Below are positions 1-64,000 of a stretch of 64,000 bases of DNA, in pieces. The translations under genes were made by a program, and so were the position numbers. The notes beneath the pieces were generated by a model. It was not told where the DNA came from. It saw only the letters and a program-made list of their open reading frames with translations, and made no database searches. The stretch comes from Methylococcus mesophilus. GTDB taxonomy: Bacteria > Pseudomonadota > Gammaproteobacteria > Methylococcales > Methylococcaceae. The stretch is from positions 3,417,501 to 3,481,500 of the forward strand of contig NZ_CP110921.1 of NCBI RefSeq assembly GCF_026247885.1. The letters run 5' to 3'. Each line of letters begins with the position of its first letter. Within the stretch, counting starts at the first letter, position 1.

Positions 1-507
1 AAGATGCGCTTCTCCGCGACGCCCCACGACATTACCGGCGGCGCGCCTATCGTGGTGCTGATCAACGGCGGGTCGGCCTCTGCTTCGGAGATCGTCGCGG
101 GCGCGTTGCAGGACCACAAGCGGGCGGTAATCATGGGCGAGAAGACCTTCGGCAAGGGCTCGGTCCAGACTATCCTTCCGACCAGTAACGGCGGTGCGGT
201 CAAGCTCACCACGGCGCGCTACTACACGCCCTCGGGACGTTCGATCCAGGCCGAAGGCATCACCCCGGACGTGCCGATCTCCCGGGTCAAGCTGGAAATG
301 GCGGCAAAGTCGGAGTTCGCCCCTATCAAGGAGGCTGACCTGACCGGCCACCTGAGCAACGACAAGTCCAAGAAAGGCGGCGACGCCAAGGACAAGGATG
401 GAGAAAGACTCGATGAGGCGCTCGCCTTGCAGGATTATCCGCTGAATGAAGCGCTTAACCTGCTCAAGGGCATCAACATCGTGCACAAGAACGGCGTGAA
501 AAACTAA
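1..507 (+). CDS. ctpA: Carboxyl-terminal processing protease (S41), C-terminal part
   Basis: The 5' end lies outside the window; 168 codons are visible, ending in TAA. The visible part carries the S41 catalytic core: the serine region [15 protein letters not shown] followed 25 residues later by the lysine region [11 protein letters not shown], which together form the Ser/Lys dyad of tail-specific proteases (CtpA/Prc family). These periplasmic enzymes trim C-terminal tails of envelope proteins and peptidoglycan hydrolases. The last 60 residues are Lys/Asp-rich and end in a short helical segment, as in proteobacterial CtpA. The PDZ domain and signal peptide must lie upstream. The symbol is assigned from family resemblance; a prc-type paralogue cannot be excluded from a fragment. 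Confidence 0.9.
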
Positions 508-605
508 GTTTGTGATGTCGCTTACCGGCAGAGGCGAAGCCCCGTTGAATTCTTCAGCGCCGCACGCCATAACTCGGGTAGGCCAAACCAGACAGGAGAT
601 GCGTC

Positions 606-1040
606 ATGACAGTCAGCCGCAACGAGCCGTGGAGTTTGTTGAATCAACTGCAGCGTGAGCTGGAGCGTTCGTTCGAGGGGCGCCCGGGTCCGGACTCCGC
701 TGCGACAGCCGAATGGACGCCGGCCGTGGATATCAAGGAGGAAGCCGATCGTTACGTCCTCATCGCCGATCTGCCGGGCGTCAGCACGGAGAACATCGAC
801 GTGTCGATGGAGCAGGGCGTTCTGACGCTGCGCGGCGAGCGGAATACTGAGGCCCGCACGGAGCGTTCCGGCTACAAGCGTATCGAGCGGGTCTACGGCA
901 GCTTCTACCGCCGGTTTTCGCTGCCGGATACCGCCGACGCCGACGGCATATCCGCGCGCTACAACAACGGTGTGCTCGAGATCGTGATTCCCAAGAAAGC
1001 GGCAATTCAGCCGCGGCGAATCGTCGTCAGCGCCAAATGA
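606..1040 (+). CDS. Hsp20-family small heat-shock protein
   Basis: 144 residues with an alpha-crystallin domain at about residues 38-140. Typical signatures are visible: WTPAVDIKEE at the domain start, the DLPGVSTENIDVSM strand region, and the late NNGVLEIVIPK motif that carries the G-x-L sequence. Such proteins form oligomers that hold unfolding proteins in an ATP-independent way in the cytoplasm. The start is supported by CAGGAG 8 bases upstream of ATG. It stands alone between the protease and the convergent rapA. An intrinsic terminator follows directly. No heat-shock promoter or ROSE-type RNA thermometer could be assigned with confidence in the 98-base upstream gap. Confidence 0.93.
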   Translation: MTVSRNEPWSLLNQLQRELERSFEGRPGPDSAATAEWTPAVDIKEEADRYVLIADLPGVSTENIDVSMEQGVLTLRGERNTEARTERSGYKRIERVYGSFYRRFSLPDTADADGISARYNNGVLEIVIPKKAAIQPRRIVVSAK

Positions 1041-1068
1041 TGCGAGTCGGCTTGTATAGCGCAGGCTG

Positions 1069-1096
1069 AAAAAGGGGAGCGAAGCTCCCCTTTTTC
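1069..1096. terminator. Bidirectional intrinsic terminator between hsp20 and rapA
   Basis: A perfect 12-base inverted repeat (AAAAAGGGGAGC / GCTCCCCTTTTT) with a 3-base loop is flanked by A and T tracts, so it can end transcription from hsp20 on the plus strand and from rapA on the minus strand. It sits 28 bases after the hsp20 stop and 13 bases past the rapA stop. Confidence 0.9.
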
Positions 1097-1109
1097 TTTA
1101 GGTCGCAAA

Positions 1110-3959
1110 CTATACGGTAATGAGCAGTCGGACGGCATCGAGTCGCAGATGCGCGGCTTGAAGATACTCGTGCATCTCGACAGTATCGTCCTTGAGCCTG
1201 TCCAGCTCTTCCGGCCGGACGCTGGGGTTGACGTTCCGGAGTGCGGCCAGCCGTTTGATTTCGTCCCCCATCTCATCGAGCATGCGCTGGCTGCTCTCGG
1301 CCACGACTTCGGGCAGGCGCGCCTCTGCCCGAGTTTCGGCCAAGGCCAGCAACTTTTCCAGATTCTGCTTTTGGCTCCTGACGAACGCGCGGATCTTCTC
1401 GGCCTCGAAGGCGTGGGGCCGTTCGTCGAATTCCGCTGCAACGACCCGGCCGAAGTCCTGCCCTCGATGGTCCAGCAGCGTGCGGATCGAGGTCGTCGGA
1501 AGGAAGCGGAAAAGCTGCAGGCGGCGGGGGGCGGGGCATTCGATCCGATGGAAGGTTTCCAGCAGCATCTGGCCGGCTGGGAGGGTTGGATGCGAAACGA
1601 AACCGAGGGAGGCGCTGCCGTGCTCGCCGTTCAGGACCAGGTCCATGGCCCCTTGCACCATGGGATGTTCCCAGCTCAGGAACAGCATGTCTTCGCGCGC
1701 CAGTGCCACGTCCCGGCTGAGGGTGACGGTGATGCCGTCGTCCGGCAGTTCCGGGAACTTGGGAACCCGCAGGTGCTCTCCGGGGCGGAGGATGTAACAG
1801 TCTGTGGAGTGCTCCTCGACGACGACGCCGTAGGCATCGCACACCGCTTCCAGCCAAGGCCACAAGGCGGCGTCCCGGTCCCAGGCGCCGACGGCTTCGA
1901 CCAGGCGGTTGGCCGGTGCCGGCCGGCAGGAGTTGAGTTCCAGCAGACGGTCCCGGCCGGCGTGGAGTTCGGCTTCTATGGTTTCGGCCAGTTTCCGGGT
2001 GTCCCGGATCAGGGCTTCGCCTGCGGCGGCGTCCGATACCAGCAAGGCTTGCTCGAGCTCGTCGCCGATCCTGGCGAACACCGCGGCTCCTGCCGTGGCG
2101 GGGCGATGGAAGGCGTCCAGGCCTTCGTGGTACCAGCGGAACAGGATTTCCTGGGCCGTGTCCTCGAAGTAGGGCACATGGATGTCGATGCTGTGGCGCT
2201 GGCCGATGCGGTCCAAGCGGCCGATCCGCTGCTCCAGCAGGTTCGGGTCCAGGGGCAGATCGAACAGCACGAGATGGTGGGCGAACTGGAAATTGCGCCC
2301 TTCGCTGCCGATTTCCGAGCAAACGAGTACCTGGGCGCCTTCCTCCTCCTCCGCGAACCATGCCGCGGCGCGGTCGCGGGCGATGATCGACATGTCCTCG
2401 TGGAACACCGCGGCGCGGACGCCGCCCAGCGTTCTCAGCGCGTTTTCCAGGTCGATCGCGGTCTGGCGCCGGTGGCAGATGACAAGTAGCTTCGAGCGCG
2501 ACGGTTTGAGGCGCTGGACGGTATCGAGCAGCCAGTGCGCGCGCGGATCGTGGCGCCACCACTCGGGGTCTTCGCTGGACGATTCCGGCCACAGCCGGGC
2601 TTCAAGCGACTCCATCCGCGACCGGTAATGCTCCGGCAGGGGGAGGGGACGCCCGTGCAGCAGACGGGAAGGGAAGCCGTGGACGGTGTTCCGGGTATTG
2701 CGGAACAGCACGCGGCCGGTGCCGTGGCGGTCCAGCAGGAGCTGGATCAGGGCATTGCGGGCTGCCGCGGCGTGCTCCGGGTCGTCCAGATCTCCCACCA
2801 GCGTGTCGGCGCGGTCGTGGCGCAAGAAACGCTGCAGTTGCCCGAAGGTCTCGGCATCGAGCTGCGGACTGTCGAGCAGCTTGTTGATGACCTCGGCCAG
2901 CGCCGTGTATTCCTGCTCCTCCTGACGGAACTGCTCGAAGTCGAAGAAACGGTCCGGATCGAGCAGCCGCAGACGGGCGAAGTGGCCGAGCTTGCCGAGC
3001 TGTTCCGGCGTGGCGGTCAAGAGCAGCAGGCCGGGCGTGCGCCGGGCCAGCGTTTCGACAAAGGCGTAGGCGGGGCTCGGCCCTGCCGGCGTCCACTCCA
3101 GATGATGGGCCTCGTCGATGACGATCATGTCCCAGGCGACGTCCAAGACATAGCGGTGCCTGTCCGGGTCTTTCAGGATGAAATCCAGGCTGCTCAGCGC
3201 CAGGTTTGCGTCCGCGAACGGATTGCCTTCTTCGGCCGCTTCCTCATAGGCGTCGTCGCCGATCAGGCTGAAGCGCAGGTTGAAGCGTCGCAGCATTTCC
3301 ACCAGCCACTGGTGAAGCAGCATGTTCGGCACCAGGACCAGCACTTTTTCGGTCCGTCCCGTGAGGACCCGGTGATGGACGATCAGGCCGGCTTCGATGG
3401 TCTTGCCGAGGCCGACTTCATCCGCCAGCAGCACCCGAGGCGCATGCCGGGATGCGACTTCGTGGGCGATGTAGAGCTGGTGGGGAATCGGGCTGGTGCG
3501 GGCGCCGACGAGGCCCAGCACCGCGGACTGTTCGAGACGTGCGAGCTTTTCGCCGGTTTCGATGCGCAGGCGGAACACGTCGCCGGGATCGATCTGGCCC
3601 GAGAACAGCCGGTCCTGCGGCCTGTTGAACTGAAGGAACGGATTGAGCTCGATTTCTTCCAGCGCTCGGGGATTTCCGTCCGCGTCCTTGCCGACATAGA
3701 CCAGCAGACCGTTCTGCTCGTCGACTTCGTCGACCCGCATCGACCAGCCGTCTACGCTTTCCACCCGGTCGCCGGTGGCGAACCGGACGCGGGTCAGCGG
3801 CGCATTGCCGACCGCGTAGATTCGGCGTTCGCCGCTGGCGATGAACAATACGGTGATCCTGTTGTACTCGACGCCAAGCACGGTGCCGAGCCCCAATTCC
3901 GGCTCCGTGTCGCTGATCCAGCGTTGTCCGGAACGAAGTGTGTGGAGGGGGTCAGGCAT
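1110..3959 (-). CDS. rapA: RNA polymerase-associated SWI2/SNF2 ATPase RapA
   Basis: 949 residues, close to the E. coli RapA length of 968. RapA binds RNA polymerase and recycles it from post-transcription complexes. Visible motifs are the N-terminal Tudor-like region (QRWISDTEPELGLGTV), the Walker A region DEVGLGKTIEAGLI near residue 180, the DEAH box (VIDEAHHLEW) near 280, LLTATP (motif III), and in the second helicase lobe the IGSEGRNFQF and IGRLDRIGQ motifs near 555-590. It is a single gene, convergent with hsp20 and divergent from purE. The start codon sits 200 bases before purE; the ribosome site is weak, so the start could be slightly different. Confidence 0.96.
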   Translation of the reverse strand: MPDPLHTLRSGQRWISDTEPELGLGTVLGVEYNRITVLFIASGERRIYAVGNAPLTRVRFATGDRVESVDGWSMRVDEVDEQNGLLVYVGKDADGNPRALEEIELNPFLQFNRPQDRLFSGQIDPGDVFRLRIETGEKLARLEQSAVLGLVGARTSPIPHQLYIAHEVASRHAPRVLLADEVGLGKTIEAGLIVHHRVLTGRTEKVLVLVPNMLLHQWLVEMLRRFNLRFSLIGDDAYEEAAEEGNPFADANLALSSLDFILKDPDRHRYVLDVAWDMIVIDEAHHLEWTPAGPSPAYAFVETLARRTPGLLLLTATPEQLGKLGHFARLRLLDPDRFFDFEQFRQEEQEYTALAEVINKLLDSPQLDAETFGQLQRFLRHDRADTLVGDLDDPEHAAAARNALIQLLLDRHGTGRVLFRNTRNTVHGFPSRLLHGRPLPLPEHYRSRMESLEARLWPESSSEDPEWWRHDPRAHWLLDTVQRLKPSRSKLLVICHRRQTAIDLENALRTLGGVRAAVFHEDMSIIARDRAAAWFAEEEEGAQVLVCSEIGSEGRNFQFAHHLVLFDLPLDPNLLEQRIGRLDRIGQRHSIDIHVPYFEDTAQEILFRWYHEGLDAFHRPATAGAAVFARIGDELEQALLVSDAAAGEALIRDTRKLAETIEAELHAGRDRLLELNSCRPAPANRLVEAVGAWDRDAALWPWLEAVCDAYGVVVEEHSTDCYILRPGEHLRVPKFPELPDDGITVTLSRDVALAREDMLFLSWEHPMVQGAMDLVLNGEHGSASLGFVSHPTLPAGQMLLETFHRIECPAPRRLQLFRFLPTTSIRTLLDHRGQDFGRVVAAEFDERPHAFEAEKIRAFVRSQKQNLEKLLALAETRAEARLPEVVAESSQRMLDEMGDEIKRLAALRNVNPSVRPEELDRLKDDTVEMHEYLQAAHLRLDAVRLLITV

Positions 3960-4161
3960 GAAGGGATCGCCGTCCTGAGGGTTTCGGAATAAAAGGATCG
4001 GATTTTACCAGATCGCGACGGACCGGATCGTTCGCGTCACCCTGGCCCGTACCAGCTGATCCATGCCCAGGAAAAGGTGGCGGAAAGGAGCCGCGGGCGC
4101 ATGTCGATTCGACGGAATTTGGGATTCATCGACGCCGTGGGTATGATAGGAACTTTTTTCA

Positions 4162-4668
4162 ATGGCAACGAGTACCCTAATGGTTCAGGTCGGTATCGTG
4201 ATGGGGAGTACCAGCGACTGGGAGGTCATGCAGCACTCTGTCCGCAAGCTCGAGGAATTCGATATCCCGTGCGAGGCCAAAGTCGTGTCAGCCCATCGAA
4301 CGCCGGACCTGTTGTTCGACTATGCCGAGCGCGCGCGCGAGCGCGGCCTGAAGTGCATAATCGCCGGCGCGGGCGGGGCGGCGCATCTGCCCGGAATGAT
4401 GGCGGCCAAGACCACGGTGCCGGTGCTGGGGGTGCCGGTGCCCAGCAAGCATCTCGGCGGGCAGGATTCGCTGTATTCGATCGTGCAGATGCCCAAGGGC
4501 GTCCCGGTCGCGACCTTCGCCATCGGTGAGGCGGGAGCGGTCAACGCCGCGCTGTTCGCGGTGGCCTTGCTGGCGAACGGCGACCCGGCACTGCAGCTTC
4601 GTCTCGACGAGTTCCGCCGGCGCCAGGCCGAATCCGTCTTGGCGGCGCAATTGCCGGAGGCGCGCTGA
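4162..4668 (+). CDS. purE: N5-carboxyaminoimidazole ribonucleotide mutase PurE
   Basis: 168 residues, the usual size of class I PurE. It converts N5-CAIR to CAIR in purine synthesis. The N-terminal phosphate-binding motif GSTSDWEVM, the AHRTPD motif and the [11 protein letters not shown] loop are intact, and the [22 protein letters not shown] segment matches class I enzymes, which work with PurK. The ATG at 4162 has TAGGAA 8 bases upstream; a second ATG at 4180 would give a protein six residues shorter and cannot be excluded. It overlaps purK by one base (TGATG), which indicates translational coupling. Confidence 0.97.
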
Positions 4669-5798
4669 TGGCGCACATCCTGCCCCCGGCGATGCTCGGC
4701 ATTCTCGGCGGCGGCCAGTTGGGGCGCATGTTCACGATGGCGGCCCGTTCCATGGGCTACCGGGTGACCGTGCTGGATCCCGATATTCAAAGCCCAGCGG
4801 GGATGCTGGCGGATCGCCATATCCGTGCCGGCTACGACGACGAGGGGGCGCTCGAGGACCTCGCGTCGAACTGTGCGGCGGTAACGACGGAATTCGAGAA
4901 CGTTCCCGCCGACAGCTTGCGTTTTCTGGAGTCCAGAACGCGGGTTTCACCTTCCTCGGCCTGCGTGGCCATCGCCCAGGACCGGATCGTCGAAAAACGC
5001 TACATTGCGGGCGCTGGCCTGGCCGTGGCGCCGTTTATGGCGGTAGAAGCGGTGCAAGACTTGTCCGGCGACCTCGCCCCGCTGCTGCCGGGCATCCTCA
5101 AGACGGCGCGCTTCGGCTACGACGGCAAGGGGCAGGCGCGGGTGGCGACGCCGGAAGAGGCCCGGAGCGCGTTCGAAGCGTTCGGCTGCCGTCCCTGCGT
5201 GCTCGAGAAGAAGCTGGACCTCCAGACCGAAGTTTCCGTCATCGTGGCGCGGACCTCGGCGGACCTCGTCGGAACCTTTCCCGTCGCAGAAAATCAGCAT
5301 GAGGCCGGCATCCTGGACATCAGCATCGTGCCGGCCCGGGTGGCGCCCGATGTGGCTGCACGGGCTTGCGAGATGGCCTGCGTCCTGGCGGAGGCCATGG
5401 ACTACGTCGGCGTGCTGGCGGTGGAGTTTTTCGTGCTGCGGGACGGCGGCCTGGTCATCAACGAGGTCGCACCGCGGCCCCACAATAGCGGCCATTACAC
5501 GCTGGACGCCTGCGCCGTGAGCCAGTTCGGACAGCAGGTCCGCACCCTGTGCAAGCTGCCCCCAGCCGACACGCGCCTGCTCAGCCCCGTCGTCATGGTG
5601 AACCTGCTGGGCGACATCTGGCGCGACGACGAACCGGCCTGGGATCTGGTTCTGAGCGAACCCGCGGCCGTGCTTCATCTGTACGGCAAGGCCAGCGCAA
5701 GAGTGGGGCGGAAGATGGGCCATTTCAACGTGCTGGCCGAAACCGCCGAGGCGGCTCTGGAAAAGGCGGAGACGCTCAAGCGCGCCTTGCGGCGCTGA
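4668..5798 (+). CDS. purK: 5-(carboxyamino)imidazole ribonucleotide synthase PurK
   Basis: 376 residues with an ATP-grasp fold. It makes N5-CAIR from AIR, bicarbonate and ATP, the substrate of PurE. The N-terminal GILGGGQLGRMF dinucleotide-like loop, the TTEFENVPA motif, the ATP-grasp lysine region KTARFGYDGKGQ near residue 145 and the metal/ATP site EVAPRPHNSGHYT near 272 are all present. Translation is coupled to purE (shared base at the stop/start). No terminator was seen at the end; instead a short inverted-repeat element begins five bases after the stop codon. Confidence 0.97.
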   Translation: MAHILPPAMLGILGGGQLGRMFTMAARSMGYRVTVLDPDIQSPAGMLADRHIRAGYDDEGALEDLASNCAAVTTEFENVPADSLRFLESRTRVSPSSACVAIAQDRIVEKRYIAGAGLAVAPFMAVEAVQDLSGDLAPLLPGILKTARFGYDGKGQARVATPEEARSAFEAFGCRPCVLEKKLDLQTEVSVIVARTSADLVGTFPVAENQHEAGILDISIVPARVAPDVAARACEMACVLAEAMDYVGVLAVEFFVLRDGGLVINEVAPRPHNSGHYTLDACAVSQFGQQVRTLCKLPPADTRLLSPVVMVNLLGDIWRDDEPAWDLVLSEPAAVLHLYGKASARVGRKMGHFNVLAETAEAALEKAETLKRALRR

Positions 5799-5800
5799 AG

Positions 5801-5948
5801 TCAGAGGTTGTGACAAAACCGTCACGAGCGGCCCGAGTGCAAGGCGCCCGGAGCGGAGGAGCCGGAGCGTACACGGAGTACATGAGGATTCCGAGCACCG
5901 CGCAACGCCGCAATCGGGACGCGCAGTAGGTTTTTTCACAACCTCTCA
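5801..5948. mobile_element. MITE-like element with 16-bp terminal inverted repeats
   Basis: A 142-base non-coding unit (5804-5945) is bounded by GAGGTTGTGACAAAAC on the left and its inverted copy GTTTTTTCACAACCTC on the right, 15 of 16 positions matching. A TCA triplet flanks each end as a possible 3-base target duplication. The interior is GC-rich (GCGCCCGGAGCGGAGG, then GCGTACACGGAGTACATGAGG) and carries no transposase. Its right end touches the stop codon of the minus-strand yqiB gene, whose TGA is the right TCA triplet. I recall similar short intergenic elements from other proteobacterial genomes; the match could not be tested here. Confidence 0.7.
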
Positions 5949-6419
5949 GGCCGGCGCCGAACTGTCCATCCAAGGGTACAGGTCGGCCGGTCCGGCCGAA
6001 AGCCGGTAGCGGCTGTCCACGCAGTAGTCCAGCCAGCGTGCCAGGAAATAGTTCAACGACCATTTGTAGTCCAGCACCCGCTGCGGCGTCGCTTCGTCCC
6101 GCAGGGCGTCGCGCACCTCGGGGCGGCAATGGTCGCTGAGCACTTCGACGGAACGGGCGTCGAGATAGACGCGAATCCTGACGGCCGGCTCGTGCAGTTC
6201 TTCCATGGCGCGGCTGAATGCATGGGTCAGCTCCAGCGTCAGCGTATAGGGCGAGCGCTCCAGCAGACGGATATGCAGGGCCGGCTTGCCGTGCACCGAT
6301 GCCTTCAGCGCCGGCCGGATTTGATCGAGATCCGGGACCAGAGCCACCAGCCGTTCATAGTTTGCCTCGCACAGTTTCGCCAGCCAGTACGAGCGGTTGC
6401 GGGGCAGGAAGCGGCTCAT
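5946..6419 (-). CDS. yqiB: YqiB-family DUF1249 protein
   Basis: 157 residues matching the DUF1249/YqiB family of gammaproteobacteria, of unknown function. The typical N-terminus (RSYWLAKLCEANYERL), a central LELTHAFS segment and the C-terminal WSLNYFLARWLDYCVDSRY block are visible. An in-frame ATG 48 bases further upstream exists, but the chosen ATG overlaps the stop codon of the queD-like gene by ATGA, which fits coupled translation. The protein has no signal peptide or membrane span. The stop codon lies exactly at the border of the inverted-repeat element, so an insertion there may have set or preserved the end of the reading frame. Confidence 0.85.
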   Translation of the reverse strand: MSRFLPRNRSYWLAKLCEANYERLVALVPDLDQIRPALKASVHGKPALHIRLLERSPYTLTLELTHAFSRAMEELHEPAVRIRVYLDARSVEVLSDHCRPEVRDALRDEATPQRVLDYKWSLNYFLARWLDYCVDSRYRLSAGPADLYPWMDSSAPA

Positions 6420-6829
6420 GGTTCGCCCGTATCGCGAAAGGTCGCGCAGGCGCTCGAAGTTTCCCACAGGGTGACGCTTTCCACCGCGAACCCTTTCAGC
6501 TGCAAGTCCCGGTAAATCATTTCGGCGAGTGTTTCCGCCGTGGGATGTTGTTCGAGCACGAGGACCCGCTCGCCGGCCCGCTGCAGCAAGGGCAGCAAAG
6601 GATCGTCCCGGTGCAGCAGCAGGTTGTGATCGAGCTGGGTGTCGATGAACGCATGGGCGGCGGCCGAGATGTCAGCGAAATCGCAGACCATGCCCTGGGA
6701 GTTCAGGCCCGCGGCTGACACCGTGATGGCCGCCCGCACGCTGTGGCCGTGCAGATGCCGGCATTTGCCGGCATGGTGCATCAGGCGGTGGCCGTAACAG
6801 AAAAATATCTCTTTGGTGACGCTGTACAT
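6416..6829 (-). CDS. 6-pyruvoyl-tetrahydropterin synthase / QueD-family protein
   Basis: 137 residues of the PTPS/QueD fold. Zinc ligands are visible as His in CYGHRL near residue 14 and the pair in CRHLHGHS near residues 25-30, with the catalytic Cys just before the His pair (GKCRHLHGH). The C-terminal glutamate region is present (VTLWETSSACATF). Such enzymes act on dihydroneopterin triphosphate, giving 6-carboxytetrahydropterin for queuosine or other pterins. With no other queuosine gene nearby, the exact product cannot be fixed, so no symbol is given. It overlaps yqiB by four bases and follows the PilZ gene by six bases. Confidence 0.85.
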   Translation of the reverse strand: MYSVTKEIFFCYGHRLMHHAGKCRHLHGHSVRAAITVSAAGLNSQGMVCDFADISAAAHAFIDTQLDHNLLLHRDDPLLPLLQRAGERVLVLEQHPTAETLAEMIYRDLQLKGFAVESVTLWETSSACATFRDTGEP

Positions 6830-6835
6830 GCAGAT

Positions 6836-7138
6836 TTATTCGCTCTTGATCCCCTTGATGGCGCCGGCCACATGGTGGAAGCCGGGTTCCGGCGCAGGGG
6901 TGCAGCGTACCACCTCAATGTTGGCCGTCAGGGGGGGGGCGAGCCGGTTGTCCGGCTCGATGCGGATTTCCAGGGCGCGGCCCGGCTCGATGATTTCATC
7001 GGTCCGGAACAGGATGCCGGAGCCGCTGATGTTGACGCATACGCCGGCGCGTTCTTCGTCCTCTCCCGCGATCTTGTACTTGATCGGATAGCTGACTGGT
7101 ATGCGTCGAGAGCGGCGTCTCTCGATGAAATCCGGCAT
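6836..7138 (-). CDS. PilZ-domain protein (c-di-GMP binding)
   Basis: About 100 residues consisting almost only of a PilZ domain. The c-di-GMP binding signature is present as ERRRSRRIPVSYP near the start (RxxxR) and NISGSG about 30 residues later (D/N-x-S-x-x-G). The frame stays open for another 53 codons upstream, but that stretch would run into the trpS leader and has unlike composition. The chosen ATG has AGGGGCGAG seven bases upstream, the best ribosome site in the frame; an ATG five codons earlier is the alternative. It probably acts as an adaptor for motility, polysaccharide or secretion; the partner is unknown. Confidence 0.85.
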   Translation of the reverse strand: MPDFIERRRSRRIPVSYPIKYKIAGEDEERAGVCVNISGSGILFRTDEIIEPGRALEIRIEPDNRLAPPLTANIEVVRCTPAPEPGFHHVAGAIKGIKSE

Positions 7139-7306
7139 AGGCTCGCCCCTCATGGTTGTCTCGGGGGCGTATTCTAAACGAATGGGGCGCGGGATGGTGG
7201 TTTTGAGCCCCGTCCGCGTGTGGCAGTGCCCGGAGTTTTGTGTCATAGTGCCGCCCGCGCCGCCGGGCGCGCCGTTTCTTGCCGTTTTTTCCACCACTTC
7301 GTCCGC

Positions 7307-8323
7307 ATGAGCACCAAATCAGTCGTCCTGACCGGCATCACTACCACCGGGACTCCCCATCTCGGCAATTACGTCGGCGCCATCCGGCCCGCCATCGAGG
7401 CGAGCCGGGATCAAAGCGTGCAGCCTTATTATTTCCTGGCCGATTATCACGCCTTGATCAAATGCCACGATCCCGAACGGGTAAGGCAATCGACCCTGGA
7501 AATCGCCGCGAGCTGGCTGGCCCTGGGGCTCGATACCCAGAACGCCGTGTTCTACCGCCAGTCGGATGTCCCGGAAATCGTCGAACTGACCTGGATGCTG
7601 ACCTGCGTGACCGCCAAGGGCCTGATGAACCGTGCCCATGCCTACAAAGCCGCGGTGCAGGCCAACCAGGAAGCGGACGAGGCCGATCTCGACAAGGGCG
7701 TCACCATGGGGCTGTTCAACTATCCCGTGCTCATGGCGGCGGACATCCTCATGTTCAACGCCCACAAGGTGCCGGTCGGACGCGACCAGGTACAGCACAT
7801 CGAGATGGCACGCGATATCGGCCAGCGCTTCAACCACATCTTCGGTGAGCATTTCGTGCTGCCGGAGGCCGTGGTCGGCGAGGAGACCGCGGTGCTCCAG
7901 GGGCTGGACGGCCGCAAGATGAGCAAGAGCTACGACAACACCATTCCGCTGTTCGCGCCGGAAAAGCAGTTGCGCAAGCTCATCATGAAAATCAAGACCA
8001 ATTCCCAGCTTCCGGGCGAGCCCAAGGATCCCGCCGGTTGCACGTTGTTCTCGATCTACCAGGCCTTCGCCAACCGGCACGAGGTCGAGGAAGCCCGGCA
8101 CTGGTACGCCGAGGGCATCGGCTGGGGCGACATGAAGAACAAGCTGTACGAATACTTGAACGACCACCTCGCTACGGCCCGCGAGCGCTACGAGGCGCTG
8201 ATCCAGGAACCGGAACGGATCGAACAGGAGCTCCGGGCCGGCGCGGCCAAGGCGCGGGCCCATGCCGTCCCGTTCATGCAGCGGATCCGGGAGTCCGTGG
8301 GCATCCGGCCGCTGGGGAGCTGA
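7307..8323 (+). CDS. trpS: Tryptophanyl-tRNA synthetase
   Basis: 338 residues, the standard length for class Ic TrpRS. The HIGH-type motif is TTTGTPHLGNYVGA near residue 15 and the KMSKS loop is GRKMSKSYDNT near residue 205. DQVQHIEMARDI, the tryptophan-pocket segment, is also present. The enzyme charges tRNA-Trp in the cytoplasm. The frame extends 29 codons upstream, but the extension is Arg/Ala/Phe-rich, has no family match and lies in the region divergent from the PilZ gene, so ATG 7307 is preferred. No Trp attenuator or T-box-like structure was recognised upstream. Confidence 0.96.
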   Translation: MSTKSVVLTGITTTGTPHLGNYVGAIRPAIEASRDQSVQPYYFLADYHALIKCHDPERVRQSTLEIAASWLALGLDTQNAVFYRQSDVPEIVELTWMLTCVTAKGLMNRAHAYKAAVQANQEADEADLDKGVTMGLFNYPVLMAADILMFNAHKVPVGRDQVQHIEMARDIGQRFNHIFGEHFVLPEAVVGEETAVLQGLDGRKMSKSYDNTIPLFAPEKQLRKLIMKIKTNSQLPGEPKDPAGCTLFSIYQAFANRHEVEEARHWYAEGIGWGDMKNKLYEYLNDHLATARERYEALIQEPERIEQELRAGAAKARAHAVPFMQRIRESVGIRPLGS

Positions 8324-8333
8324 TTTTTTCGCC

Positions 8334-9122
8334 ATGGCTGCCGGCGCCGAACGGGTGATCCGCGCCCGCGCCTGGTTCCTCGGCAGCCGCATCGACTACC
8401 GGGAGATCGAACGGGGCGGGGCGGTCGCACTGGGACCTCTGACCCTGTTGGTCGGGCGCGAAGGCTACCGGATCACGTTCCGTTTCGGCGTCGTGGTGCT
8501 GGTCGGGCTCAGTGCCGAGCAGGAAGCGGAAATCCTCCAAGGCCTGCGTGCGACCGTCCACCATCCCTTGCCGGAACCCGAGCTGGAGGAGGTTGACCTC
8601 CTGATCCACCCGGAACTGCCGGAGCGGCTGGACAGCGAAGGCCGTCTGGTTTTGCGCGAGGCGTCGGTCGCCCGCTTGCAGGTTGTCGCCCACGTCCTGG
8701 CCAAGAGCTGCGTCCTGTCCTACTACGAGCGCAACGTGGCGGAGGAATTCGACCGGATCGAGCAGATTGCCCAGCGCCTGACCCGCGCTGCCGGACCCGC
8801 CCGCGGCAAGCGCGAAATCCTCAATGAAATCGGCAAGGCTCTGTCTATCATGGGGCGCATGGTGGGGCGGGTCGAGGTCGCGGAAAAGCCGGAGATCGTC
8901 TGGGACGATCCCCAGCTCGACCAGCTCTACGAGCGCCTGGCGACCGAATACGAACTGCGCGACCGGGACAGGGCGCTGTCGCGCAAGCTCGAACTCATTT
9001 CGCGCACCGCCGAGACCTATCTCGATCTGTTGAACCACCGCCAGGTGCTCAGGGTCGAGTGGTACATCGTCATCCTGATCGTCGTCGAGATCGCGCTGAG
9101 CCTGTACGAAAAGCTGAGCTGA
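8334..9122 (+). CDS. DUF155 / RMD1-YagE family membrane protein
   Basis: 262 residues. The sequence matches the DUF155 family (fungal RMD1, bacterial YagE-like), which has no settled function. The N-terminal part (ARAWFLGSRIDYREIER), a middle beta-rich segment (YRITFRFGVVVLVGLS), and the C-terminal helical part ending in one membrane span (WYIVILIVVEIALSL) with a short tail are typical. The frame is open upstream into trpS, but ATG 8334, ten bases after the trpS stop, is the natural start and suggests co-transcription with trpS. The family is thought to be anchored by the C-terminal helix with the main domain in the cytoplasm; this is inference. Confidence 0.82.
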   Translation: MAAGAERVIRARAWFLGSRIDYREIERGGAVALGPLTLLVGREGYRITFRFGVVVLVGLSAEQEAEILQGLRATVHHPLPEPELEEVDLLIHPELPERLDSEGRLVLREASVARLQVVAHVLAKSCVLSYYERNVAEEFDRIEQIAQRLTRAAGPARGKREILNEIGKALSIMGRMVGRVEVAEKPEIVWDDPQLDQLYERLATEYELRDRDRALSRKLELISRTAETYLDLLNHRQVLRVEWYIVILIVVEIALSLYEKLS

Positions 9123-9127
9123 GCTTA

Positions 9128-9844
9128 TCAGCCGGGCGGTTTCCCGAAGGCCAGGATGTGGAGCCAGCGGTACCGGTTGACCGGTTCGGGTGCGGACAGC
9201 CCGGCGGCCGTAGCCAGCCGCGCCAGGGTGGATACGGTTTCGGGCAGATCGTTGCCGGTGACGTGATCGCAGATCGTGGCCATCTCTTCCGGCGAGAAGT
9301 CATGCCATTCCTTCCGCATCCAGTCGCAGGCCGCCTGCATGTAGGCGTCGTGCGACTCGTCCTCATTGCGGGCGACGTCCACCAGGAGGAACACACCGCC
9401 GGGCTGGAGGTTCCTGGAAACCTCTCGGAACGCTTCGCCCTTTTCTTCCGTGGTCAGGTGATGCAGGGCGAAGCTGGAAAACACCAGGTCGAATCGCTCG
9501 GTGCAGTCCCGCAGATAATCGCTCAAGTCGGCGCAGGCCAGCTCCGCGTCCAGGCCCAGGGAGGCGACATTGGCCCGGGCCTGGGCCAGCGCGGTTTCCG
9601 AGAGGTCGCAGCCCTGATAGGAGCGGACGTTCAGTTCCCTCAGGGCGCCGGAGAAGTGGCGCGCATCGCCGCAGCCGAGGTCGCAGACCGAAATGCCAGC
9701 GCCGCCGAAGCGTGTCCTGAGATAGTTGCCCACATCGGCGAAGATCTCCCGGTGATACATGTAGTTATGGGAGACGACGCGGCCATAGAGCGACCAGGTG
9801 TCGATGAAGATTTCGGCGGCGTCGCGGTGTGCGGTCGAGGTCAT
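9128..9844 (-). CDS. Class I SAM-dependent methyltransferase
   Basis: 238 residues with a Rossmann-type methyltransferase core. Motif I is VCDLGCGDARHF near residue 55, motif II-like acidic end GCDLSE near 80, the post-motif region CADLSDYL near 107, and motif IV FDLVFSSFALHHL near 122. The substrate cannot be predicted; the HHL and late Tyr/Trp-rich tail are common in small-molecule methylases. It sits ten bases after panE on the same strand, so it is probably the last gene of the hda-panE unit, and is convergent with the DUF155 gene with only five bases between stops. Confidence 0.85.
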   Translation of the reverse strand: MTSTAHRDAAEIFIDTWSLYGRVVSHNYMYHREIFADVGNYLRTRFGGAGISVCDLGCGDARHFSGALRELNVRSYQGCDLSETALAQARANVASLGLDAELACADLSDYLRDCTERFDLVFSSFALHHLTTEEKGEAFREVSRNLQPGGVFLLVDVARNEDESHDAYMQAACDWMRKEWHDFSPEEMATICDHVTGNDLPETVSTLARLATAAGLSAPEPVNRYRWLHILAFGKPPG

Positions 9845-9854
9845 GGCGGATTCC

Positions 9855-10778
9855 CTAACGGCTTTTGACGGTTTGTAGTTCCCTGAGCTTCATCAGGGCA
9901 TAGACGGATTCCAGATGCGGAATCGCCACGCCGGCCCGCTGACCGGCGCGCACCGCGTTGCCGAGGATGGCTTCCGTCTCCATCGGCTGGCCGGCTTCGA
10001 AGTCGACCAGCATGCTGGTCTTGTACGGCGGCATCTTGTAGGTGCTGGCGACGTTCTTCTCGACGATGTCCCCCGGCAGCGGATGGCCGTTGGCCGCGGC
10101 TACGGCGCGGATTTCCTGCATGATCGCCCGGACGAAACCCTCCTGGGTCGACAGGATGTCCAGGGTATCGAGGCCGCCGGAGAGCACCGACAGCGGGTTG
10201 AAGGCGGCGTTCCAGACGCATTTCTGCCAGCGCGCGGTGGTGATGTTTTCGGTGGCGACGCCATTGATGCCGGCCAGTTCGAACGACGCGGCCAGCGCCT
10301 TGACTCGTTCCGAGGCGCCGCCGGGGTAGTTGCCCAGCATCAGCCGGCCGTAGGCCTGGTGCCAGATTTCGCCGGGCGCGGTGCGGGTGACGCCGATGAA
10401 GGCCAGGCCGCTGACGAGTTCGTTGTCGGGATACGCAGCGGCGATTTCCGGTTCGATGTCGATGCCATTAGAAATCAAGACGATGCTGGTGCCGGGGCCG
10501 ACGGCGTCGCGCAGCAGTCCGACCCGATCGGCGCCTTCGACTACCTTGATGCACAGCAGCGCGCAATCGGGCTTGGCTTCGAGCTCGGCGGCGGAGCGGA
10601 CGACCGCCGCCGGCCGGAAGGTGTAATCTCCCAGCGTTTCGCTGCGAATATGGATGCCTCTGGCCTTCACGGCCTCGTAGTCGGAGCGGGCGACCACCGC
10701 CACGCTGTGGCCGGTCTTGGCGAGCAGGGAACCGTAGAAGCTGCCGATGGCGCCGGTGCCGATCACGAGTAGGTTCAT
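9855..10778 (-). CDS. panE: 2-dehydropantoate 2-reductase
   Basis: 307 residues of the ketopantoate reductase family, which reduces 2-dehydropantoate to pantoate with NADPH for coenzyme A synthesis. The N-terminal NADP loop MNLLVIGTGAIGSFYG, the KVVEGADR catalytic lysine region and the WQKCVWNAAFNPLSVL motif (catalytic Lys and conserved Asn) are present, as is the late Ser/Asp region VDFEAGQPMETEAILGN. The ATG overlaps the hda stop codon (ATGA), so translation is likely coupled. The frame is open far upstream through hda but that is the out-of-frame shadow of hda. Paralogues of this family are common, so the specific substrate is likely but not certain. Confidence 0.9.
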   Translation of the reverse strand: MNLLVIGTGAIGSFYGSLLAKTGHSVAVVARSDYEAVKARGIHIRSETLGDYTFRPAAVVRSAAELEAKPDCALLCIKVVEGADRVGLLRDAVGPGTSIVLISNGIDIEPEIAAAYPDNELVSGLAFIGVTRTAPGEIWHQAYGRLMLGNYPGGASERVKALAASFELAGINGVATENITTARWQKCVWNAAFNPLSVLSGGLDTLDILSTQEGFVRAIMQEIRAVAAANGHPLPGDIVEKNVASTYKMPPYKTSMLVDFEAGQPMETEAILGNAVRAGQRAGVAIPHLESVYALMKLRELQTVKSR

Positions 10779-11473
10779 GCGATGTGTTCCAGGTAGCTCT
10801 TGATGAAAGGGATGGTGAGCCTGCGTTTGGCAGCCAGGGTGGCGTGGTCCAGCTCTTCCAGCAGCGCTTGCAGCGAGGCCATGTCCCGGCGGCAGTGCGA
10901 GAGCAGGAACCGGCCGACCTGGGGACTCAGTTCGAGCCCCAGCATGCCGGCCCGCCGTTCCAGCGCCGCCAGCTTTTGCTCGTCCGCCAGCGGATGGAGC
11001 CGTATAACGAGCCCCCAGGCCAGGCGGGTCTTGAGGTCCGGCAGGGCGACGGGCAGTTCCGCGGGGGGCATCGAAGCGGTCACCAGCAGGGTGTTTCCGG
11101 CGTCGCGCAGTGCGTTGAACAGCCCGAAAAGCTGCCGCTCCCAGTCGTCGCGGCCGGCGATCCTTTCGATGTCGTCCAGGCAGACCAGGTTCTGGTTTTC
11201 CATCCCGTCCAGCACGGCCGGGCCGTACTCGCCGACCAGCGCCAGCGGCAGGCAGGCGGCGCTGCGTCCGCTGTGGAACGCCTCGCGGCAGGCGGCGTTG
11301 ATGAGGTGGGTCTTGCCCAGGCCGGTCTCGCCCCAGAGATAGAGCAGCGCGTCGCCCTCGCCTCGGGCGCAGCGCCGCGCGGCTGCCGCCGCTTCGGCGT
11401 TCGGGCCCGCGCAATACGCTTCGAAGGTCTGCAGCGGATCGACGGCGAAATGCAGCGGAATCTGCTGGGCCAT
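10775..11473 (-). CDS. hda: DnaA-homologous regulator Hda
   Basis: 232 residues with a short AAA+ domain related to DnaA domain III but without DnaA's DNA-binding domain IV. Walker A is GETGLGKTHLINA near residue 50 and Walker B is LVCLDDIERI near 96. The N-terminus has QIPLHFAVD, which resembles the clamp-binding motif (Q-x-L-x-L/F) used by Hda to contact the DnaN clamp. Together with DnaA this drives regulatory inactivation of DnaA after replication starts. It overlaps panE by four bases. In many gammaproteobacteria hda lies near purM/uraA; here it heads a unit with panE and a methyltransferase. Confidence 0.9.
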   Translation of the reverse strand: MAQQIPLHFAVDPLQTFEAYCAGPNAEAAAAARRCARGEGDALLYLWGETGLGKTHLINAACREAFHSGRSAACLPLALVGEYGPAVLDGMENQNLVCLDDIERIAGRDDWERQLFGLFNALRDAGNTLLVTASMPPAELPVALPDLKTRLAWGLVIRLHPLADEQKLAALERRAGMLGLELSPQVGRFLLSHCRRDMASLQALLEELDHATLAAKRRLTIPFIKSYLEHIA

Positions 11474-11499
11474 AGGGCGGCCGCGTATGTCCTTGGCGC

Positions 11500-12496
<997 letters not shown>

Positions 12497-12528
12497 GGTG
12501 TGGTTTCCTCCGGGGTTGTGCAAGGCGA

Positions 12529-13593
12529 TCAGGCGTCGGGCAGACTCTGGGCGTCGAACTCGACGAGTTCCCGCAGCACCGTGGTGGCATAGGCGCCGGC
12601 GGGCAGGGAGAACGCCAGCTCGCAGGCATCGGTGTCCATCGGCGCGAATTCGAGGTCCGGCACCGGCAGCCGCAGGGCCCTGTGGGCCAGCTCGAGGCCG
12701 CAGCGCTCCAGGCCTTCGCAGAACTCGCCGCATTGTGCCAGGGCTTCCCGCTCCATTTCGAGCGCAGCGCCGGAAATCGCCGGATCGCCGGTGCCCCACA
12801 GCGTGCCGCTGGGATGGATCGCCAGCGCTTCGATGCGTCGCTCGATGTCTTCGTCCAAGCTGTCCGCCTTGAAGAAGCTGTTGGAGCCGGTGAACATGAA
12901 GGCGTCGCCCTCGACCGCCCGGTTCCAGCTGCCGTTCTCGACCCGGCGGGCGAGGATGCGGTTGAACAAATAGGAGCGCGCCGCCGACAGGTACAGCGAG
13001 CGCTTGTTGCGGTCGATGCGGCGGCGCGGATCGGCGAACAGCCGCAGCGCCTCCTGCAGATTGCGGCCGCCGTGGCCGAATCGCTGCGGGCCGAAATAGT
13101 TCGGCACGCCGGCCGCGCCGATCGCGGCGCAGCGCGCTTCCAGGCCGCCGCACGCGCCTTCGAGTTCCCGCACGACGATGCGGAAGCGGTTGCCTTCCAG
13201 GGCGCCGCGTTTGAGCTTGCGGTCGTGCCGGGTGTGGCGCAGTACGGCGATGCTTTCGCTTTCCAGCGCGCTCCAGTCGGGATCGGGTTTGCCGGGCAGT
13301 CCCACGCTGAACCACTGGGTGGTGACGGCATGGCGGTCCTTGAGGCCGGCATAGCCCACGTCCATCGGCTTGACGCCGGCCAGTTTGGCGATCCGTTGCG
13401 CCACGTGGTCGGTGTTCTCCCCGGTCTTACGGATGAGCAGGAAGGCGTGCTCGCCCTGGCCGGTCGGTTCGAAGCCGAGGATTTCGTCGACCCGGAAGTC
13501 TTCCGGAGAGACCCGGATGCGGCCGCGGCATGTCACTTCGCCGTGTGCCAGCGGCAGCTCGTCGAGTCCGAAGCGGGAAATGGTTTCGCTCAT
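12529..13593 (-). CDS. truD: tRNA pseudouridine(13) synthase TruD
   Basis: 354 residues, the standard TruD length. TruD makes pseudouridine at position 13 of tRNA-Glu and others. The catalytic motif [18 protein letters not shown] carries the nucleophilic Asp near residue 80, and the N-terminal PEDFRVDEI and late [15 protein letters not shown] motifs are intact. The ATG overlaps the ispF stop (ATGA). In E. coli truD is followed by surE, pcm, nlpD and rpoS; here the cluster instead continues to arsC and wrbA. Confidence 0.96.
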
Positions 13594-14066
13594 CGGCCGA
13601 CGAGCAAGGCGACCGCGTGCGCCGAAATGCCTTCGCCGCGTCCTTCGAAACCCATGCCTTCGGTGGTCGTCGCCTTGACGTTGATGCAGCCGATGGGGAT
13701 TTCCAGGTCCTGGGCGACGTTCTCGCGCATCGCCTGGATGTGCGCGGCCAGCCGCGGCGCCTGGGCCACGACGGTCACGTCCAAGTTGCCGATGCTATAA
13801 CCCTGCTCGGCCACCTTCTGTCGGACCTCGCGCAGCAGCAGGCGGCTGTCGATGCCTTTGTAGCGGGTGTCGGTGTCGGGAAAGTGGCGGCCAATATCGC
13901 CGAGAGCGGCCGCCCCCAGGAGCGCATCGCACAGCGCGTGCAGCGCCACGTCGCCGTCGGAATGGGCGGCGAATCCCCGGTCGAACGGGATCTTCACGCC
14001 GCACAGCACGACGTGGTCGCCCTCCTTGAAACGGTGGGCATCGTAACCTTGGCCTATTCGAAACAT
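13590..14066 (-). CDS. ispF: 2-C-methyl-D-erythritol 2,4-cyclodiphosphate synthase
   Basis: 158 residues, the usual IspF size. It forms the cyclodiphosphate in the non-mevalonate isoprenoid pathway. Zinc and phosphate residues are visible: GQGYDAHRF (Asp8 and His10), the [16 protein letters not shown] motif, [10 protein letters not shown] and the late [17 protein letters not shown]. The ATG overlaps the end of ispD by 13 bases, and the stop overlaps the truD start by four, so the three are translated as one unit. Confidence 0.96.
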
Positions 14067-14758
14067 TGTCGCTCCAGATAGAAGGCGGCCAGGGGGAGGT
14101 CCTCCGGCCGAGTGATCTTGATGTTGTCGGGCCGTCCTTCGACCACCCTGGGGGATTGTCCGAGCAGTTCCAGCGCGCTGGCCTCGTCCGTCACCGTCAG
14201 CTCGTGTTTGGCCGCGGATTCCAGCGCCTCCCTGAGAGCCCGGTAGCGGAACATCTGCGGCGTAAGGGCCCGCCAGATGCGGCTGCGGTCCGGGGAGCCC
14301 TGGATCGTGCCGTTTTCGACTTCCTTGAGGGTGTCGGTGACCGGCAGCGCCAGGATACCGCCCACCGGATGATCTTCCAGGATTTCCATCAGGCGTTCCA
14401 CGTCCGCAGGGGTAATGCAGAGCCGGGCAGCATCGTGCACCAGCACCCAGTCGTCGTCCGCGGCGTGGGCGGCCAGGGCGGCCAGGGCGTTCAGCACCGA
14501 GTCGGCGCGCTCCTTGCCGCCGGTCGCCGTCAGCACCCGCGGCTCGCGCGAGCACGGCAGCTCCGGCCAGAACTCGTCGTCCGCGTCCAGCGCAACCATG
14601 ACGGCCGACACCCGGTGTACCGCGAGCAGGCGTTCGACGGTGTGCTGCAGCACCGGCTTGCCGGCCACCTCCAGGTATTGCTTGGGAACGTCGGCTCCCA
14701 TCCGTTTGCCCACGCCGGCGGCGGGGATCACGATCCAGAAGCGCGTGTCAGTGCTCAT
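14054..14758 (-). CDS. ispD: 2-C-methyl-D-erythritol 4-phosphate cytidylyltransferase
   Basis: 234 residues. IspD couples MEP to CTP in the isoprenoid pathway. The nucleotide loop [18 protein letters not shown] (Gly-rich with Arg and two Lys) and the [11 protein letters not shown] motif are present, with the late [11 protein letters not shown] segment. It overlaps ftsB by 11 bases at its start and ispF by 13 bases at its end. The ftsB-ispD-ispF-truD order is the standard one in gammaproteobacteria. Confidence 0.96.
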
Positions 14759-15143
14759 GTGCCGGAGGTTCGGCTTCGCCGCTCTTCGGGTCGGTGGCGG
14801 CGGGGGCCGGTGTCGCCGGCTTGCGCGGTTTGCGGGGCGGCGGCGTCGGCTCCGGGCTGGGGGTAGGATGCGCGGCGTCGATGATCTGCACCAGGGTTTC
14901 GCCTTCCTTGATCATACCCAGATCCCGCCGCGCATATTCCTCGATGGCGTCCGTGCCCTCCTTGAGGTCCACAATCTCGGCCTCCAGTGCCGCGTTGCGC
15001 TGCCGCCGTTTCTCGCCTTCCTCGGTGAGCTCCACGATGCGTTCCTGCAGCCGGCGCATTTCCCGCAGGTTGCCGTCGCCGAACCACAGCCGGTACTGAA
15101 GCAGGGCGATCAGCACCAGCAGGAACGCAATCAGTTTCCTCAC
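14748..15143 (-). CDS. ftsB: Cell division protein FtsB
   Basis: 131 residues. FtsB is a bitopic divisome protein that forms a coiled coil with FtsL and binds FtsQ. A membrane span starts at the very N-terminus ([19 protein letters not shown]), followed by a periplasmic coiled coil (about residues 30-75) containing [19 protein letters not shown], the conserved block. The C-terminal 50 residues are an unusual Pro/Thr/Lys-rich tail (for example [14 protein letters not shown]) beyond the usual FtsB length near 100. I chose the GTG at 15143, which has CGGAG nine bases upstream; the next ATG (15227) would overlap eno. It lies between eno and ispD. Confidence 0.88.
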
Positions 15144-15162
15144 CCCGGCTCCGGGCTGCGGT

Positions 15163-19110
<3,948 letters not shown>

Positions 19111-19202
19111 TTAACCAAAGGCGTGGGGGGACGTCACGGGCGGGGGTGTGGGAGCGTCGGTGAGGGGTGGGCAGCGCTACGCGCGGAGCCACCCGCAATT
19201 GG

Positions 19203-19482
19203 CAACGAATCCAGGCGGTTCACCTCAACCCGGACCAAACCGATACCCGCCAAGAGCGATTGCTGACATTGCTGTCATGGTTGCCGAGTTCCCCTTTCGC
19301 CGGCGAAGCGCCACGGCGTTTCGGCAAGATCCGCGCTTCCTGGCTGGCCAAAGCACGCCGATCGGCCCGTACGACCTGCAAATCGGCGCCATTGCCCTGG
19401 CCGCGGTATGACACAGGTGACTCAGGACACCGGGGAGTTCGCCCGCCCCCCCGGCTTGATGCTGGAAGATTGGCCGGGATGA
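19203..19482 (+). pseudogene. Frameshifted remnant of a VapC-type PIN toxin
   Basis: Three short stretches in three reading frames line up with the C-terminal two-thirds of a VapC toxin. They are RQERLLTLLSWLPSSPFAGE followed by PRRFGKIRASWLAKA (to about 19355), then TPIGPYDLQIGAIALAA (to 19405), then VTQDTGEFARPPGLMLEDW (19417-19475, stop at 19482). A working protein would need about two bases inserted near 19355 and one near 19405. The PIN acidic residues IGPYD and the TxDTxEF motif are still visible. The N-terminal LDTN part and any vapB antitoxin are missing. The surrounding 500 bases between pyrG and the next gene hold nothing else recognisable. Confidence 0.75.
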
Positions 19483-19544
19483 CCGCAGCCGTTCCCCAAC
19501 CGCCGGGATGCCGCGGTCAAGCTAAATCAATGTGTTGCAATATT

Positions 19545-19805
19545 TCACCGCCTCAGCGCCTGCTTCCGTTTCCGCAAAGATCCGGCGGGCGCTGCGGTCT
19601 CTGCATCCAGTGTTACCGAAGGTCCAGGGCTGACTGCTTCCGTCAGATCGGACAAAGAATCTTCGATCACCCGAGACAGGCGGGTGTCGCCGAAAGCGGT
19701 TGCGCCGGGGAGGGCCGAAGGGTCATTTGCCGCAGTGTGATCGGGGGAAAGACCGCGGCCTTTCTTTCGGCTTCTGATGTAAGTTGCTGTTTTGATTGTG
19801 TCCAT
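19545..19805 (-). CDS. Small hypothetical protein
   Basis: 86 residues that I do not recognise. The ATG at 19805 has AAAGGTGG about five bases upstream, a good ribosome site. The sequence is basic at both ends (TYIRSRKKGRG and GSLRKRKQALRR) with an acidic middle (RLSRVIEDSLSDLTEA); there is no membrane span and no Cys. It lies alone between the vapC remnant and the CBS gene, divergent from the latter. It could be a chance open frame in GC-rich DNA; the ribosome site is the only positive evidence. Confidence 0.35.
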   Translation of the reverse strand: MDTIKTATYIRSRKKGRGLSPDHTAANDPSALPGATAFGDTRLSRVIEDSLSDLTEAVSPGPSVTLDAETAAPAGSLRKRKQALRR

Positions 19806-20018
19806 ATTCCACCTTTGCTTGACGGTCCGGATGTCCGGCATGGATTCCTATATGCAGGATGTATGCCGATTTATCTCTCTCCGATGGTTGCCGCACTGGA
19901 GCGGAATAGCCGACAATCGAGCACGGAAGCGGGGGCTGCGGGCGAGTGAGCTCATGGCCAGCGGCCCGGTGCTCGACTTCCAAGCAGTTTCACTACAGCG
20001 ACTCAGCGAGGAGCAAAC

Positions 20019-20471
20019 ATGTCCATCGGTCAGTTCTGCATTCGAGATACCGTGATCGTCAAGAAGGGTGACACGATCGTGGAAGCCGCCAAGGTGATGC
20101 GCCAGCATCATGTCGGCAGCGTCGTGGTGGTGGAAGAGTCCGAGCACGGCTGCAAGCCTGTCGGGATCCTGACCGACCGGGATCTGGTGGTCGAGATCCT
20201 GGCGGAGGAAGTAGCCCCCGAAGCGGTGACGGTCGGCGATGTCATGAGCTTCGAACTCGTGACCGCGCGCGAACAGGATGGGTTGTGGGAAACGCTGCAA
20301 CGCATGCGCGCGAGCGGCGTGCGGCGGATTCCCGTCGTCGATGATCGGGGCGTCTTGGCTGGAATCGTCAGCGCCGACGACTATCTGGAAATCCTTTCCG
20401 CCGAACTGGGAGAACTGGCCAAGTTGCTCGGCCGGGAACAGGGGCGGGAAGAGCGGACACGCGGCGCCTGA
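20019..20471 (+). CDS. Two-CBS-domain protein
   Basis: 150 residues made of a CBS pair: the first at about 8-70 (DTIVEAAKVMRQHHVGSVVVV, ending with PVGILTDRDLV) and the second at about 75-130 (VGDVMSFELVTA, GVRRIPVVDDRGVLAGIVSADD). Such stand-alone Bateman modules bind adenosyl nucleotides and act as energy sensors on partners. Here no enzyme or channel domain is attached and no partner is evident next door. GAGGAGC lies 6 bases before the ATG. A 27-base gap separates it from the next gene on the same strand. Confidence 0.88.
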   Translation: MSIGQFCIRDTVIVKKGDTIVEAAKVMRQHHVGSVVVVEESEHGCKPVGILTDRDLVVEILAEEVAPEAVTVGDVMSFELVTAREQDGLWETLQRMRASGVRRIPVVDDRGVLAGIVSADDYLEILSAELGELAKLLGREQGREERTRGA

Positions 20472-20498
20472 CCGCGCGCCGGAATTCGGGCCCGACAC

Positions 20499-20948
20499 GT
20501 GAAATACCTGCTCGCTTTGACTCTGGCGTGTCTGCCATTGCCGGGCCTTTCGGACACGATGCCGGTCGTCGAGCGCTTCATCCGGGACCAGGCCCGGAAA
20601 ACGGCCGGCGTCGAATACAAGGAAGCGCGCCAGCTTGGCCGAGGTGACTTGAACGGCGATGGCAAGGAAGATGTCGCGGTTCTCTATACCCTGGAGGGAT
20701 TCCACGGTACCAATGCCTACCGGCAGTATCTGGCGGTGTTCAGCTTAGTCCGGTCCGGGCTGCGTCAGCGGACTCATCGGGAGGTCGGCGGCAAAGGCTG
20801 GCGGGACGTCGATATGCTCGCCGTGGCGAACGGTTCCATCCAGCTCCGTACGAAGGAATACGCCGACAGCGATCCCAGTTGTTGCCCCAGCATCAACGGT
20901 GCTGTCCGGCTGGTGCTGAAGGGCAATCGATTGAAGGAAACGAAATAG
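20499..20948 (+). CDS. Secreted hypothetical protein with an EF-hand-like loop
   Basis: 149 residues starting at GTG. The N-terminus is a clear signal peptide (KYLLALTLACLPLPGLSDT), so the product is periplasmic or secreted. Residues near 49-60 read DLNGDGKEDVAVLY, a calcium-binding dockerin/FG-GAP-type loop (D-x-N-x-D-G-x-x-D). A late SDPSCCPS motif holds two adjacent Cys. I do not recognise a named family beyond general VCBS/FG-GAP-like secreted proteins. It lies between the CBS gene and ogt with one base to the latter, so the three may be co-transcribed. Confidence 0.7.
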   Translation: MKYLLALTLACLPLPGLSDTMPVVERFIRDQARKTAGVEYKEARQLGRGDLNGDGKEDVAVLYTLEGFHGTNAYRQYLAVFSLVRSGLRQRTHREVGGKGWRDVDMLAVANGSIQLRTKEYADSDPSCCPSINGAVRLVLKGNRLKETK

Positions 20949-20949
20949 G

Positions 20950-21528
20950 ATGCGCACCGTTGGGTCCAAATTCATGAAGCCCATGGCTTACTGTCTGTTC
21001 GATACGGCTATCGGCGTCTGCGGGATCGCCTGGCGCGAGGCTGATGGTGCCGATGCGGCGCCTGCCGTCACCCGGTTTCAGCTTCCGGAGGCTACGGCGG
21101 CCGACACCGATTCAATCCTTGCCGAACGGACAAGGGCGGCGCAAGCGGCCGCCCCGCCGCCGGCGATCGCGGAGGTGATCGAGAAGGTCAGGCGGCATTT
21201 CCGGGGCGATCTGCAGGATTTCAGCGAGGTTCGGGTGGAGCCGGAAGGCGCGGGGCCGTTTGCCCTGGCCGTTTATGCGGCGGCCCGGAACATCCCCGCC
21301 GGCGAGGTCCGCACATACGGCGAATTGGCTCGTGTCTTGAAGCGGCCCTCGGCGGCCCGCGCTGTGGGCCAGGCGCTGGGACGCAACCCTGTCCCGCTCA
21401 TCATTCCCTGCCACAGGATTCTGGGGGCGAGCGGGAAACTCGGCGGATTTTCGGCTCACGGCGGCATCGCGACCAAGGCCAGGATGCTACAGATCGAAGG
21501 TGTCGTCCCAGGGGCATCGGGAGGCTAG
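20950..21528 (+). CDS. ogt: Methylated-DNA--[protein]-cysteine S-methyltransferase
   Basis: 192 residues. This is a suicide repair protein for O6-methylguanine. The active-site signature IIPCHRILG (nucleophilic Cys near residue 157), the helix-turn-helix segment with the Arg finger (ARAVGQALGRNP) and the GGFSAHGG loop are present. An N-terminal ribonuclease-like domain precedes it, as in Ogt/AdaC. AAGGAA lies ten bases upstream of the ATG; an inner ATG at 20974 (MKPMAYC) is an alternative start. In a methanotroph handling C1 compounds, alkylation repair is plausible but ordinary. Confidence 0.92.
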   Translation: MRTVGSKFMKPMAYCLFDTAIGVCGIAWREADGADAAPAVTRFQLPEATAADTDSILAERTRAAQAAAPPPAIAEVIEKVRRHFRGDLQDFSEVRVEPEGAGPFALAVYAAARNIPAGEVRTYGELARVLKRPSAARAVGQALGRNPVPLIIPCHRILGASGKLGGFSAHGGIATKARMLQIEGVVPGASGG

Positions 21529-21701
21529 CCGCGCGGACACGACCAGGGGGGCGCCGGCCGGATCGGGCTCTTTGTACGGTTTAGGACAAGTGGTCGCTGT
21601 GGATTTCCCATAAAATCAATGGGGAAGGGACGCCTTTCCTTTGGCATGCAAATCGCTTCAGACGGGTAATCCCGTCCACCATTTCCCGAAGCGAATACTC
21701 G

Positions 21702-22595
21702 ATGAGCGTGACCGCAATCGCCTGGGGTGCCCACCCCGACTTTCCCCTGGCGTTGATCGCCAACCGCGACGAGCGGCATGACCGCCCCACCTCGGCAGCC
21801 GGCTGGTGGACGCGCGAGCCGGAGTGTCTGGCCGGCGAAGACGAAGTGCACGGCGGTACCTGGTTGGCGGTGACGCGCGAGGGACGTTTCTCTCTGGTGA
21901 CGGGATACCGCGACGGTTCGTCGCCGGCCCCCGGCGCGCCTTCACGCGGCCGGCTGCCGCTGGATTATCTTGAATCCGGCGAAGATCCCACGGTGCACGC
22001 GCGACGCTTCATCCGCTCCAAGGGCGATCACGCGCCTTACAACCTGTTGCTGGGTTCGCCTCGCCAGGTGTTCTATGCCGGCACCCGCTCGCGCCTGCCG
22101 ATCGCTCTCACGCCGGGCATCCACACCTTGTCCAACGGACTGCTCGACGAGCCCTGGCCCAAGTGTTCTTGGCTCAATACCGTGTTCGGCGGCTACATCC
22201 TGAGTCATGGCGGTTTCAAGATGTTGCTCGATGGTCACATCGAGCTGGCCAAGGTCAAGGAGCACGGCGCCGCTGAGCTGCCGAGGCCGGCCGGCTCTTG
22301 CGTGAGTGCCGAGGATTTTGCCACAGCCGGTTTCGCGTTGCTGGCCGATCGCACGACTTATAGCCGAGGTTTGCCGGACACCGGGATCGGGCCGGAAGAG
22401 GAGGAACGGCTCTCCGCCTGCTTCGTGGCAGGCGGAGAGTACGGCACGCGCTCCAGTACGGTGCTGGTGATGGCGCGTGACGGCCATGTCCGCTTCGAGG
22501 AGCGCAGCTTCGACGCTGGCGGCGCCGAAACGGGCCGGGTCCTCGAGGAGTGGGACATGGACCCCGCGGTTTTTTCCGGCAGCGCGGAGGGCTGA
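21702..22595 (+). CDS. NRDE/TANGO2-family protein
   Basis: 297 residues of the TANGO2 (DUF833) family. The family signature NRDE is seen in LALIANRDERHDRPT near residue 20, followed by GGTWLAVTREGRFSLVTGYR and the later HTLSNGLLDEPWPK block. The function is unresolved; in eukaryotes TANGO2 is linked to heme and lipid handling. Most members begin MC, with Cys2 placed like the nucleophile of Ntn hydrolases; here residue 2 is Ser (MSVTAIAWG). The stop is four bases before the selO ATG, so the two are probably one operon. Confidence 0.88.
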   Translation: MSVTAIAWGAHPDFPLALIANRDERHDRPTSAAGWWTREPECLAGEDEVHGGTWLAVTREGRFSLVTGYRDGSSPAPGAPSRGRLPLDYLESGEDPTVHARRFIRSKGDHAPYNLLLGSPRQVFYAGTRSRLPIALTPGIHTLSNGLLDEPWPKCSWLNTVFGGYILSHGGFKMLLDGHIELAKVKEHGAAELPRPAGSCVSAEDFATAGFALLADRTTYSRGLPDTGIGPEEEERLSACFVAGGEYGTRSSTVLVMARDGHVRFEERSFDAGGAETGRVLEEWDMDPAVFSGSAEG

Positions 22596-22599
22596 TCTC

Positions 22600-24114
22600 A
22601 TGTCCGCCATGATGCAGCCGTCGCAGTCTTGTCCGTTGGAGCCCGCCGACCTGCCGCTCGCGCCTGCCTATGCGCGGCTCGGGGCACCCTTCCACCAGCC
22701 GGTGGCGGCCACGCCCCTGCCCGAGCCGAGGATGGTTCATTTCAATGCCGCTTTGGCCGGCGACCTGGGTGTCGATTCGGAAGGCGGTCTCGAATTCCTC
22801 GAGATTCTGGCCGGCAATCAGCCTTGGCCGGGATATGCGTCTTCGGCTTCCGTATACGCCGGCCATCAGTTCGGTCACTGGGTGCCGCAACTGGGCGACG
22901 GTCGCGCCCTGCTGATCGCCGAGGTACGGTCGCCGGCGGGGGAGCGGGTGGAGCTGCAGCTCAAGGGCGCGGGGCCGACGCCGTATTCTCGCGGGCTGGA
23001 CGGCCGTGCCGTGCTGCGCTCGTCGATCCGCGAATACCTGGGGTCGGAGGCCATGCACGCGTTAGGGGTGCCGACCACCCGCTGCCTCAGCTTGGTCGCA
23101 TCGTCCCAGCCGGTCGTGCGTGAAACCGTGGAGAACGCCGCCGTGGTGTGCCGCACCGCCGCCAGCTTCGTGCGTTTCGGGCAGTTCGAATATTTTGCCG
23201 GCCGGGGCAAGACAGGGCCGATGGCCAGACTGGCGGACCATATGATCTCCGAGCATTTTCCGCATCTGCAGGGCCGGCCGGACCGGTACGCCGCCTGGTT
23301 GGGGGAAGTGGTCGAGCGCACGGCCCGGCTGATCGCGCAATGGCAGTTGCTGGGCTTTTGCCACGGGGTGATGAACACCGACAATTTTTCCGTGCTCGGG
23401 TTGACCCTGGATTACGGCCCATTCGGCTTCATGGACCGGTTCCGCCAATACCACGTCTGCAACCACTCCGATTACGAAGGGCGCTATGCCTACAGTGCCC
23501 AGCCCGAAATCGGCCGCTGGAATTGCGAGCGCCTGCTGCAGGCGGTGTCGCCGTTGCTGGCCGAGAAGCCGGAGGAGGCGGCGGCAGTCGGCCAGGACAT
23601 TCTTCGGCACTATGCACCCATCTATAAGCATGCCGTGACGCAGGGCTGGGCCGACAAGCTAGGACTCAGGGAATTGCGGGAAGGCGACGGCAGGCTGGTC
23701 AACGAATTCCTCGGGCTGCTGCAGCGCAGCCGGGGCGATTTCACCCGCAGCTTCCGTCTGCTCTCCCGGATCCGAGCCGACAGCGACGCGCCCGCCAAGG
23801 GGGTGCGGGAAGCGTTCGCCGACATCAAGGCTTTCGATGCGTGGGTCGCCGACTACAGGGCCCGGCTGCGCAGTGAGCAGAATACCGATGACGAAGCGAG
23901 GGCCGGGCGCATGAACCGGGTGAATCCGAAATACGTGCTGCGCAACCATCTGGCGCAGATCGCCATCGACAGAGCCATGCTGGGAGACTATTCGGAGGTC
24001 GCCAAGCTGACCGGGCTGCTGCGCCGCCCTTACGACGAGCAGCCCGACATGGAAGCCTACGCCGCCGAGCCGCCGGACTACATGCGCAACATCGAGGTGA
24101 GCTGCTCCTCGTGA
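22600..24114 (+). CDS. selO: Protein adenylyltransferase SelO
   Basis: 504 residues of the SelO/YdiU family, a pseudokinase fold that transfers AMP to Ser, Thr or Tyr on target proteins, often linked to oxidative stress. ATP-pocket features are visible: LQLKGAGPTPYSRG with the inverted nucleotide geometry, RSSIREYLGSEAM, and the metal-site region GVMNTDNFSVLGLTLDYGPF. The C-terminus is EVSCSS, the usual bacterial ending where the animal protein has selenocysteine. ATG 22600 with GGAGG ten bases upstream is chosen over an earlier in-frame ATG inside the preceding gene. Confidence 0.95.
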   Translation: MSAMMQPSQSCPLEPADLPLAPAYARLGAPFHQPVAATPLPEPRMVHFNAALAGDLGVDSEGGLEFLEILAGNQPWPGYASSASVYAGHQFGHWVPQLGDGRALLIAEVRSPAGERVELQLKGAGPTPYSRGLDGRAVLRSSIREYLGSEAMHALGVPTTRCLSLVASSQPVVRETVENAAVVCRTAASFVRFGQFEYFAGRGKTGPMARLADHMISEHFPHLQGRPDRYAAWLGEVVERTARLIAQWQLLGFCHGVMNTDNFSVLGLTLDYGPFGFMDRFRQYHVCNHSDYEGRYAYSAQPEIGRWNCERLLQAVSPLLAEKPEEAAAVGQDILRHYAPIYKHAVTQGWADKLGLRELREGDGRLVNEFLGLLQRSRGDFTRSFRLLSRIRADSDAPAKGVREAFADIKAFDAWVADYRARLRSEQNTDDEARAGRMNRVNPKYVLRNHLAQIAIDRAMLGDYSEVAKLTGLLRRPYDEQPDMEAYAAEPPDYMRNIEVSCSS

Positions 24115-24205
24115 GATTCGAGTCCGCGCACGGAGGCACCGCTGCTGCCTCCGGACGTCGGCTCATCCTGCATTTCTGACCAACCCGTGGAAAGGGGAAA
24201 CGCTC

Positions 24206-24520
24206 GTGGCTTTCGAAGACGTGTGCAAACAAAGCCTGCTCGGCGAGGGCGAACTGGTGCCCTTGACCGTGGGCAAGAAGGAAATCGTCATTCTGTGGCC
24301 GGACGGCGGGGAGCCGAAGGCCTACGACGCCCGCTGTCCCCACGAGGGGGTGTCGCTGGGGCGTGGGGACTTCAACGGAAGGATTCTTTACTGCATCGCC
24401 CACGGCTGGGTTTTCGACGGCCGCAGCGGCCAGTGTCTGCAGCCCGCCGGCTGGTGCATGAAGGAATATCCCATGCGGATCGAGAATGGCATGGTACAGG
24501 TGGACGTGTCAGGCGCCTGA
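24206..24520 (+). CDS. Rieske [2Fe-2S] ferredoxin-like protein
   Basis: 104 residues forming one Rieske domain. The cluster ligands are in ARCPHEGVSL (Cys-x-His) and YCIAHGWVFD (Cys-x2-His), 17 residues apart as in ring-hydroxylating dioxygenase ferredoxins. No signal peptide, so it is cytoplasmic and probably an electron carrier. No oxygenase gene is nearby, so the partner is unknown. The start is GTG with AAAGGGGAAA eight bases upstream. Its last 12 bases overlap the tail of the convergent zinc-ribbon gene. Confidence 0.88.
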   Translation: MAFEDVCKQSLLGEGELVPLTVGKKEIVILWPDGGEPKAYDARCPHEGVSLGRGDFNGRILYCIAHGWVFDGRSGQCLQPAGWCMKEYPMRIENGMVQVDVSGA

Positions 24521-24727
24521 GCCGCAACCGCACGCTCCCTCCTGTGCCTGCGCCGGCGGGCATTTGACCGAACCGTAGGAACAGAACACGCAGCAATCCC
24601 CCGGTTTCGGGCGGAGCACGGTCCCGCAGCCGGTGCATTCGTAGAAGTACAGGCAGGCATCGGTCGGCATGGTTTCCAGTTTGGCAATGCCGCAGCGCGG
24701 GCAGGTCAGGAGGGATTCTCGAGTCAT
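24509..24727 (-). CDS. GDCCVxC-domain small zinc-ribbon protein
   Basis: 72 residues with 11 cysteines. Two Cys pairs (LTCPRCGI and YECTGCGTV) form a zinc ribbon, followed by PGDCCVFCSYGSVKCPP, the signature of the GDCCVxC family, some members of which carry selenocysteine at the CxxC position; here it is Cys. The function is unknown, though relatives are often near mercury or metal-stress genes (from memory). The C-terminus ends GACGCGSGA, a further Cys-rich tail. It lies between the convergent Rieske gene and the porin gene, 12 bases after the end of the latter in the opposite reading sense of transcription order. Confidence 0.82.
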   Translation of the reverse strand: MTRESLLTCPRCGIAKLETMPTDACLYFYECTGCGTVLRPKPGDCCVFCSYGSVKCPPAQAQEGACGCGSGA

Positions 24728-24739
24728 TGGTGCTGACGC

Positions 24740-26308
24740 TCAGAACGATACGATAGCCTCCAGGAAACCGTAATTGCCCTGTTTGCCGTCGTACTGGTTG
24801 TTGATGATGCTCTGGCCGAAAGCATGGCCGTAAAACAGGTTGAAGGCCAGATGGTCGATCGGCTTCAGGTTGATCATCACGTGGGTGAGATAGGCCAGGT
24901 TGCTGGCACCGCCCGTCGGTGTGCCCGCATAGCCGAAAACGGTGTCGTTGGTCGCGCCCGAGCCTGAATACACGAAATCCTGGGAGGCGTTGACCCGCAG
25001 CGCGTGGAAATCCAGCCGCAGGCTGAGCTTGGGGTCGGGGGTCAGGATGCCCTGCACGAAGACGTCCTGGTTGTTCATCATGTTGTAGAACGGGAACTGG
25101 GCATACAGCCAGGCCGTGGGCAGCATCTGGAAGAAGGTGCCGTGGGTATCGTCGTCCGGGTTATCGTCGCCCGAGCCGCTGTTGATGCCCGCCCGCAGCC
25201 AGGGGGCGGCCCATACCTCCTTGAACTGGTAGCCGGCTTCGACGCCGAAGGCCCACGCCGCCTGATTCTGGTTCTGCCAGTTGCCGACCTGGCCGAAGGC
25301 GTAGACCGTCCCGTCCGCCACGCCGGGGCCGATTTCCTCGGCATGTGCCAAGTGCCCGCCGATGGTGTGGATCGCCGAGCCTTGGCCCACCGCTTTTTCG
25401 CGCGCCGCGAGGGGGCGGTTGTCGACGAACAGGATGTCCCGGTCGTCCGAGTAGTAGTACCAGGACAGGCGCCCGATGGTATTGCCGACGTTTTCCGAAT
25501 CCCGGAGGCTGAGGCTCGCGCCCGCCACGTTGACCTTGCCGATGGTCGGCATGCCGTTCGACTCGAAGCCGCCGAAGGTGGGCATGAAGCCGAAGCCGAC
25601 CGCCTCCAGGTCGTCCGTCAGGTAGCCGACGCTGCCGCCGTCGAAGCTGCGGCCGGCGTGGGTATACTCGAACGGGCCGATAAGACGCTGGGCGATGCGG
25701 TAGTCCTGGATCCAGCGCAGGTTCTTGTGGCGGGCGAGGCCCTGCTGGCCGTCGGAAAACAGTTGGCGGCCGCCGTTGAGATACAGGCCGTTGACGCCGA
25801 ACATATCCTTCAGCCGCAGCCAGCCCTGCCGCAGAAAGGCGCCGTTCTGGGTGCTCAACGGCGTGCTGGCATAGTAGGCGGCGCCTATGCCGACGCCATT
25901 GGTCGGCAGGCCGCCGATGTAGGTGTCCTGGAACTGGGCGAAGGCCTCGAAGGGTTCTCCGGTCACCCGCAGGCCCAACTGGAACTTGTTGCCCACGAAG
26001 CTGTAGCTGTAATCCTTAGGGAGGGGCTTCCCCTTGACCAGGGGATTGCCGAACCAGTCGGCGAATTCGCCACGGGCGCGGTCGAACACTTCCAGTTTGA
26101 TCCTGGTATCCGCCGGCCCGGCCCATTCTGTGGGCAAGGCGCTTGGGGGCTTGGCCTGTTTGTCCGCCTCCGCTCCCCAAGCGGCCTCGGACAAAGCCAG
26201 CACAGCCGACAAAAGGGCCGTGCCGGCGGTCTTCGACCGACGGGCGAAGGCGCCGGAAGATACGGGCGCTGCCTTGGTCTGGTCCTGGTTCGAATTCGTC
26301 TGAGCCAT
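24740..26308 (-). CDS. Alginate-export-type outer membrane porin
   Basis: 522 residues of the alginate-export (AlgE-like) beta-barrel family. A signal peptide lies after an N-terminal extension (TAGTALLSAVLALSEAAWGA, about residues 27-46). The rest alternates aromatic and polar residues as in an outer-membrane barrel and ends in EAIVSF with a terminal Phe, the BAM sorting signal. No alginate genes are near. The leader carries a terminator and NasT-type hairpin, so I infer a nitrate-induced porin. The chosen ATG has GGGGGAC seven bases upstream; an earlier in-frame ATG lies inside the terminator leader and is unlikely. Confidence 0.82.
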   Translation of the reverse strand: MAQTNSNQDQTKAAPVSSGAFARRSKTAGTALLSAVLALSEAAWGAEADKQAKPPSALPTEWAGPADTRIKLEVFDRARGEFADWFGNPLVKGKPLPKDYSYSFVGNKFQLGLRVTGEPFEAFAQFQDTYIGGLPTNGVGIGAAYYASTPLSTQNGAFLRQGWLRLKDMFGVNGLYLNGGRQLFSDGQQGLARHKNLRWIQDYRIAQRLIGPFEYTHAGRSFDGGSVGYLTDDLEAVGFGFMPTFGGFESNGMPTIGKVNVAGASLSLRDSENVGNTIGRLSWYYYSDDRDILFVDNRPLAAREKAVGQGSAIHTIGGHLAHAEEIGPGVADGTVYAFGQVGNWQNQNQAAWAFGVEAGYQFKEVWAAPWLRAGINSGSGDDNPDDDTHGTFFQMLPTAWLYAQFPFYNMMNNQDVFVQGILTPDPKLSLRLDFHALRVNASQDFVYSGSGATNDTVFGYAGTPTGGASNLAYLTHVMINLKPIDHLAFNLFYGHAFGQSIINNQYDGKQGNYGFLEAIVSF

Positions 26309-26345
26309 TTTCGTGTCCCCCGGAATGGTTGCTTTACTTTCGCGC

Positions 26346-26448
26346 ATAAAAAAAGGCGTCCGCGCTTTCCGGAACATTCCGAAAACCGCGAGACGCCTTT
26401 GTCTCAAAGGTCCGCGCCGCCGTTGGCGCGGGATACCGCTTTATCCAG
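26346..26448 (-). promoter_or_regulatory. ANTAR-type antitermination leader of the porin gene
   Basis: Read on the minus strand, the predicted transcript begins near 26448 and forms hairpin P1 (GGATA-AAGCGG-TATCC, 26431-26446), hairpin P2 (CCGCGCC-AACGGC-GGCGCGG, 26412-26431) and then an intrinsic terminator (26346-26399, outer arms AAAGGCGTC/GACGCCTTT, then seven T). Two adjacent hexaloop hairpins before a terminator are the known target of ANTAR proteins; the P2 loop has the conserved A1 and G4, while P1 has A1 but C at position 4. The ANTAR gene nasT lies 0.8 kb away. Confidence 0.75.
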
Positions 26449-26457
26449 TTATTACAA

Positions 26458-26474
26458 AAGCACTATCGGTGCCA
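26458..26474 (-). promoter_or_regulatory. Sigma-54-type promoter of the porin gene
   Basis: The minus strand reads TGGCACCGATAGTGCTT, matching the -24/-12 consensus TGGCAC-N5-TTGCT at all but one base and keeping the GG-N10-GC core. The predicted start about 12 bases downstream (near 26448) falls just before the first leader hairpin. The activator (NtrC expected) site was not searched for successfully. The rest of the gap 26475-26671 holds no recognisable gene. Confidence 0.65.
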
Positions 26475-26671
26475 CTGGAGTCGAATAGATGCAAGTATCT
26501 GTTTTTTCAAGGGGTGAGAGTGGCAGGGCGGAATCGCGGTGCGGGGCCGGAGCACGATATCGGGGCGTCGCGCCGCAATTTGTGGCGGTCACCGTCCGCC
26601 GGGCAGGGAGCGGTCAATCGCTGGTGCCGGTTCGGCGCGAGTGGAAGCGGAAGCGCAGAGAGACATCCGCG

Positions 26672-27127
26672 CTAGGGATTTGGCATGTGGGTGAGGAACC
26701 ATTCCAGCAGCCGGATCAGGCCTACCACGGCGCCGACGGAACCGACTACCCAGAGGGTCTGGCGATGGTTGGCTTGTGTCAATCGTACCTCCACCTCGCG
26801 GATTTCCAGCCGGGTCTTTTCGATCTCCAGCCGGAGAGTTGCCTCGACTTCCTTGATTTCCTTCTGCAGTTTCGCCTCGACTTCCTTGATCTCCTTCTGA
26901 AGCTTTGCCTCGACTTGCTTGATCTCCATCTGCAATCGTGACTCGACCTCCTTGATCTCTTTTTGCAGCCGCAATTCGGTCTCGCGCACCTGTCCCTGGG
27001 TCGCCACGTCCTTCAACTGGGGATAGCGGTCTTCCAGATGCTCGAAGGCTTCCGCGATCAATTTCGCGCGCGTTTTGTCCTCGCCCGCTTCGGTCAGTTG
27101 TTCGTAAAGTCTTAGCGCTACGCTCAT
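26672..27127 (-). CDS. Coiled-coil protein with C-terminal membrane anchor
   Basis: 151 residues. An N-terminal globular part (about 1-45) is followed by five 11-residue repeats (about 52-106) of the type LQKEIKEVEAK, an uninterrupted hendecad coiled coil, and a C-terminal membrane span (TLWVVGSVGAVVGLIRLLEWFL). This layout resembles DUF1640/CCDC90-like small coiled-coil proteins, of unclear role in bacteria. It lies between nasT and the porin on the same strand, 84 bases after nasT, but may have no link to nitrate. Confidence 0.75.
   Translation of the reverse strand: MSVALRLYEQLTEAGEDKTRAKLIAEAFEHLEDRYPQLKDVATQGQVRETELRLQKEIKEVESRLQMEIKQVEAKLQKEIKEVEAKLQKEIKEVEATLRLEIEKTRLEIREVEVRLTQANHRQTLWVVGSVGAVVGLIRLLEWFLTHMPNP
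26810..26974 (-). repeat. Five 33-bp coding repeats (hendecad units)
   Basis: The part of the coiled-coil gene that encodes residues 52-106 is built from five imperfect 33-base units; the two central units encode identical peptides AKLQKEIKEVE. The repeat pattern suggests recent unit duplication and possible length variation between strains. Confidence 0.8.
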
Positions 27128-27211
27128 GGTCGTGCCTGGGAATTCGGAAACCGCAGTTTAGCATGGGGCGGTTCCGGAGCCGGCTGCCGGGCACGCGAGC
27201 GGGCGTGCGCG

Positions 27212-27787
27212 TCAGAGAAAATTTTCCAGCGCCAGCAGAGTGCGGGCGACGTCGGCGATGCGCTGGTTCCGTGCCATCGCGGTCTTGCGCAGCGACTGGT
27301 AGGCCTCGTCTTCGCTGAGGCCGCGGTGCTTCATGAGCAGGCCCTTGGCCTTCTCCACCAGCTTGCGGTCGGCGAGCTGGGCGCGGGTGTCTTCGAGTTC
27401 GCGCCGGAGCACCTGGAACTCGCTGAAGCGGGCCATCGCGACCTCGACGATGGGCAGTATCCGTTCCCGGCTCAGTCCGTCGACGATATAGGCGCTGACG
27501 CCCGCTTGTACTGCCTGGCGGATGTATTCGCTGTCGCGGTTGTTGGAAAACAGCACGATAGGCTTGGGATTGTCCCGGCTCACTTCGCGCATCTGTTCCA
27601 GGGTGTCGCGGCCGGGGGCTTCCATATCGATGATCACCATGTCCGGCTTATGTTCGCCGACCGCGAGCGCAAGGTTCTGCTCGTTTCTCAAGCGTGCCGC
27701 AACGCGGTAGCCGGCTTCGGCCAGCGCCTGCTGCAGGACGGCGCTGCGGTCGTCGTCCTCGTCGACCAGCATGATGCGCAGGCTCAC
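27212..27787 (-). CDS. nasT: ANTAR-domain response regulator NasT
   Basis: 191 residues: an N-terminal receiver-like domain (IMLVDEDDDRSAVLQQAL, with the Asp in VIIDMEAPG near residue 55) and a C-terminal ANTAR RNA-binding domain (KLVEKAKGLLMKHRGLSEDEAYQSLRK by position about 142-170). NasT binds paired hexaloop hairpins in leader RNAs and prevents termination; NasS holds it when nitrate is absent. Two candidate target leaders are in this window. The start overlaps the nasS stop by four bases. Confidence 0.93.
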   Translation of the reverse strand: MSLRIMLVDEDDDRSAVLQQALAEAGYRVAARLRNEQNLALAVGEHKPDMVIIDMEAPGRDTLEQMREVSRDNPKPIVLFSNNRDSEYIRQAVQAGVSAYIVDGLSRERILPIVEVAMARFSEFQVLRRELEDTRAQLADRKLVEKAKGLLMKHRGLSEDEAYQSLRKTAMARNQRIADVARTLLALENFL

Positions 27788-29088
27788 GGCGAGTTCCCCG
27801 CGCGTGCGAGATCGTCAGGCTTCACCCGCATGCGGTGGAGTTCGAAGCCGGCGAGATAGGCGATGGGATCGGCCGGGTCGAAGGCGGTCCCGTCGAAAAA
27901 CAGGTCCGGCCCCAAGGCCACGGGTATGCATCCGGTATCCAGCGTCCAGGGCCGGGCATGGACGCCCTCGCACTTGTAGTCTGCGGACGGGCAGGGCAGG
28001 CCCAAGGCTGCCGCGGCGTCCCGGTAGAGGTCGGGACGGTACACCTGTTCCGCGACCGCATGCAGGTCGACGGGTTCGGCGATCTGCCCCCAGCGCAGCA
28101 TCTGGGTCAGGAACCACAGGGCGTGGGAGCGCCAGGGGAAGGTGGCGGCATAGCGGTGGAATACGTTGAAGTCGGGCAAGGACACGGCCGCTTCGTCTGC
28201 CGCATATTGAAACGAACCCGTCATGGACATTTGGAGGATGTCCGCCGGAACGCCGACATAGTCGGGACTCGCGAGGAGCGCGGCGGCTTCCATGCGGTTC
28301 CCGGGCAGGTCGAGCCATTGCGCGGCTTCCAGCAAGGCCATCAGGAGGGCCCGCAGGGTATTGGGATGGCGTTCGGCCCAGTCCTGGTTGACGCCCAGTA
28401 CCTTCTCGGGACTGTTATTCCAGATTTCGTAATCGGTGATCAGGACCCGGCCTATACCGTGAGCCACCGCATAGGCATTCCAGGGTTCTCCCGCGCAGTA
28501 GCCGGAAATCTCGCCCGCCGCCAGGCAGCGGGGCATCTGCGGCGGCGGAATGACCGTCATGCCGACATTGCGGTCCGGGTCCACGCCGGCGGCCGCCAGC
28601 CAGTAGCGCAGCAGGTAGTTGTGCGAGGAAAAGGGGAATACCGTAGCGAACCGTACAGCTTCGCCGCCGGAGTCCAGTTCCAGCAACCGCCGAAGGCTGC
28701 GGGCCGAGACCGGCCGCTGTGACGGTTCTTCACCGGCCACGGCCGTAAGCCGCCGGTACAGGGCATTGGATACCGTCACGGCATTGCCGTTAAGATCGAG
28801 CGACATCGGCGCGATGGTGGCCTTGCGTACGCCGCCCAGGCCGAGGGTGGTGGCGATCGGCATGGGCGCCAGCATGTGGGCACCGTCCAGCATGCCGGCC
28901 GCAACCTTGTCGCGGATGGCTGCCCAGGACGGCTGGCGCGACAGCGCGACGTCCAAACCGTGTCGGCGGAAGTAGCCCTTTTCCAGGGCGATGACGAAAG
29001 GGGCACAGTCCGTGAGCGGAATGAAGCCCAGTGTCAGCCGGGGTTTCTCGATGCCATTGCCGGCGGCGGTTTCTTGAGAGTCGTCCAT
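27784..29088 (-). CDS. nasS: Nitrate-sensing NasS, substrate-binding-like protein
   Basis: 434 residues of the NrtA/CmpA substrate-binding family but with no signal peptide or lipobox, so it is cytoplasmic, as expected for NasS, the nitrate/nitrite sensor that sequesters NasT. Family motifs include LGFIPLTDCAPFVIALEKG near the start, GAHMLAPMPIATTLGLGG and the CAGEPWNAYA segment. It starts 39 bases after the nasA stop on the same strand and overlaps nasT by four bases, so it is likely transcribed with the nitrate operon or from a promoter in the nasA end. Confidence 0.9.
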   Translation of the reverse strand: MDDSQETAAGNGIEKPRLTLGFIPLTDCAPFVIALEKGYFRRHGLDVALSRQPSWAAIRDKVAAGMLDGAHMLAPMPIATTLGLGGVRKATIAPMSLDLNGNAVTVSNALYRRLTAVAGEEPSQRPVSARSLRRLLELDSGGEAVRFATVFPFSSHNYLLRYWLAAAGVDPDRNVGMTVIPPPQMPRCLAAGEISGYCAGEPWNAYAVAHGIGRVLITDYEIWNNSPEKVLGVNQDWAERHPNTLRALLMALLEAAQWLDLPGNRMEAAALLASPDYVGVPADILQMSMTGSFQYAADEAAVSLPDFNVFHRYAATFPWRSHALWFLTQMLRWGQIAEPVDLHAVAEQVYRPDLYRDAAAALGLPCPSADYKCEGVHARPWTLDTGCIPVALGPDLFFDGTAFDPADPIAYLAGFELHRMRVKPDDLARAGNSP

Positions 29089-29127
29089 ACGATTCGATCG
29101 AAGCGATATCCGCGGATATCCTGCCCG

Positions 29128-31776
29128 TCAGCGCCGTGCTTCCGCAAGGAGGGTACGGATTTCCGGCACGCAGGAGCCGCAGTTGGTGCCGGCTTTCAGG
29201 CGGGTTCCGACCTGTTCCTCAGTAGTCATGCCTTCTGCATCGATGGCGCGACGGAGCGTTTTTTCGCCGACGGAGAAACAGGCGCAGACGATTCTGCCCC
29301 GATCGTCTTCGGCGGAAAGCGGCCGTCCCGCCAGCAGGCCGGCGCGCGCCGCATCGGACAGAATATCTTGGCCGAACAGGCCGGCTAGCCAGTCGCGGGG
29401 CGGCAGCTCGTGGCCGGAGCTGACGAACAGGGCGAACTCGATCCGGCCCTGGACGATCCAGGCGCAACGGTAGCGGCCGGCGCGCGGGTCGGCGAATTCC
29501 AGCCAGTCGTCCCGGCAATCGCCTTCCAGGCCAAGCTGTCCTCTCGCCCATTGGCGCCAGTCCTCCGGGACCGTCTCGCCGGCCAGCTCGTGGCGCCAGC
29601 AGTTCCGGCAGGGAACCACGACCCGGTAGCTGGCATCGGGAAATTCGAGCCGCCGCGGGGCGATGGCGAATCCGTACCATGTTGGCCTGTAGGGCGCAAC
29701 CCGCACCGGCGTGTGTTTGAATTCCGGTTCGCCGGACACCGGGTCGACCGCCGGATTGACCAGGGCGTTCGCCAAGCCCTGCCGGCTGTTGCCCTCGCTC
29801 CAGTGCATGGGGACGAACACCGTGCCCGGCCGCTGGCCGGCGCTGAACCGGACCCTGGCCAGGGCGCTGCCGTAGCGGCTTTCGAGCCGGGCCAGGGCAC
29901 CGTCGGCGAATTCCAGGCGTTCGCCGTCGGCGGGGTGGATCTCGGCGTAGGGCTCGGGAATGTGCCCGGTGAGGCGCGGGGTCTTGCCGGTCCGGGTCAT
30001 GGTGTGCCATTGGTCGCGAATGCGGCCGGTGTTGAGGATCAGGGGATATTCGGCGTCGGGCGCGTTGACCGGGAGGCGGGGCCGGACGGCGACGAATTTC
30101 AGCTTGCCGCTCCCGCCGTCGAAGGCGAGCCGTGGCGTGCCTTGCGGATTCCCGGCGTCGACCGGCCACTGGGTCGGCGCCAAATCGTCGTAAGCGGTCC
30201 GAAGCCCGGACAGGTCGAAGCGGCGTTTTTCGGCGCCGGCGATACTCGAGAGTTCGGCATGTTCGGCGAAGATTTCCGCCGGGCTCCGGTAGCCGAACCC
30301 CGCTTCGAAGCCCATGCGTCTGGCCACTTCGGCGATGATCCACCAGTCCGGCCGGGCCTCGCCGGGCGTATCGAGAAAGGCGCGCTGGCGCGAGATGCGC
30401 CGTTCCGAATTGGTTACGGTTCCGTCCTTCTCACCCCAGGCCAAGGCGGGAAGCTGGACATGGGCGAAGCGGGCCAGATCGGTGTCGCGCTCGCAGTCGG
30501 AGACCACGACGAAAGGGCATGAGCTCAAGGCTCGGCGCACAGCGTTGAGGTCGGGCAGGCTTACTACGGGGTTGGTGGCCATGATCCAGACCGCGCGTAT
30601 TTTGCCTTCGCCGATGGCCCGGAACAGGTCGACGGCCAGGTAGCCGGGCCGGTCGGCGATGCGGGGGGAGCGCCAGAATTCCTGTACTTGCCGGCGGTGG
30701 CGGGGGTCGTCGAAGTCGAGATGGGCGGCGAGCTGGTTGGCCAGTCCGCCGACTTCGCGGCCGCCCATGGCGTTGGGCTGGCCGGTCAGCGAGAAGGGCC
30801 CGGCCCCCGGCTTGCCGATGCGACCGGTGGCGAGATGGGCGTTGACGATGGCGTTGACCTTGTCGGTGCCGCTGGTCGACTGGTTGACGCCCTGCGACCA
30901 CAGGGTCACCGTCCGTTCGGTCGCGGCGAACAGCCGGTAGAACTGCGCCACCTCGCATTCCGCAAGCCCGCAGCCGGCGGCCACGGCCGGAAGGGCGGGT
31001 GCGGTTTCCCTCGCCGTGCCCAATGCTGTCGCGTAGCCTTCGGTATGCCGTTCGATGAAGTCGAAGTCGAGGCGGTCGTTGTGCCGCAAATAGTGCAGCA
31101 GCCCGTTGAACAGCAGCACGTCGCTGCCCGGCCGGATCGCTAAGTGCAGGTCGGCGGACTCGGCGGTCGCCGTCCGGCGCGGGTCGATGCAGACGATGCG
31201 GCGCTTCGGGTCGGCGCGCCGCGCCGCCAGGATGCGCTGGAACAGCACGGGATGGCACCAGGCCATGTTCGAGCCAACGAGCACCATGAGTTCCGCCAGT
31301 TCGAGGTCCTCGTAGCAGCCCGGCACCAGGTCCTCGCCGAAGGCGCGCTTGTGGCCCGCGACGGTGGAGGACATGCACAGCCGGGAGTTGGTGTCGATGT
31401 TGGCCGAGCCGATGAAGCCCTTCATCAGCTTGTTGGCGATGTAGTAGTCCTCGGTCAGCAACTGGCCGGACACGTAGAAAGCGACCGAATCGGGGCCGTG
31501 CCGCTCGATGGTTTCGCGGAACCGGCCGGCGACCGTGTCCAGGGCTTCGTCCCAGCCCGCCCGGATTCCGCCGATGTCCGGATGCAGCAGACGGGTGTCG
31601 AGCGACAGGGTTTCCCCCAGAGCGGAGCCTTTCGAGCACAAGCGGCCGAAGTTGGCCGGATGGTCCGGATCGCCCTCTATCGCCACGCCCGCATCCGTGA
31701 CGGTAGCCAGCACGCCGCAGCCTACGCCGCAGTAGGGACAGGTGGTGCGGACGGTCCGCCGTGACAGTGGGTTCAT
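29128..31776 (-). CDS. nasA: Assimilatory nitrate reductase catalytic subunit
   Basis: 882 residues of the molybdopterin oxidoreductase family. The N-terminus binds [4Fe-4S] (TCPYCGVGCGV, with the fourth Cys in LCSKGSAL near residue 50), then the bis-MGD catalytic body, and the C-terminus carries a BFD-like [2Fe-2S] domain (IVCACFSVGEKTL and TNCGSCVPEI). This layout is that of NasA/NarB-type enzymes that take electrons from NADH or ferredoxin and reduce nitrate to nitrite in the cytoplasm. The start is one base after the nirD stop. An upstream in-frame start overlapping nirD is rejected for lack of family match. Confidence 0.95.
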   Translation of the reverse strand: MNPLSRRTVRTTCPYCGVGCGVLATVTDAGVAIEGDPDHPANFGRLCSKGSALGETLSLDTRLLHPDIGGIRAGWDEALDTVAGRFRETIERHGPDSVAFYVSGQLLTEDYYIANKLMKGFIGSANIDTNSRLCMSSTVAGHKRAFGEDLVPGCYEDLELAELMVLVGSNMAWCHPVLFQRILAARRADPKRRIVCIDPRRTATAESADLHLAIRPGSDVLLFNGLLHYLRHNDRLDFDFIERHTEGYATALGTARETAPALPAVAAGCGLAECEVAQFYRLFAATERTVTLWSQGVNQSTSGTDKVNAIVNAHLATGRIGKPGAGPFSLTGQPNAMGGREVGGLANQLAAHLDFDDPRHRRQVQEFWRSPRIADRPGYLAVDLFRAIGEGKIRAVWIMATNPVVSLPDLNAVRRALSSCPFVVVSDCERDTDLARFAHVQLPALAWGEKDGTVTNSERRISRQRAFLDTPGEARPDWWIIAEVARRMGFEAGFGYRSPAEIFAEHAELSSIAGAEKRRFDLSGLRTAYDDLAPTQWPVDAGNPQGTPRLAFDGGSGKLKFVAVRPRLPVNAPDAEYPLILNTGRIRDQWHTMTRTGKTPRLTGHIPEPYAEIHPADGERLEFADGALARLESRYGSALARVRFSAGQRPGTVFVPMHWSEGNSRQGLANALVNPAVDPVSGEPEFKHTPVRVAPYRPTWYGFAIAPRRLEFPDASYRVVVPCRNCWRHELAGETVPEDWRQWARGQLGLEGDCRDDWLEFADPRAGRYRCAWIVQGRIEFALFVSSGHELPPRDWLAGLFGQDILSDAARAGLLAGRPLSAEDDRGRIVCACFSVGEKTLRRAIDAEGMTTEEQVGTRLKAGTNCGSCVPEIRTLLAEARR

Positions 31777-31777
31777 G

Positions 31778-32107
31778 TCAGCTTCCGGTTGGACCGGCCG
31801 CCAGGGCGATGGCGACCATGCCATCCTCAAGGCGCACGTCGAAACGGCGGACACAGCCTTCGTCCGGCGCGACCGCCTGGCCCGAATCCAGCTCGATCAC
31901 CCAGTTGTGCAATGGGCAGGCGATGCGCGCGCCGTGCACGATGCCCTGGGACAGCGGTCCACCCTTATGCGGACAGCGGTCGAGCAGGGCGAAGACCCGG
32001 TCGTCGACGGTGCGGAAGACGGCGACAGCGCCTTCCGGCGTCGCGACGACGCGGGTGCCCTGGCGCGGAATGTCTTCCAGGCGGGCGATGGGGGTCCAGT
32101 GGCTCAT
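31778..32107 (-). CDS. nirD: Nitrite reductase small subunit
   Basis: 109 residues with a Rieske-type domain: DRCPHKGGPLSQG and IACPLHNWVIEL hold the Cys and His ligand positions, so a [2Fe-2S] centre is possible here, although many NirD proteins lack it. It is the small partner of NirB in NADH-dependent nitrite reduction. The ATG 32107 has GAGGAAAA six bases upstream; nirB ends ten bases before. An earlier in-frame ATG inside nirB is less likely. Confidence 0.93.
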   Translation of the reverse strand: MSHWTPIARLEDIPRQGTRVVATPEGAVAVFRTVDDRVFALLDRCPHKGGPLSQGIVHGARIACPLHNWVIELDSGQAVAPDEGCVRRFDVRLEDGMVAIALAAGPTGS

Positions 32108-32117
32108 GGCGTTTTCC

Positions 32118-34580
32118 TCAGGCGATGCAGGCATTCGCTTTCCGCTCCGCGGGCGTCAACGGTTCGAACTCGTGTTTTTCCGCTCCCTGTGCGCGCTCGG
32201 CCCAGGGATCGATCTGCGCCTTGCGCTGCGATTCCAGGAAGCGCGCGCAGAGCGCCCTGCGGCCAGCGGCATCGTCGACGATGCGGCTCTGCACGTACGG
32301 CAGTCCGACCCGTTCGATCCAGTGCGCGGTGCGTTCCAGGTAGCGGGCCTCCTCGCGGTAGAGCTGCATGTAGGCCGCGGCGTATTCCATGACTTCCTCA
32401 TCCGCCTGCACCTTGCAAAGAAAGTCGGTGGCGCGCACCTTCACGCCGCCGTTGCCGCCGACGTGCAGTTCCCAGCCGGAATCCACGGCCACCACCCCGA
32501 AATCCTTGATCGTGGCTTCGGCGCAATTGCGCGGGCAGCCGGACACCGCCATCTTGACCTTGGCCGGCGTCCACGAGCCCCAGGTCATCTTCTCCAGCTC
32601 GATGCCCAGGGTGGTCGAATCCTGCGTGCCGAAGCGGCACCATTCCTTGCCGACACAGGTCTTCACCGTCCGCAGCGACTTGCCGTAAGCATGGCCGGAC
32701 ATGAGGCCGTGTTTGCCCAGCTCCGCCCACATGGCTGGCAGCTGCGCCTTGGGCACGCCCAGGAGGTCGATGCGCTGGCCGCCGGTGATCTTGACGCAGG
32801 GGACCCGGAATTTTTCCGCCACGTCGGCGATGGCCCGCAGTTCGCGCGGATTGGTCACGCCGCCCCAGATCCGGGGAACCACGGAATAGGTGCCGTCCTT
32901 CTGGATGTTGGCATGAACCCGCTCGTTGATGAAGCGGGATTGCGGGTCGTCCCGGTACTCGTCCGGCCACTGGCACAGCAGGTAGTAATTGAGCGCCGGG
33001 CGGCAGGAATGGCAGCCGTCCGGCGTTCGCCAGCCCAGCGAACCCATGAGTTCCGGAATGGTTTTCAAAACCTGGGTACGGACGGCTTCCCGCACCTCCT
33101 CGTGGGTGAGGTCCGTGCACCGACACAGAGGCTTTTTGGCGGGACTGACCGAGTAATCGCTGCCCAGGGTGCTCTGCAGGATCTGTTCGACCAGACCGGT
33201 GCAGGAACCGCAGGAGGCCGAGGCCTTGGTGTGGGCGCGCACTTCGTCCAGCGTGAACAGCTTCTTCTGGACGATGGCATCGACGATGGCTTTCTTGCAG
33301 ACGCCGTTGCAGCCGCAGACTTCTGCGTCTTCCGGCAGCCGGGCGGCATGGCTTTCGGCACCGTGGCCGGAATCGCCCATGTGGGCCTGGCCGAACAGGA
33401 TGTTCTCGCGGAAGGCGGAGATGTCGGTTCCGTCCCGCATCATCTGGAAATACCAGGCGCCGTCCACGGTATCGCCGTAGAGCACTGCGCCCGCGACCTT
33501 GTTGTCGCGGACCACCAGCTTCTTGTAGACGCCGCGCGAGGGATCCTGGAGCAGCAGTTCCTCGCAGCCGGCGCCGCCCTGGTATTCCCCGGCGGAGAAG
33601 AGGTCGATGCCGGTGACCTTGAGCTTGGTCGAGGTGACCGATCCTTGGTAGCGGGCGATGCCGAATTCCGCCAGATGGTTGGCGCAGACCTTGGCCTGCT
33701 CGAACAGCGGTGCGACTAGGCCGAACAGCTCGCCGCGGTGCTGCACGCATTCGCCGACCGCGTAGACCTGGGGGTCGAAAGTCTGCATCGTGTCGCTGAC
33801 CAGGATGCCGCGTTCGCAATGGATGCCGGATGCCTTGGCCAGCCCGACGTTGGGGCGGATGCCCACCGCCATGACCACCAGATCGGCAGGGATTTCCGAA
33901 CCGTCTTTGAAGCGGACCGCGCGGACCCGGCCTTCGCCCAGCAGCGCCTCGGTCTGGGCTTCCAGCTTGAAGTCCAGGCCGCTGTCTTCCAGGGCCCGTT
34001 GCAGCAGTGCCGCGGCCGGTTTGTCGAGCTGCCGCTCCATCAGGGTGTCGAGCAGGTGCACCACGGTGACGTTCATGCCGCGCTTCTTGAGGCCGTTGGC
34101 GGCTTCGAGCCCCAGCAGGCCGCCGCCGATGACGACGGCGTGACGGTGCTTTTCCGAGGCTTCCAGCATCAGCTCGACGTCGCGGATGTCGCGGAAGCCG
34201 ACCACGCCTTCCAGGTCCTTGCCCGGCACCGGCAGGATGAAGGGCGCCGAGCCGGTCGCCAGCAGCAGGCGATCGTAGCCGGCTTCAGTCCCGTCTTCGG
34301 TGCGGACCTTGCGGCAGACGCGGTCGATGGCGACGACTTTTTTGCCCTTGTGCAGGGTGATGCCGTGCTCGGCATACCACGCGTCGTCGTTGAGGATGAT
34401 GTCGTCCAGTTTCTTCTCGCCGGCAAGCACCGGCGAGAGCAGGATGCGGTTGTAGTTGGGATGGGGTTCGGCGCCGAACACGGTGATGTCGTACTTGCCG
34501 GGCGCCAGCTTCAGCAGCTCCTCCAGTGTGCGGACACCGGCCATGCCGTTGCCGATGAGGACGAGTTTGGGCTTGCTCAT
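32118..34580 (-). CDS. nirB: NADH-dependent nitrite reductase large subunit
   Basis: 820 residues. The order of domains is FAD/NADH oxidoreductase (LVLIGNGMAGVRTLEEL at the start, then VVIGGGLLGLEAANGL), BFD-type [2Fe-2S] segments (VCGCNGVCKKAI and SASCGSCTGLVEQ at about 415-470), and the siroheme/[4Fe-4S] sulfite-reductase-like domain (WCRFGTQDSTTLG near 640 and SGCPRNCAEATIKDFG near 685). It reduces nitrite to ammonium in the cytoplasm. It overlaps the preceding kinase/phosphatase gene by four bases. Confidence 0.96.
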   Translation of the reverse strand: MSKPKLVLIGNGMAGVRTLEELLKLAPGKYDITVFGAEPHPNYNRILLSPVLAGEKKLDDIILNDDAWYAEHGITLHKGKKVVAIDRVCRKVRTEDGTEAGYDRLLLATGSAPFILPVPGKDLEGVVGFRDIRDVELMLEASEKHRHAVVIGGGLLGLEAANGLKKRGMNVTVVHLLDTLMERQLDKPAAALLQRALEDSGLDFKLEAQTEALLGEGRVRAVRFKDGSEIPADLVVMAVGIRPNVGLAKASGIHCERGILVSDTMQTFDPQVYAVGECVQHRGELFGLVAPLFEQAKVCANHLAEFGIARYQGSVTSTKLKVTGIDLFSAGEYQGGAGCEELLLQDPSRGVYKKLVVRDNKVAGAVLYGDTVDGAWYFQMMRDGTDISAFRENILFGQAHMGDSGHGAESHAARLPEDAEVCGCNGVCKKAIVDAIVQKKLFTLDEVRAHTKASASCGSCTGLVEQILQSTLGSDYSVSPAKKPLCRCTDLTHEEVREAVRTQVLKTIPELMGSLGWRTPDGCHSCRPALNYYLLCQWPDEYRDDPQSRFINERVHANIQKDGTYSVVPRIWGGVTNPRELRAIADVAEKFRVPCVKITGGQRIDLLGVPKAQLPAMWAELGKHGLMSGHAYGKSLRTVKTCVGKEWCRFGTQDSTTLGIELEKMTWGSWTPAKVKMAVSGCPRNCAEATIKDFGVVAVDSGWELHVGGNGGVKVRATDFLCKVQADEEVMEYAAAYMQLYREEARYLERTAHWIERVGLPYVQSRIVDDAAGRRALCARFLESQRKAQIDPWAERAQGAEKHEFEPLTPAERKANACIA

Positions 34581-36364
34581 AGCGAGTCTCCATTATTGTG
34601 AATCAAGGGGTTGTTTCGGGATGCCGCTTCCGAAGGCGGGTAGGAGGGCAGCGACAGGCGCAGGCCGGCCACGGCCAGGAGGGCCAGCAGCAGCGCCGCG
34701 ACGGCCTTCCAGAACAGCAGGGGATTGCGCTCGTACAGCGGCAGGGGCCGGCGGGGAATGCGCCTGCCCCCGCCTTTTTCCAGTCCGGCCTCCAGTTCGT
34801 AAGCCAGTTCCACGGCATCGGCCGGGCGCAGCTCCGGATCGGCCGCGATGGCGCGGGCCAGCACCGCGTCCAGCCAAGCCGGGAGGTCCGGGCGGTGGGC
34901 GGTCAGCGGTTTCGGGCTGCCGAAACGCGGCGTGCAGAACGGCTCGATCTCGCCATAGGGGTAGGCGCCGCCGGCGAACATCCGGTACAGGGTCACGCCG
35001 AGCGCGAACACGTCGGCGGCGATGCTGCCGCGTTCGCCCTGGAACATTTCCGGCGCCATGTAGCTGGGGGTGCCCGGGATGGGATCGGCCCGATCCACAT
35101 CCCAGGCCGGCAGCCGGGCGATGCCGAGGTCCAGCAGCTTGAGGCCGCCTTCCGGCTCCAGCAGGACGTTGTCCGGCTTGATGTCGCGGTGGACGATCTG
35201 CTGGCGGTGCAGCGCATGCACCGCCTTGCACAGTTTCAAGGCGAGATCGATGCCGGCTTCCAGGCTGACGCGTGGCCGGCGCGCCAGCTCGTGCTCCAGG
35301 GAGGCGCCGGGATAGAAAGGCATGACCGAATAGAGCCGGCTCTGGCGTCCGGGAGTCTGCTCGAGGATCTCGCCGACCCAGGGGCTTTTCACCCGGGCGC
35401 CGATCCAGGCTTCGCGCACGAAGGCGTCGTAGTATTCCCGTTCGCTGGCGACGCGAGGATGCGGAAACTTCACCACCACCGGCTTGTCCTGGCCCAGAGT
35501 GTCGGCCGCGAGGAACAGCGCGCTGTAGCGCCCCGAGGACAGCAGGCGTTCCAGCCTGAAACCGTCCACCTCGTTGCCCACCTCCGGCAGATCCAGCAGC
35601 GGCAGGGATTCGATGGCGAGGCGCAGCGACTGCTTCTCCGCGGGCGGGAGGGCGATGACGTCCACCACCAGGGCGGTGATGTTGTCCTGGCTGCCCTGCT
35701 CGAATGCCCGGAGCGCCAGCGCCTCGGCCGTGGTTTCGGGGGTGGCCCGTTCCTGCAGGATCTCCCTGATCTGTTCCTGTTCGAGGCTGCCGTGCAGGCC
35801 GTCGCTGCAGAGCAGAAAGCGGTCGTGCGGTTCCAGCGGGTACACGCCGTAATCGATCCGGAGGCCGGGATCGAGTCCGACTGCGCGGTACAGCACATGA
35901 TCCAGCCCCGGCCCGCTCAGGGTGTGATCCGAGGTCAGCAGCTCGGGTTCGTCGCCGCGCAGGCGGTAAATCCGGGAATCGCCCACATGCACCAGATAGG
36001 CGCGGCGGCCGCGGAAGATCAATCCGCTGAAGGTGGTGCCCATGTGCGCCAGCTCGGGATCGCGCCGGCCCACGGCATGCACCCAGCGGTTGACCGAGCC
36101 CAGGCAACGGTCCAGCAGCTGTTCCATGGCTAAGGTTTCGGACAGGCCGTAGTAGGCTTCCATGAAGCCGCGCACCGACACTTCCGCCGCGACCCGGCCG
36201 CCACGGGCGCCGCCGATGCCGTCGGCCACCGCTGCCACGAAGCCGCGCGCAGCGGCATCCCGCGGCGGCGGCTCGGCGACGCCGGCAAAGTCCTGGTTGT
36301 CTTCGCGCCGCCCCTGCAGGGAGACGAAGGCGGCGCGGAGGACGGGTTGGCCGGGAACGGTCAT
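34577..36364 (-). CDS. PP2C phosphatase / Ser-Thr protein kinase fusion
   Basis: 595 residues. Residues 1-240 form a PP2C phosphatase (GRREDNQD, VADGIGGARGG, HVGDSRIYRLRG, GSQDNITALVV); residues 265-530 form a Hanks-type kinase (lysine in KPVVVKFPHP, HRDIKPDNVLL, DLG in place of DFG, GTPSYMAPEMF); the C-terminus has one membrane span (WKAVAALLLALLAVAGL). The gene lies between narK and nirB and overlaps nirB by four bases, so it is co-expressed with nitrate assimilation. A kinase gene at the same operon place exists in Pseudomonas (from memory), so this is a conserved association. The substrate is unknown. Confidence 0.92.
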   Translation of the reverse strand: MTVPGQPVLRAAFVSLQGRREDNQDFAGVAEPPPRDAAARGFVAAVADGIGGARGGRVAAEVSVRGFMEAYYGLSETLAMEQLLDRCLGSVNRWVHAVGRRDPELAHMGTTFSGLIFRGRRAYLVHVGDSRIYRLRGDEPELLTSDHTLSGPGLDHVLYRAVGLDPGLRIDYGVYPLEPHDRFLLCSDGLHGSLEQEQIREILQERATPETTAEALALRAFEQGSQDNITALVVDVIALPPAEKQSLRLAIESLPLLDLPEVGNEVDGFRLERLLSSGRYSALFLAADTLGQDKPVVVKFPHPRVASEREYYDAFVREAWIGARVKSPWVGEILEQTPGRQSRLYSVMPFYPGASLEHELARRPRVSLEAGIDLALKLCKAVHALHRQQIVHRDIKPDNVLLEPEGGLKLLDLGIARLPAWDVDRADPIPGTPSYMAPEMFQGERGSIAADVFALGVTLYRMFAGGAYPYGEIEPFCTPRFGSPKPLTAHRPDLPAWLDAVLARAIAADPELRPADAVELAYELEAGLEKGGGRRIPRRPLPLYERNPLLFWKAVAALLLALLAVAGLRLSLPSYPPSEAASRNNPLIHNNGDSL

Positions 36365-36389
36365 GGCGCTGTCGGGAGCCGGATCGCGG

Positions 36390-37664
36390 TCAGACCTGTG
36401 CCCCGGAAACCGCGCCCCAGGTCGTGCGCCAGCGTTTCCTCACCATCACCAGCCCGCCCAGGCCGAGCAGCGGGAGTACGGCGAACACGCTGAACCCGAG
36501 CGCAAAGCCGTGCTGTATTTCCCACGACAGCCCCAGGGTCTTCGCCAGGAAGAAGCCGCCCACGCCGCCGGCGCAACCTACCAGGCCGGTGACCACCCCG
36601 ATTTCCTTGCGGAAGCGCAGCGGCACCAGCTGGAACACCGAACCGTTGCCCATCCCTAAGGCCAGGGTGCCGGCGAAGAAGATGGCGACCGCACCCCAGC
36701 CTTCCGCCGGCAGTTCCCACAGGCCCCAGCCGGCCACCTTGGCGTTGCCCAGCGCTTGCGGCACCGGGCCTTCCGGCATGAACGAGATCGCCAGATAGGA
36801 CAGGGACACCACCACGAACAGGACCTGGAGGGCGCGGATGCCGCCGATGCGGTCGGCCAGGTAGCCGCCGACCGGGCGGAACATCGAGCCGGCGAACACC
36901 ACGATGGCGACCATCATGCCGGCCGCGATGCCGGAGACGTGATACCAGTTGGTGAAGTACAGCGGCAGGGCGTTGCCGAGACCGACGAAGCCTCCGAAGG
37001 TGATGGAATAGAAGAACATGAACCACCAGGCGTCCGGGTCTTTCATTACTGCGGCATAGTTCGCCAGGGTGACCGGCGTGCGCTTGTCCGGGGCATCCTT
37101 CACCAGCACAGCGTAGACGATCAGGACGATCACCAAGGGAATGAGCAGGAAGCCGAACACCGCCTGCCAGCCGAACTTCTCGGCCAGCCAGGGTACGATC
37201 ATGGAATCCAGTACCACGCCCATGTTGCCGGCGCCGGCGATGCCCATCACCACGCCCTGGAACTTGGGCGGATACCAGCGGCTGGCCTGCGGCAGAGCCA
37301 CGGCGAAGCTGGCGCCCGCCACGCCCAGCAGCAGGCCCAGGACTTCGACTTCCAGCTTGGAGTGCAGGCCGAACACGAATACATAGGCGAGGCCCAGGAT
37401 CACCAGCAACTGGGCCAGGATGCCGGTCAGCTTGGGGCCGATATGGTCGGCCATGGAACCCAGGATGATGCGGAACACCGCGCCGGAGAGGATGGGTATG
37501 GCGACGATGGTGAACTTCTCCTCGAGCGGCAACGCCAAGTCCTTGGTGATATAGAGGGAAAGCGGTCCGAGCATCACCCAGACCATGAAGGACACGTCGA
37601 AATAGAGAAACGCGGAAAGCAGGGTCGGCCAATGTCCGGCCTGCTTGAATTCTTTTAAGTTCAT
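36390..37664 (-). CDS. narK: NarK-type nitrate/nitrite transporter (MFS)
   Basis: 424 residues with about 12 membrane spans. The nitrate signature motifs of the NNP family are visible in AGAGNMGVVLDS (first, near residue 165) and GCAGGVGGFFLA (second, near 365), with two family arginines (FRIILGSMADHIGPK and FRPVGGYLADRIGG). It imports nitrate. CGGAG lies eight bases upstream of ATG. It is the first gene of the nitrate operon, read after a terminator leader, and the kinase/phosphatase gene starts 25 bases after it. Confidence 0.95.
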   Translation of the reverse strand: MNLKEFKQAGHWPTLLSAFLYFDVSFMVWVMLGPLSLYITKDLALPLEEKFTIVAIPILSGAVFRIILGSMADHIGPKLTGILAQLLVILGLAYVFVFGLHSKLEVEVLGLLLGVAGASFAVALPQASRWYPPKFQGVVMGIAGAGNMGVVLDSMIVPWLAEKFGWQAVFGFLLIPLVIVLIVYAVLVKDAPDKRTPVTLANYAAVMKDPDAWWFMFFYSITFGGFVGLGNALPLYFTNWYHVSGIAAGMMVAIVVFAGSMFRPVGGYLADRIGGIRALQVLFVVVSLSYLAISFMPEGPVPQALGNAKVAGWGLWELPAEGWGAVAIFFAGTLALGMGNGSVFQLVPLRFRKEIGVVTGLVGCAGGVGGFFLAKTLGLSWEIQHGFALGFSVFAVLPLLGLGGLVMVRKRWRTTWGAVSGAQV

Positions 37665-37720
37665 GACTGTTGCTCCGGGTTTTGGGCCTTGCGGTGCCGC
37701 ATCGGGGTTGGTCGTGAAGC

Positions 37721-37814
37721 AAAAAAAAAAGCGTCTTAGGCTTCGCGGAAGGTATTCCGCAAAAGCCCAAGACGCCTTTGTCCTGGTGCCGCGCCGCCGT
37801 TGGCGCAGGTTTCA
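37721..37814 (-). promoter_or_regulatory. ANTAR-type antitermination leader of the narK operon
   Basis: On the minus strand the leader has hairpin GCGCC-AACGGC-GGCGC (37791-37806), identical in loop and core stem to the porin leader, then a strong terminator (37721-37777: outer arms near GCGTCTTGGGCTT, inner arms GCGGAA/TTCCGC, ten T). A second hexaloop would be ATTGAA (37811-37816, A1 and G4 present), but its stem is only two pairs and it overlaps the predicted transcript start. Read-through would switch on narK, the kinase, nirB, nirD and nasA together. Confidence 0.75.
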
Positions 37815-37823
37815 ATACGAGAG

Positions 37824-37840
37824 AAGCATTACGTGTGCCA
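37824..37840 (-). promoter_or_regulatory. Sigma-54-type promoter of the narK operon
   Basis: The minus strand reads TGGCACACGTAATGCTT with the GG-N10-GC core of -24/-12 promoters. The same element in nearly the same place before the leader hairpin occurs at the porin gene, which raises confidence in both. The predicted start is near 37814. The rest of the region to 38023 is AT-rich for this genome and holds no recognisable gene. Confidence 0.68.
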
Positions 37841-38023
37841 GCCGCAGGAAGCAGTGTTTAAATTATGGATAATATGAAACATATAAATTATATGAATAGC
37901 AATGGCGAGATGCCTTCGAAAGATTTAGGCGCAATTGTGGAACACTGCGCCTCGAAATGAGGCAGAGGAAGGACGCTGCGGTTTTGGAGTAAGATCGGCT
38001 TTCCGGCTCGTAAGGGGGGTCAA

Positions 38024-38512
38024 ATGAAAAGAATTGCGGGTTTGTTGGCGCTCGGCCTGGTTCCGGCTGTGTCACACGCAGCGGCCAGCCACTGTACTGC
38101 CGAGGAGAAAACGGTGTTCTCCTGCAGTGTGGGCGAGAAGATCGTGTCGGTTTGCGCGTCGAAGGAGTTGTCGCCGACGGCGGGTTCCATCCAGTACCGG
38201 TTCGGCCCGGAAGGCCATCCGGAAATCAAGTTGCCCGATCCGGCCGCCCATCCGGCGACCGCCGTCAAAGGAGAAACCCTGATGTATTCCGGTGGCGGCG
38301 GCGCCTTTCTGCGCTTCAGCAAGGGCGAGTACAACTACGCGGTTTATACCGGCAGCGGCAAGGGCTGGAAAAAGGACGGCGTCGTCGTCGACAAGGGCGG
38401 CAAGCTCATCGCGAATTTCCGCTGCAAGGGCGCTCCGGTTTCCGAACTCGGTCCGGACTTCTTTCAAGGGTCCGGCACGCTGGCGGATGAGCGGGAGTTT
38501 GACATTCCCTGA
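38024..38512 (+). CDS. Secreted hypothetical protein
   Basis: 162 residues. A signal peptide is clear (KRIAGLLALGLVPAVSHA), so the product is periplasmic. Four Cys (in SHCTAEE, FSCSVG, SVCASKE and FRCKGA) could make two disulfides. The middle has a beta-rich GETLMYSGGGGAFLRFSKGEYNYAVYTG block. I do not recognise a named function. AAGGGGGG lies seven bases before the ATG. It stands divergent from the nitrate operon and 54 bases before a very small membrane-protein gene. Confidence 0.7.
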   Translation: MKRIAGLLALGLVPAVSHAAASHCTAEEKTVFSCSVGEKIVSVCASKELSPTAGSIQYRFGPEGHPEIKLPDPAAHPATAVKGETLMYSGGGGAFLRFSKGEYNYAVYTGSGKGWKKDGVVVDKGGKLIANFRCKGAPVSELGPDFFQGSGTLADEREFDIP

Positions 38513-38566
38513 GGATTCGCCGTTTGGGCGGCGCCTCGGGTTTGCCCATCGGGCGGGGGAGAAGGC

Positions 38567-38725
38567 ATGAACGGTCGATCTCGGAGGTCTTTATTTCAGC
38601 GGCTGGAGCGCCGGCTGGTCGGGTTGGTCATGGCCATCATGGCCTATGGTCTCGAGAAATCCATCCTGCGTTCGATCCGCAGCGGCGGTGCCAAGAGCCC
38701 GTCCCGCAACGCATCAGAACTTTGA
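38567..38725 (+). CDS. Small predicted membrane protein (52 aa)
   Basis: A 52-residue frame that starts 6 bases after a strong ribosome site (GGGGGAGAAGGC precedes the ATG). The N-terminus is Arg-rich (NGRSRRSLFQRLERRL), followed by a short hydrophobic segment (LVGLVMAIMAYGLE) and a basic tail (KSILRSIRSGG). The pattern of one amphipathic or membrane helix with positive flanks fits a small inner-membrane protein. It is too short for most gene finders. I know no name; similar short proteins occur in other gammaproteobacteria (from memory). Confidence 0.55.
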   Translation: MNGRSRRSLFQRLERRLVGLVMAIMAYGLEKSILRSIRSGGAKSPSRNASEL

Positions 38726-38778
38726 ACCGGCCGGTTTGGCCAAACCGATCCTATGTATCCTGATCGCCCCCTCGGGAC

Positions 38779-40860
38779 TCAGTGCCGGCGCATCGCATCG
38801 GCGATCAAACCGAGGGTCAGCACAGCGCCGCTGACGCCAAAGCCCGCAGGGATCCATTCCGCGACCGCCGCCGAGCCGGCCGTGAGTCCGGCGGCAAGCA
38901 CGCTGGCGGCGGCCGTCAGCCCCAAGGCCACGCGGTGGCCGGTTTGGCGCACGGCGTCCTCGAGCGTGTTGGCGCGGAATTTCACCTCGAGCTTGGGTCC
39001 CGGCCGGGCGCCGACCAGCCGTTCCAGCGCGTCGATCACCCGTGTGGCCCGCACCTGCAGCTTCTGGGATTGGTAAAGCAGAGCCTTGGGATCGAGGCGG
39101 GACCGCATGCCCTTGAACATCGACCGCAGCAGGAAATGGCCGGCGATGTCGAAAGGATCAAGCGTGGGGTCCAGCCGCGCCGTGGCCATCTGGACCTGGG
39201 CCAGCGCCTTGCCGATCAGCGTCAGTGAAGCCGGCATGGGGACCTCGTAACGCAGCGCGATCTCACACATTTCCTGGAGAATCACGCCGATCTGCATGTC
39301 CGCCAGCGCCGCCGTCCGGTATTTCGCCATCAGCTCGCCGATTTCGGCCTGGAAGCGGGCAATGTCCAGATCGCTTCGGTCGGTGGCGCCGGCCAGCATC
39401 AGCGCGACTTCGCTGAGGAATACGGCATCACCCTGCCAGAACGCCATCAGCAGCAGCATGAGGTTTTCGCGGATCTCGGGGCCGACGTCGCCGACCATTC
39501 CGAAATCGAGGAAATAGATGCGCTCGTTCCACCACTTCAGATTGCCGGGGTGCGGGTCGGCGTGGAAGAAGCCGTCGACGAGAATCTGCTTGTAATAGCT
39601 TTCCAGCAGTTGCCGGGCGGCCTTCGACCGCTCGGGGCCTTCCGGCGCTTCCACCACCGGCACGCCCTGGACTTCTTCCATCACCAGGATGCGCGTGGTG
39701 GACAAGTCGTTATAGATCGCGGGGACGCTGAGACGGTCGTAGCCCATGAGGACCTCCCGCATCCGAGCGATATTCTCGGCCTCCTGCCGGAAGTCGAGTT
39801 CGCGGTGCAGCGATGAGGAGAGGTGCTTGAACACCGCTTCCATGTCGATGACTTTTTTCAGGGCCGGACGCTCTCCGACCTTTTCGGCGAACACCTCCAG
39901 CAGGGCGAGATCCTGTTCGATCTCTTCCCGGGCGTTGGGCCGCTGCGCCTTGACCACGATCCGGCTTCCCCCCACCAGCGTGGCGCGGTGAACCTGGGCG
40001 ATGGTGCCGGCGGCCAGCGGTTTCGGCTCGATCGACTCGAACACGTCCTCCCAGGGCACGCCGAGTTCCCGCTCGAAGACGCCGACGACTTCCCGCTCGG
40101 TCAGCGGCGGCACGTGGTCCTGCAGCTTCTCCAGTTCCTCGATGTACTCGCCGGGCAGCAGGTCGGGCCGAGTCGACAATATCTGGCCGAGCTTGGAAAA
40201 GGTGGGGCCGAGCTCTTCCAGCGCCGAACGCAGCCGTTTGGCCTGCCGCCGCCGGCCGGTCGATCCTTCCTCATCCGGACGTCCGAACAGCTCCTTCAAT
40301 CCGTGCTTTGCCATTACCGCCGCGATCTGGCCGCCCCGTGCCATCAGCCGAGGCTCGGTCGGCGCCGGCTCGCCGCCACGGACGAAGATCTGCGCGGGCT
40401 TGGAGGCCCGGTCGCTCGCCGGCATGGTATTCACGATCACCACGGTGCAGCGGGCGTTGTGGCTGATGCGGTTCGGGACGTTGCCCAGCAGGAACTCCTT
40501 CCGACCCGCCATGCCCAGGTTTCCGACGACCAGCACGTCGATTTTCTCCTGCTCGGCCGCGCGGACGATCGCCGCGGCGGGATCGGGGTCGATGAGGACC
40601 CGTCCGTGGCCGCGCGCACCGGCGAGCTGGCGGGCGTAGGCGGCGAGTTCCTCGCCCGCCAGAGCGGCCTGGGTTCGTTCGGCGGCGCCGTATTCCGTGG
40701 ACGCCGGATTCCTGGGCGAAATCACCTGCGCCACGACGAGCTCGGCGCCGTACCGTTCGGCGAACGATGCGGCCCATCGGACCGCCTGATCTGCCGTTTC
40801 GGACCTGTCGGTCCCGACCATGACGCGCTGGGTTTCGGTCTGTTCCGCTGGGCTTTTCAT
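38779..40860 (-). CDS. Universal stress protein / UbiB-ABC1 kinase-like fusion
   Basis: 693 residues. Residues 10-145 are a universal stress protein domain (VMVGTDRSETADQAVRW, and the ATP motif G-x2-G-x9-G in VVGNLGMAGRKEFLLGNV). Residues about 205-560 are a UbiB/ABC1/COQ8 atypical kinase: KLGQILSTRPDLLP (KxGQ), AAGTIAQVHRA (Ala-rich loop), VKAQRP (Lys), FFHADPHPGNLKW and YFLDFGMVG. Two C-terminal membrane helices follow (VALGLTAAASVLAAGL and FGVSGAVLTLGLI). UbiB proteins support ubiquinone synthesis or membrane lipid handling. The fusion with a stress-protein domain is uncommon. It is a single gene near the cyclase cluster. Confidence 0.88.
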   Translation of the reverse strand: MKSPAEQTETQRVMVGTDRSETADQAVRWAASFAERYGAELVVAQVISPRNPASTEYGAAERTQAALAGEELAAYARQLAGARGHGRVLIDPDPAAAIVRAAEQEKIDVLVVGNLGMAGRKEFLLGNVPNRISHNARCTVVIVNTMPASDRASKPAQIFVRGGEPAPTEPRLMARGGQIAAVMAKHGLKELFGRPDEEGSTGRRRQAKRLRSALEELGPTFSKLGQILSTRPDLLPGEYIEELEKLQDHVPPLTEREVVGVFERELGVPWEDVFESIEPKPLAAGTIAQVHRATLVGGSRIVVKAQRPNAREEIEQDLALLEVFAEKVGERPALKKVIDMEAVFKHLSSSLHRELDFRQEAENIARMREVLMGYDRLSVPAIYNDLSTTRILVMEEVQGVPVVEAPEGPERSKAARQLLESYYKQILVDGFFHADPHPGNLKWWNERIYFLDFGMVGDVGPEIRENLMLLLMAFWQGDAVFLSEVALMLAGATDRSDLDIARFQAEIGELMAKYRTAALADMQIGVILQEMCEIALRYEVPMPASLTLIGKALAQVQMATARLDPTLDPFDIAGHFLLRSMFKGMRSRLDPKALLYQSQKLQVRATRVIDALERLVGARPGPKLEVKFRANTLEDAVRQTGHRVALGLTAAASVLAAGLTAGSAAVAEWIPAGFGVSGAVLTLGLIADAMRRH

Positions 40861-40964
40861 CTGCTCTTCTCGGCTGCTCTGGGTGGATGTGTTCGCGGCA
40901 TTCTTTTGCTTGAGATCCTCCGGTTCCGGAGGCCGGACGGTTACACCGACGCCGTCGATTCGCT

Positions 40965-42284
40965 TCAGTTTTCAGCGGCTTCGATCATCGTTTCCGCGAT
41001 CATGCCGTATACGGTTCTCCAGGCATGCTGGACTTCCGGCGTGAATTCCTCGGCGAGGAATTCTTCCAGGGTTCTGATCAGCACGCGGGACACCTTGTCG
41101 TAATCGATACGGCTGACGCCGTATTCCTGGTGGCGCTTTCCGAGCGCGCGCAGGCCGCCGACGATCTCTGGCATTCGGTTCAACCCTTTCACGGCGGAAC
41201 TCAGGATCGACATGAGCATTTTGCTCTGTGCCGTGAGGTCGCTGCGGAACAGCGGCCGCAGTTCCGGGTAAGTATCGAAGAGGTTGGCGTAGAAGCGTTC
41301 GCCGAATGCGGCGGCGCGCGGCACGAGGTTGTCGAAGGACGACTGCACCAGGAAGATCGTGTCGGGAACGGTGAAACCCCGGCAGGGGTAGAGCTGCATG
41401 GGCGCGGTTTTGCCTTTGAGTGGAACCGCGAACGGCGGATCGAGTTGGAGCGCTCCGGGGAGCTGGCTGACTACGCTGTCGCTGAGCAGGATCGGGGTCG
41501 CGAACTCTTTGGTCATGCTCTCGATCCGGCTCGCCGTGTTGACCGTATCGCCGATCACGGTGATCTGCCGCTTGCCGGGGTGGCCGATGCGGCCCAGGAT
41601 GGCGGTTCCGAAATGGATGCCGATGCCGATATGCAAGGGAACATGGAATTGCTGTTCGAGCGTCGGGGCAAGCCGGCGTGCGGCCTCCAGCATTCCGAGC
41701 GCTGCGCGGACCGCATTCCGGCAGGCGGTTTCCGGGGATTCGTCGCGGGTGCCGAACGCCGCCAGGATGCCGTCCCCGATGTACTTGTCGATGAAGCCGT
41801 TGTTGTTGAGCACCGGCTCGGCCGCCGCGGTGAAATAGCGGTTCAGCATGTGCACGATGTCGTAGGGCAGGTTTTGTTCGCTGTGGGTCGTAAAGTCCCG
41901 AATGTCGGAGAAAAGCACGGCCAAATCGAGCTCCTTCCCTTCGCCGGCGCTTCCCCCGTGAAGTTCTTCCAGGTCGAGCACGATGATGTCCTGGGAGTTG
42001 TCGAGCAGCCGGCGAACGACCACGTCCCCGTGCACATGGGTCTGACAGGCCAGCCGGGTGAATTCGTCCCAGCCGCGTTCGGACGCCACTTTCTCTTCCA
42101 GAGGGCTTCGCGGTGAGACATGGGAAAGTCCGTCGAGAATTTGGATGCGGCAGGTGGTGCAGCGCGCCTGGCCGCCGCACTGGTGAAGATGGGGAATCCT
42201 GTGATGGATCGAAACATCGAGCAAGGTCTGTCCTTCCGGGATGTCCTCGAAAGTGATTTCATGAAAATACGTGACCTTAGGCAT
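40965..42284 (-). CDS. Ferredoxin-adenylate/guanylate cyclase-globin fusion
   Basis: 439 residues in three parts. Residues 1-95 are a [2Fe-2S] ferredoxin domain with Cys36, Cys42, Cys45 and Cys80 (QCGGQARCTTCRI). Residues 118-300 are a class III cyclase with both metal Asp residues (VLFSDIRDF, Asp127; DKYIGDGILAAFG, Asp171) and the transition-state Asn/Arg region DTVNTASRIE. Residues 310-439 are a globin-like domain with a candidate proximal His385 in LGKRHQEYGV. I infer nucleotide cyclase activity controlled by redox state and by a heme ligand (oxygen or NO). The next gene upstream, 53 bases away, also ends in a cyclase. Confidence 0.88.
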   Translation of the reverse strand: MPKVTYFHEITFEDIPEGQTLLDVSIHHRIPHLHQCGGQARCTTCRIQILDGLSHVSPRSPLEEKVASERGWDEFTRLACQTHVHGDVVVRRLLDNSQDIIVLDLEELHGGSAGEGKELDLAVLFSDIRDFTTHSEQNLPYDIVHMLNRYFTAAAEPVLNNNGFIDKYIGDGILAAFGTRDESPETACRNAVRAALGMLEAARRLAPTLEQQFHVPLHIGIGIHFGTAILGRIGHPGKRQITVIGDTVNTASRIESMTKEFATPILLSDSVVSQLPGALQLDPPFAVPLKGKTAPMQLYPCRGFTVPDTIFLVQSSFDNLVPRAAAFGERFYANLFDTYPELRPLFRSDLTAQSKMLMSILSSAVKGLNRMPEIVGGLRALGKRHQEYGVSRIDYDKVSRVLIRTLEEFLAEEFTPEVQHAWRTVYGMIAETMIEAAEN

Positions 42285-42337
42285 ACGGGTTCACTCGTCT
42301 TTGGGGCATCGGCCGATAGGCTGAAAGAAGGCGTTCT

Positions 42338-43921
42338 TCATGCTGAGCCAAGGAGATAAGCCTTCATCGGGCCTTTACCCCGGATGTCGATGGTGCCGCG
42401 TTCTTCGAACTCGAAACGGCCGCGGAGCAGTCCGTAGGTGCTGGCGGCGACCTGCGTACGGCCGGGCAGGCCGTGCGACTCCATGCGGCTCGCCGTGTTG
42501 ACCGTATCGCCCCAGAGGTCGTAGATGAACTTCTTCTGCCCGATCGTGCCGGCGATGACGGGGCCGGTGCAGATGCCGATCCGCATTTTCAGCTCTGCCG
42601 GGCACTGGGCGCTGATCCGGTCGATGGTCCGGTGCATGTCCTGCGCCATGCGGGCGGCGGCGGCCGCGTGGTCCTGGTGCGGGAACGGCAGCCCGGCCGC
42701 GGCCATGTAGGCGTCGCCGATGGTCTTGATCTTCTCCAGCCCGTGCCGGTCCGCCAGTTCGTCGAAGGCGGAAAAAATCCGGTCGAGGAGACGCACCAGC
42801 TGGGTGGGCGGCATCGCCGTGGACAAGGCGGTGAAACCCGCCAGGTCCGCGAACATCACCGTGACCTCGTCGAAGGTGTTCACGATATGGCCTTCGCCCT
42901 TTTTCAGGCGGTCGGCGATGGGCTGAGGGAGGATGTTCAGCAGCAGCCGGTCGGAACGCGCCCGTTCCCCGTCGATCTGCTTCAGGTAGACCTGCTCGAG
43001 GTCGCGCAGCCGCTTTTTCTCCAGCACGGCGCCGATGCGCGCGCGCAGGACGATCGGATTGAAGGGCTTGGCGAGGTAGTCTTCCGCACCGAGCTCGATG
43101 CAATGGGCGATGCCCTCCACCTGGTCCAGCGCCGAGATCATGATGACCGGCACGTGGCTCAGGGCCTCGTCGGATTTGATGCGGACCAGGACTTCGTCGC
43201 CGTTGAGTTCGGGCATGAGCATGTCCAGCAGCACCAGGTCCGGCAGGGTGTCGCGGACCAGTGCCAGCGCTTCCAGGCCGTCCCCGCACGTCGTGATGCG
43301 GTAGCCCAGCTTTTCCAGCCTTCTGCGCAGCAGGTCGCGATTGGGTTCGTCGTCGTCCGCCAGCAACAGATGACCGGTGCAAAGGTTACGGAAGGGGGCT
43401 TCGGTGGGAGGGATGCTGACCCAGTGTTCCCGCAGGCGCGGGGAATTCGCGGCCGGAGGCGGTGGGTTCGAGGGTGGTTCGGGAGGCGGATTCGAGCGCT
43501 TGCCGAAATGTTCCTCCATCATCTCCAGCCAGGTGCGGGCGGCGGAAACGATCCTGGCGAGGTCGGGTTTGAGCTCCGGCTGGCCCAGCTCGTCGCACTG
43601 TTCGGTCAGCAGTTCGCCATAGCCGATGATGTGATTGACCGGAGTGCGAAGCTCGTGGCTGAGGGCGTGGAGATCGGGTTCCGCGTTGGGCGTGCAGTCC
43701 TCGCCCAGATGCCGGTTGATCAGCGCCAGCAGGATGTAGCCGCTGCTGTGGATCTTTTCCAGGTCCGTGACGAAAGCCGCGGGCAGGCTGTCGGCGGTTT
43801 CCTCCCGGAGGATTTCGGCATAGCCGATGATATGGTTGATGGGTGTCCGCAGGCCATGGCGGATTTTCGCCAGGCCCAGTTTCCCCCGGTTGTCGGGAGA
43901 CGCCGCCGTCGTGCCGGTCAT
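42338..43921 (-). CDS. Two-H-box / receiver / adenylate cyclase protein
   Basis: 527 residues. Two histidine-kinase H-box segments in tandem (RHGLRTPINHIIGYAEIL, His22; SHELRTPVNHIIGYGELL, His89) are followed by a Pro-rich linker (about 144-160), a receiver domain (184-300, phospho-Asp233 in DLVLLDMLMPELNG) and a class III cyclase (about 345-527; VMFADLAGFTALS and KTIGDAYMAAAGLP). No HATPase domain is present, so the H-boxes could receive phosphate only from another kinase, perhaps the divergent hybrid kinase. The nucleotide (cAMP or cGMP) is not settled. It is divergent from that kinase across a 290-base gap. Confidence 0.88.
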   Translation of the reverse strand: MTGTTAASPDNRGKLGLAKIRHGLRTPINHIIGYAEILREETADSLPAAFVTDLEKIHSSGYILLALINRHLGEDCTPNAEPDLHALSHELRTPVNHIIGYGELLTEQCDELGQPELKPDLARIVSAARTWLEMMEEHFGKRSNPPPEPPSNPPPPAANSPRLREHWVSIPPTEAPFRNLCTGHLLLADDDEPNRDLLRRRLEKLGYRITTCGDGLEALALVRDTLPDLVLLDMLMPELNGDEVLVRIKSDEALSHVPVIMISALDQVEGIAHCIELGAEDYLAKPFNPIVLRARIGAVLEKKRLRDLEQVYLKQIDGERARSDRLLLNILPQPIADRLKKGEGHIVNTFDEVTVMFADLAGFTALSTAMPPTQLVRLLDRIFSAFDELADRHGLEKIKTIGDAYMAAAGLPFPHQDHAAAAARMAQDMHRTIDRISAQCPAELKMRIGICTGPVIAGTIGQKKFIYDLWGDTVNTASRMESHGLPGRTQVAASTYGLLRGRFEFEERGTIDIRGKGPMKAYLLGSA

Positions 43922-44211
43922 GGCGCTGGCGGCCGATGAATCGGCGTCGAGTCCGTGGGGTCCATGGTGCCTCGCAAAGACTTTAAGGGTCGGCTTCGAA
44001 AATCCATGCCCGGTAAGGCTTCGAAGGGGTTTCGAGCGACCTCATTGCCGTCCGGCGCAGGTCGGATATCCCTGCCGACCCTGCCAGGCTGGTCTCTGGA
44101 AGGCGCCTTGACATTCCACCGATTTCCGTAAACGCTGTCAACGGGGGCGAGCTGCCGGGCCCTGTGCGCCGTGCTCCCAGACGCCGGTCAACGCCCATCG
44201 GAGAGCCGATC

Positions 44212-46308
44212 ATGTCAAGTCGAGAGATTTCCCCGGCGAGTCCGCCCAATCCGGAGAGTATCGAGCAGGTCTCGCAGCTGCGCTGGTTCTCCTACGGGCT
44301 CGTGCTCGTGGCGATAGCCGCGATGGTGTTGTTCTCCTGGCCGAAGCTGGCGGCGAACCTGTTCGCGACCGGCGTCAGCGGCCAGTCCTTCATGCCGCAC
44401 GGCATGTGCTACCTCTGGGTGCCTCAACTGTGGTGGCTGCACCTGAGCACCGATCTCCTGATCGGGCTTTCCTACGTCTGCATCTCGGCGACCCTGGTAT
44501 ATCTCATCCATCGGGCCCGCCGCGACATACCGTTTTCCTGGGTATTCCTGGCCTTCGGGCTGTTCATCATCGCCTGCGCGGTCACCCATTTCATGGGGGC
44601 ATGGACGATCTGGAACGCGAGCTACTGGCTGTCCGGATACACCAAGCTCCTGACCGCCGTGGTTTCGGTCGCCACCGCGCTGGTGCTGCCCTTGCAGGTT
44701 CCCAAGGTCCTGAGCCTGGTCGAGGCCGTGAAGCTGTCGGAACAGAGGAAGTCGCAACTGGAAGCCGCCCACATCGAACTGGCGGAAGCGCGCGACGCCG
44801 CCCTCGAAGCGACGCGGCTGAAATCCGAGTTCCTCGCCAACATGTCGCATGAGCTGCGCACGCCGCTCAACGCCATCATCGGCTACAGCGAGATCCTGGC
44901 GGAAGATGCCGAGGACGCGGGGCGCGAAGAGGAACTGGCCGACCTGAACAAGATCCGCGCTTCCGGCAAGCATCTGCTGGCCCTGATCAACGACGTGCTG
45001 GACCTTTCGAAGATCGAGGCGGGCAAAATGGAGGTCTACCTGGAGACCTTCGAGGTGGTTCCCATGCTCGACGACGTCGTGGCGACCATTGCGCCGGTGG
45101 TCGCCAAGAACAACAACCGCCTCGAGGTCCAGTACGCCGAAGGCACGGGTTCGATCCGGGCCGACCTGACCAAGGTACGGCAGGCGCTGTTCAACCTGCT
45201 GAGCAATGCCTCCAAGTTCACCCGCGACGGCGTCATCACCCTGGCCGTCGACAGGGAAAGCGTCGATGGAAGGGATTGGCTGCATTTCGCCGTCCGCGAC
45301 ACCGGGATCGGCATCACACCGGAACAGATGAGCCGTTTGTTCCAGGCGTTTTCGCAGGCCGATGCGTCGACCACACGGAATTTCGGCGGCACCGGCCTGG
45401 GGCTGGTCCTGAGCCGCCGTTTCTGCCAGATGATGGGCGGGGACATCACCGTCGAGAGCGAAGCGGGGGTCGGCTCGACCTTCACGATTCACCTGCCCGT
45501 CGATGGCGGCGTGCCGGAAAAGGCGCAGGCCGCCGAGCCCGGATCGGCTTGGTCCAAGGGGATTCCCACCGTGCTGGTGATCGACGACGATCCGGCGGCG
45601 CGCGATCTGATGCGGCGCTTTCTGGATCAGCAGGGCCTGCGCATGGAGGAGGCGGACAGCGGCCAGGAAGGGCTGAAACTCGCCAGGGAACTGAGGCCGG
45701 GCGCGATCATTCTCGACGTCATGATGCCGGGAATGGACGGCTGGGCGGTATTGACGGCGCTGAAGGCCGATCCGGAACTGGCGCCGATTCCGGTCATCAT
45801 GGCCACTATTCTGGACGAGAGGAATCTGGGGTTCGCCCTCGGCGCCACCGATTTTCTGACCAAGCCGATCGACAGGGACTACCTGGCCAAGGTGCTGCAG
45901 AAGTACCGCTGCGCCCATCCGCCTTGTCCCGTGTTGCTGGTGGAAGACCACGCCGACCTCAGGGCACTGATGCGCCGCATGCTGGAGCACGAGGGCTGGG
46001 TGGTCGAAGAGGCCGAAAACGGGCGGGTGGCGCTCGAACGGGTGGCGGAAAACCGCCCCGAATTGATCGTCCTCGACCTGATGATGCCGGAAATGGACGG
46101 CTTCAGTTTCCTGGAGGAATTGCGCCAGCAGGAAGCCTGGCGTTCGATACCCGTGATCGTCGTCACCGCCAAGGATCTCACCGCCGAAGATCGCCAGCGC
46201 CTGAACGGCTACGTAGAATACGTGGTCAACAAGGGGACGCGGGGAAGGGAGGAACTGCTGCAGGAACTCGGCGACCGGATCAGCGCATGCCTCGGGACAA
46301 CAGCCTAG
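44212..46308 (+). CDS. Hybrid histidine kinase with ethylene-receptor-like sensor
   Basis: 698 residues. The N-terminal membrane part (about 25-165) resembles the ethylene-binding domain of ETR1: Asp81 and Tyr88 (STDLLIGLSYV, D-x6-Y), and Ile119, Cys122 and His126 (FIIACAVTHFMGAW, I-x2-C-x3-H) match the five copper/ethylene residues. After a coiled linker come the phospho-acceptor helix (MSHELRTPLNAIIGYSEIL, His213), the ATPase domain (to about 435) and two receivers (ILDVMMPGMDGW and VLDLMMPEMDGF). The ATG has GGAGAG six bases upstream; a GTG 16 codons earlier is a weaker start. It is probably co-transcribed with the receiver gene 11 bases on. Confidence 0.9.
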   Translation: MSSREISPASPPNPESIEQVSQLRWFSYGLVLVAIAAMVLFSWPKLAANLFATGVSGQSFMPHGMCYLWVPQLWWLHLSTDLLIGLSYVCISATLVYLIHRARRDIPFSWVFLAFGLFIIACAVTHFMGAWTIWNASYWLSGYTKLLTAVVSVATALVLPLQVPKVLSLVEAVKLSEQRKSQLEAAHIELAEARDAALEATRLKSEFLANMSHELRTPLNAIIGYSEILAEDAEDAGREEELADLNKIRASGKHLLALINDVLDLSKIEAGKMEVYLETFEVVPMLDDVVATIAPVVAKNNNRLEVQYAEGTGSIRADLTKVRQALFNLLSNASKFTRDGVITLAVDRESVDGRDWLHFAVRDTGIGITPEQMSRLFQAFSQADASTTRNFGGTGLGLVLSRRFCQMMGGDITVESEAGVGSTFTIHLPVDGGVPEKAQAAEPGSAWSKGIPTVLVIDDDPAARDLMRRFLDQQGLRMEEADSGQEGLKLARELRPGAIILDVMMPGMDGWAVLTALKADPELAPIPVIMATILDERNLGFALGATDFLTKPIDRDYLAKVLQKYRCAHPPCPVLLVEDHADLRALMRRMLEHEGWVVEEAENGRVALERVAENRPELIVLDLMMPEMDGFSFLEELRQQEAWRSIPVIVVTAKDLTAEDRQRLNGYVEYVVNKGTRGREELLQELGDRISACLGTTA

Positions 46309-46319
46309 GAGAATCGGCC

Positions 46320-46691
46320 ATGGCGAAGATATTGCTGGTGGAAGACAACGAAATGAACCGGGACATGCTCAGCCGGCGTCTGCTGCGGCGCGGCTACGAG
46401 CTGGTCATCGCGGTCGATGGTGCGGAAGGGGTGGCGGTGGCCCAGGCCGAACTGCCGGACGTCGTGCTGATGGACATGAGCCTGCCGGTGATGGACGGCT
46501 GGGAGGCGACCCGGAAACTGAAGGCCGAAGACGCGACCCGCGGTATTCCGGTCATCGCGCTGACGGCCCACGCGATGTCCGGCGACCGCGACAAGGCCAT
46601 CGAAGCCGGCTGCGACGACTACGACACCAAGCCGGTCGAATTCGACCGCCTGCTGGCCAAGATCGAAGCCCTGCTCGCTCCGCGGGGCTGA
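46320..46691 (+). CDS. Single-domain response regulator
   Basis: 123 residues, one receiver domain only (KILLVEDNEMNRDML, acidic pocket; phospho-Asp in VVLMDMSLPVMDGW near residue 52; conserved Thr in ALTAHAM and Lys in DTKPVEF). There is no output domain, as in DivK or CheY, so it probably acts by protein contact or as a phosphate relay. It follows the hybrid kinase by 11 bases with AGGAGA upstream, and is its likely partner. Confidence 0.92.
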   Translation: MAKILLVEDNEMNRDMLSRRLLRRGYELVIAVDGAEGVAVAQAELPDVVLMDMSLPVMDGWEATRKLKAEDATRGIPVIALTAHAMSGDRDKAIEAGCDDYDTKPVEFDRLLAKIEALLAPRG

Positions 46692-46705
46692 CTGGCAGCC
46701 GGATT

Positions 46706-47491
46706 TCAGAATTCGAAAACCTGTCCCTGCCGAACGAAGCCGTGGAAACCCGCTCCGGCTGCGTCGGGCAGGGGGCCGTCCTGGTAGTGGTATAGCCACA
46801 TTTTTTTCCGGATCGACGCCGGAAGTCCGCAAAGTTCCCCGTAGTGCGCATGGATGCCGGATCGCCGCGGGGCCGTCTCGCAGTCCTGGAAGATGACGTC
46901 CGCGCTGTCGTAGAGTCCGGCGAGGCGGTCGGGACAGAACTGGGTATCGGTTGTCAACACGATTCTGCAACGAGGCTCGGCCATTTCCGGCGCAGCGCCT
47001 TCCGCATGAACGTCGATCATCAGACCGTAGCTCGGAGCGAGCTCGCGACAGTCGAAATAGTGCAGCGTCGAGAAAAGACGTAGTTCGAGGCTCCCGAACC
47101 GGAATGCCCCGCCAGGGGAAAGGCGGTGGACCGTAGAGAAGAAGTCGTCCAGACGCATCGACCTTCCGTGGACGGAGGCCATGCCCCCTCGCAGCGATCG
47201 TTCCCAGAGCATCTCGGCCAGCCGCTTCTCGATGAAGAGTTCCGGCCGCATCCCGCCGGAAAAATAACGCGAAAAGCCCAGCCATTCGATGCCGCCGATA
47301 TGATCGGCATGCAGATGGCTGACGTAGAGGGCGTCGATGTCTTCCGCCCCCAGTCCCAGCCGGTGCAGGGCAAGGCGCGCGTCGCTCCCGCAATCGATCA
47401 GGAGTTTCCTGCCCTGGCTCTCGACCAGGACATTCGACTGGTAGTTTTGGAGGGCAAAGGCAGAACCGACACCGATGAACGTCAGCTTCAT
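46706..47491 (-). CDS. MBL-fold metallo-hydrolase
   Basis: 261 residues with a metallo-beta-lactamase fold. The metal motif is VSHLHADHIGGIEW near residue 58 (H-x-H-x-D-H), with further His/Asp in LTTDTQFC and GIHAHYGE. The layout recalls RNase Z-like and cyclic-nucleotide phosphodiesterase members of the family, so a role in breaking down cyclic nucleotides from the nearby cyclases is possible but only inferred. It is convergent with the receiver gene (14 bases between stops). Confidence 0.8.
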   Translation of the reverse strand: MKLTFIGVGSAFALQNYQSNVLVESQGRKLLIDCGSDARLALHRLGLGAEDIDALYVSHLHADHIGGIEWLGFSRYFSGGMRPELFIEKRLAEMLWERSLRGGMASVHGRSMRLDDFFSTVHRLSPGGAFRFGSLELRLFSTLHYFDCRELAPSYGLMIDVHAEGAAPEMAEPRCRIVLTTDTQFCPDRLAGLYDSADVIFQDCETAPRRSGIHAHYGELCGLPASIRKKMWLYHYQDGPLPDAAGAGFHGFVRQGQVFEF

Positions 47492-47618
47492 GAGATAACC
47501 CGCGAGCGGCCTGGTTCGTTGGGGGGTAGTGTATGACGCTCCCTGCGCCGGTTGTCAAAAAAATCGGTGGGTGGAAAGGGAGAGGCCGCCGCCGGAGATG
47601 GGCAGCAGCCGGGGGTGT

Positions 47619-48761
47619 TCAGAGTACGTCGAGAATGGCCCGCTTGACCGAATCCAGCTCCGCCTCGATGGTGAGCGGCTTCTGGGTGCACTGGCCGATG
47701 GCGGTGTCGGGGTCCTTCAGGCCGTTGCCGGTCAAGGTCAGCACCACCGTGCTGCCTTCGGGGATCTTGCCGCTCCGGATGTCGCGCAGGGCGCCGGCCA
47801 GGGAGGTCGCCGAGGCCGGCTCGCAGAAGACACCTTCGTTTTCCGTGAGCAGCTTCTGGGCGGCCAGGATTTCCTCGTCGCTGCATTCGTCGAACCAGCC
47901 GCCGGATTCGCGGCTGACCTGCCAGGCTTGGTCCCAGCTTTGCGGATGGCCGATGCGGATGGCGGTTGCCACCGTCTCCGGATGGTCCACCATGTGGCCA
48001 CGCAGGAACGGCGCCGAGCCGCTGGCCTGATAGCCGACCATCTTCGGCCGGCTGGTCGAGACCGGGCCGCCGGTCACGAAGCGGCATTCGCCGCTGCAGA
48101 ACGCGCAGGCTTCGGTCACGCAGTCGCGGCCGCCGCAGGCGTATTCGCTGTAGCCGATCCAATGCGCCGTAATGTTGCCGGCGTTGCCGACCGGCAGGCA
48201 GTGGTAGTCCGGTGCCCGGCCGAGTTCGTCGACGATTTCGAAGGCCGCGGTCTTCTGGCCCTGCAGCCGGTAGGGATTGATCGAGTTGACGATGGTAACC
48301 GGCGCTTCTCGTGCTACTTCCTTGACCAGCCGCATGCCGTCGTCGAAATTGCCCTTGATCTGGATCACCACCGAGCCGTACATCATGGCCTGGGCCAGCT
48401 TGCCCATGGCGATCTTGCCATCCGGGATCAGTACGAAGGCGGTGATGCCGGCGCGCGCGGCATAGGCGGCGGCGGCGGCGCTGGTGTTGCCGGTGGAGGC
48501 GCAGATGATGGCCCGGCTGCCTTCCTCGACCGCGCGGGTCACGGCCATGGTCATGCCGCGGTCCTTGAACGAGCCGGTGGGATTGAGCCCCTCGTATTTC
48601 ACGTAGAGCTCGATGCTCTTGCCCAGGATGCGGGGGAGGTTTTCCAGCCGGATCAGCGGCGTGTTGCCTTCGCCCAGCCTGATGATGCGGGTGTCGGCGC
48701 CGACCGGCAGGCGGGCACGGTAGCGTTCGATGAGGCCGGTGTAGCGTGTCGTCATAGTCAT
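47619..48761 (-). CDS. thrC: Threonine synthase with a Cys-rich insert
   Basis: 380 residues of the PLP-dependent type used for threonine synthesis from O-phosphohomoserine. The PLP lysine is in [11 protein letters not shown] (Lys66) and the phosphate loop is [13 protein letters not shown]. Between residues 208 and 235 a segment not found in typical members carries five Cys ([19 protein letters not shown]209-x4-C-x4-C-x2-C-x3-C). It might bind zinc or form disulfides. The gene lies six bases after hom, so hom-thrC form an operon. Confidence 0.93.
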
Positions 48762-48767
48762 GGTTTG

Positions 48768-50078
48768 TTAACCCAGGGTTTCGAGCCGGATACGTTTCAC
48801 TGCGCCCTTGATGGTCGGCAGGGTTTCAATCTCCCGCAGGGCGGCATTCAACTCGCGTTCGGCGACCTTCTGCGTCAGCATGATCACCGGGAGATGGCTC
48901 TCGCCCTCCGGCATTTCCTTCTGCAACACGGCCTCGATGCTGATGTGGTGGGTGGCGAGGATGCGGGTCACGTCGGCCAGCACGCCGGGCTTGTCCTCGG
49001 CGGAGAGCCGGAGGTAATAGGCGGTCTCGACCTCTTCGATCGGGAGGATCGGGATCTCGGAAATCGCGGCGGGCTGGAAGGCCAGGTGCGGGACCCGGTT
49101 CTCCGGATCGGAGGTCAGGGTGCGAACCACGTCGACGACGTCGGCGACCACGGCGGAGGCAGTCGGCTCGGCCCCGGCGCCGGCGCCGTAATGCAGCGTG
49201 GGCCCGACCGCGTCGCCCTTGACCAGGACCGCGTTCATCACGCCGTTGACGTTGGCGATCAGCCGGCGCGCCGGGATCAGGGTGGGGTGGACCCGCAGTT
49301 CGATGCCTTTGGGGGTGCGGCGGGCGATCCCTAACAGCTTGATGCGGTAACCCAAGGCTTCGGCGTATTTGACGTCGTCCGCGGTGATCCCGGTGATGCC
49401 CTCGATGTAGACCTTGCCGAACTGGAGCGGGATGCCGAAGGCGATCGAGGCCAGGATGGTGAGCTTGTGGGCGGCGTCCACGCCCTCGATGTCGAAAGTC
49501 GGATCGGCTTCAGCGTAGCCCAGCGCCTGGGCTTCCTTCAGTACGTCGGCGAAGTCGCGGCCCTTTTCCCACATCTCGGTGAGGATGAAGTTGCTGGTGC
49601 CGTTGATGATGCCGGCCAGCCATTCGACCTTGTTGCCCGCCAGTCCTTCGCGGATGGTCTTGATGATGGGGATGCCCCCGGCCACGGCGGCTTCGAAGGC
49701 GACCATCAGGCCGCGTTCGCGGGCGGCGGCGAAGATCTCGTTCCCGTGCAGGGCGATCAGCATCTTGTTGGCGGTGACGACGTGCTTGCCGTTTGCCAGC
49801 GCCGTCATGACCAGATCCCGCGCCGGGAATTCGCCGCCGATGGTCTCGACCACGATCTGGATGTCGGGGTCGGAGACGATCTCGTAGGGATCGTCGGTCA
49901 GGGCGATGCCGGTGGTGTCGCAGATGCGCGCGCGCGATAGATCGCGGGTCGAGGCTCGGCAGACCTGGATCTCGCGGCCGGCGCGGCGGGTGATTTCGTC
50001 GGCATTGCGCCGCAGCACATTGACCGTGCCGCCGCCCACCGTGCCGAGGCCGAGGATGCCGATTTTTACCGGGTTCAA
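48768..50078 (-). CDS. hom: Homoserine dehydrogenase
   Basis: 436 residues: the NAD(P) loop GILGLGTVGGGTVNVL at the start, the catalytic core (GTSNFILTEMWEKGRDF near residue 175 and the Asp/Lys pair), and a C-terminal ACT domain (about 355-430) which gives threonine feedback control in this family. The enzyme reduces aspartate semialdehyde to homoserine. It precedes thrC in the transcript and follows alaC by 34 bases, all on the minus strand; alaC-hom-thrC is a common order. Confidence 0.96.
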   Translation of the reverse strand: MNPVKIGILGLGTVGGGTVNVLRRNADEITRRAGREIQVCRASTRDLSRARICDTTGIALTDDPYEIVSDPDIQIVVETIGGEFPARDLVMTALANGKHVVTANKMLIALHGNEIFAAARERGLMVAFEAAVAGGIPIIKTIREGLAGNKVEWLAGIINGTSNFILTEMWEKGRDFADVLKEAQALGYAEADPTFDIEGVDAAHKLTILASIAFGIPLQFGKVYIEGITGITADDVKYAEALGYRIKLLGIARRTPKGIELRVHPTLIPARRLIANVNGVMNAVLVKGDAVGPTLHYGAGAGAEPTASAVVADVVDVVRTLTSDPENRVPHLAFQPAAISEIPILPIEEVETAYYLRLSAEDKPGVLADVTRILATHHISIEAVLQKEMPEGESHLPVIMLTQKVAERELNAALREIETLPTIKGAVKRIRLETLG

Positions 50079-50112
50079 GCTGCGTTCCTCAAGACTTGGG
50101 AAAAGGCAGGGA

Positions 50113-51297
50113 TTATACGGCGTTGTCCTTGCGCATCATATCGCGGACGCCGCGGATGGCTTGGCGGGTGCGGTGCTCGTTCTCGATCAGGCCGAAGCGC
50201 ACGTGGTCGTCGCCGAATTCGCCGAAGCCGATACCCGGCGACACCGCGACATGGGCATCGAGCAGCATCTTCTTGGCGAATTCCAGCGAGCCCAGGCTCT
50301 GGTACTGTTCAGGGATCCTGGCCCAGACGAACATGGTGCCCTTGGGTTTTTCAACCGGCCAGCCGATGTCGTTGAGGCCCTTGCACAGCGCATCGCGGCG
50401 GCTCTGGTACATCAGCCGGATCTCTTCCACGCAGTCCTGCGGGCCTTCCAGTGCGGCGATCGCGGCTACCTGGATCGGCGTGAAAGTGCCGTAGTCCAGG
50501 TATGACTTGATGCGACCCAGCGCCGAGACCAGTTCGCGGTTGCCGCACATGAAGCCTACCCGCCAGCCCGGCATGTTGTAGCTCTTGGACAGCGTGAAGA
50601 ACTCCACGGCGATGTCCTCAGCACCCGGTACCTGCAGGATCGACGGGGCGACGTAGCCATCGAACACCAGGTCGGCATAGGCCAGATCGTGCACCACCCA
50701 GATTTTGTACTCGCGGGCGATTTCCACGACCTTCTCGAAGAATTCCAGCTCCACGCACTGCGCCGTGGGATTGGCCGGGAAATTCAGGATCAGCATCTTG
50801 GGTTTGGGCCAGGACGTCTTGATCGCCATTTCCAGTTCGGCAAAGAAATCGATCCCGGGCAGCAGCGGCACATGGCGGACGTCGGCGCCGGCCAGGACGA
50901 AGCCGTAGGGATGGATCGGGTAGGCCGGATTCGGTACCAAAACGGCATCGCCCGGCCCTACGGTAGCGAGTGCCAGATGCGCCAGGCCTTCCTTTGAGCC
51001 GATCGTCACGATGGCTTGGGAGTCCGGATCGAGCTCGACGCCGTAACGGCCGCGGTACCAGTTGCAGATGGCCCGCCTCAGGCGGGGGATGCCCTTGGAC
51101 ACCGAATAACGGTGGTTGGTGCCTTTACGCGAAGATTCGATCAGTTTGTCGACGATGTGCTGCGGCGTGGGCTGATCGGGGTTGCCCATGCCGAAGTCGA
51201 TGACGTCTTTGCCCTCTGCCCGTTCCTTCGCCTTGAGTTCGTTGACGATGTTGAAGACGTATGGGGGCAGGCGTTTGATGCGCTGAAATTCTTCCAT
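50113..51297 (-). CDS. alaC: Alanine-type aminotransferase (class I/II)
   Basis: 394 residues. PLP lysine is in [15 protein letters not shown]; other class I aminotransferase motifs include NPDQPTP near residue 40 and [13 protein letters not shown] near 170. Close to AlaC/YfdZ of enterobacteria, which makes alanine from pyruvate and glutamate; relatives upstream of hom in other genomes are often annotated as aspartate aminotransferases, so the amino acid is less sure than the family. The frame is open further upstream, but [15 protein letters not shown] is the family N-terminus. Confidence 0.9.
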
Positions 51298-51404
51298 CCT
51301 GGGGAGCCTGGCTGGGGAGTTGTGCCTTGAATCGGGGCCGGTATTCGCGAGCTGCGCCGGAATCCGGAAAAAACGCCCAACGTTACCGGCCGGCGCGGCG
51401 CATG

Positions 51405-52109
51405 TCAAACGGCCGGCATGGGCCGTGCCGGTCGCCGTTCGCGGGTGCGGAGCCAGCGGTCGTAAGCACCGAGCCGCTCCGCCGTACCGATGTCCAGCCA
51501 GAAGCCCGAGTGCAGCTCGCCGCTGATGCGGCCGGCGGCCATGGCCTGCCTGAGCAGCGGCGCCAGCGGCGCCCGTCCCGGCGGGAGCGAAGCGAACAGT
51601 TCCGGCCGGTACGCGCCGATCCCGGCGAATGTGAAGGTCTGGGCGCCGTCGCCTGGCGGCGTCACGCTGCCGCCGTCGAGGCGGAAGTCGCCTTGCAGAT
51701 GATGGGGGGGGTTGGGCGCAAGCACGAGATGGGCATCGCCGGACGGTTCGCGGCGCAGGCGGGAGAAGTCGTAGTCCGTGCCGATGTCGCCGTTGACGAC
51801 GATGAACGGCTCCGGGCCCAGCAGCGCCAGGGCCTGACGGATGCCGCCGGCGGTTTCGAGCGCGTGGGCGCCCTCGTCGGAGTACTGGATGCGGGCGCCG
51901 AAGCGCCCGCCGTCGCCGAGTCGTTCGCGGATCTGCCGGCCGAGATGAGCGAGGTTGATGACGATGTCGGCGAGTCCCGCGTGTACCAGCGCCTCCAACG
52001 TGTGTTCGATCAATGGGCGGCCGCCTGCGGGCAGGAGGGGTTTCGGGGTGTGATCGGTCAGCGGACGCAGGCGCTCGCCCCGGCCCGCGGCGAGGATCAT
52101 GGCTTTCAC
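51405..52109 (-). CDS. murU: N-acetylmuramate alpha-1-phosphate uridylyltransferase
   Basis: 234 residues of the sugar-phosphate nucleotidyltransferase family ([20 protein letters not shown] at the start, [14 protein letters not shown] near 110, [11 protein letters not shown] near the end). With the adjacent kinase AmgK it forms the anhydromuropeptide recycling bypass that returns MurNAc to UDP-MurNAc and gives natural fosfomycin tolerance. Start is GTG at 52109, overlapping the amgK stop (GTGA). Confidence 0.9.
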
Positions 52110-53134
52110 GCGGCGGCGGCCTCGTTCAGGACCGGGCAGACGCGCAGGTCGAGAAAGCGATGGAATTCCCCCAATTCCGGATATCTGCCGGCGACATCCA
52201 GGACGTAGCGCAGGGTTCGGGGAATGTCCGGCAGGTAGCCGTCCTTGCCGTCGCGCAGATGCAGCCGGGCGAAGATGCCCACGGCCTTGAGATGGCGCTG
52301 CAGGCCCATCAAGTCGAACCAGCGCTGGAAGGTTTCGCTGTCGGCAGCAGGGCGAGATCCGCTGTCGGCAAGGCGGTGGCGGTAATCGTCCAGCCAGCGC
52401 TTGACGCGCGCCTCGGGCCAGGCGATGTAGCAGTCCCGCAGCAGGGAGACCAGATCGTAGGTGATGGGGCCCACGACGGCGTCCTGGAAATCGAGCACGC
52501 CGGGATTGCGTTCGCCGGTGACCATGAGGTTGCGGGAATGGAAATCGCGATGGACGACGACGGCAGGTTGCTGTACGGCCGATTCGATCAGATGCAGGGA
52601 GAGCCGCCGGTAAAGCGCTTCCTCTGTGGCGCTGAGTTCCAGGCTCAGCAGTCCGCCGAGGAACCAATCGGGAAACAGTTCCAGTTCCCGCAGCAGCAGG
52701 TCTTCATCATAGGCGGGCAGGCCGCAGCCGCCGGCATCGATGCGGAGTTGCATGCGCGCCAGCGTTTCCAGCGCATCGGCGTACAGGAGGTCGGCGTCTC
52801 CGGACGCCAGTTGCTGCAGGTAGTTGGTGTCGCCGAGATCGGACATCAGCAGGAAGCCTTGGTCCTCGTCGGCGGCGAAGATGCGGGGAGTGTGTACTCC
52901 CGCGTTCTCCATGAGGCCGGCGGCGCGAACGAAGGGCCGCAGCTTTTCCTTGGCCGGCGGGGCGTCCATCGCAATATGGCTGGCATCGCCGGCCCAGACC
53001 CGGAAATAACGGCGGAAGCTGGCGTCTCCGGAGATCGGCCGGATATCGTCGGGAGCGCGTCCCAGAATGGACGGGAGCCAGCGCTGAAGCGCTTCGAAGC
53101 GGTTGTCGGTGGCGATGGCGGGAGAGTTAATCAA
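52106..53134 (-). CDS. amgK: N-acetylmuramate/N-acetylglucosamine kinase
   Basis: About 342 residues of the aminoglycoside phosphotransferase fold. [11 protein letters not shown] near residue 205 and [11 protein letters not shown] 12 residues on are the catalytic and metal motifs. It phosphorylates MurNAc at C1 for MurU. The frame is open to 53275, but the family start is near 53134; I chose TTG with AAGG ten bases upstream. No ATG fits, so the exact start is uncertain. It is divergent from lptD, as in Pseudomonas. Confidence 0.88.
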
Positions 53135-53339
53135 ATGTGCAAACCTTGGGTTACAATGATTCGATTTTTCATGGTTCTTAATGATATAGGATTTGCGGGT
53201 CACATGGCTGTCCGTTCCATCGAGCTGGGTACAAGCATTTCCTGGACCACTTTCTCCATGCTTTTTCCGCATCAATGACCCGGTGGTTCTCCATCGCCGT
53301 TCAGGCTATTTGGCCCGGCTCCGTCGCGGGAGTGCCGGT

Positions 53340-56300
53340 TTGATCGTGCGCGGGCCGGGACCGGCTTCTTCGGCGGCGGATGCGTCGTCCACCTCTGGCC
53401 ATGCTTCCGTACCGCTGCGGACCGCGGTATTCATGGCGCTGGCCGCGAGCTGGCAGCCGTCGGCGGTCGCGGTGGGCAACTGGAACTGCGAACGCAGCAC
53501 CGACGACAAGCAGTGGGAATGCGTAGCCAAGAAAAAGGACGGAGGAGCGGAAACTCCGGCAGAGCCCGAGCCGAAGGCCCCGCTTGCCAGGCCGATCGCG
53601 CCGCGGGAGGCGGCTTTGCCGGAGTCGCGCCGAGCCGCGGCTGCCACGGCACCTCCGTTGCCGCCGGCCGAAATTGCGCCGGTGGTCAAATCCGAGCCCA
53701 GGCCGGCGGCGCCTCCGCTTCGCTCCGCCGAACCCGCACCGCCAGCCGAGATGGCGTCCAAGCCTGTCGACGAGGAGGATGAGGAAGGCGAGTCGGCGGA
53801 GGCGGAAAAAGTAATGCCCGCAGCCGCACCCGAGGCGGCGGCAGACGAATCCGCCGGTGAGCCGGGCAGGGCGCCCCGTCCGGAGACGCCGCTGGCCGCC
53901 TCGCGCTTCGTCCCCTCGGGAACCGTGTCGGTGCGGCAGGAGGCCGCCTTGCCTCAGCCCGTAGCCGCCAATGCCCCGAGCGCGCCGGCCGGCTGGACCT
54001 GCCGGCCGCAGAAGGAGAGCAGGAGCTGGGATTGCAACCTGGTGGGGCCGGACCCCCGCGGCGTGGCGCGGGCCGTCGGCGCTGCGAGCGAGCCTCCCGA
54101 GGACTGGGCTCAGGCGACGACGATTACGGAATACGACGAACAGCGCTTCGATCGCCTGCTCGGCATGATGCCGGGCAACCCCTGGGCGGGAACCTGCTCC
54201 CGCGGAAAGCGCGAATCCGATGCGGCCAAGGATTTCCTCCTCTCTTCGAAAGACCGGCTTGCCCGCAAGCGGGCGCCGGTGGAAGTTCACGGGGATTACG
54301 GTGAAATGGACGATCAGGAGGTTGCGACCTTCACCGGCGACGCCGAGGTGACGCGCTACGACCAGCATGTGAAGGGCGATTTCCTGAGCCTCAATACCGA
54401 GGCCGACACGGTGAACGCCCGCGGCAGCGTGTTCTACCGCGAAAAAGGCCTGGCCTTTTCGAGTGACACCGCCTTCATGCGGATGGAAGAAGACAAGGGT
54501 GTGCTGCGCAACAGCCAGTTCATCGTAGAAACGATGCCTTCGCGCGGAGTCGCCCGAGTAGCCCACATGGACAGCGATACCCGCTCACGCTACGAGACTG
54601 CCACCTACACGACTTGTCCGCCGGGCAATACGGACTGGATGCTGCACGCCGACGAAGTCACGATCGACAAGGAGACCGGACGGGGGGGCGCCTCCCATGC
54701 CTGGATGGAGTTCAAGGGGGTGCCGATGTTCTATACCCCGTATATGGACTTTCCCGTGGACGACCGGCGGCAATCCGGGTTCCTGTCGCCTTCGCCGGGT
54801 TGGTCGGGAACCAACGGCTACAACCTCACCGTTCCATACTATTTCAATCTGGCGCCCGATTATGACCTGACGGTGACGGCGCGGGAGATGACAAACCGCG
54901 GGCCTTTGTTCGGCGGCGATTTCCGCTGGCTGACCGAACACCAGCGTCTGCGCCTGCTGGGGGAGATCATGCCGGAGGACACTCAAGAGAAACAGACTCG
55001 AGGGCAGGCTGGCTTCGACGCGATGGGACGGTGGACCGAAAACCTGTTCACGCTGGTCGACCTGAACTACGTTTCCGATCCTCTTTACCTCAATCAGGTG
55101 AACAACAACCTGGGCCTAAACTCCAACACCTTCGTCCAGAGCCAGGCGTACGCCGACTACACGTATTCGAACGGTTCGGTCAGACTGCTGACCGACTATT
55201 ACCAGAACGTCGATCCGTCGATTCCGGCGGAGCAGACGCCTTATTACCGCCTGCCGAGTCTCAGGGGAGGGTACAGTGCACAGATCGGCGATTCAGGGTT
55301 CCGCTTCCAGACCAACGCGGAGGTCGTGAATTTCGGCCATGGCGGCACCACCGTCAAAGGCCAGCGTCTGAACGTCCGGCCGCAGATTTCCTATCCCATC
55401 CAGGCCCCGGGCAGTTTCGTCATTCCCAGCGTCGCCATGCAGAACACGACCTATATGCTCCAGGATCAGGCGGCGGAGACAGACAGCAGCCTGAATCGTG
55501 TCGCTCCCATCTTTTCGGTGGACAGCGGCCTGGTTTTCGACCGCGATTTCGAACTGGGGTCCGCCTCGCTGCGGCAGACGCTGGAGCCCCGCGTGTTCTA
55601 TACCTATGTGCCGAAGATCAACCAGAACGATTATCCGATTTTCGACAGCAACTACTACGATTTCACGTATTATCAGCTGTTTCGCACCAACCGTTTCGCA
55701 GGTTCCGACCGTCTGGCGGACATGAATCAGGTAACCGTCGGCCTGACTTCCCGTTTCATAGATCACGACAGCGGCTTGGAACGGTTCAGCGCCAGCTTGG
55801 GGAAGGTATTCTTCATCAACGATCCGTCGGTGACGCTGGTAAACCCCTATGGAACTAATCCCCTGGGCATCGACCTGGGCACCGACCAGGGCCAGACGAC
55901 CTACGATACTTACAACCAGAGCTTCGCCAACATCGTCAGTCAGGTGGATGCCAGGGTGACGGAAAACTGGTCGATAGGCGCGGGCGGGCAGGTGTCACCG
56001 AACAGCGGGCGCATAGAGCGGGGGTCGGCTGGGCTGCAGTACAATGACCATCAGAATAATCTGCTCAATTTGAGCTACCGCTACCGTCAGCCTATCCCCA
56101 ATCAGACCGACCAGCTCTCCAGCGCGCTGAACAATACCGATGTGTCGTTCCGCATTCCGTTCTTCAAGGACTGGCATGTCATCGGGCGCTGGCAGTATTC
56201 GCTGCTCTACAACAGAACGCTTGAAAGTTTCATCGGTCTGGAGCACGAAACCTGTTGTTGGCGTTTCACCCTGATTGGGCGCGAATACCTGAACGGCGTC

Positions 56301-56447
56301 AATCAAAACAACTATAACGACAGTACTTCCAATACCTCCATTTTCGTCCAGCTCGAACTCAAGGGCCTGACCCGCCTCGGCGATCAGGTCGACAGGTTCC
56401 TGTATCGATCCCTGACGGGTTACCGGATGCCGAATGATGATTTCTAG
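53340..56447 (+). CDS. lptD: LPS-assembly outer-membrane protein LptD
   Basis: About 1035 residues, longer than usual. After a signal peptide (LRTAVFMALAASWQPSAVA) come a duplicated WxC-x8-WxC motif (53481-53522 and 53994-54035) separated by a 150-residue Pro/Ala/Glu-rich stretch, the OstA/LptA-like N-domain (VATFTGDAEVTRYDQHVKGD) and the large C-terminal barrel. LptD with LptE inserts lipopolysaccharide into the outer membrane. The start is uncertain: TTG at 53340 with GGGAG seven bases upstream is preferred over TTG 53193, which would place 75 odd residues before the signal. It overlaps surA by 14 bases. Confidence 0.9.
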   Translation: MIVRGPGPASSAADASSTSGHASVPLRTAVFMALAASWQPSAVAVGNWNCERSTDDKQWECVAKKKDGGAETPAEPEPKAPLARPIAPREAALPESRRAAAATAPPLPPAEIAPVVKSEPRPAAPPLRSAEPAPPAEMASKPVDEEDEEGESAEAEKVMPAAAPEAAADESAGEPGRAPRPETPLAASRFVPSGTVSVRQEAALPQPVAANAPSAPAGWTCRPQKESRSWDCNLVGPDPRGVARAVGAASEPPEDWAQATTITEYDEQRFDRLLGMMPGNPWAGTCSRGKRESDAAKDFLLSSKDRLARKRAPVEVHGDYGEMDDQEVATFTGDAEVTRYDQHVKGDFLSLNTEADTVNARGSVFYREKGLAFSSDTAFMRMEEDKGVLRNSQFIVETMPSRGVARVAHMDSDTRSRYETATYTTCPPGNTDWMLHADEVTIDKETGRGGASHAWMEFKGVPMFYTPYMDFPVDDRRQSGFLSPSPGWSGTNGYNLTVPYYFNLAPDYDLTVTAREMTNRGPLFGGDFRWLTEHQRLRLLGEIMPEDTQEKQTRGQAGFDAMGRWTENLFTLVDLNYVSDPLYLNQVNNNLGLNSNTFVQSQAYADYTYSNGSVRLLTDYYQNVDPSIPAEQTPYYRLPSLRGGYSAQIGDSGFRFQTNAEVVNFGHGGTTVKGQRLNVRPQISYPIQAPGSFVIPSVAMQNTTYMLQDQAAETDSSLNRVAPIFSVDSGLVFDRDFELGSASLRQTLEPRVFYTYVPKINQNDYPIFDSNYYDFTYYQLFRTNRFAGSDRLADMNQVTVGLTSRFIDHDSGLERFSASLGKVFFINDPSVTLVNPYGTNPLGIDLGTDQGQTTYDTYNQSFANIVSQVDARVTENWSIGAGGQVSPNSGRIERGSAGLQYNDHQNNLLNLSYRYRQPIPNQTDQLSSALNNTDVSFRIPFFKDWHVIGRWQYSLLYNRTLESFIGLEHETCCWRFTLIGREYLNGVNQNNYNDSTSNTSIFVQLELKGLTRLGDQVDRFLYRSLTGYRMPNDDF

Positions 56448-57798
56448 TTTCAAAAGGGGGGTCCGGTTTGCCTGCCTCGCTTTGTTCGCCGTGGCTGGCT
56501 GGTCCGCCGCGGAAGCAGCCGTCGACCGCATCGTGGCGGTGGTGGACGACGGCGTCATCCTCGAGAGCGAGCTGGTCCGCAAGGTCGACGAGATCAAGCG
56601 CAGCCTTCGCGCCAGCCGCACTTCCTTGCCGCCCGATTCGATCCTGGTCCGGCAGGTGCTCGAGCGCATGATCGTCGACAAGATCCAGCTCCAGATGGCG
56701 GAAAAAATGGGCATCCAGGTGGACGACGACACGTTGCGCATGGCCGTGAGCCAGATTGCCCAGCGCAATAATCTCACGCCCGATCAGTTCCGCCGTTCGC
56801 TCGCCCAGGAAGGGCTCGATTACGGCGATTTCCTGGAACAGGTGCGCGGCGAAATCGCTATGGGCCGGCTTCGCGCCAGCCAAGTCAATAACCAGATCAA
56901 GATCAGCGATCGGGAGGTCGAGCATTATCTGGAGGTTCAAGGCGGTTCCGGGGCGGTTGCCGACCGGGAATACCGGCTGGGCCACATTCTCGTCGCTACC
57001 CCGCGCGAGGCGTCGCCGGACGAAGTGAAGAAAGCCAGGGAGCGGGCCGACAAGGTCGTGAAGGAATTGAAAGCTGGCCTCGACTTCAAGGATGCTTCGA
57101 TCCGCTACTCGGACGACCCGCAGGCGCTGGAGGGCGGCGATCTCGGCTGGCGTAAGCTCAGCGAGATTCCCAGCCATATTGCCGAGGTGGTGGGCGGGAT
57201 GAAGGACGGCGAGGTGAGCGATCCCATCCGCAGTCCCGGCGGCTACCACATCGTCAAAATGATGGCGATGCGCGGCGTGGGCGAGGCCAAGCTGACCAAG
57301 ACCCACGTCCGGCACATCCTGATCAAGCCGAACGAAGTGCAGTCCGACGAGGATGCGAAGAACAAGCTGCTGGCCCTGAAAACCCGGATCGAAAACGGCG
57401 ACGACTTCGGAGAGCTCGCGCGCGGCCACTCCGACGACAAGGGTTCGGCGATCAAGGGCGGGGATCTGGGCTGGGTCAAGCCGGGCGCGCTGGTGCCTCC
57501 GTTCGAGGAGGCGATGAACGCGCTGGACGAAAACCAGCTCAGCGATCCGGTCCAGACCCAGTTCGGCTGGCATCTGATCCAGGTGCTGGAGCGGCAGGAG
57601 TCGAGCGACACCAATGAAGTGTTGAAAAACCGGGCGCGCGAGGAACTCTTCAAGCGCAAGGTGGACGAGGAAACGGAACTTTGGCTGAGGAAGATCCGCG
57701 ACGAGGCTTACGTCGAAATCCGCCTTGACGAAGCACCGGCATCCTCGGGCGAAGATACGCCGTCCGGTGAAGACTCGCCCGAAACCTTCATGCGCTGA
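56434..57798 (+). CDS. surA: Periplasmic chaperone SurA
   Basis: 454 residues: signal peptide (FACLALFAVAGWSAAEA), N-domain (VDRIVAVVDDGVILESEL), and two parvulin (PPIC) domains at about 185-285 (LGHILVATPREASPDE) and 295-395 (HVRHILIKPNEVQ). SurA escorts outer-membrane proteins, LptD among them, to the BAM complex. It starts inside the lptD end, and pdxA follows 13 bases later; lptD-surA-pdxA-rsmA is the standard operon. Confidence 0.96.
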   Translation: MMISSFKRGVRFACLALFAVAGWSAAEAAVDRIVAVVDDGVILESELVRKVDEIKRSLRASRTSLPPDSILVRQVLERMIVDKIQLQMAEKMGIQVDDDTLRMAVSQIAQRNNLTPDQFRRSLAQEGLDYGDFLEQVRGEIAMGRLRASQVNNQIKISDREVEHYLEVQGGSGAVADREYRLGHILVATPREASPDEVKKARERADKVVKELKAGLDFKDASIRYSDDPQALEGGDLGWRKLSEIPSHIAEVVGGMKDGEVSDPIRSPGGYHIVKMMAMRGVGEAKLTKTHVRHILIKPNEVQSDEDAKNKLLALKTRIENGDDFGELARGHSDDKGSAIKGGDLGWVKPGALVPPFEEAMNALDENQLSDPVQTQFGWHLIQVLERQESSDTNEVLKNRAREELFKRKVDEETELWLRKIRDEAYVEIRLDEAPASSGEDTPSGEDSPETFMR

Positions 57799-57811
57799 TC
57801 CGGCATCTCCC

Positions 57812-58804
57812 ATGCATCCCCGTCTGCTGCTGACCAGCGGAGAGCCGGCCGGCATCGGCCCGGACCTGTGCGTGCTGCTGGCCCGGCGACCGGCTCGCTG
57901 CAGCATCACGGTGCTGGGTGATCCCGATCTGCTGGAGAGCCGGGCGCGCCTGCTCGGCTTCCCCATCGAACTGCGCCCGGTCGCATCCGGCGATGTAGTG
58001 CCGCAGCATGAAGAAGACATTCTGCACGTCCTGCCCACCCGCCAGCGGCCGGGAGCCGCACCCGGAAAGCTCGACCCGGCCAACGCCGCCTACGTGCTCG
58101 AGACCATCGCCGAAGGCGCGCGTGCGTGTCTGGCGGGGCATTACGACGCTCTGGTCACGGCTCCGGTGCAGAAGTCCGTCATCAACGAGGCCGGGATCGC
58201 CTTCACCGGCCACACCGAATTCATTGCGGAGGTCATCGGCGGCTGCCCGGTGATGATGCTGGCGACAAAAGGTTTACGGGTTGCACTGGCCACCACCCAT
58301 CTGCCTTTGGCCGAGGTGAGCTGGGCCATCACCGAGGAGCGGCTGACACGGACGCTGCGGGTCCTCCACGACGATCTGGTCCGCCGCTTCGGCCTACCCA
58401 GGCCGCGCATCCTGGTCTGCGGGCTCAATCCGCACGCGGGCGAGGACGGGCATCTGGGAAGCGAGGAAATCACCGTGATCGAACCCGTGCTTGCGCGGCT
58501 GCGGCAGGAGGGCATGGACCTGACCGGCCCGCTGCCGGCGGACACCCTGTTTCTTCCCCGCAATCTCGAGCACGCCGACGCGGTGCTGGCGATGTATCAC
58601 GACCAGGGCCTGCCGGTGCTGAAATATGCGGGATTCGGCCGGGCGGTGAACATCACCCTGGGGCTTCCCATCATCCGCACCTCGGTGGACCATGGCACGG
58701 CGCTGGATCTGGCGGGCACCGGCCGGATCGACACCGGCAGCCTGGAAGAGGCCGTTCGGGTTGCGGCGGAGATGGCCGAAGTGCGGTCGACGGTGCGGGC
58801 ATGA
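57812..58804 (+). CDS. pdxA: 4-hydroxythreonine-4-phosphate dehydrogenase
   Basis: 330 residues, standard for PdxA, which acts in the DXP-dependent pyridoxal phosphate pathway. Motifs: LTSGEPAGIGPDL at the start, TAPVQKSVINEAG and FTGHTEFIAE (metal His) near 110-140, CGLNPHAGEDGHLG near 205 and MYHDQGLPVLKY near 265. The frame is open upstream into surA, but ATG 57812 is the family start. Its stop overlaps the rsmA start (ATGA). Confidence 0.96.
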   Translation: MHPRLLLTSGEPAGIGPDLCVLLARRPARCSITVLGDPDLLESRARLLGFPIELRPVASGDVVPQHEEDILHVLPTRQRPGAAPGKLDPANAAYVLETIAEGARACLAGHYDALVTAPVQKSVINEAGIAFTGHTEFIAEVIGGCPVMMLATKGLRVALATTHLPLAEVSWAITEERLTRTLRVLHDDLVRRFGLPRPRILVCGLNPHAGEDGHLGSEEITVIEPVLARLRQEGMDLTGPLPADTLFLPRNLEHADAVLAMYHDQGLPVLKYAGFGRAVNITLGLPIIRTSVDHGTALDLAGTGRIDTGSLEEAVRVAAEMAEVRSTVRA

Positions 58805-59574
58805 TGCACGTTCCGCGTAAGCGCTTCGGCCAGAATTTCCTGCGCGATCCCGGCGTCATCCGCGAGATCGTCGCGGCCATCGGCCCCAAGCCATCGGACC
58901 GGCTGCTGGAAATCGGCCCCGGCGAAGGGGTCTTGACCCGCGAGTTGCTGCAGTCCGGGGCGCACCTGGATGTCATCGAGCTGGACCGCGATCTGGTCGC
59001 GGCGCTGAAGCAGCGGTTTGCCGGCGTAGAACGATTGCGAATTCACGAAGGCGATGCACTGAAATTCAACATCCGGTCCATCGCCCAGGCGGGTCGGGTC
59101 CGGGTCGTGGGCAATCTGCCCTACAACATCTCCACCCCGCTGATGTTTCGTCTGTTCGATCAGCTCGATGCGGTCGAAGACATGCATTTCATGCTGCAGA
59201 AAGAAGTGGTCGATCGCATTTGCGCCGGGCCCGGCGACGGGAGTTACGGACGGTTGAGCGTCATGGCCGCTCTCTATTGCGAGGCTCAGCATTTGTTCGA
59301 TGTGGGACCGGAGTGTTTCTACCCGCAGCCCAAGGTCGTATCGGCGGTGGTGCATTTGGTGCCGCATGCCGCGCCTCCGGATTCCGAGCTGGTCAGGAGG
59401 GTGGGAGCCGTTGTCGCCGCTGCATTCGGCCAGCGCCGGAAAACGCTGCGGAACGCGCTCAAGGGAGTGCTGGACGAAACCGCGATAGGCCGCGCCGGAA
59501 TCGATCCGGGTGTGCGTGCAGAGGAGCTGTCGCTGGACGACTATGTCGGCTTGAGCGGTCAGCTGAATATTTGA
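58801..59574 (+). CDS. rsmA: 16S rRNA dimethyladenosine transferase
   Basis: 257 residues. It dimethylates two adenines in the 3' hairpin of 16S rRNA (KsgA). SAM motif LLEIGPGEGVLTREL, acidic IELDRDLV, and the catalytic NLPYNIST motif are present. The first two codons are both ATG. It overlaps pdxA by four bases. In E. coli apaG and apaH follow; here a hairpin pair ends the operon instead. Confidence 0.97.
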   Translation: MMHVPRKRFGQNFLRDPGVIREIVAAIGPKPSDRLLEIGPGEGVLTRELLQSGAHLDVIELDRDLVAALKQRFAGVERLRIHEGDALKFNIRSIAQAGRVRVVGNLPYNISTPLMFRLFDQLDAVEDMHFMLQKEVVDRICAGPGDGSYGRLSVMAALYCEAQHLFDVGPECFYPQPKVVSAVVHLVPHAAPPDSELVRRVGAVVAAAFGQRRKTLRNALKGVLDETAIGRAGIDPGVRAEELSLDDYVGLSGQLNI

Positions 59575-59601
59575 AAAAGCGGGTATCGGTTTGACTCATC
59601 C

Positions 59602-59654
59602 GCCCGCATTTTCTTGCGGGCATAATAAAACCCCGGCAGTGGATACCGCCGGGG
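59602..59654. terminator. Paired hairpins between rsmA and the lipoprotein gene
   Basis: Two hairpins lie in the gap between convergent genes: GCCCGC/GCGGGC (59602-59621) followed by AATAAAA, and CCCCGGC/GCCGGGG (59631-59654) which on the minus strand is followed by TTTTAT. The second is a good intrinsic terminator for the lipoprotein transcript; the first is a weaker one for the rsmA operon. Confidence 0.7.
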
Positions 59655-59689
59655 CTTCATTCGATCGTATGTCTTCAGGACATCGATGA

Positions 59690-59968
59690 TTATTTCATCA
59701 TCGACTTCTTGAACATGCGGTCCAGCTTGCTGTTGGTTTCTTCAGCTGCGGCTGCAGCGCGGCGAGCAGCGGCTTCTGCAGCACCGGCCTTGGATTCAGC
59801 TGCCTGAGCAGCGGAAAGAGCCTCGTCAGCCGTGCTCTTGATGGAAGCCTGCTCAGCCTTCAGACCGTCGATCTGGGTCTGCAGGTTGGTGATGTCAGAC
59901 TTCGAAGCGCACCCGACGGTCAGACCGGCGGCCATCAGAACCACTGCGAACTTGGTTGCTTTCATCAT
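59690..59968 (-). CDS. Lpp/OprI-like outer-membrane lipoprotein
   Basis: 92 residues. A lipoprotein signal peptide (KFAVVLMAAGLTVGC) ends at Cys20, with a slightly unusual lipobox (TVGC). The mature part is an Ala-rich helix with heptads (LQTQIDGLKAEQASI, then AAQAAESKAGAAEAA) and ends SKLDRMFKKSMMK with a C-terminal Lys, like the Pseudomonas OprI end, where the Lys is linked to peptidoglycan. AAGGAAA lies five bases upstream of the ATG. A probable cross-linking enzyme is encoded next to it. Confidence 0.85.
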   Translation of the reverse strand: MMKATKFAVVLMAAGLTVGCASKSDITNLQTQIDGLKAEQASIKSTADEALSAAQAAESKAGAAEAAARRAAAAAEETNSKLDRMFKKSMMK

Positions 59969-60107
59969 GTCGCTTTCCTTCTTTTGCGGTGAACGAAATT
60001 TACTACACAAGTATCCATTCCGGAGGGAGTGATCCCGCGGCGTAGTTTGCCCCGAAATCGCAAGCCTTTCCAGTGTTTTTTGAGTTTCCGAGGGTCTTTC
60101 GGTCATG

Positions 60108-60665
60108 TCAGCGGATGACTACCAGGGTTCCTTTCCTGACCCAGGGGGTAAGCTGGTCGATTTGTTCGTTGGTGAGGGCGACGCAGCCGTGGGTCCAGTC
60201 GAACATCTCGTGCACCTCCCGGTTGCCTGCACCGACACCGTGTATGCCGATCTGCCCGCCCAGCGGTGTATCCTGCGGCGGAGTCGCTTCCACCAGATGG
60301 GCGCGGAGGATGTGGCGCACCAGATGCTCGTCGATGAGGCCGCGGATGAAGCCGCGCTTGGCGATGTCGGGATTCGGGTAGGTCAGCCCGAAGAAACGGT
60401 GGAACTTGCTGTTCTCGTTGATCCAGCCGATGCGGTATTCGCCCAGCGGCGTCTTGTTGTCGTTGCGGCGCTTTTCGACGTCGGCGCCGTGTTGCCCGAT
60501 GGCAATCTTGGTAAACACTTCCAGCGGCGTGTCGCCCTGCATGATTTTCAGGACATGGGGCTTGGTTTCCACCAGCAGCCAGGGGTCAGAATTTTCACTT
60601 TGCGCCGCGGTAGCGGCCATTGACAGTAACAGGAAAAGCCTCGATGGATGAAAACGCTTGAACAC
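60108..60665 (-). CDS. L,D-transpeptidase (YkuD family)
   Basis: 185 residues: signal peptide (SRLFLLLSMAATAAQSE) and one YkuD domain with the catalytic signature GIHGVGAGNREVHEMFDW followed by THGCVAL (His and Cys). Members form 3-3 cross-links or attach lipoproteins to peptidoglycan in the periplasm. The adjacent downstream gene makes an Lpp-like lipoprotein with a terminal Lys, a plausible substrate. It is divergent from pgm. Confidence 0.9.
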   Translation of the reverse strand: MFKRFHPSRLFLLLSMAATAAQSENSDPWLLVETKPHVLKIMQGDTPLEVFTKIAIGQHGADVEKRRNDNKTPLGEYRIGWINENSKFHRFFGLTYPNPDIAKRGFIRGLIDEHLVRHILRAHLVEATPPQDTPLGGQIGIHGVGAGNREVHEMFDWTHGCVALTNEQIDQLTPWVRKGTLVVIR

Positions 60666-60706
60666 CTTTTCTGTTCTCCTCAGTCAAGCAGACGGTAGAA
60701 TACTAG

Positions 60707-62449
<1,743 letters not shown>

Positions 62450-62554
62450 TTCGCATATCGAAAGGTCAAAACTGGGGGAGGGCCGCTTCGGTTTTCGAAA
62501 ATGATCGATCTATGAAATCCGGTGAGGAAACGCTGCGCGAGGTCTTATTTGAGT

Positions 62555-62894
62555 GTGGGTATCCGAACCCACGGTCGGGTTACTTTGCGAAACCCCTCCA
62601 TGGGTTTCGCCCTGCGGGTCAGTCTTCGGCTGCCCAAATTCGCTCCCGGCGAATTTGTCTTTTGCACGGCCAAAAGACCCGTTTGCTGGGAGCAAACGGG
62701 GTCGCACGGAGTGCGTCCGTAGGGTTTGCGGCAGGAAAGCCGCAAAACAGTGTAACCAAAGAAAAGGCCGCCCGGAGGCCGCGGAAAGCCCCCTGCGCTT
62801 CTCGCTTTCGACGAGGGTCCATCGAAGGGGCTCCTGCCCCTCGATGGACGAGCCGCGTCCATGCGGCTCCCCTTCGGGCTATTCTCGTCGAAAG
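62555..62894. repeat. Chain of about ten consecutive palindromes
   Basis: Perfect or near-perfect hairpins follow one another with almost no gaps: GTGGGT/ACCCAC (62555-62572), GCGAAACCC/GGGTTTCGC (62587-62610), CAAATTCGC/GCGAATTTG (62635-62657), CTTTTG/CAAAAG (62659-62676), CCCGTTTGCT/AGCAAACGGG (62678-62700), ACGGA/TCCGT (62706-62720), TTTGCGGC/GCCGCAAA (62725-62746), then CTTTCGACGAG/CTCGTCGAAAG (62805-62894) enclosing two more (62817-62849, 62850-62869). An open frame (62398-62946) crosses it but its peptide is low-complexity. The rest of the gap 62450-62982 holds no recognisable gene. Confidence 0.85.
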
Positions 62895-62982
62895 CTGCGA
62901 TGCTCGGCGCGGCCTGACGGGAGTGGTCAAGAACGGAAACGGCTAAACCATTGGCAAGTTATCCGTTTGCTGACAACAAGGT

Positions 62983-63459
62983 TTACAGCCACTGCCAGTG
63001 CTCGAACATCGCCGCCTGTCCGCAGGGGCTGCCGAGCTCGTCGAGCAGGTTCCACACCACGGCGTTCTCGATCCGGAACTTGCGTCCCTGGCGACTGATC
63101 CGGACGCCGGAATAGCCGTCGACATAGCCTTGGGCCTCCACTTTTGCCAATAGCGCCTCCCTCGCCTCCTGGTTGCCGGCCTCGGCGGAGAGGCGGGAAG
63201 GCAGGGCGGTGATTTCGTCCCAGCTCATGCCGAACAGCCCCATCGCCGTCTCGTTGGCGTAGTTGAAGACGGGATCCGGCGCGGTGTCGTGCGAAAGCAG
63301 CGCCAGCGGAGCCTGGAACAAATAGCGCGCCGCCTCCGTATCGCTCATGCGCGCCGGCACCAGCTCGCGGCCGGTGAAGTGGCGGAAGCTGCGGCGCAGC
63401 ACGGCGATGTGGGGGGCAAGAAATTCGTTGTCTTCGCTGGGCTGGGCGGGGACGGCCAT
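62983..63459 (-). CDS. MEKHLA-domain (PAS-like) protein
   Basis: 158 residues of the MEKHLA family, a PAS-related ligand-sensing domain found in plants and bacteria. The central PAS-like part reads VFNYANETAMGLFGMSWDEI (about 65-85) and YVDGYSGVRISRQGRKFRIE near 115-135. It has no output domain, so it may act as a stand-alone sensor or bind a small ligand. It is divergent from the ABC-F gene with 80 bases between. Confidence 0.82.
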   Translation of the reverse strand: MAVPAQPSEDNEFLAPHIAVLRRSFRHFTGRELVPARMSDTEAARYLFQAPLALLSHDTAPDPVFNYANETAMGLFGMSWDEITALPSRLSAEAGNQEAREALLAKVEAQGYVDGYSGVRISRQGRKFRIENAVVWNLLDELGSPCGQAAMFEHWQWL

Positions 63460-63539
63460 CGTGCGGAAAACTCCTGGGGTTGAGGCGGGCGGTTATACTA
63501 TGGGGTCTTTCCTCACCCGCGCAATCGCGTCGCCCCGCC

Positions 63540-64000
63540 ATGCCTCTCGTTCGACTCTCGGAAATCGGTATCGCCTTCGGTGCCAAGCCCTTGCTGGAAT
63601 CCGCCAGCTTTCAGGTCGATCCGGGCGAGCGGGTCGGCATCATCGGCCGCAACGGGGAGGGCAAATCGACTCTGTTGAAGATCCTCGCCGGACAGATCAC
63701 GCCCGACGGTGGCGAAGTCTGGCATCAGCCGGCATTGCGCATCGGTTTTCTGGAACAGATGCCGGCCTTGCCCGAGTCCGCGACCATCTACGATGCCGTG
63801 GCCGACGGCCTGGGCGAGGTCGGCCGGCAGATCGCCGAATATCACCATTGGTCGGAGAAGATCGCCGACGGTGACATGTCCTGCCTGGACCGGCTCGGCA
63901 CCTTGCAGCAGGCGCTGGAAGCGGCCGACGGCTGGAGCCTGCAGCAGCGGGTGGAACTGGTGCTCGACCGCCTCGACCTGCCGGCGGAGAAACCGGTTCA
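63540..64000 (+). CDS. ABC-F family ATPase, N-terminal part
   Basis: 153 codons are visible before the window ends. The start of the first ABC domain shows Walker A GIIGRNGEGKSTLLKILAG near residue 35 and the Q-loop region IGFLEQMPALP near 72; the arm begins after. Proteins of this family (Uup, EttA, YheS) act on ribosomes or transposon excision and have no membrane part. The sequence EIGIAFGAKPLLESASF resembles Uup most, but the second half needed to name it is outside the window. Confidence 0.88.
   Translation, partial: MPLVRLSEIGIAFGAKPLLESASFQVDPGERVGIIGRNGEGKSTLLKILAGQITPDGGEVWHQPALRIGFLEQMPALPESATIYDAVADGLGEVGRQIAEYHHWSEKIADGDMSCLDRLGTLQQALEAADGWSLQQRVELVLDRLDLPAEKPV

Follow-up and report, generated by a model that had tools for sequence, protein, structure and literature searches.

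Introduction

Chimeric globins generally carry the globin at the N-terminus, and so do the globin-coupled sensors, whose globin belongs to the sensor lineage, according to an excerpt of PMC1457004. A heme globin and a cyclase are united in one chain in HemAC of Leishmania, which the excerpted text of PMC12755159 presents as a globin-coupled soluble adenylate cyclase, and which is also named in the reference list of PMC7033309. Among methanotrophs, HGbRL is a genus-restricted fusion, as a portion of PMC4476040 describes it, and the same portion names the B10 and E7 positions of Hell's Gate globin I (HGbI). Electrons may be supplied to globins by flavin reductases, either within the same chain or as separate proteins, in the account excerpted from PMC3820574.

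The locus described here lies in a 64,000-nucleotide stretch of DNA from Methylococcus mesophilus, analysed as a whole and referred to below as the window. It holds a real, intact and rare gene, in which an F-type globin has been added to a Fer2-cyclase, that is, to a protein with a [2Fe-2S] ferredoxin (Fer2) domain before a class III cyclase. The three-domain anatomy of the 439-residue product is firm, and sensing by it is something that we infer. The function that is favoured here, at about an even chance, is that of a soluble enzyme that makes cAMP and takes a redox input through its N-terminus and an input of O2 or NO through its C-terminus.

Results

Domain order and cofactor ligands

The gene and its domains are placed as follows.

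40965..42284, minus strand: whole gene, Fer2, class III cyclase and globin in that order, 439 residues (open frame, Pfam, 98% identical frame in G005)
41973..42284, minus strand: [2Fe-2S] ferredoxin domain, residues 1-104, with Cys 36, 42, 45 and 80 (Fer2 35.6 bits, phmmer)
41373..41972, minus strand: class III cyclase domain, residues 105-304, with D127, D171, K167, T242, N249 and R253 (Guanylate_cyc 71.2 bits, Foldseek)
40968..41372, minus strand: globin domain, residues 305-439, with Y332, Q353, L357 and H385 (Globin 51.6 bits, 3s1i, model)

The first-pass annotation had read this order of three domains in a single 439-residue chain, and the reading is borne out by three Pfam matches over their cut-offs, namely Fer2 at residues 14-84 (35.6 bits, cut-off 21, E 8.8e-9), Guanylate_cyc at 121-293 (71.2 bits, cut-off 21.9, E 1.1e-19) and Globin at 330-433 (51.6 bits, cut-off 22, E 1.7e-13), as well as by a second species whose protein is 98% identical in amino acids. 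All three matches are far beyond chance, and no other Pfam family matches the protein at E up to 1. An artefact of the reading frame is ruled out by the retention of the same frame in G005 and by a low dN/dS.

The four cysteines that had been proposed as cluster ligands, in the arrangement C-x5-C-x2-C...C, are located at C36, C42, C45 and C80. The nearest solved relative of the ferredoxin domain in phmmer is terpredoxin (E 1.6e-7), and an E. coli-type ferredoxin and an adrenodoxin homologue were matched as well. The cyclase had likewise been called intact, and it is so found: beside the score of 71.2 bits, over the Guanylate_cyc cut-off, both metal-binding aspartates (D127 and D171) and the Asn/Arg pair (N249 and R253) are present, which places the domain among the class III cyclases. 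With Fer2 directly before this cyclase and all four cysteines in place, the protein belongs to the Fer2-cyclase family. In class IIIb adenylate cyclases, the two base-selecting positions are held by Lys and Thr, and the corresponding pair here is K167 and T242; D127, D171, K167, T242, N249 and R253 are together a residue set that we take to be that of a class IIIb adenylate cyclase. A Foldseek search with the cyclase domain ranks the catalytic domain of CyaC from S. platensis first. However, Cya2, which is titled a guanylyl cyclase, is also structurally close, so that ATP is predicted as the substrate from the residues only.

The first description spoke of a globin-like domain with a candidate proximal His385, and fold prediction of residues 305-439 was the check proposed for it. 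Residues 306-439 match solved globins in phmmer (3s1i, Hell's Gate globin I, E 7.2e-23; 3ubc, 9.5e-23; 3wfw, HGbRL, E 1.2e-19; 1vhb, Vitreoscilla, E 1.6e-14), and an AlphaFold2 model of the same residues, made from the single sequence without an alignment (pLDDT 74.0, pTM 0.64), best matches Hell's Gate globin I in Foldseek (3s1i, E 3.3e-6, TM 0.68), with 24 matches at E up to 0.001. The heme-pocket residues are TyrB10 (Y332), GlnE7 (Q353), LeuE11 (L357) and HisF8 (H385), where we take L357 to be E11 and H385 to be F8, and all four are invariant in the eight rows of the globin alignment; His385 is thus placed at the proximal position. By sequence and model, the domain is therefore a globin of the Hell's Gate globin I/Vitreoscilla type, and the non-globin fold that would have told against the first description was not obtained. 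A PF00042 match over the cut-off, the globin fold, HisF8, TyrB10 and GlnE7 put it among the F-type (flavohemoglobin or single-domain) globins, and it is the only PF00042 match in the whole genome.

Two familiar kinds of globin protein are ruled out. A flavohemoglobin is excluded because Pfam, searched to an E of 1, matches no FAD or NAD reductase domain in the protein; the NCBIfam flavohemoprotein model does cover residues 309-436, at 57.4 bits against a cut-off of 432, and the score lies so far under the cut-off because the reductase part is absent from the chain. A globin-coupled sensor is excluded because the globin is C-terminal (330-433) and belongs to PF00042, and no sensor-type globin model matches at E up to 1. 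As to the origin of the domain, a tree of 39 globins gives it no supported close sister.

A model of the full-length chain (pLDDT 81.6) was built on 18 alignment rows in which the query is the only row bearing a globin, and at pTM 0.56 it does not predict how the domains are placed relative to one another. Helix A of the globin begins at residue 309 in this model, five residues after the end of the last cyclase strand at 304, and the globin is thus joined almost without a linker. The connection between Fer2 and cyclase, residues 97-113, has a pLDDT under 50.

The Fer2-cyclase family and the reach of the architecture

Fer2-cyclase fusions had been cited as an existing kind of protein, and they are indeed common: 61 distinct frames were collected, which makes the pair a widespread chassis. 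The four cysteines and D127, D171, N249 and R253 are kept in 61 of 61 frames, K167 in 45 and T242 in 53. Because the cysteines and the core catalytic residues are invariant throughout, the tie between Fer2 and the cyclase holds whether a globin is present or not. When a tree of the 61 is rooted at its midpoint, the Fer2-cyclase part of the present protein falls in a group of 25 members with a support of 100, where it has a long branch to itself.

Whole-protein searches for the three-domain architecture covered the 61 relatives, 398 genomes from the phylum, 311 of the order, 369 from the class, 48 genomes from the class to which G070 belongs and 78 from that of G244; these sets overlap and cover part of the known genomes, and in the phylum, order and class sets the first four or five candidates were scored in many genomes, so that further cases can be missed. 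The three-domain protein was found in G000 and G005 (98% identity) and, shortened, in G003. No second lineage with Fer2, cyclase and globin appeared in any of these six sets, or in a profile scan of contigs across the best 80 of about 580 confirmed stretches; in that scan, 25 of the 80 loci had Fer2 and cyclase in one frame, and none of the 80 had a globin frame. In all, 225 loci yielded 71 globin frames; cyclase and Fer2 are present as well in 11 of these, every one of them a copy of the present gene from G000, G005 or G003. Among the genomes searched, Fer2, cyclase and globin in one chain have thus been seen only in this genus. A common architecture, which would have undone the earlier suggestion that this exact domain order is undescribed, was not seen in these genome sets, covering as they do part of the known genomes. 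Nor was a Fer2-cyclase-globin protein described among the matches listed from the open-access literature, judged by title and start of abstract, where a mention in a domain census is possible. The suggestion stands within that scope.

The family also bears on what the ferredoxin does. It has to be considered that Fer2 mainly reduces the heme, by which it would keep the globin ferrous or turn over NO dioxygenation, with the cyclase reporting the state of the heme; cluster and heme would then be one sensor rather than two. This is consistent with the type of globin, which is that of flavohemoglobins (the NCBIfam flavohemoprotein match of 57.4 bits over 309-436), and with the donation of electrons to globins by flavin reductases, linked or separate, described in the excerpt of PMC3820574. 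However, the chain has no reductase domain in Pfam, and 58 of the 61 frames join Fer2 to a cyclase with no globin in the chain (the other three are those of G000, G005 and the shortened G003). Because Fer2 accompanies the cyclase in these 58, its first partner is the cyclase, and for this reason two separate inputs are favoured over a purely heme-reducing role, which we regard as unlikely though well short of negligible.

A second metal-cofactor domain is found at the C-terminal end in two other members of the family, L058:1033-2475 (minus strand) and L086:5908-7320 (plus strand; Mesorhizobium hawassense), both of the order Fer2, cyclase, Rieske. Since Rieske and globin occupy the same end, such a domain has been gained there more than once. 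In these two proteins, two different types of [2Fe-2S] domain flank one cyclase.

Gene neighbours were also considered. At L063:5420-8783, in G214, a Fer2-cyclase gene is flanked by two separate globin genes: the upstream one, about 0.5-0.8 kb away, has the same strand, and the downstream one, about 0.1 kb away, the opposite strand. Of the 28 frames with 4 kb or more of flank on each side, a set that includes the genes of G003 and G005, no other has a separate globin gene close by (the other 33 of the 61 had shorter flanks). By profiles, none of 20 regions around single-domain globins of the class (L192-L211) has a cyclase or Fer2 frame. A general link of globin and Fer2-cyclase as gene neighbours is not supported by these mostly negative results, one case in 28 and none in 20. 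The G214 Fer2-cyclase has Asn in place of the base-selecting Lys.

At L188:3544-4974 (plus strand) and L189:3389-5494 (plus strand), from two genomes of the same order, a C-terminal globin also follows a long N-terminal part that no Pfam family matches. The DNA ahead of the globin in L188 encodes repetitive Glu/Gln/Arg-rich sequence.

Genomic neighbourhood

The surrounding genes are listed below.

42338..43921, minus strand: upstream neighbour, 53 bp away, two HisKA stretches, a receiver and a class III cyclase (Pfam)
38779..40860, minus strand: downstream neighbour at a distance of 104 bp, in which a universal stress protein is fused to an ABC1/UbiB-like kinase (Pfam)
44164-46308, plus strand: divergent histidine kinase whose N-terminus resembles that of ethylene receptors (ETR1_N, 110 bits) and which also has receiver domains (Pfam)
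46706..47491, minus strand: Apyc1-like MBL-fold protein (PF23023 108.3 bits, cut-off 50; 7u2r E 2.4e-32 over residues 2-259)

The upstream neighbour has the cyclase motifs and no Pfam match to HATPase_c, the ATPase domain of kinases, and it is 96-97% identical in G002, G003 and G005; it is possibly an adenylate cyclase under phosphorelay control. The downstream neighbour matches the NCBIfam UbiB model under its cut-off. The Apyc1-like protein is a candidate cyclic-nucleotide phosphodiesterase, a reading against which NCBIfam sets partial RNase Z matches far under their cut-offs. G002, G003 and G005 likewise have both the neighbouring cyclase and the MBL gene, the latter being incomplete in G002 at the edge of the stretch. 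The genome has three class III cyclases, and two of these lie with the candidate phosphodiesterase within about 6.5 kb; one cNMP-binding protein in the genome scores over the cut-off. Because pMMO subunit A has two matches in the genome, the host is a methanotroph. Elsewhere in the window, at 34577-36364 (minus strand), one chain combines a Ser/Thr protein kinase domain with a phosphatase of the PP2C type.

History within the genus

Synteny of the locus extends to G002, G003 and G005. Across six species of the genus the gene is intact in two, shortened in one and not found in three, including one empty syntenic site: in G002 the flanking neighbours are about 65 bp apart with no gene between them. 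G001 (87% complete) and G004 gave weak ferredoxin-type matches only to the 439-residue protein, and the neighbouring cyclase was unmatched in them at E 1e-40. Missing or shortened in four of six species, the gene is dispensable. It might even be a young chimera on its way out, weakly expressed or unneeded, whose function has not settled, and the patchiness within the genus is what this would produce. However, dN/dS in the intact pair (G000 against G005) is 0.089 for the whole gene, lower than the 0.126 and 0.101 of two neighbour genes in the same comparison, and all cofactor and catalytic residues are kept; such a transient is thus considered improbable.

By domain, dN/dS in the same pair is 0.075 for Fer2, 0.062 for the cyclase and 0.109 for the globin. 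In G003, an in-frame deletion of 333 bp has removed residues 275-385, and with them the end of the cyclase (residues 275-304) and the B10, E7, E11 and F8 positions of the globin; the first 274 codons there have a dN/dS of 0.04-0.05, and the leftover end of the globin one of about 0.5, over few sites. These values bear on the idea that the globin has no regulatory part, and instead removes NO or O2 from the surroundings of the cluster, or does no more than stabilise the dimer, leaving the ferredoxin alone to regulate the cyclase. Constraint on the first 274 codons of a gene that has lost most of its globin would agree with this idea, as would the 58 globin-free frames, from which it appears that Fer2-cyclases work without a globin elsewhere, and the fact that this is the sole PF00042 globin of the genome fits scavenging. 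However, the intact pair shows constraint on the globin as well, hardly any linker separates it from the cyclase, and because the G003 deletion takes the end of the cyclase as well, G003 is no proof of a cyclase working without its globin. A globin of this purely accessory kind is therefore judged improbable.

Discussion

Taken together, the data allow a model in which the 439-residue protein would be a soluble class IIIb adenylate cyclase, presumably acting as a homodimer and producing cAMP. The adrenodoxin-type [2Fe-2S] domain would provide an input of redox state or of cluster integrity, as may be expected across the Fer2-cyclase family, and the binding of O2 or NO at the globin would provide the second, the Hell's Gate globin-type heme domain having probably been added in the genus some five residues past the last catalytic strand. 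The sensing of redox state and of O2 or NO by a single enzyme was the proposal of the first-pass annotation, and it is retained here as a hypothesis; the loading of cluster and heme, the direction of regulation and the gas that is sensed are parts of the model that we infer. In favour of the model are the three domains, the cofactor ligands, the catalytic residues, conservation in two species and the presence of a second cyclase and a likely phosphodiesterase in the locus, together with the cNMP-binding protein of the genome, the close attachment of the globin, the Rieske domains gained at the same end by two other Fer2-cyclases and the globin genes on either side of the Fer2-cyclase gene of G214. 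Against it count the closeness of Cya2, the variability of K167, the missing or shortened gene in four of six species, the low pTM of the full-length model, and G214 as the only case of a neighbouring globin. More tentatively, and as a possibility that we would not put as high as an even chance, the protein could be a one-chain cAMP gate, whose rate is set by the ligand state of the heme and the redox state of the iron-sulfur cluster, or in which the flow of electrons from cluster to heme is itself the signal, as for example in the turnover of NO dioxygenation; it would then be an invention specific to the genus, on a widespread chassis that has also taken up a Rieske domain at the same end.

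The Fer2-cyclase pair is widespread and its cysteines are invariant in all 61 frames, yet among the matches listed from the open-access literature none was found to test whether an iron-sulfur cluster controls a class III cyclase, and none described, by title or start of abstract, a Fer2-cyclase under redox control. A soluble member of 439 residues with a second, spectroscopically convenient cofactor makes this question directly testable, as the states of heme and cluster could be set separately with cAMP as the readout. The protein would, in addition, be a case of an F-type globin on a bacterial adenylate cyclase, and its host is a methanotroph whose growth needs a supply of O2.

Among known systems, the Fer2-class III cyclases of Pseudomonadota, Cyanobacteriota, Planctomycetota and other groups have the same order of Fer2 and then cyclase and are up to 45% identical to the present protein, but they are of two domains, or have a long N-terminal part, and lack the globin. 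The Fer2-cyclase-Rieske proteins of L058 and L086 likewise end in a metal-cofactor domain, which is a Rieske [2Fe-2S] domain in them and a heme globin here. HemAC of Leishmania is eukaryotic, its globin precedes the cyclase, and it is not known to have a ferredoxin domain. Globin-coupled sensors resemble the present protein in joining a globin to a signalling enzyme, but the globin here is C-terminal and of PF00042. Flavohemoglobins share its type of globin, whereas the present chain has no FAD or NAD domain and carries the globin at its C-terminus. The closest solved globins are Hell's Gate globin I and HGbRL of Methylacidiphilum (3s1i and 3wfw), both of the TyrB10/GlnE7 type; HGbI is a single domain, unlike the three-domain chain described here, and HGbRL has an N-terminal globin, a Roadblock/LC7 domain and no cyclase, whereas in the present protein the globin is C-terminal.
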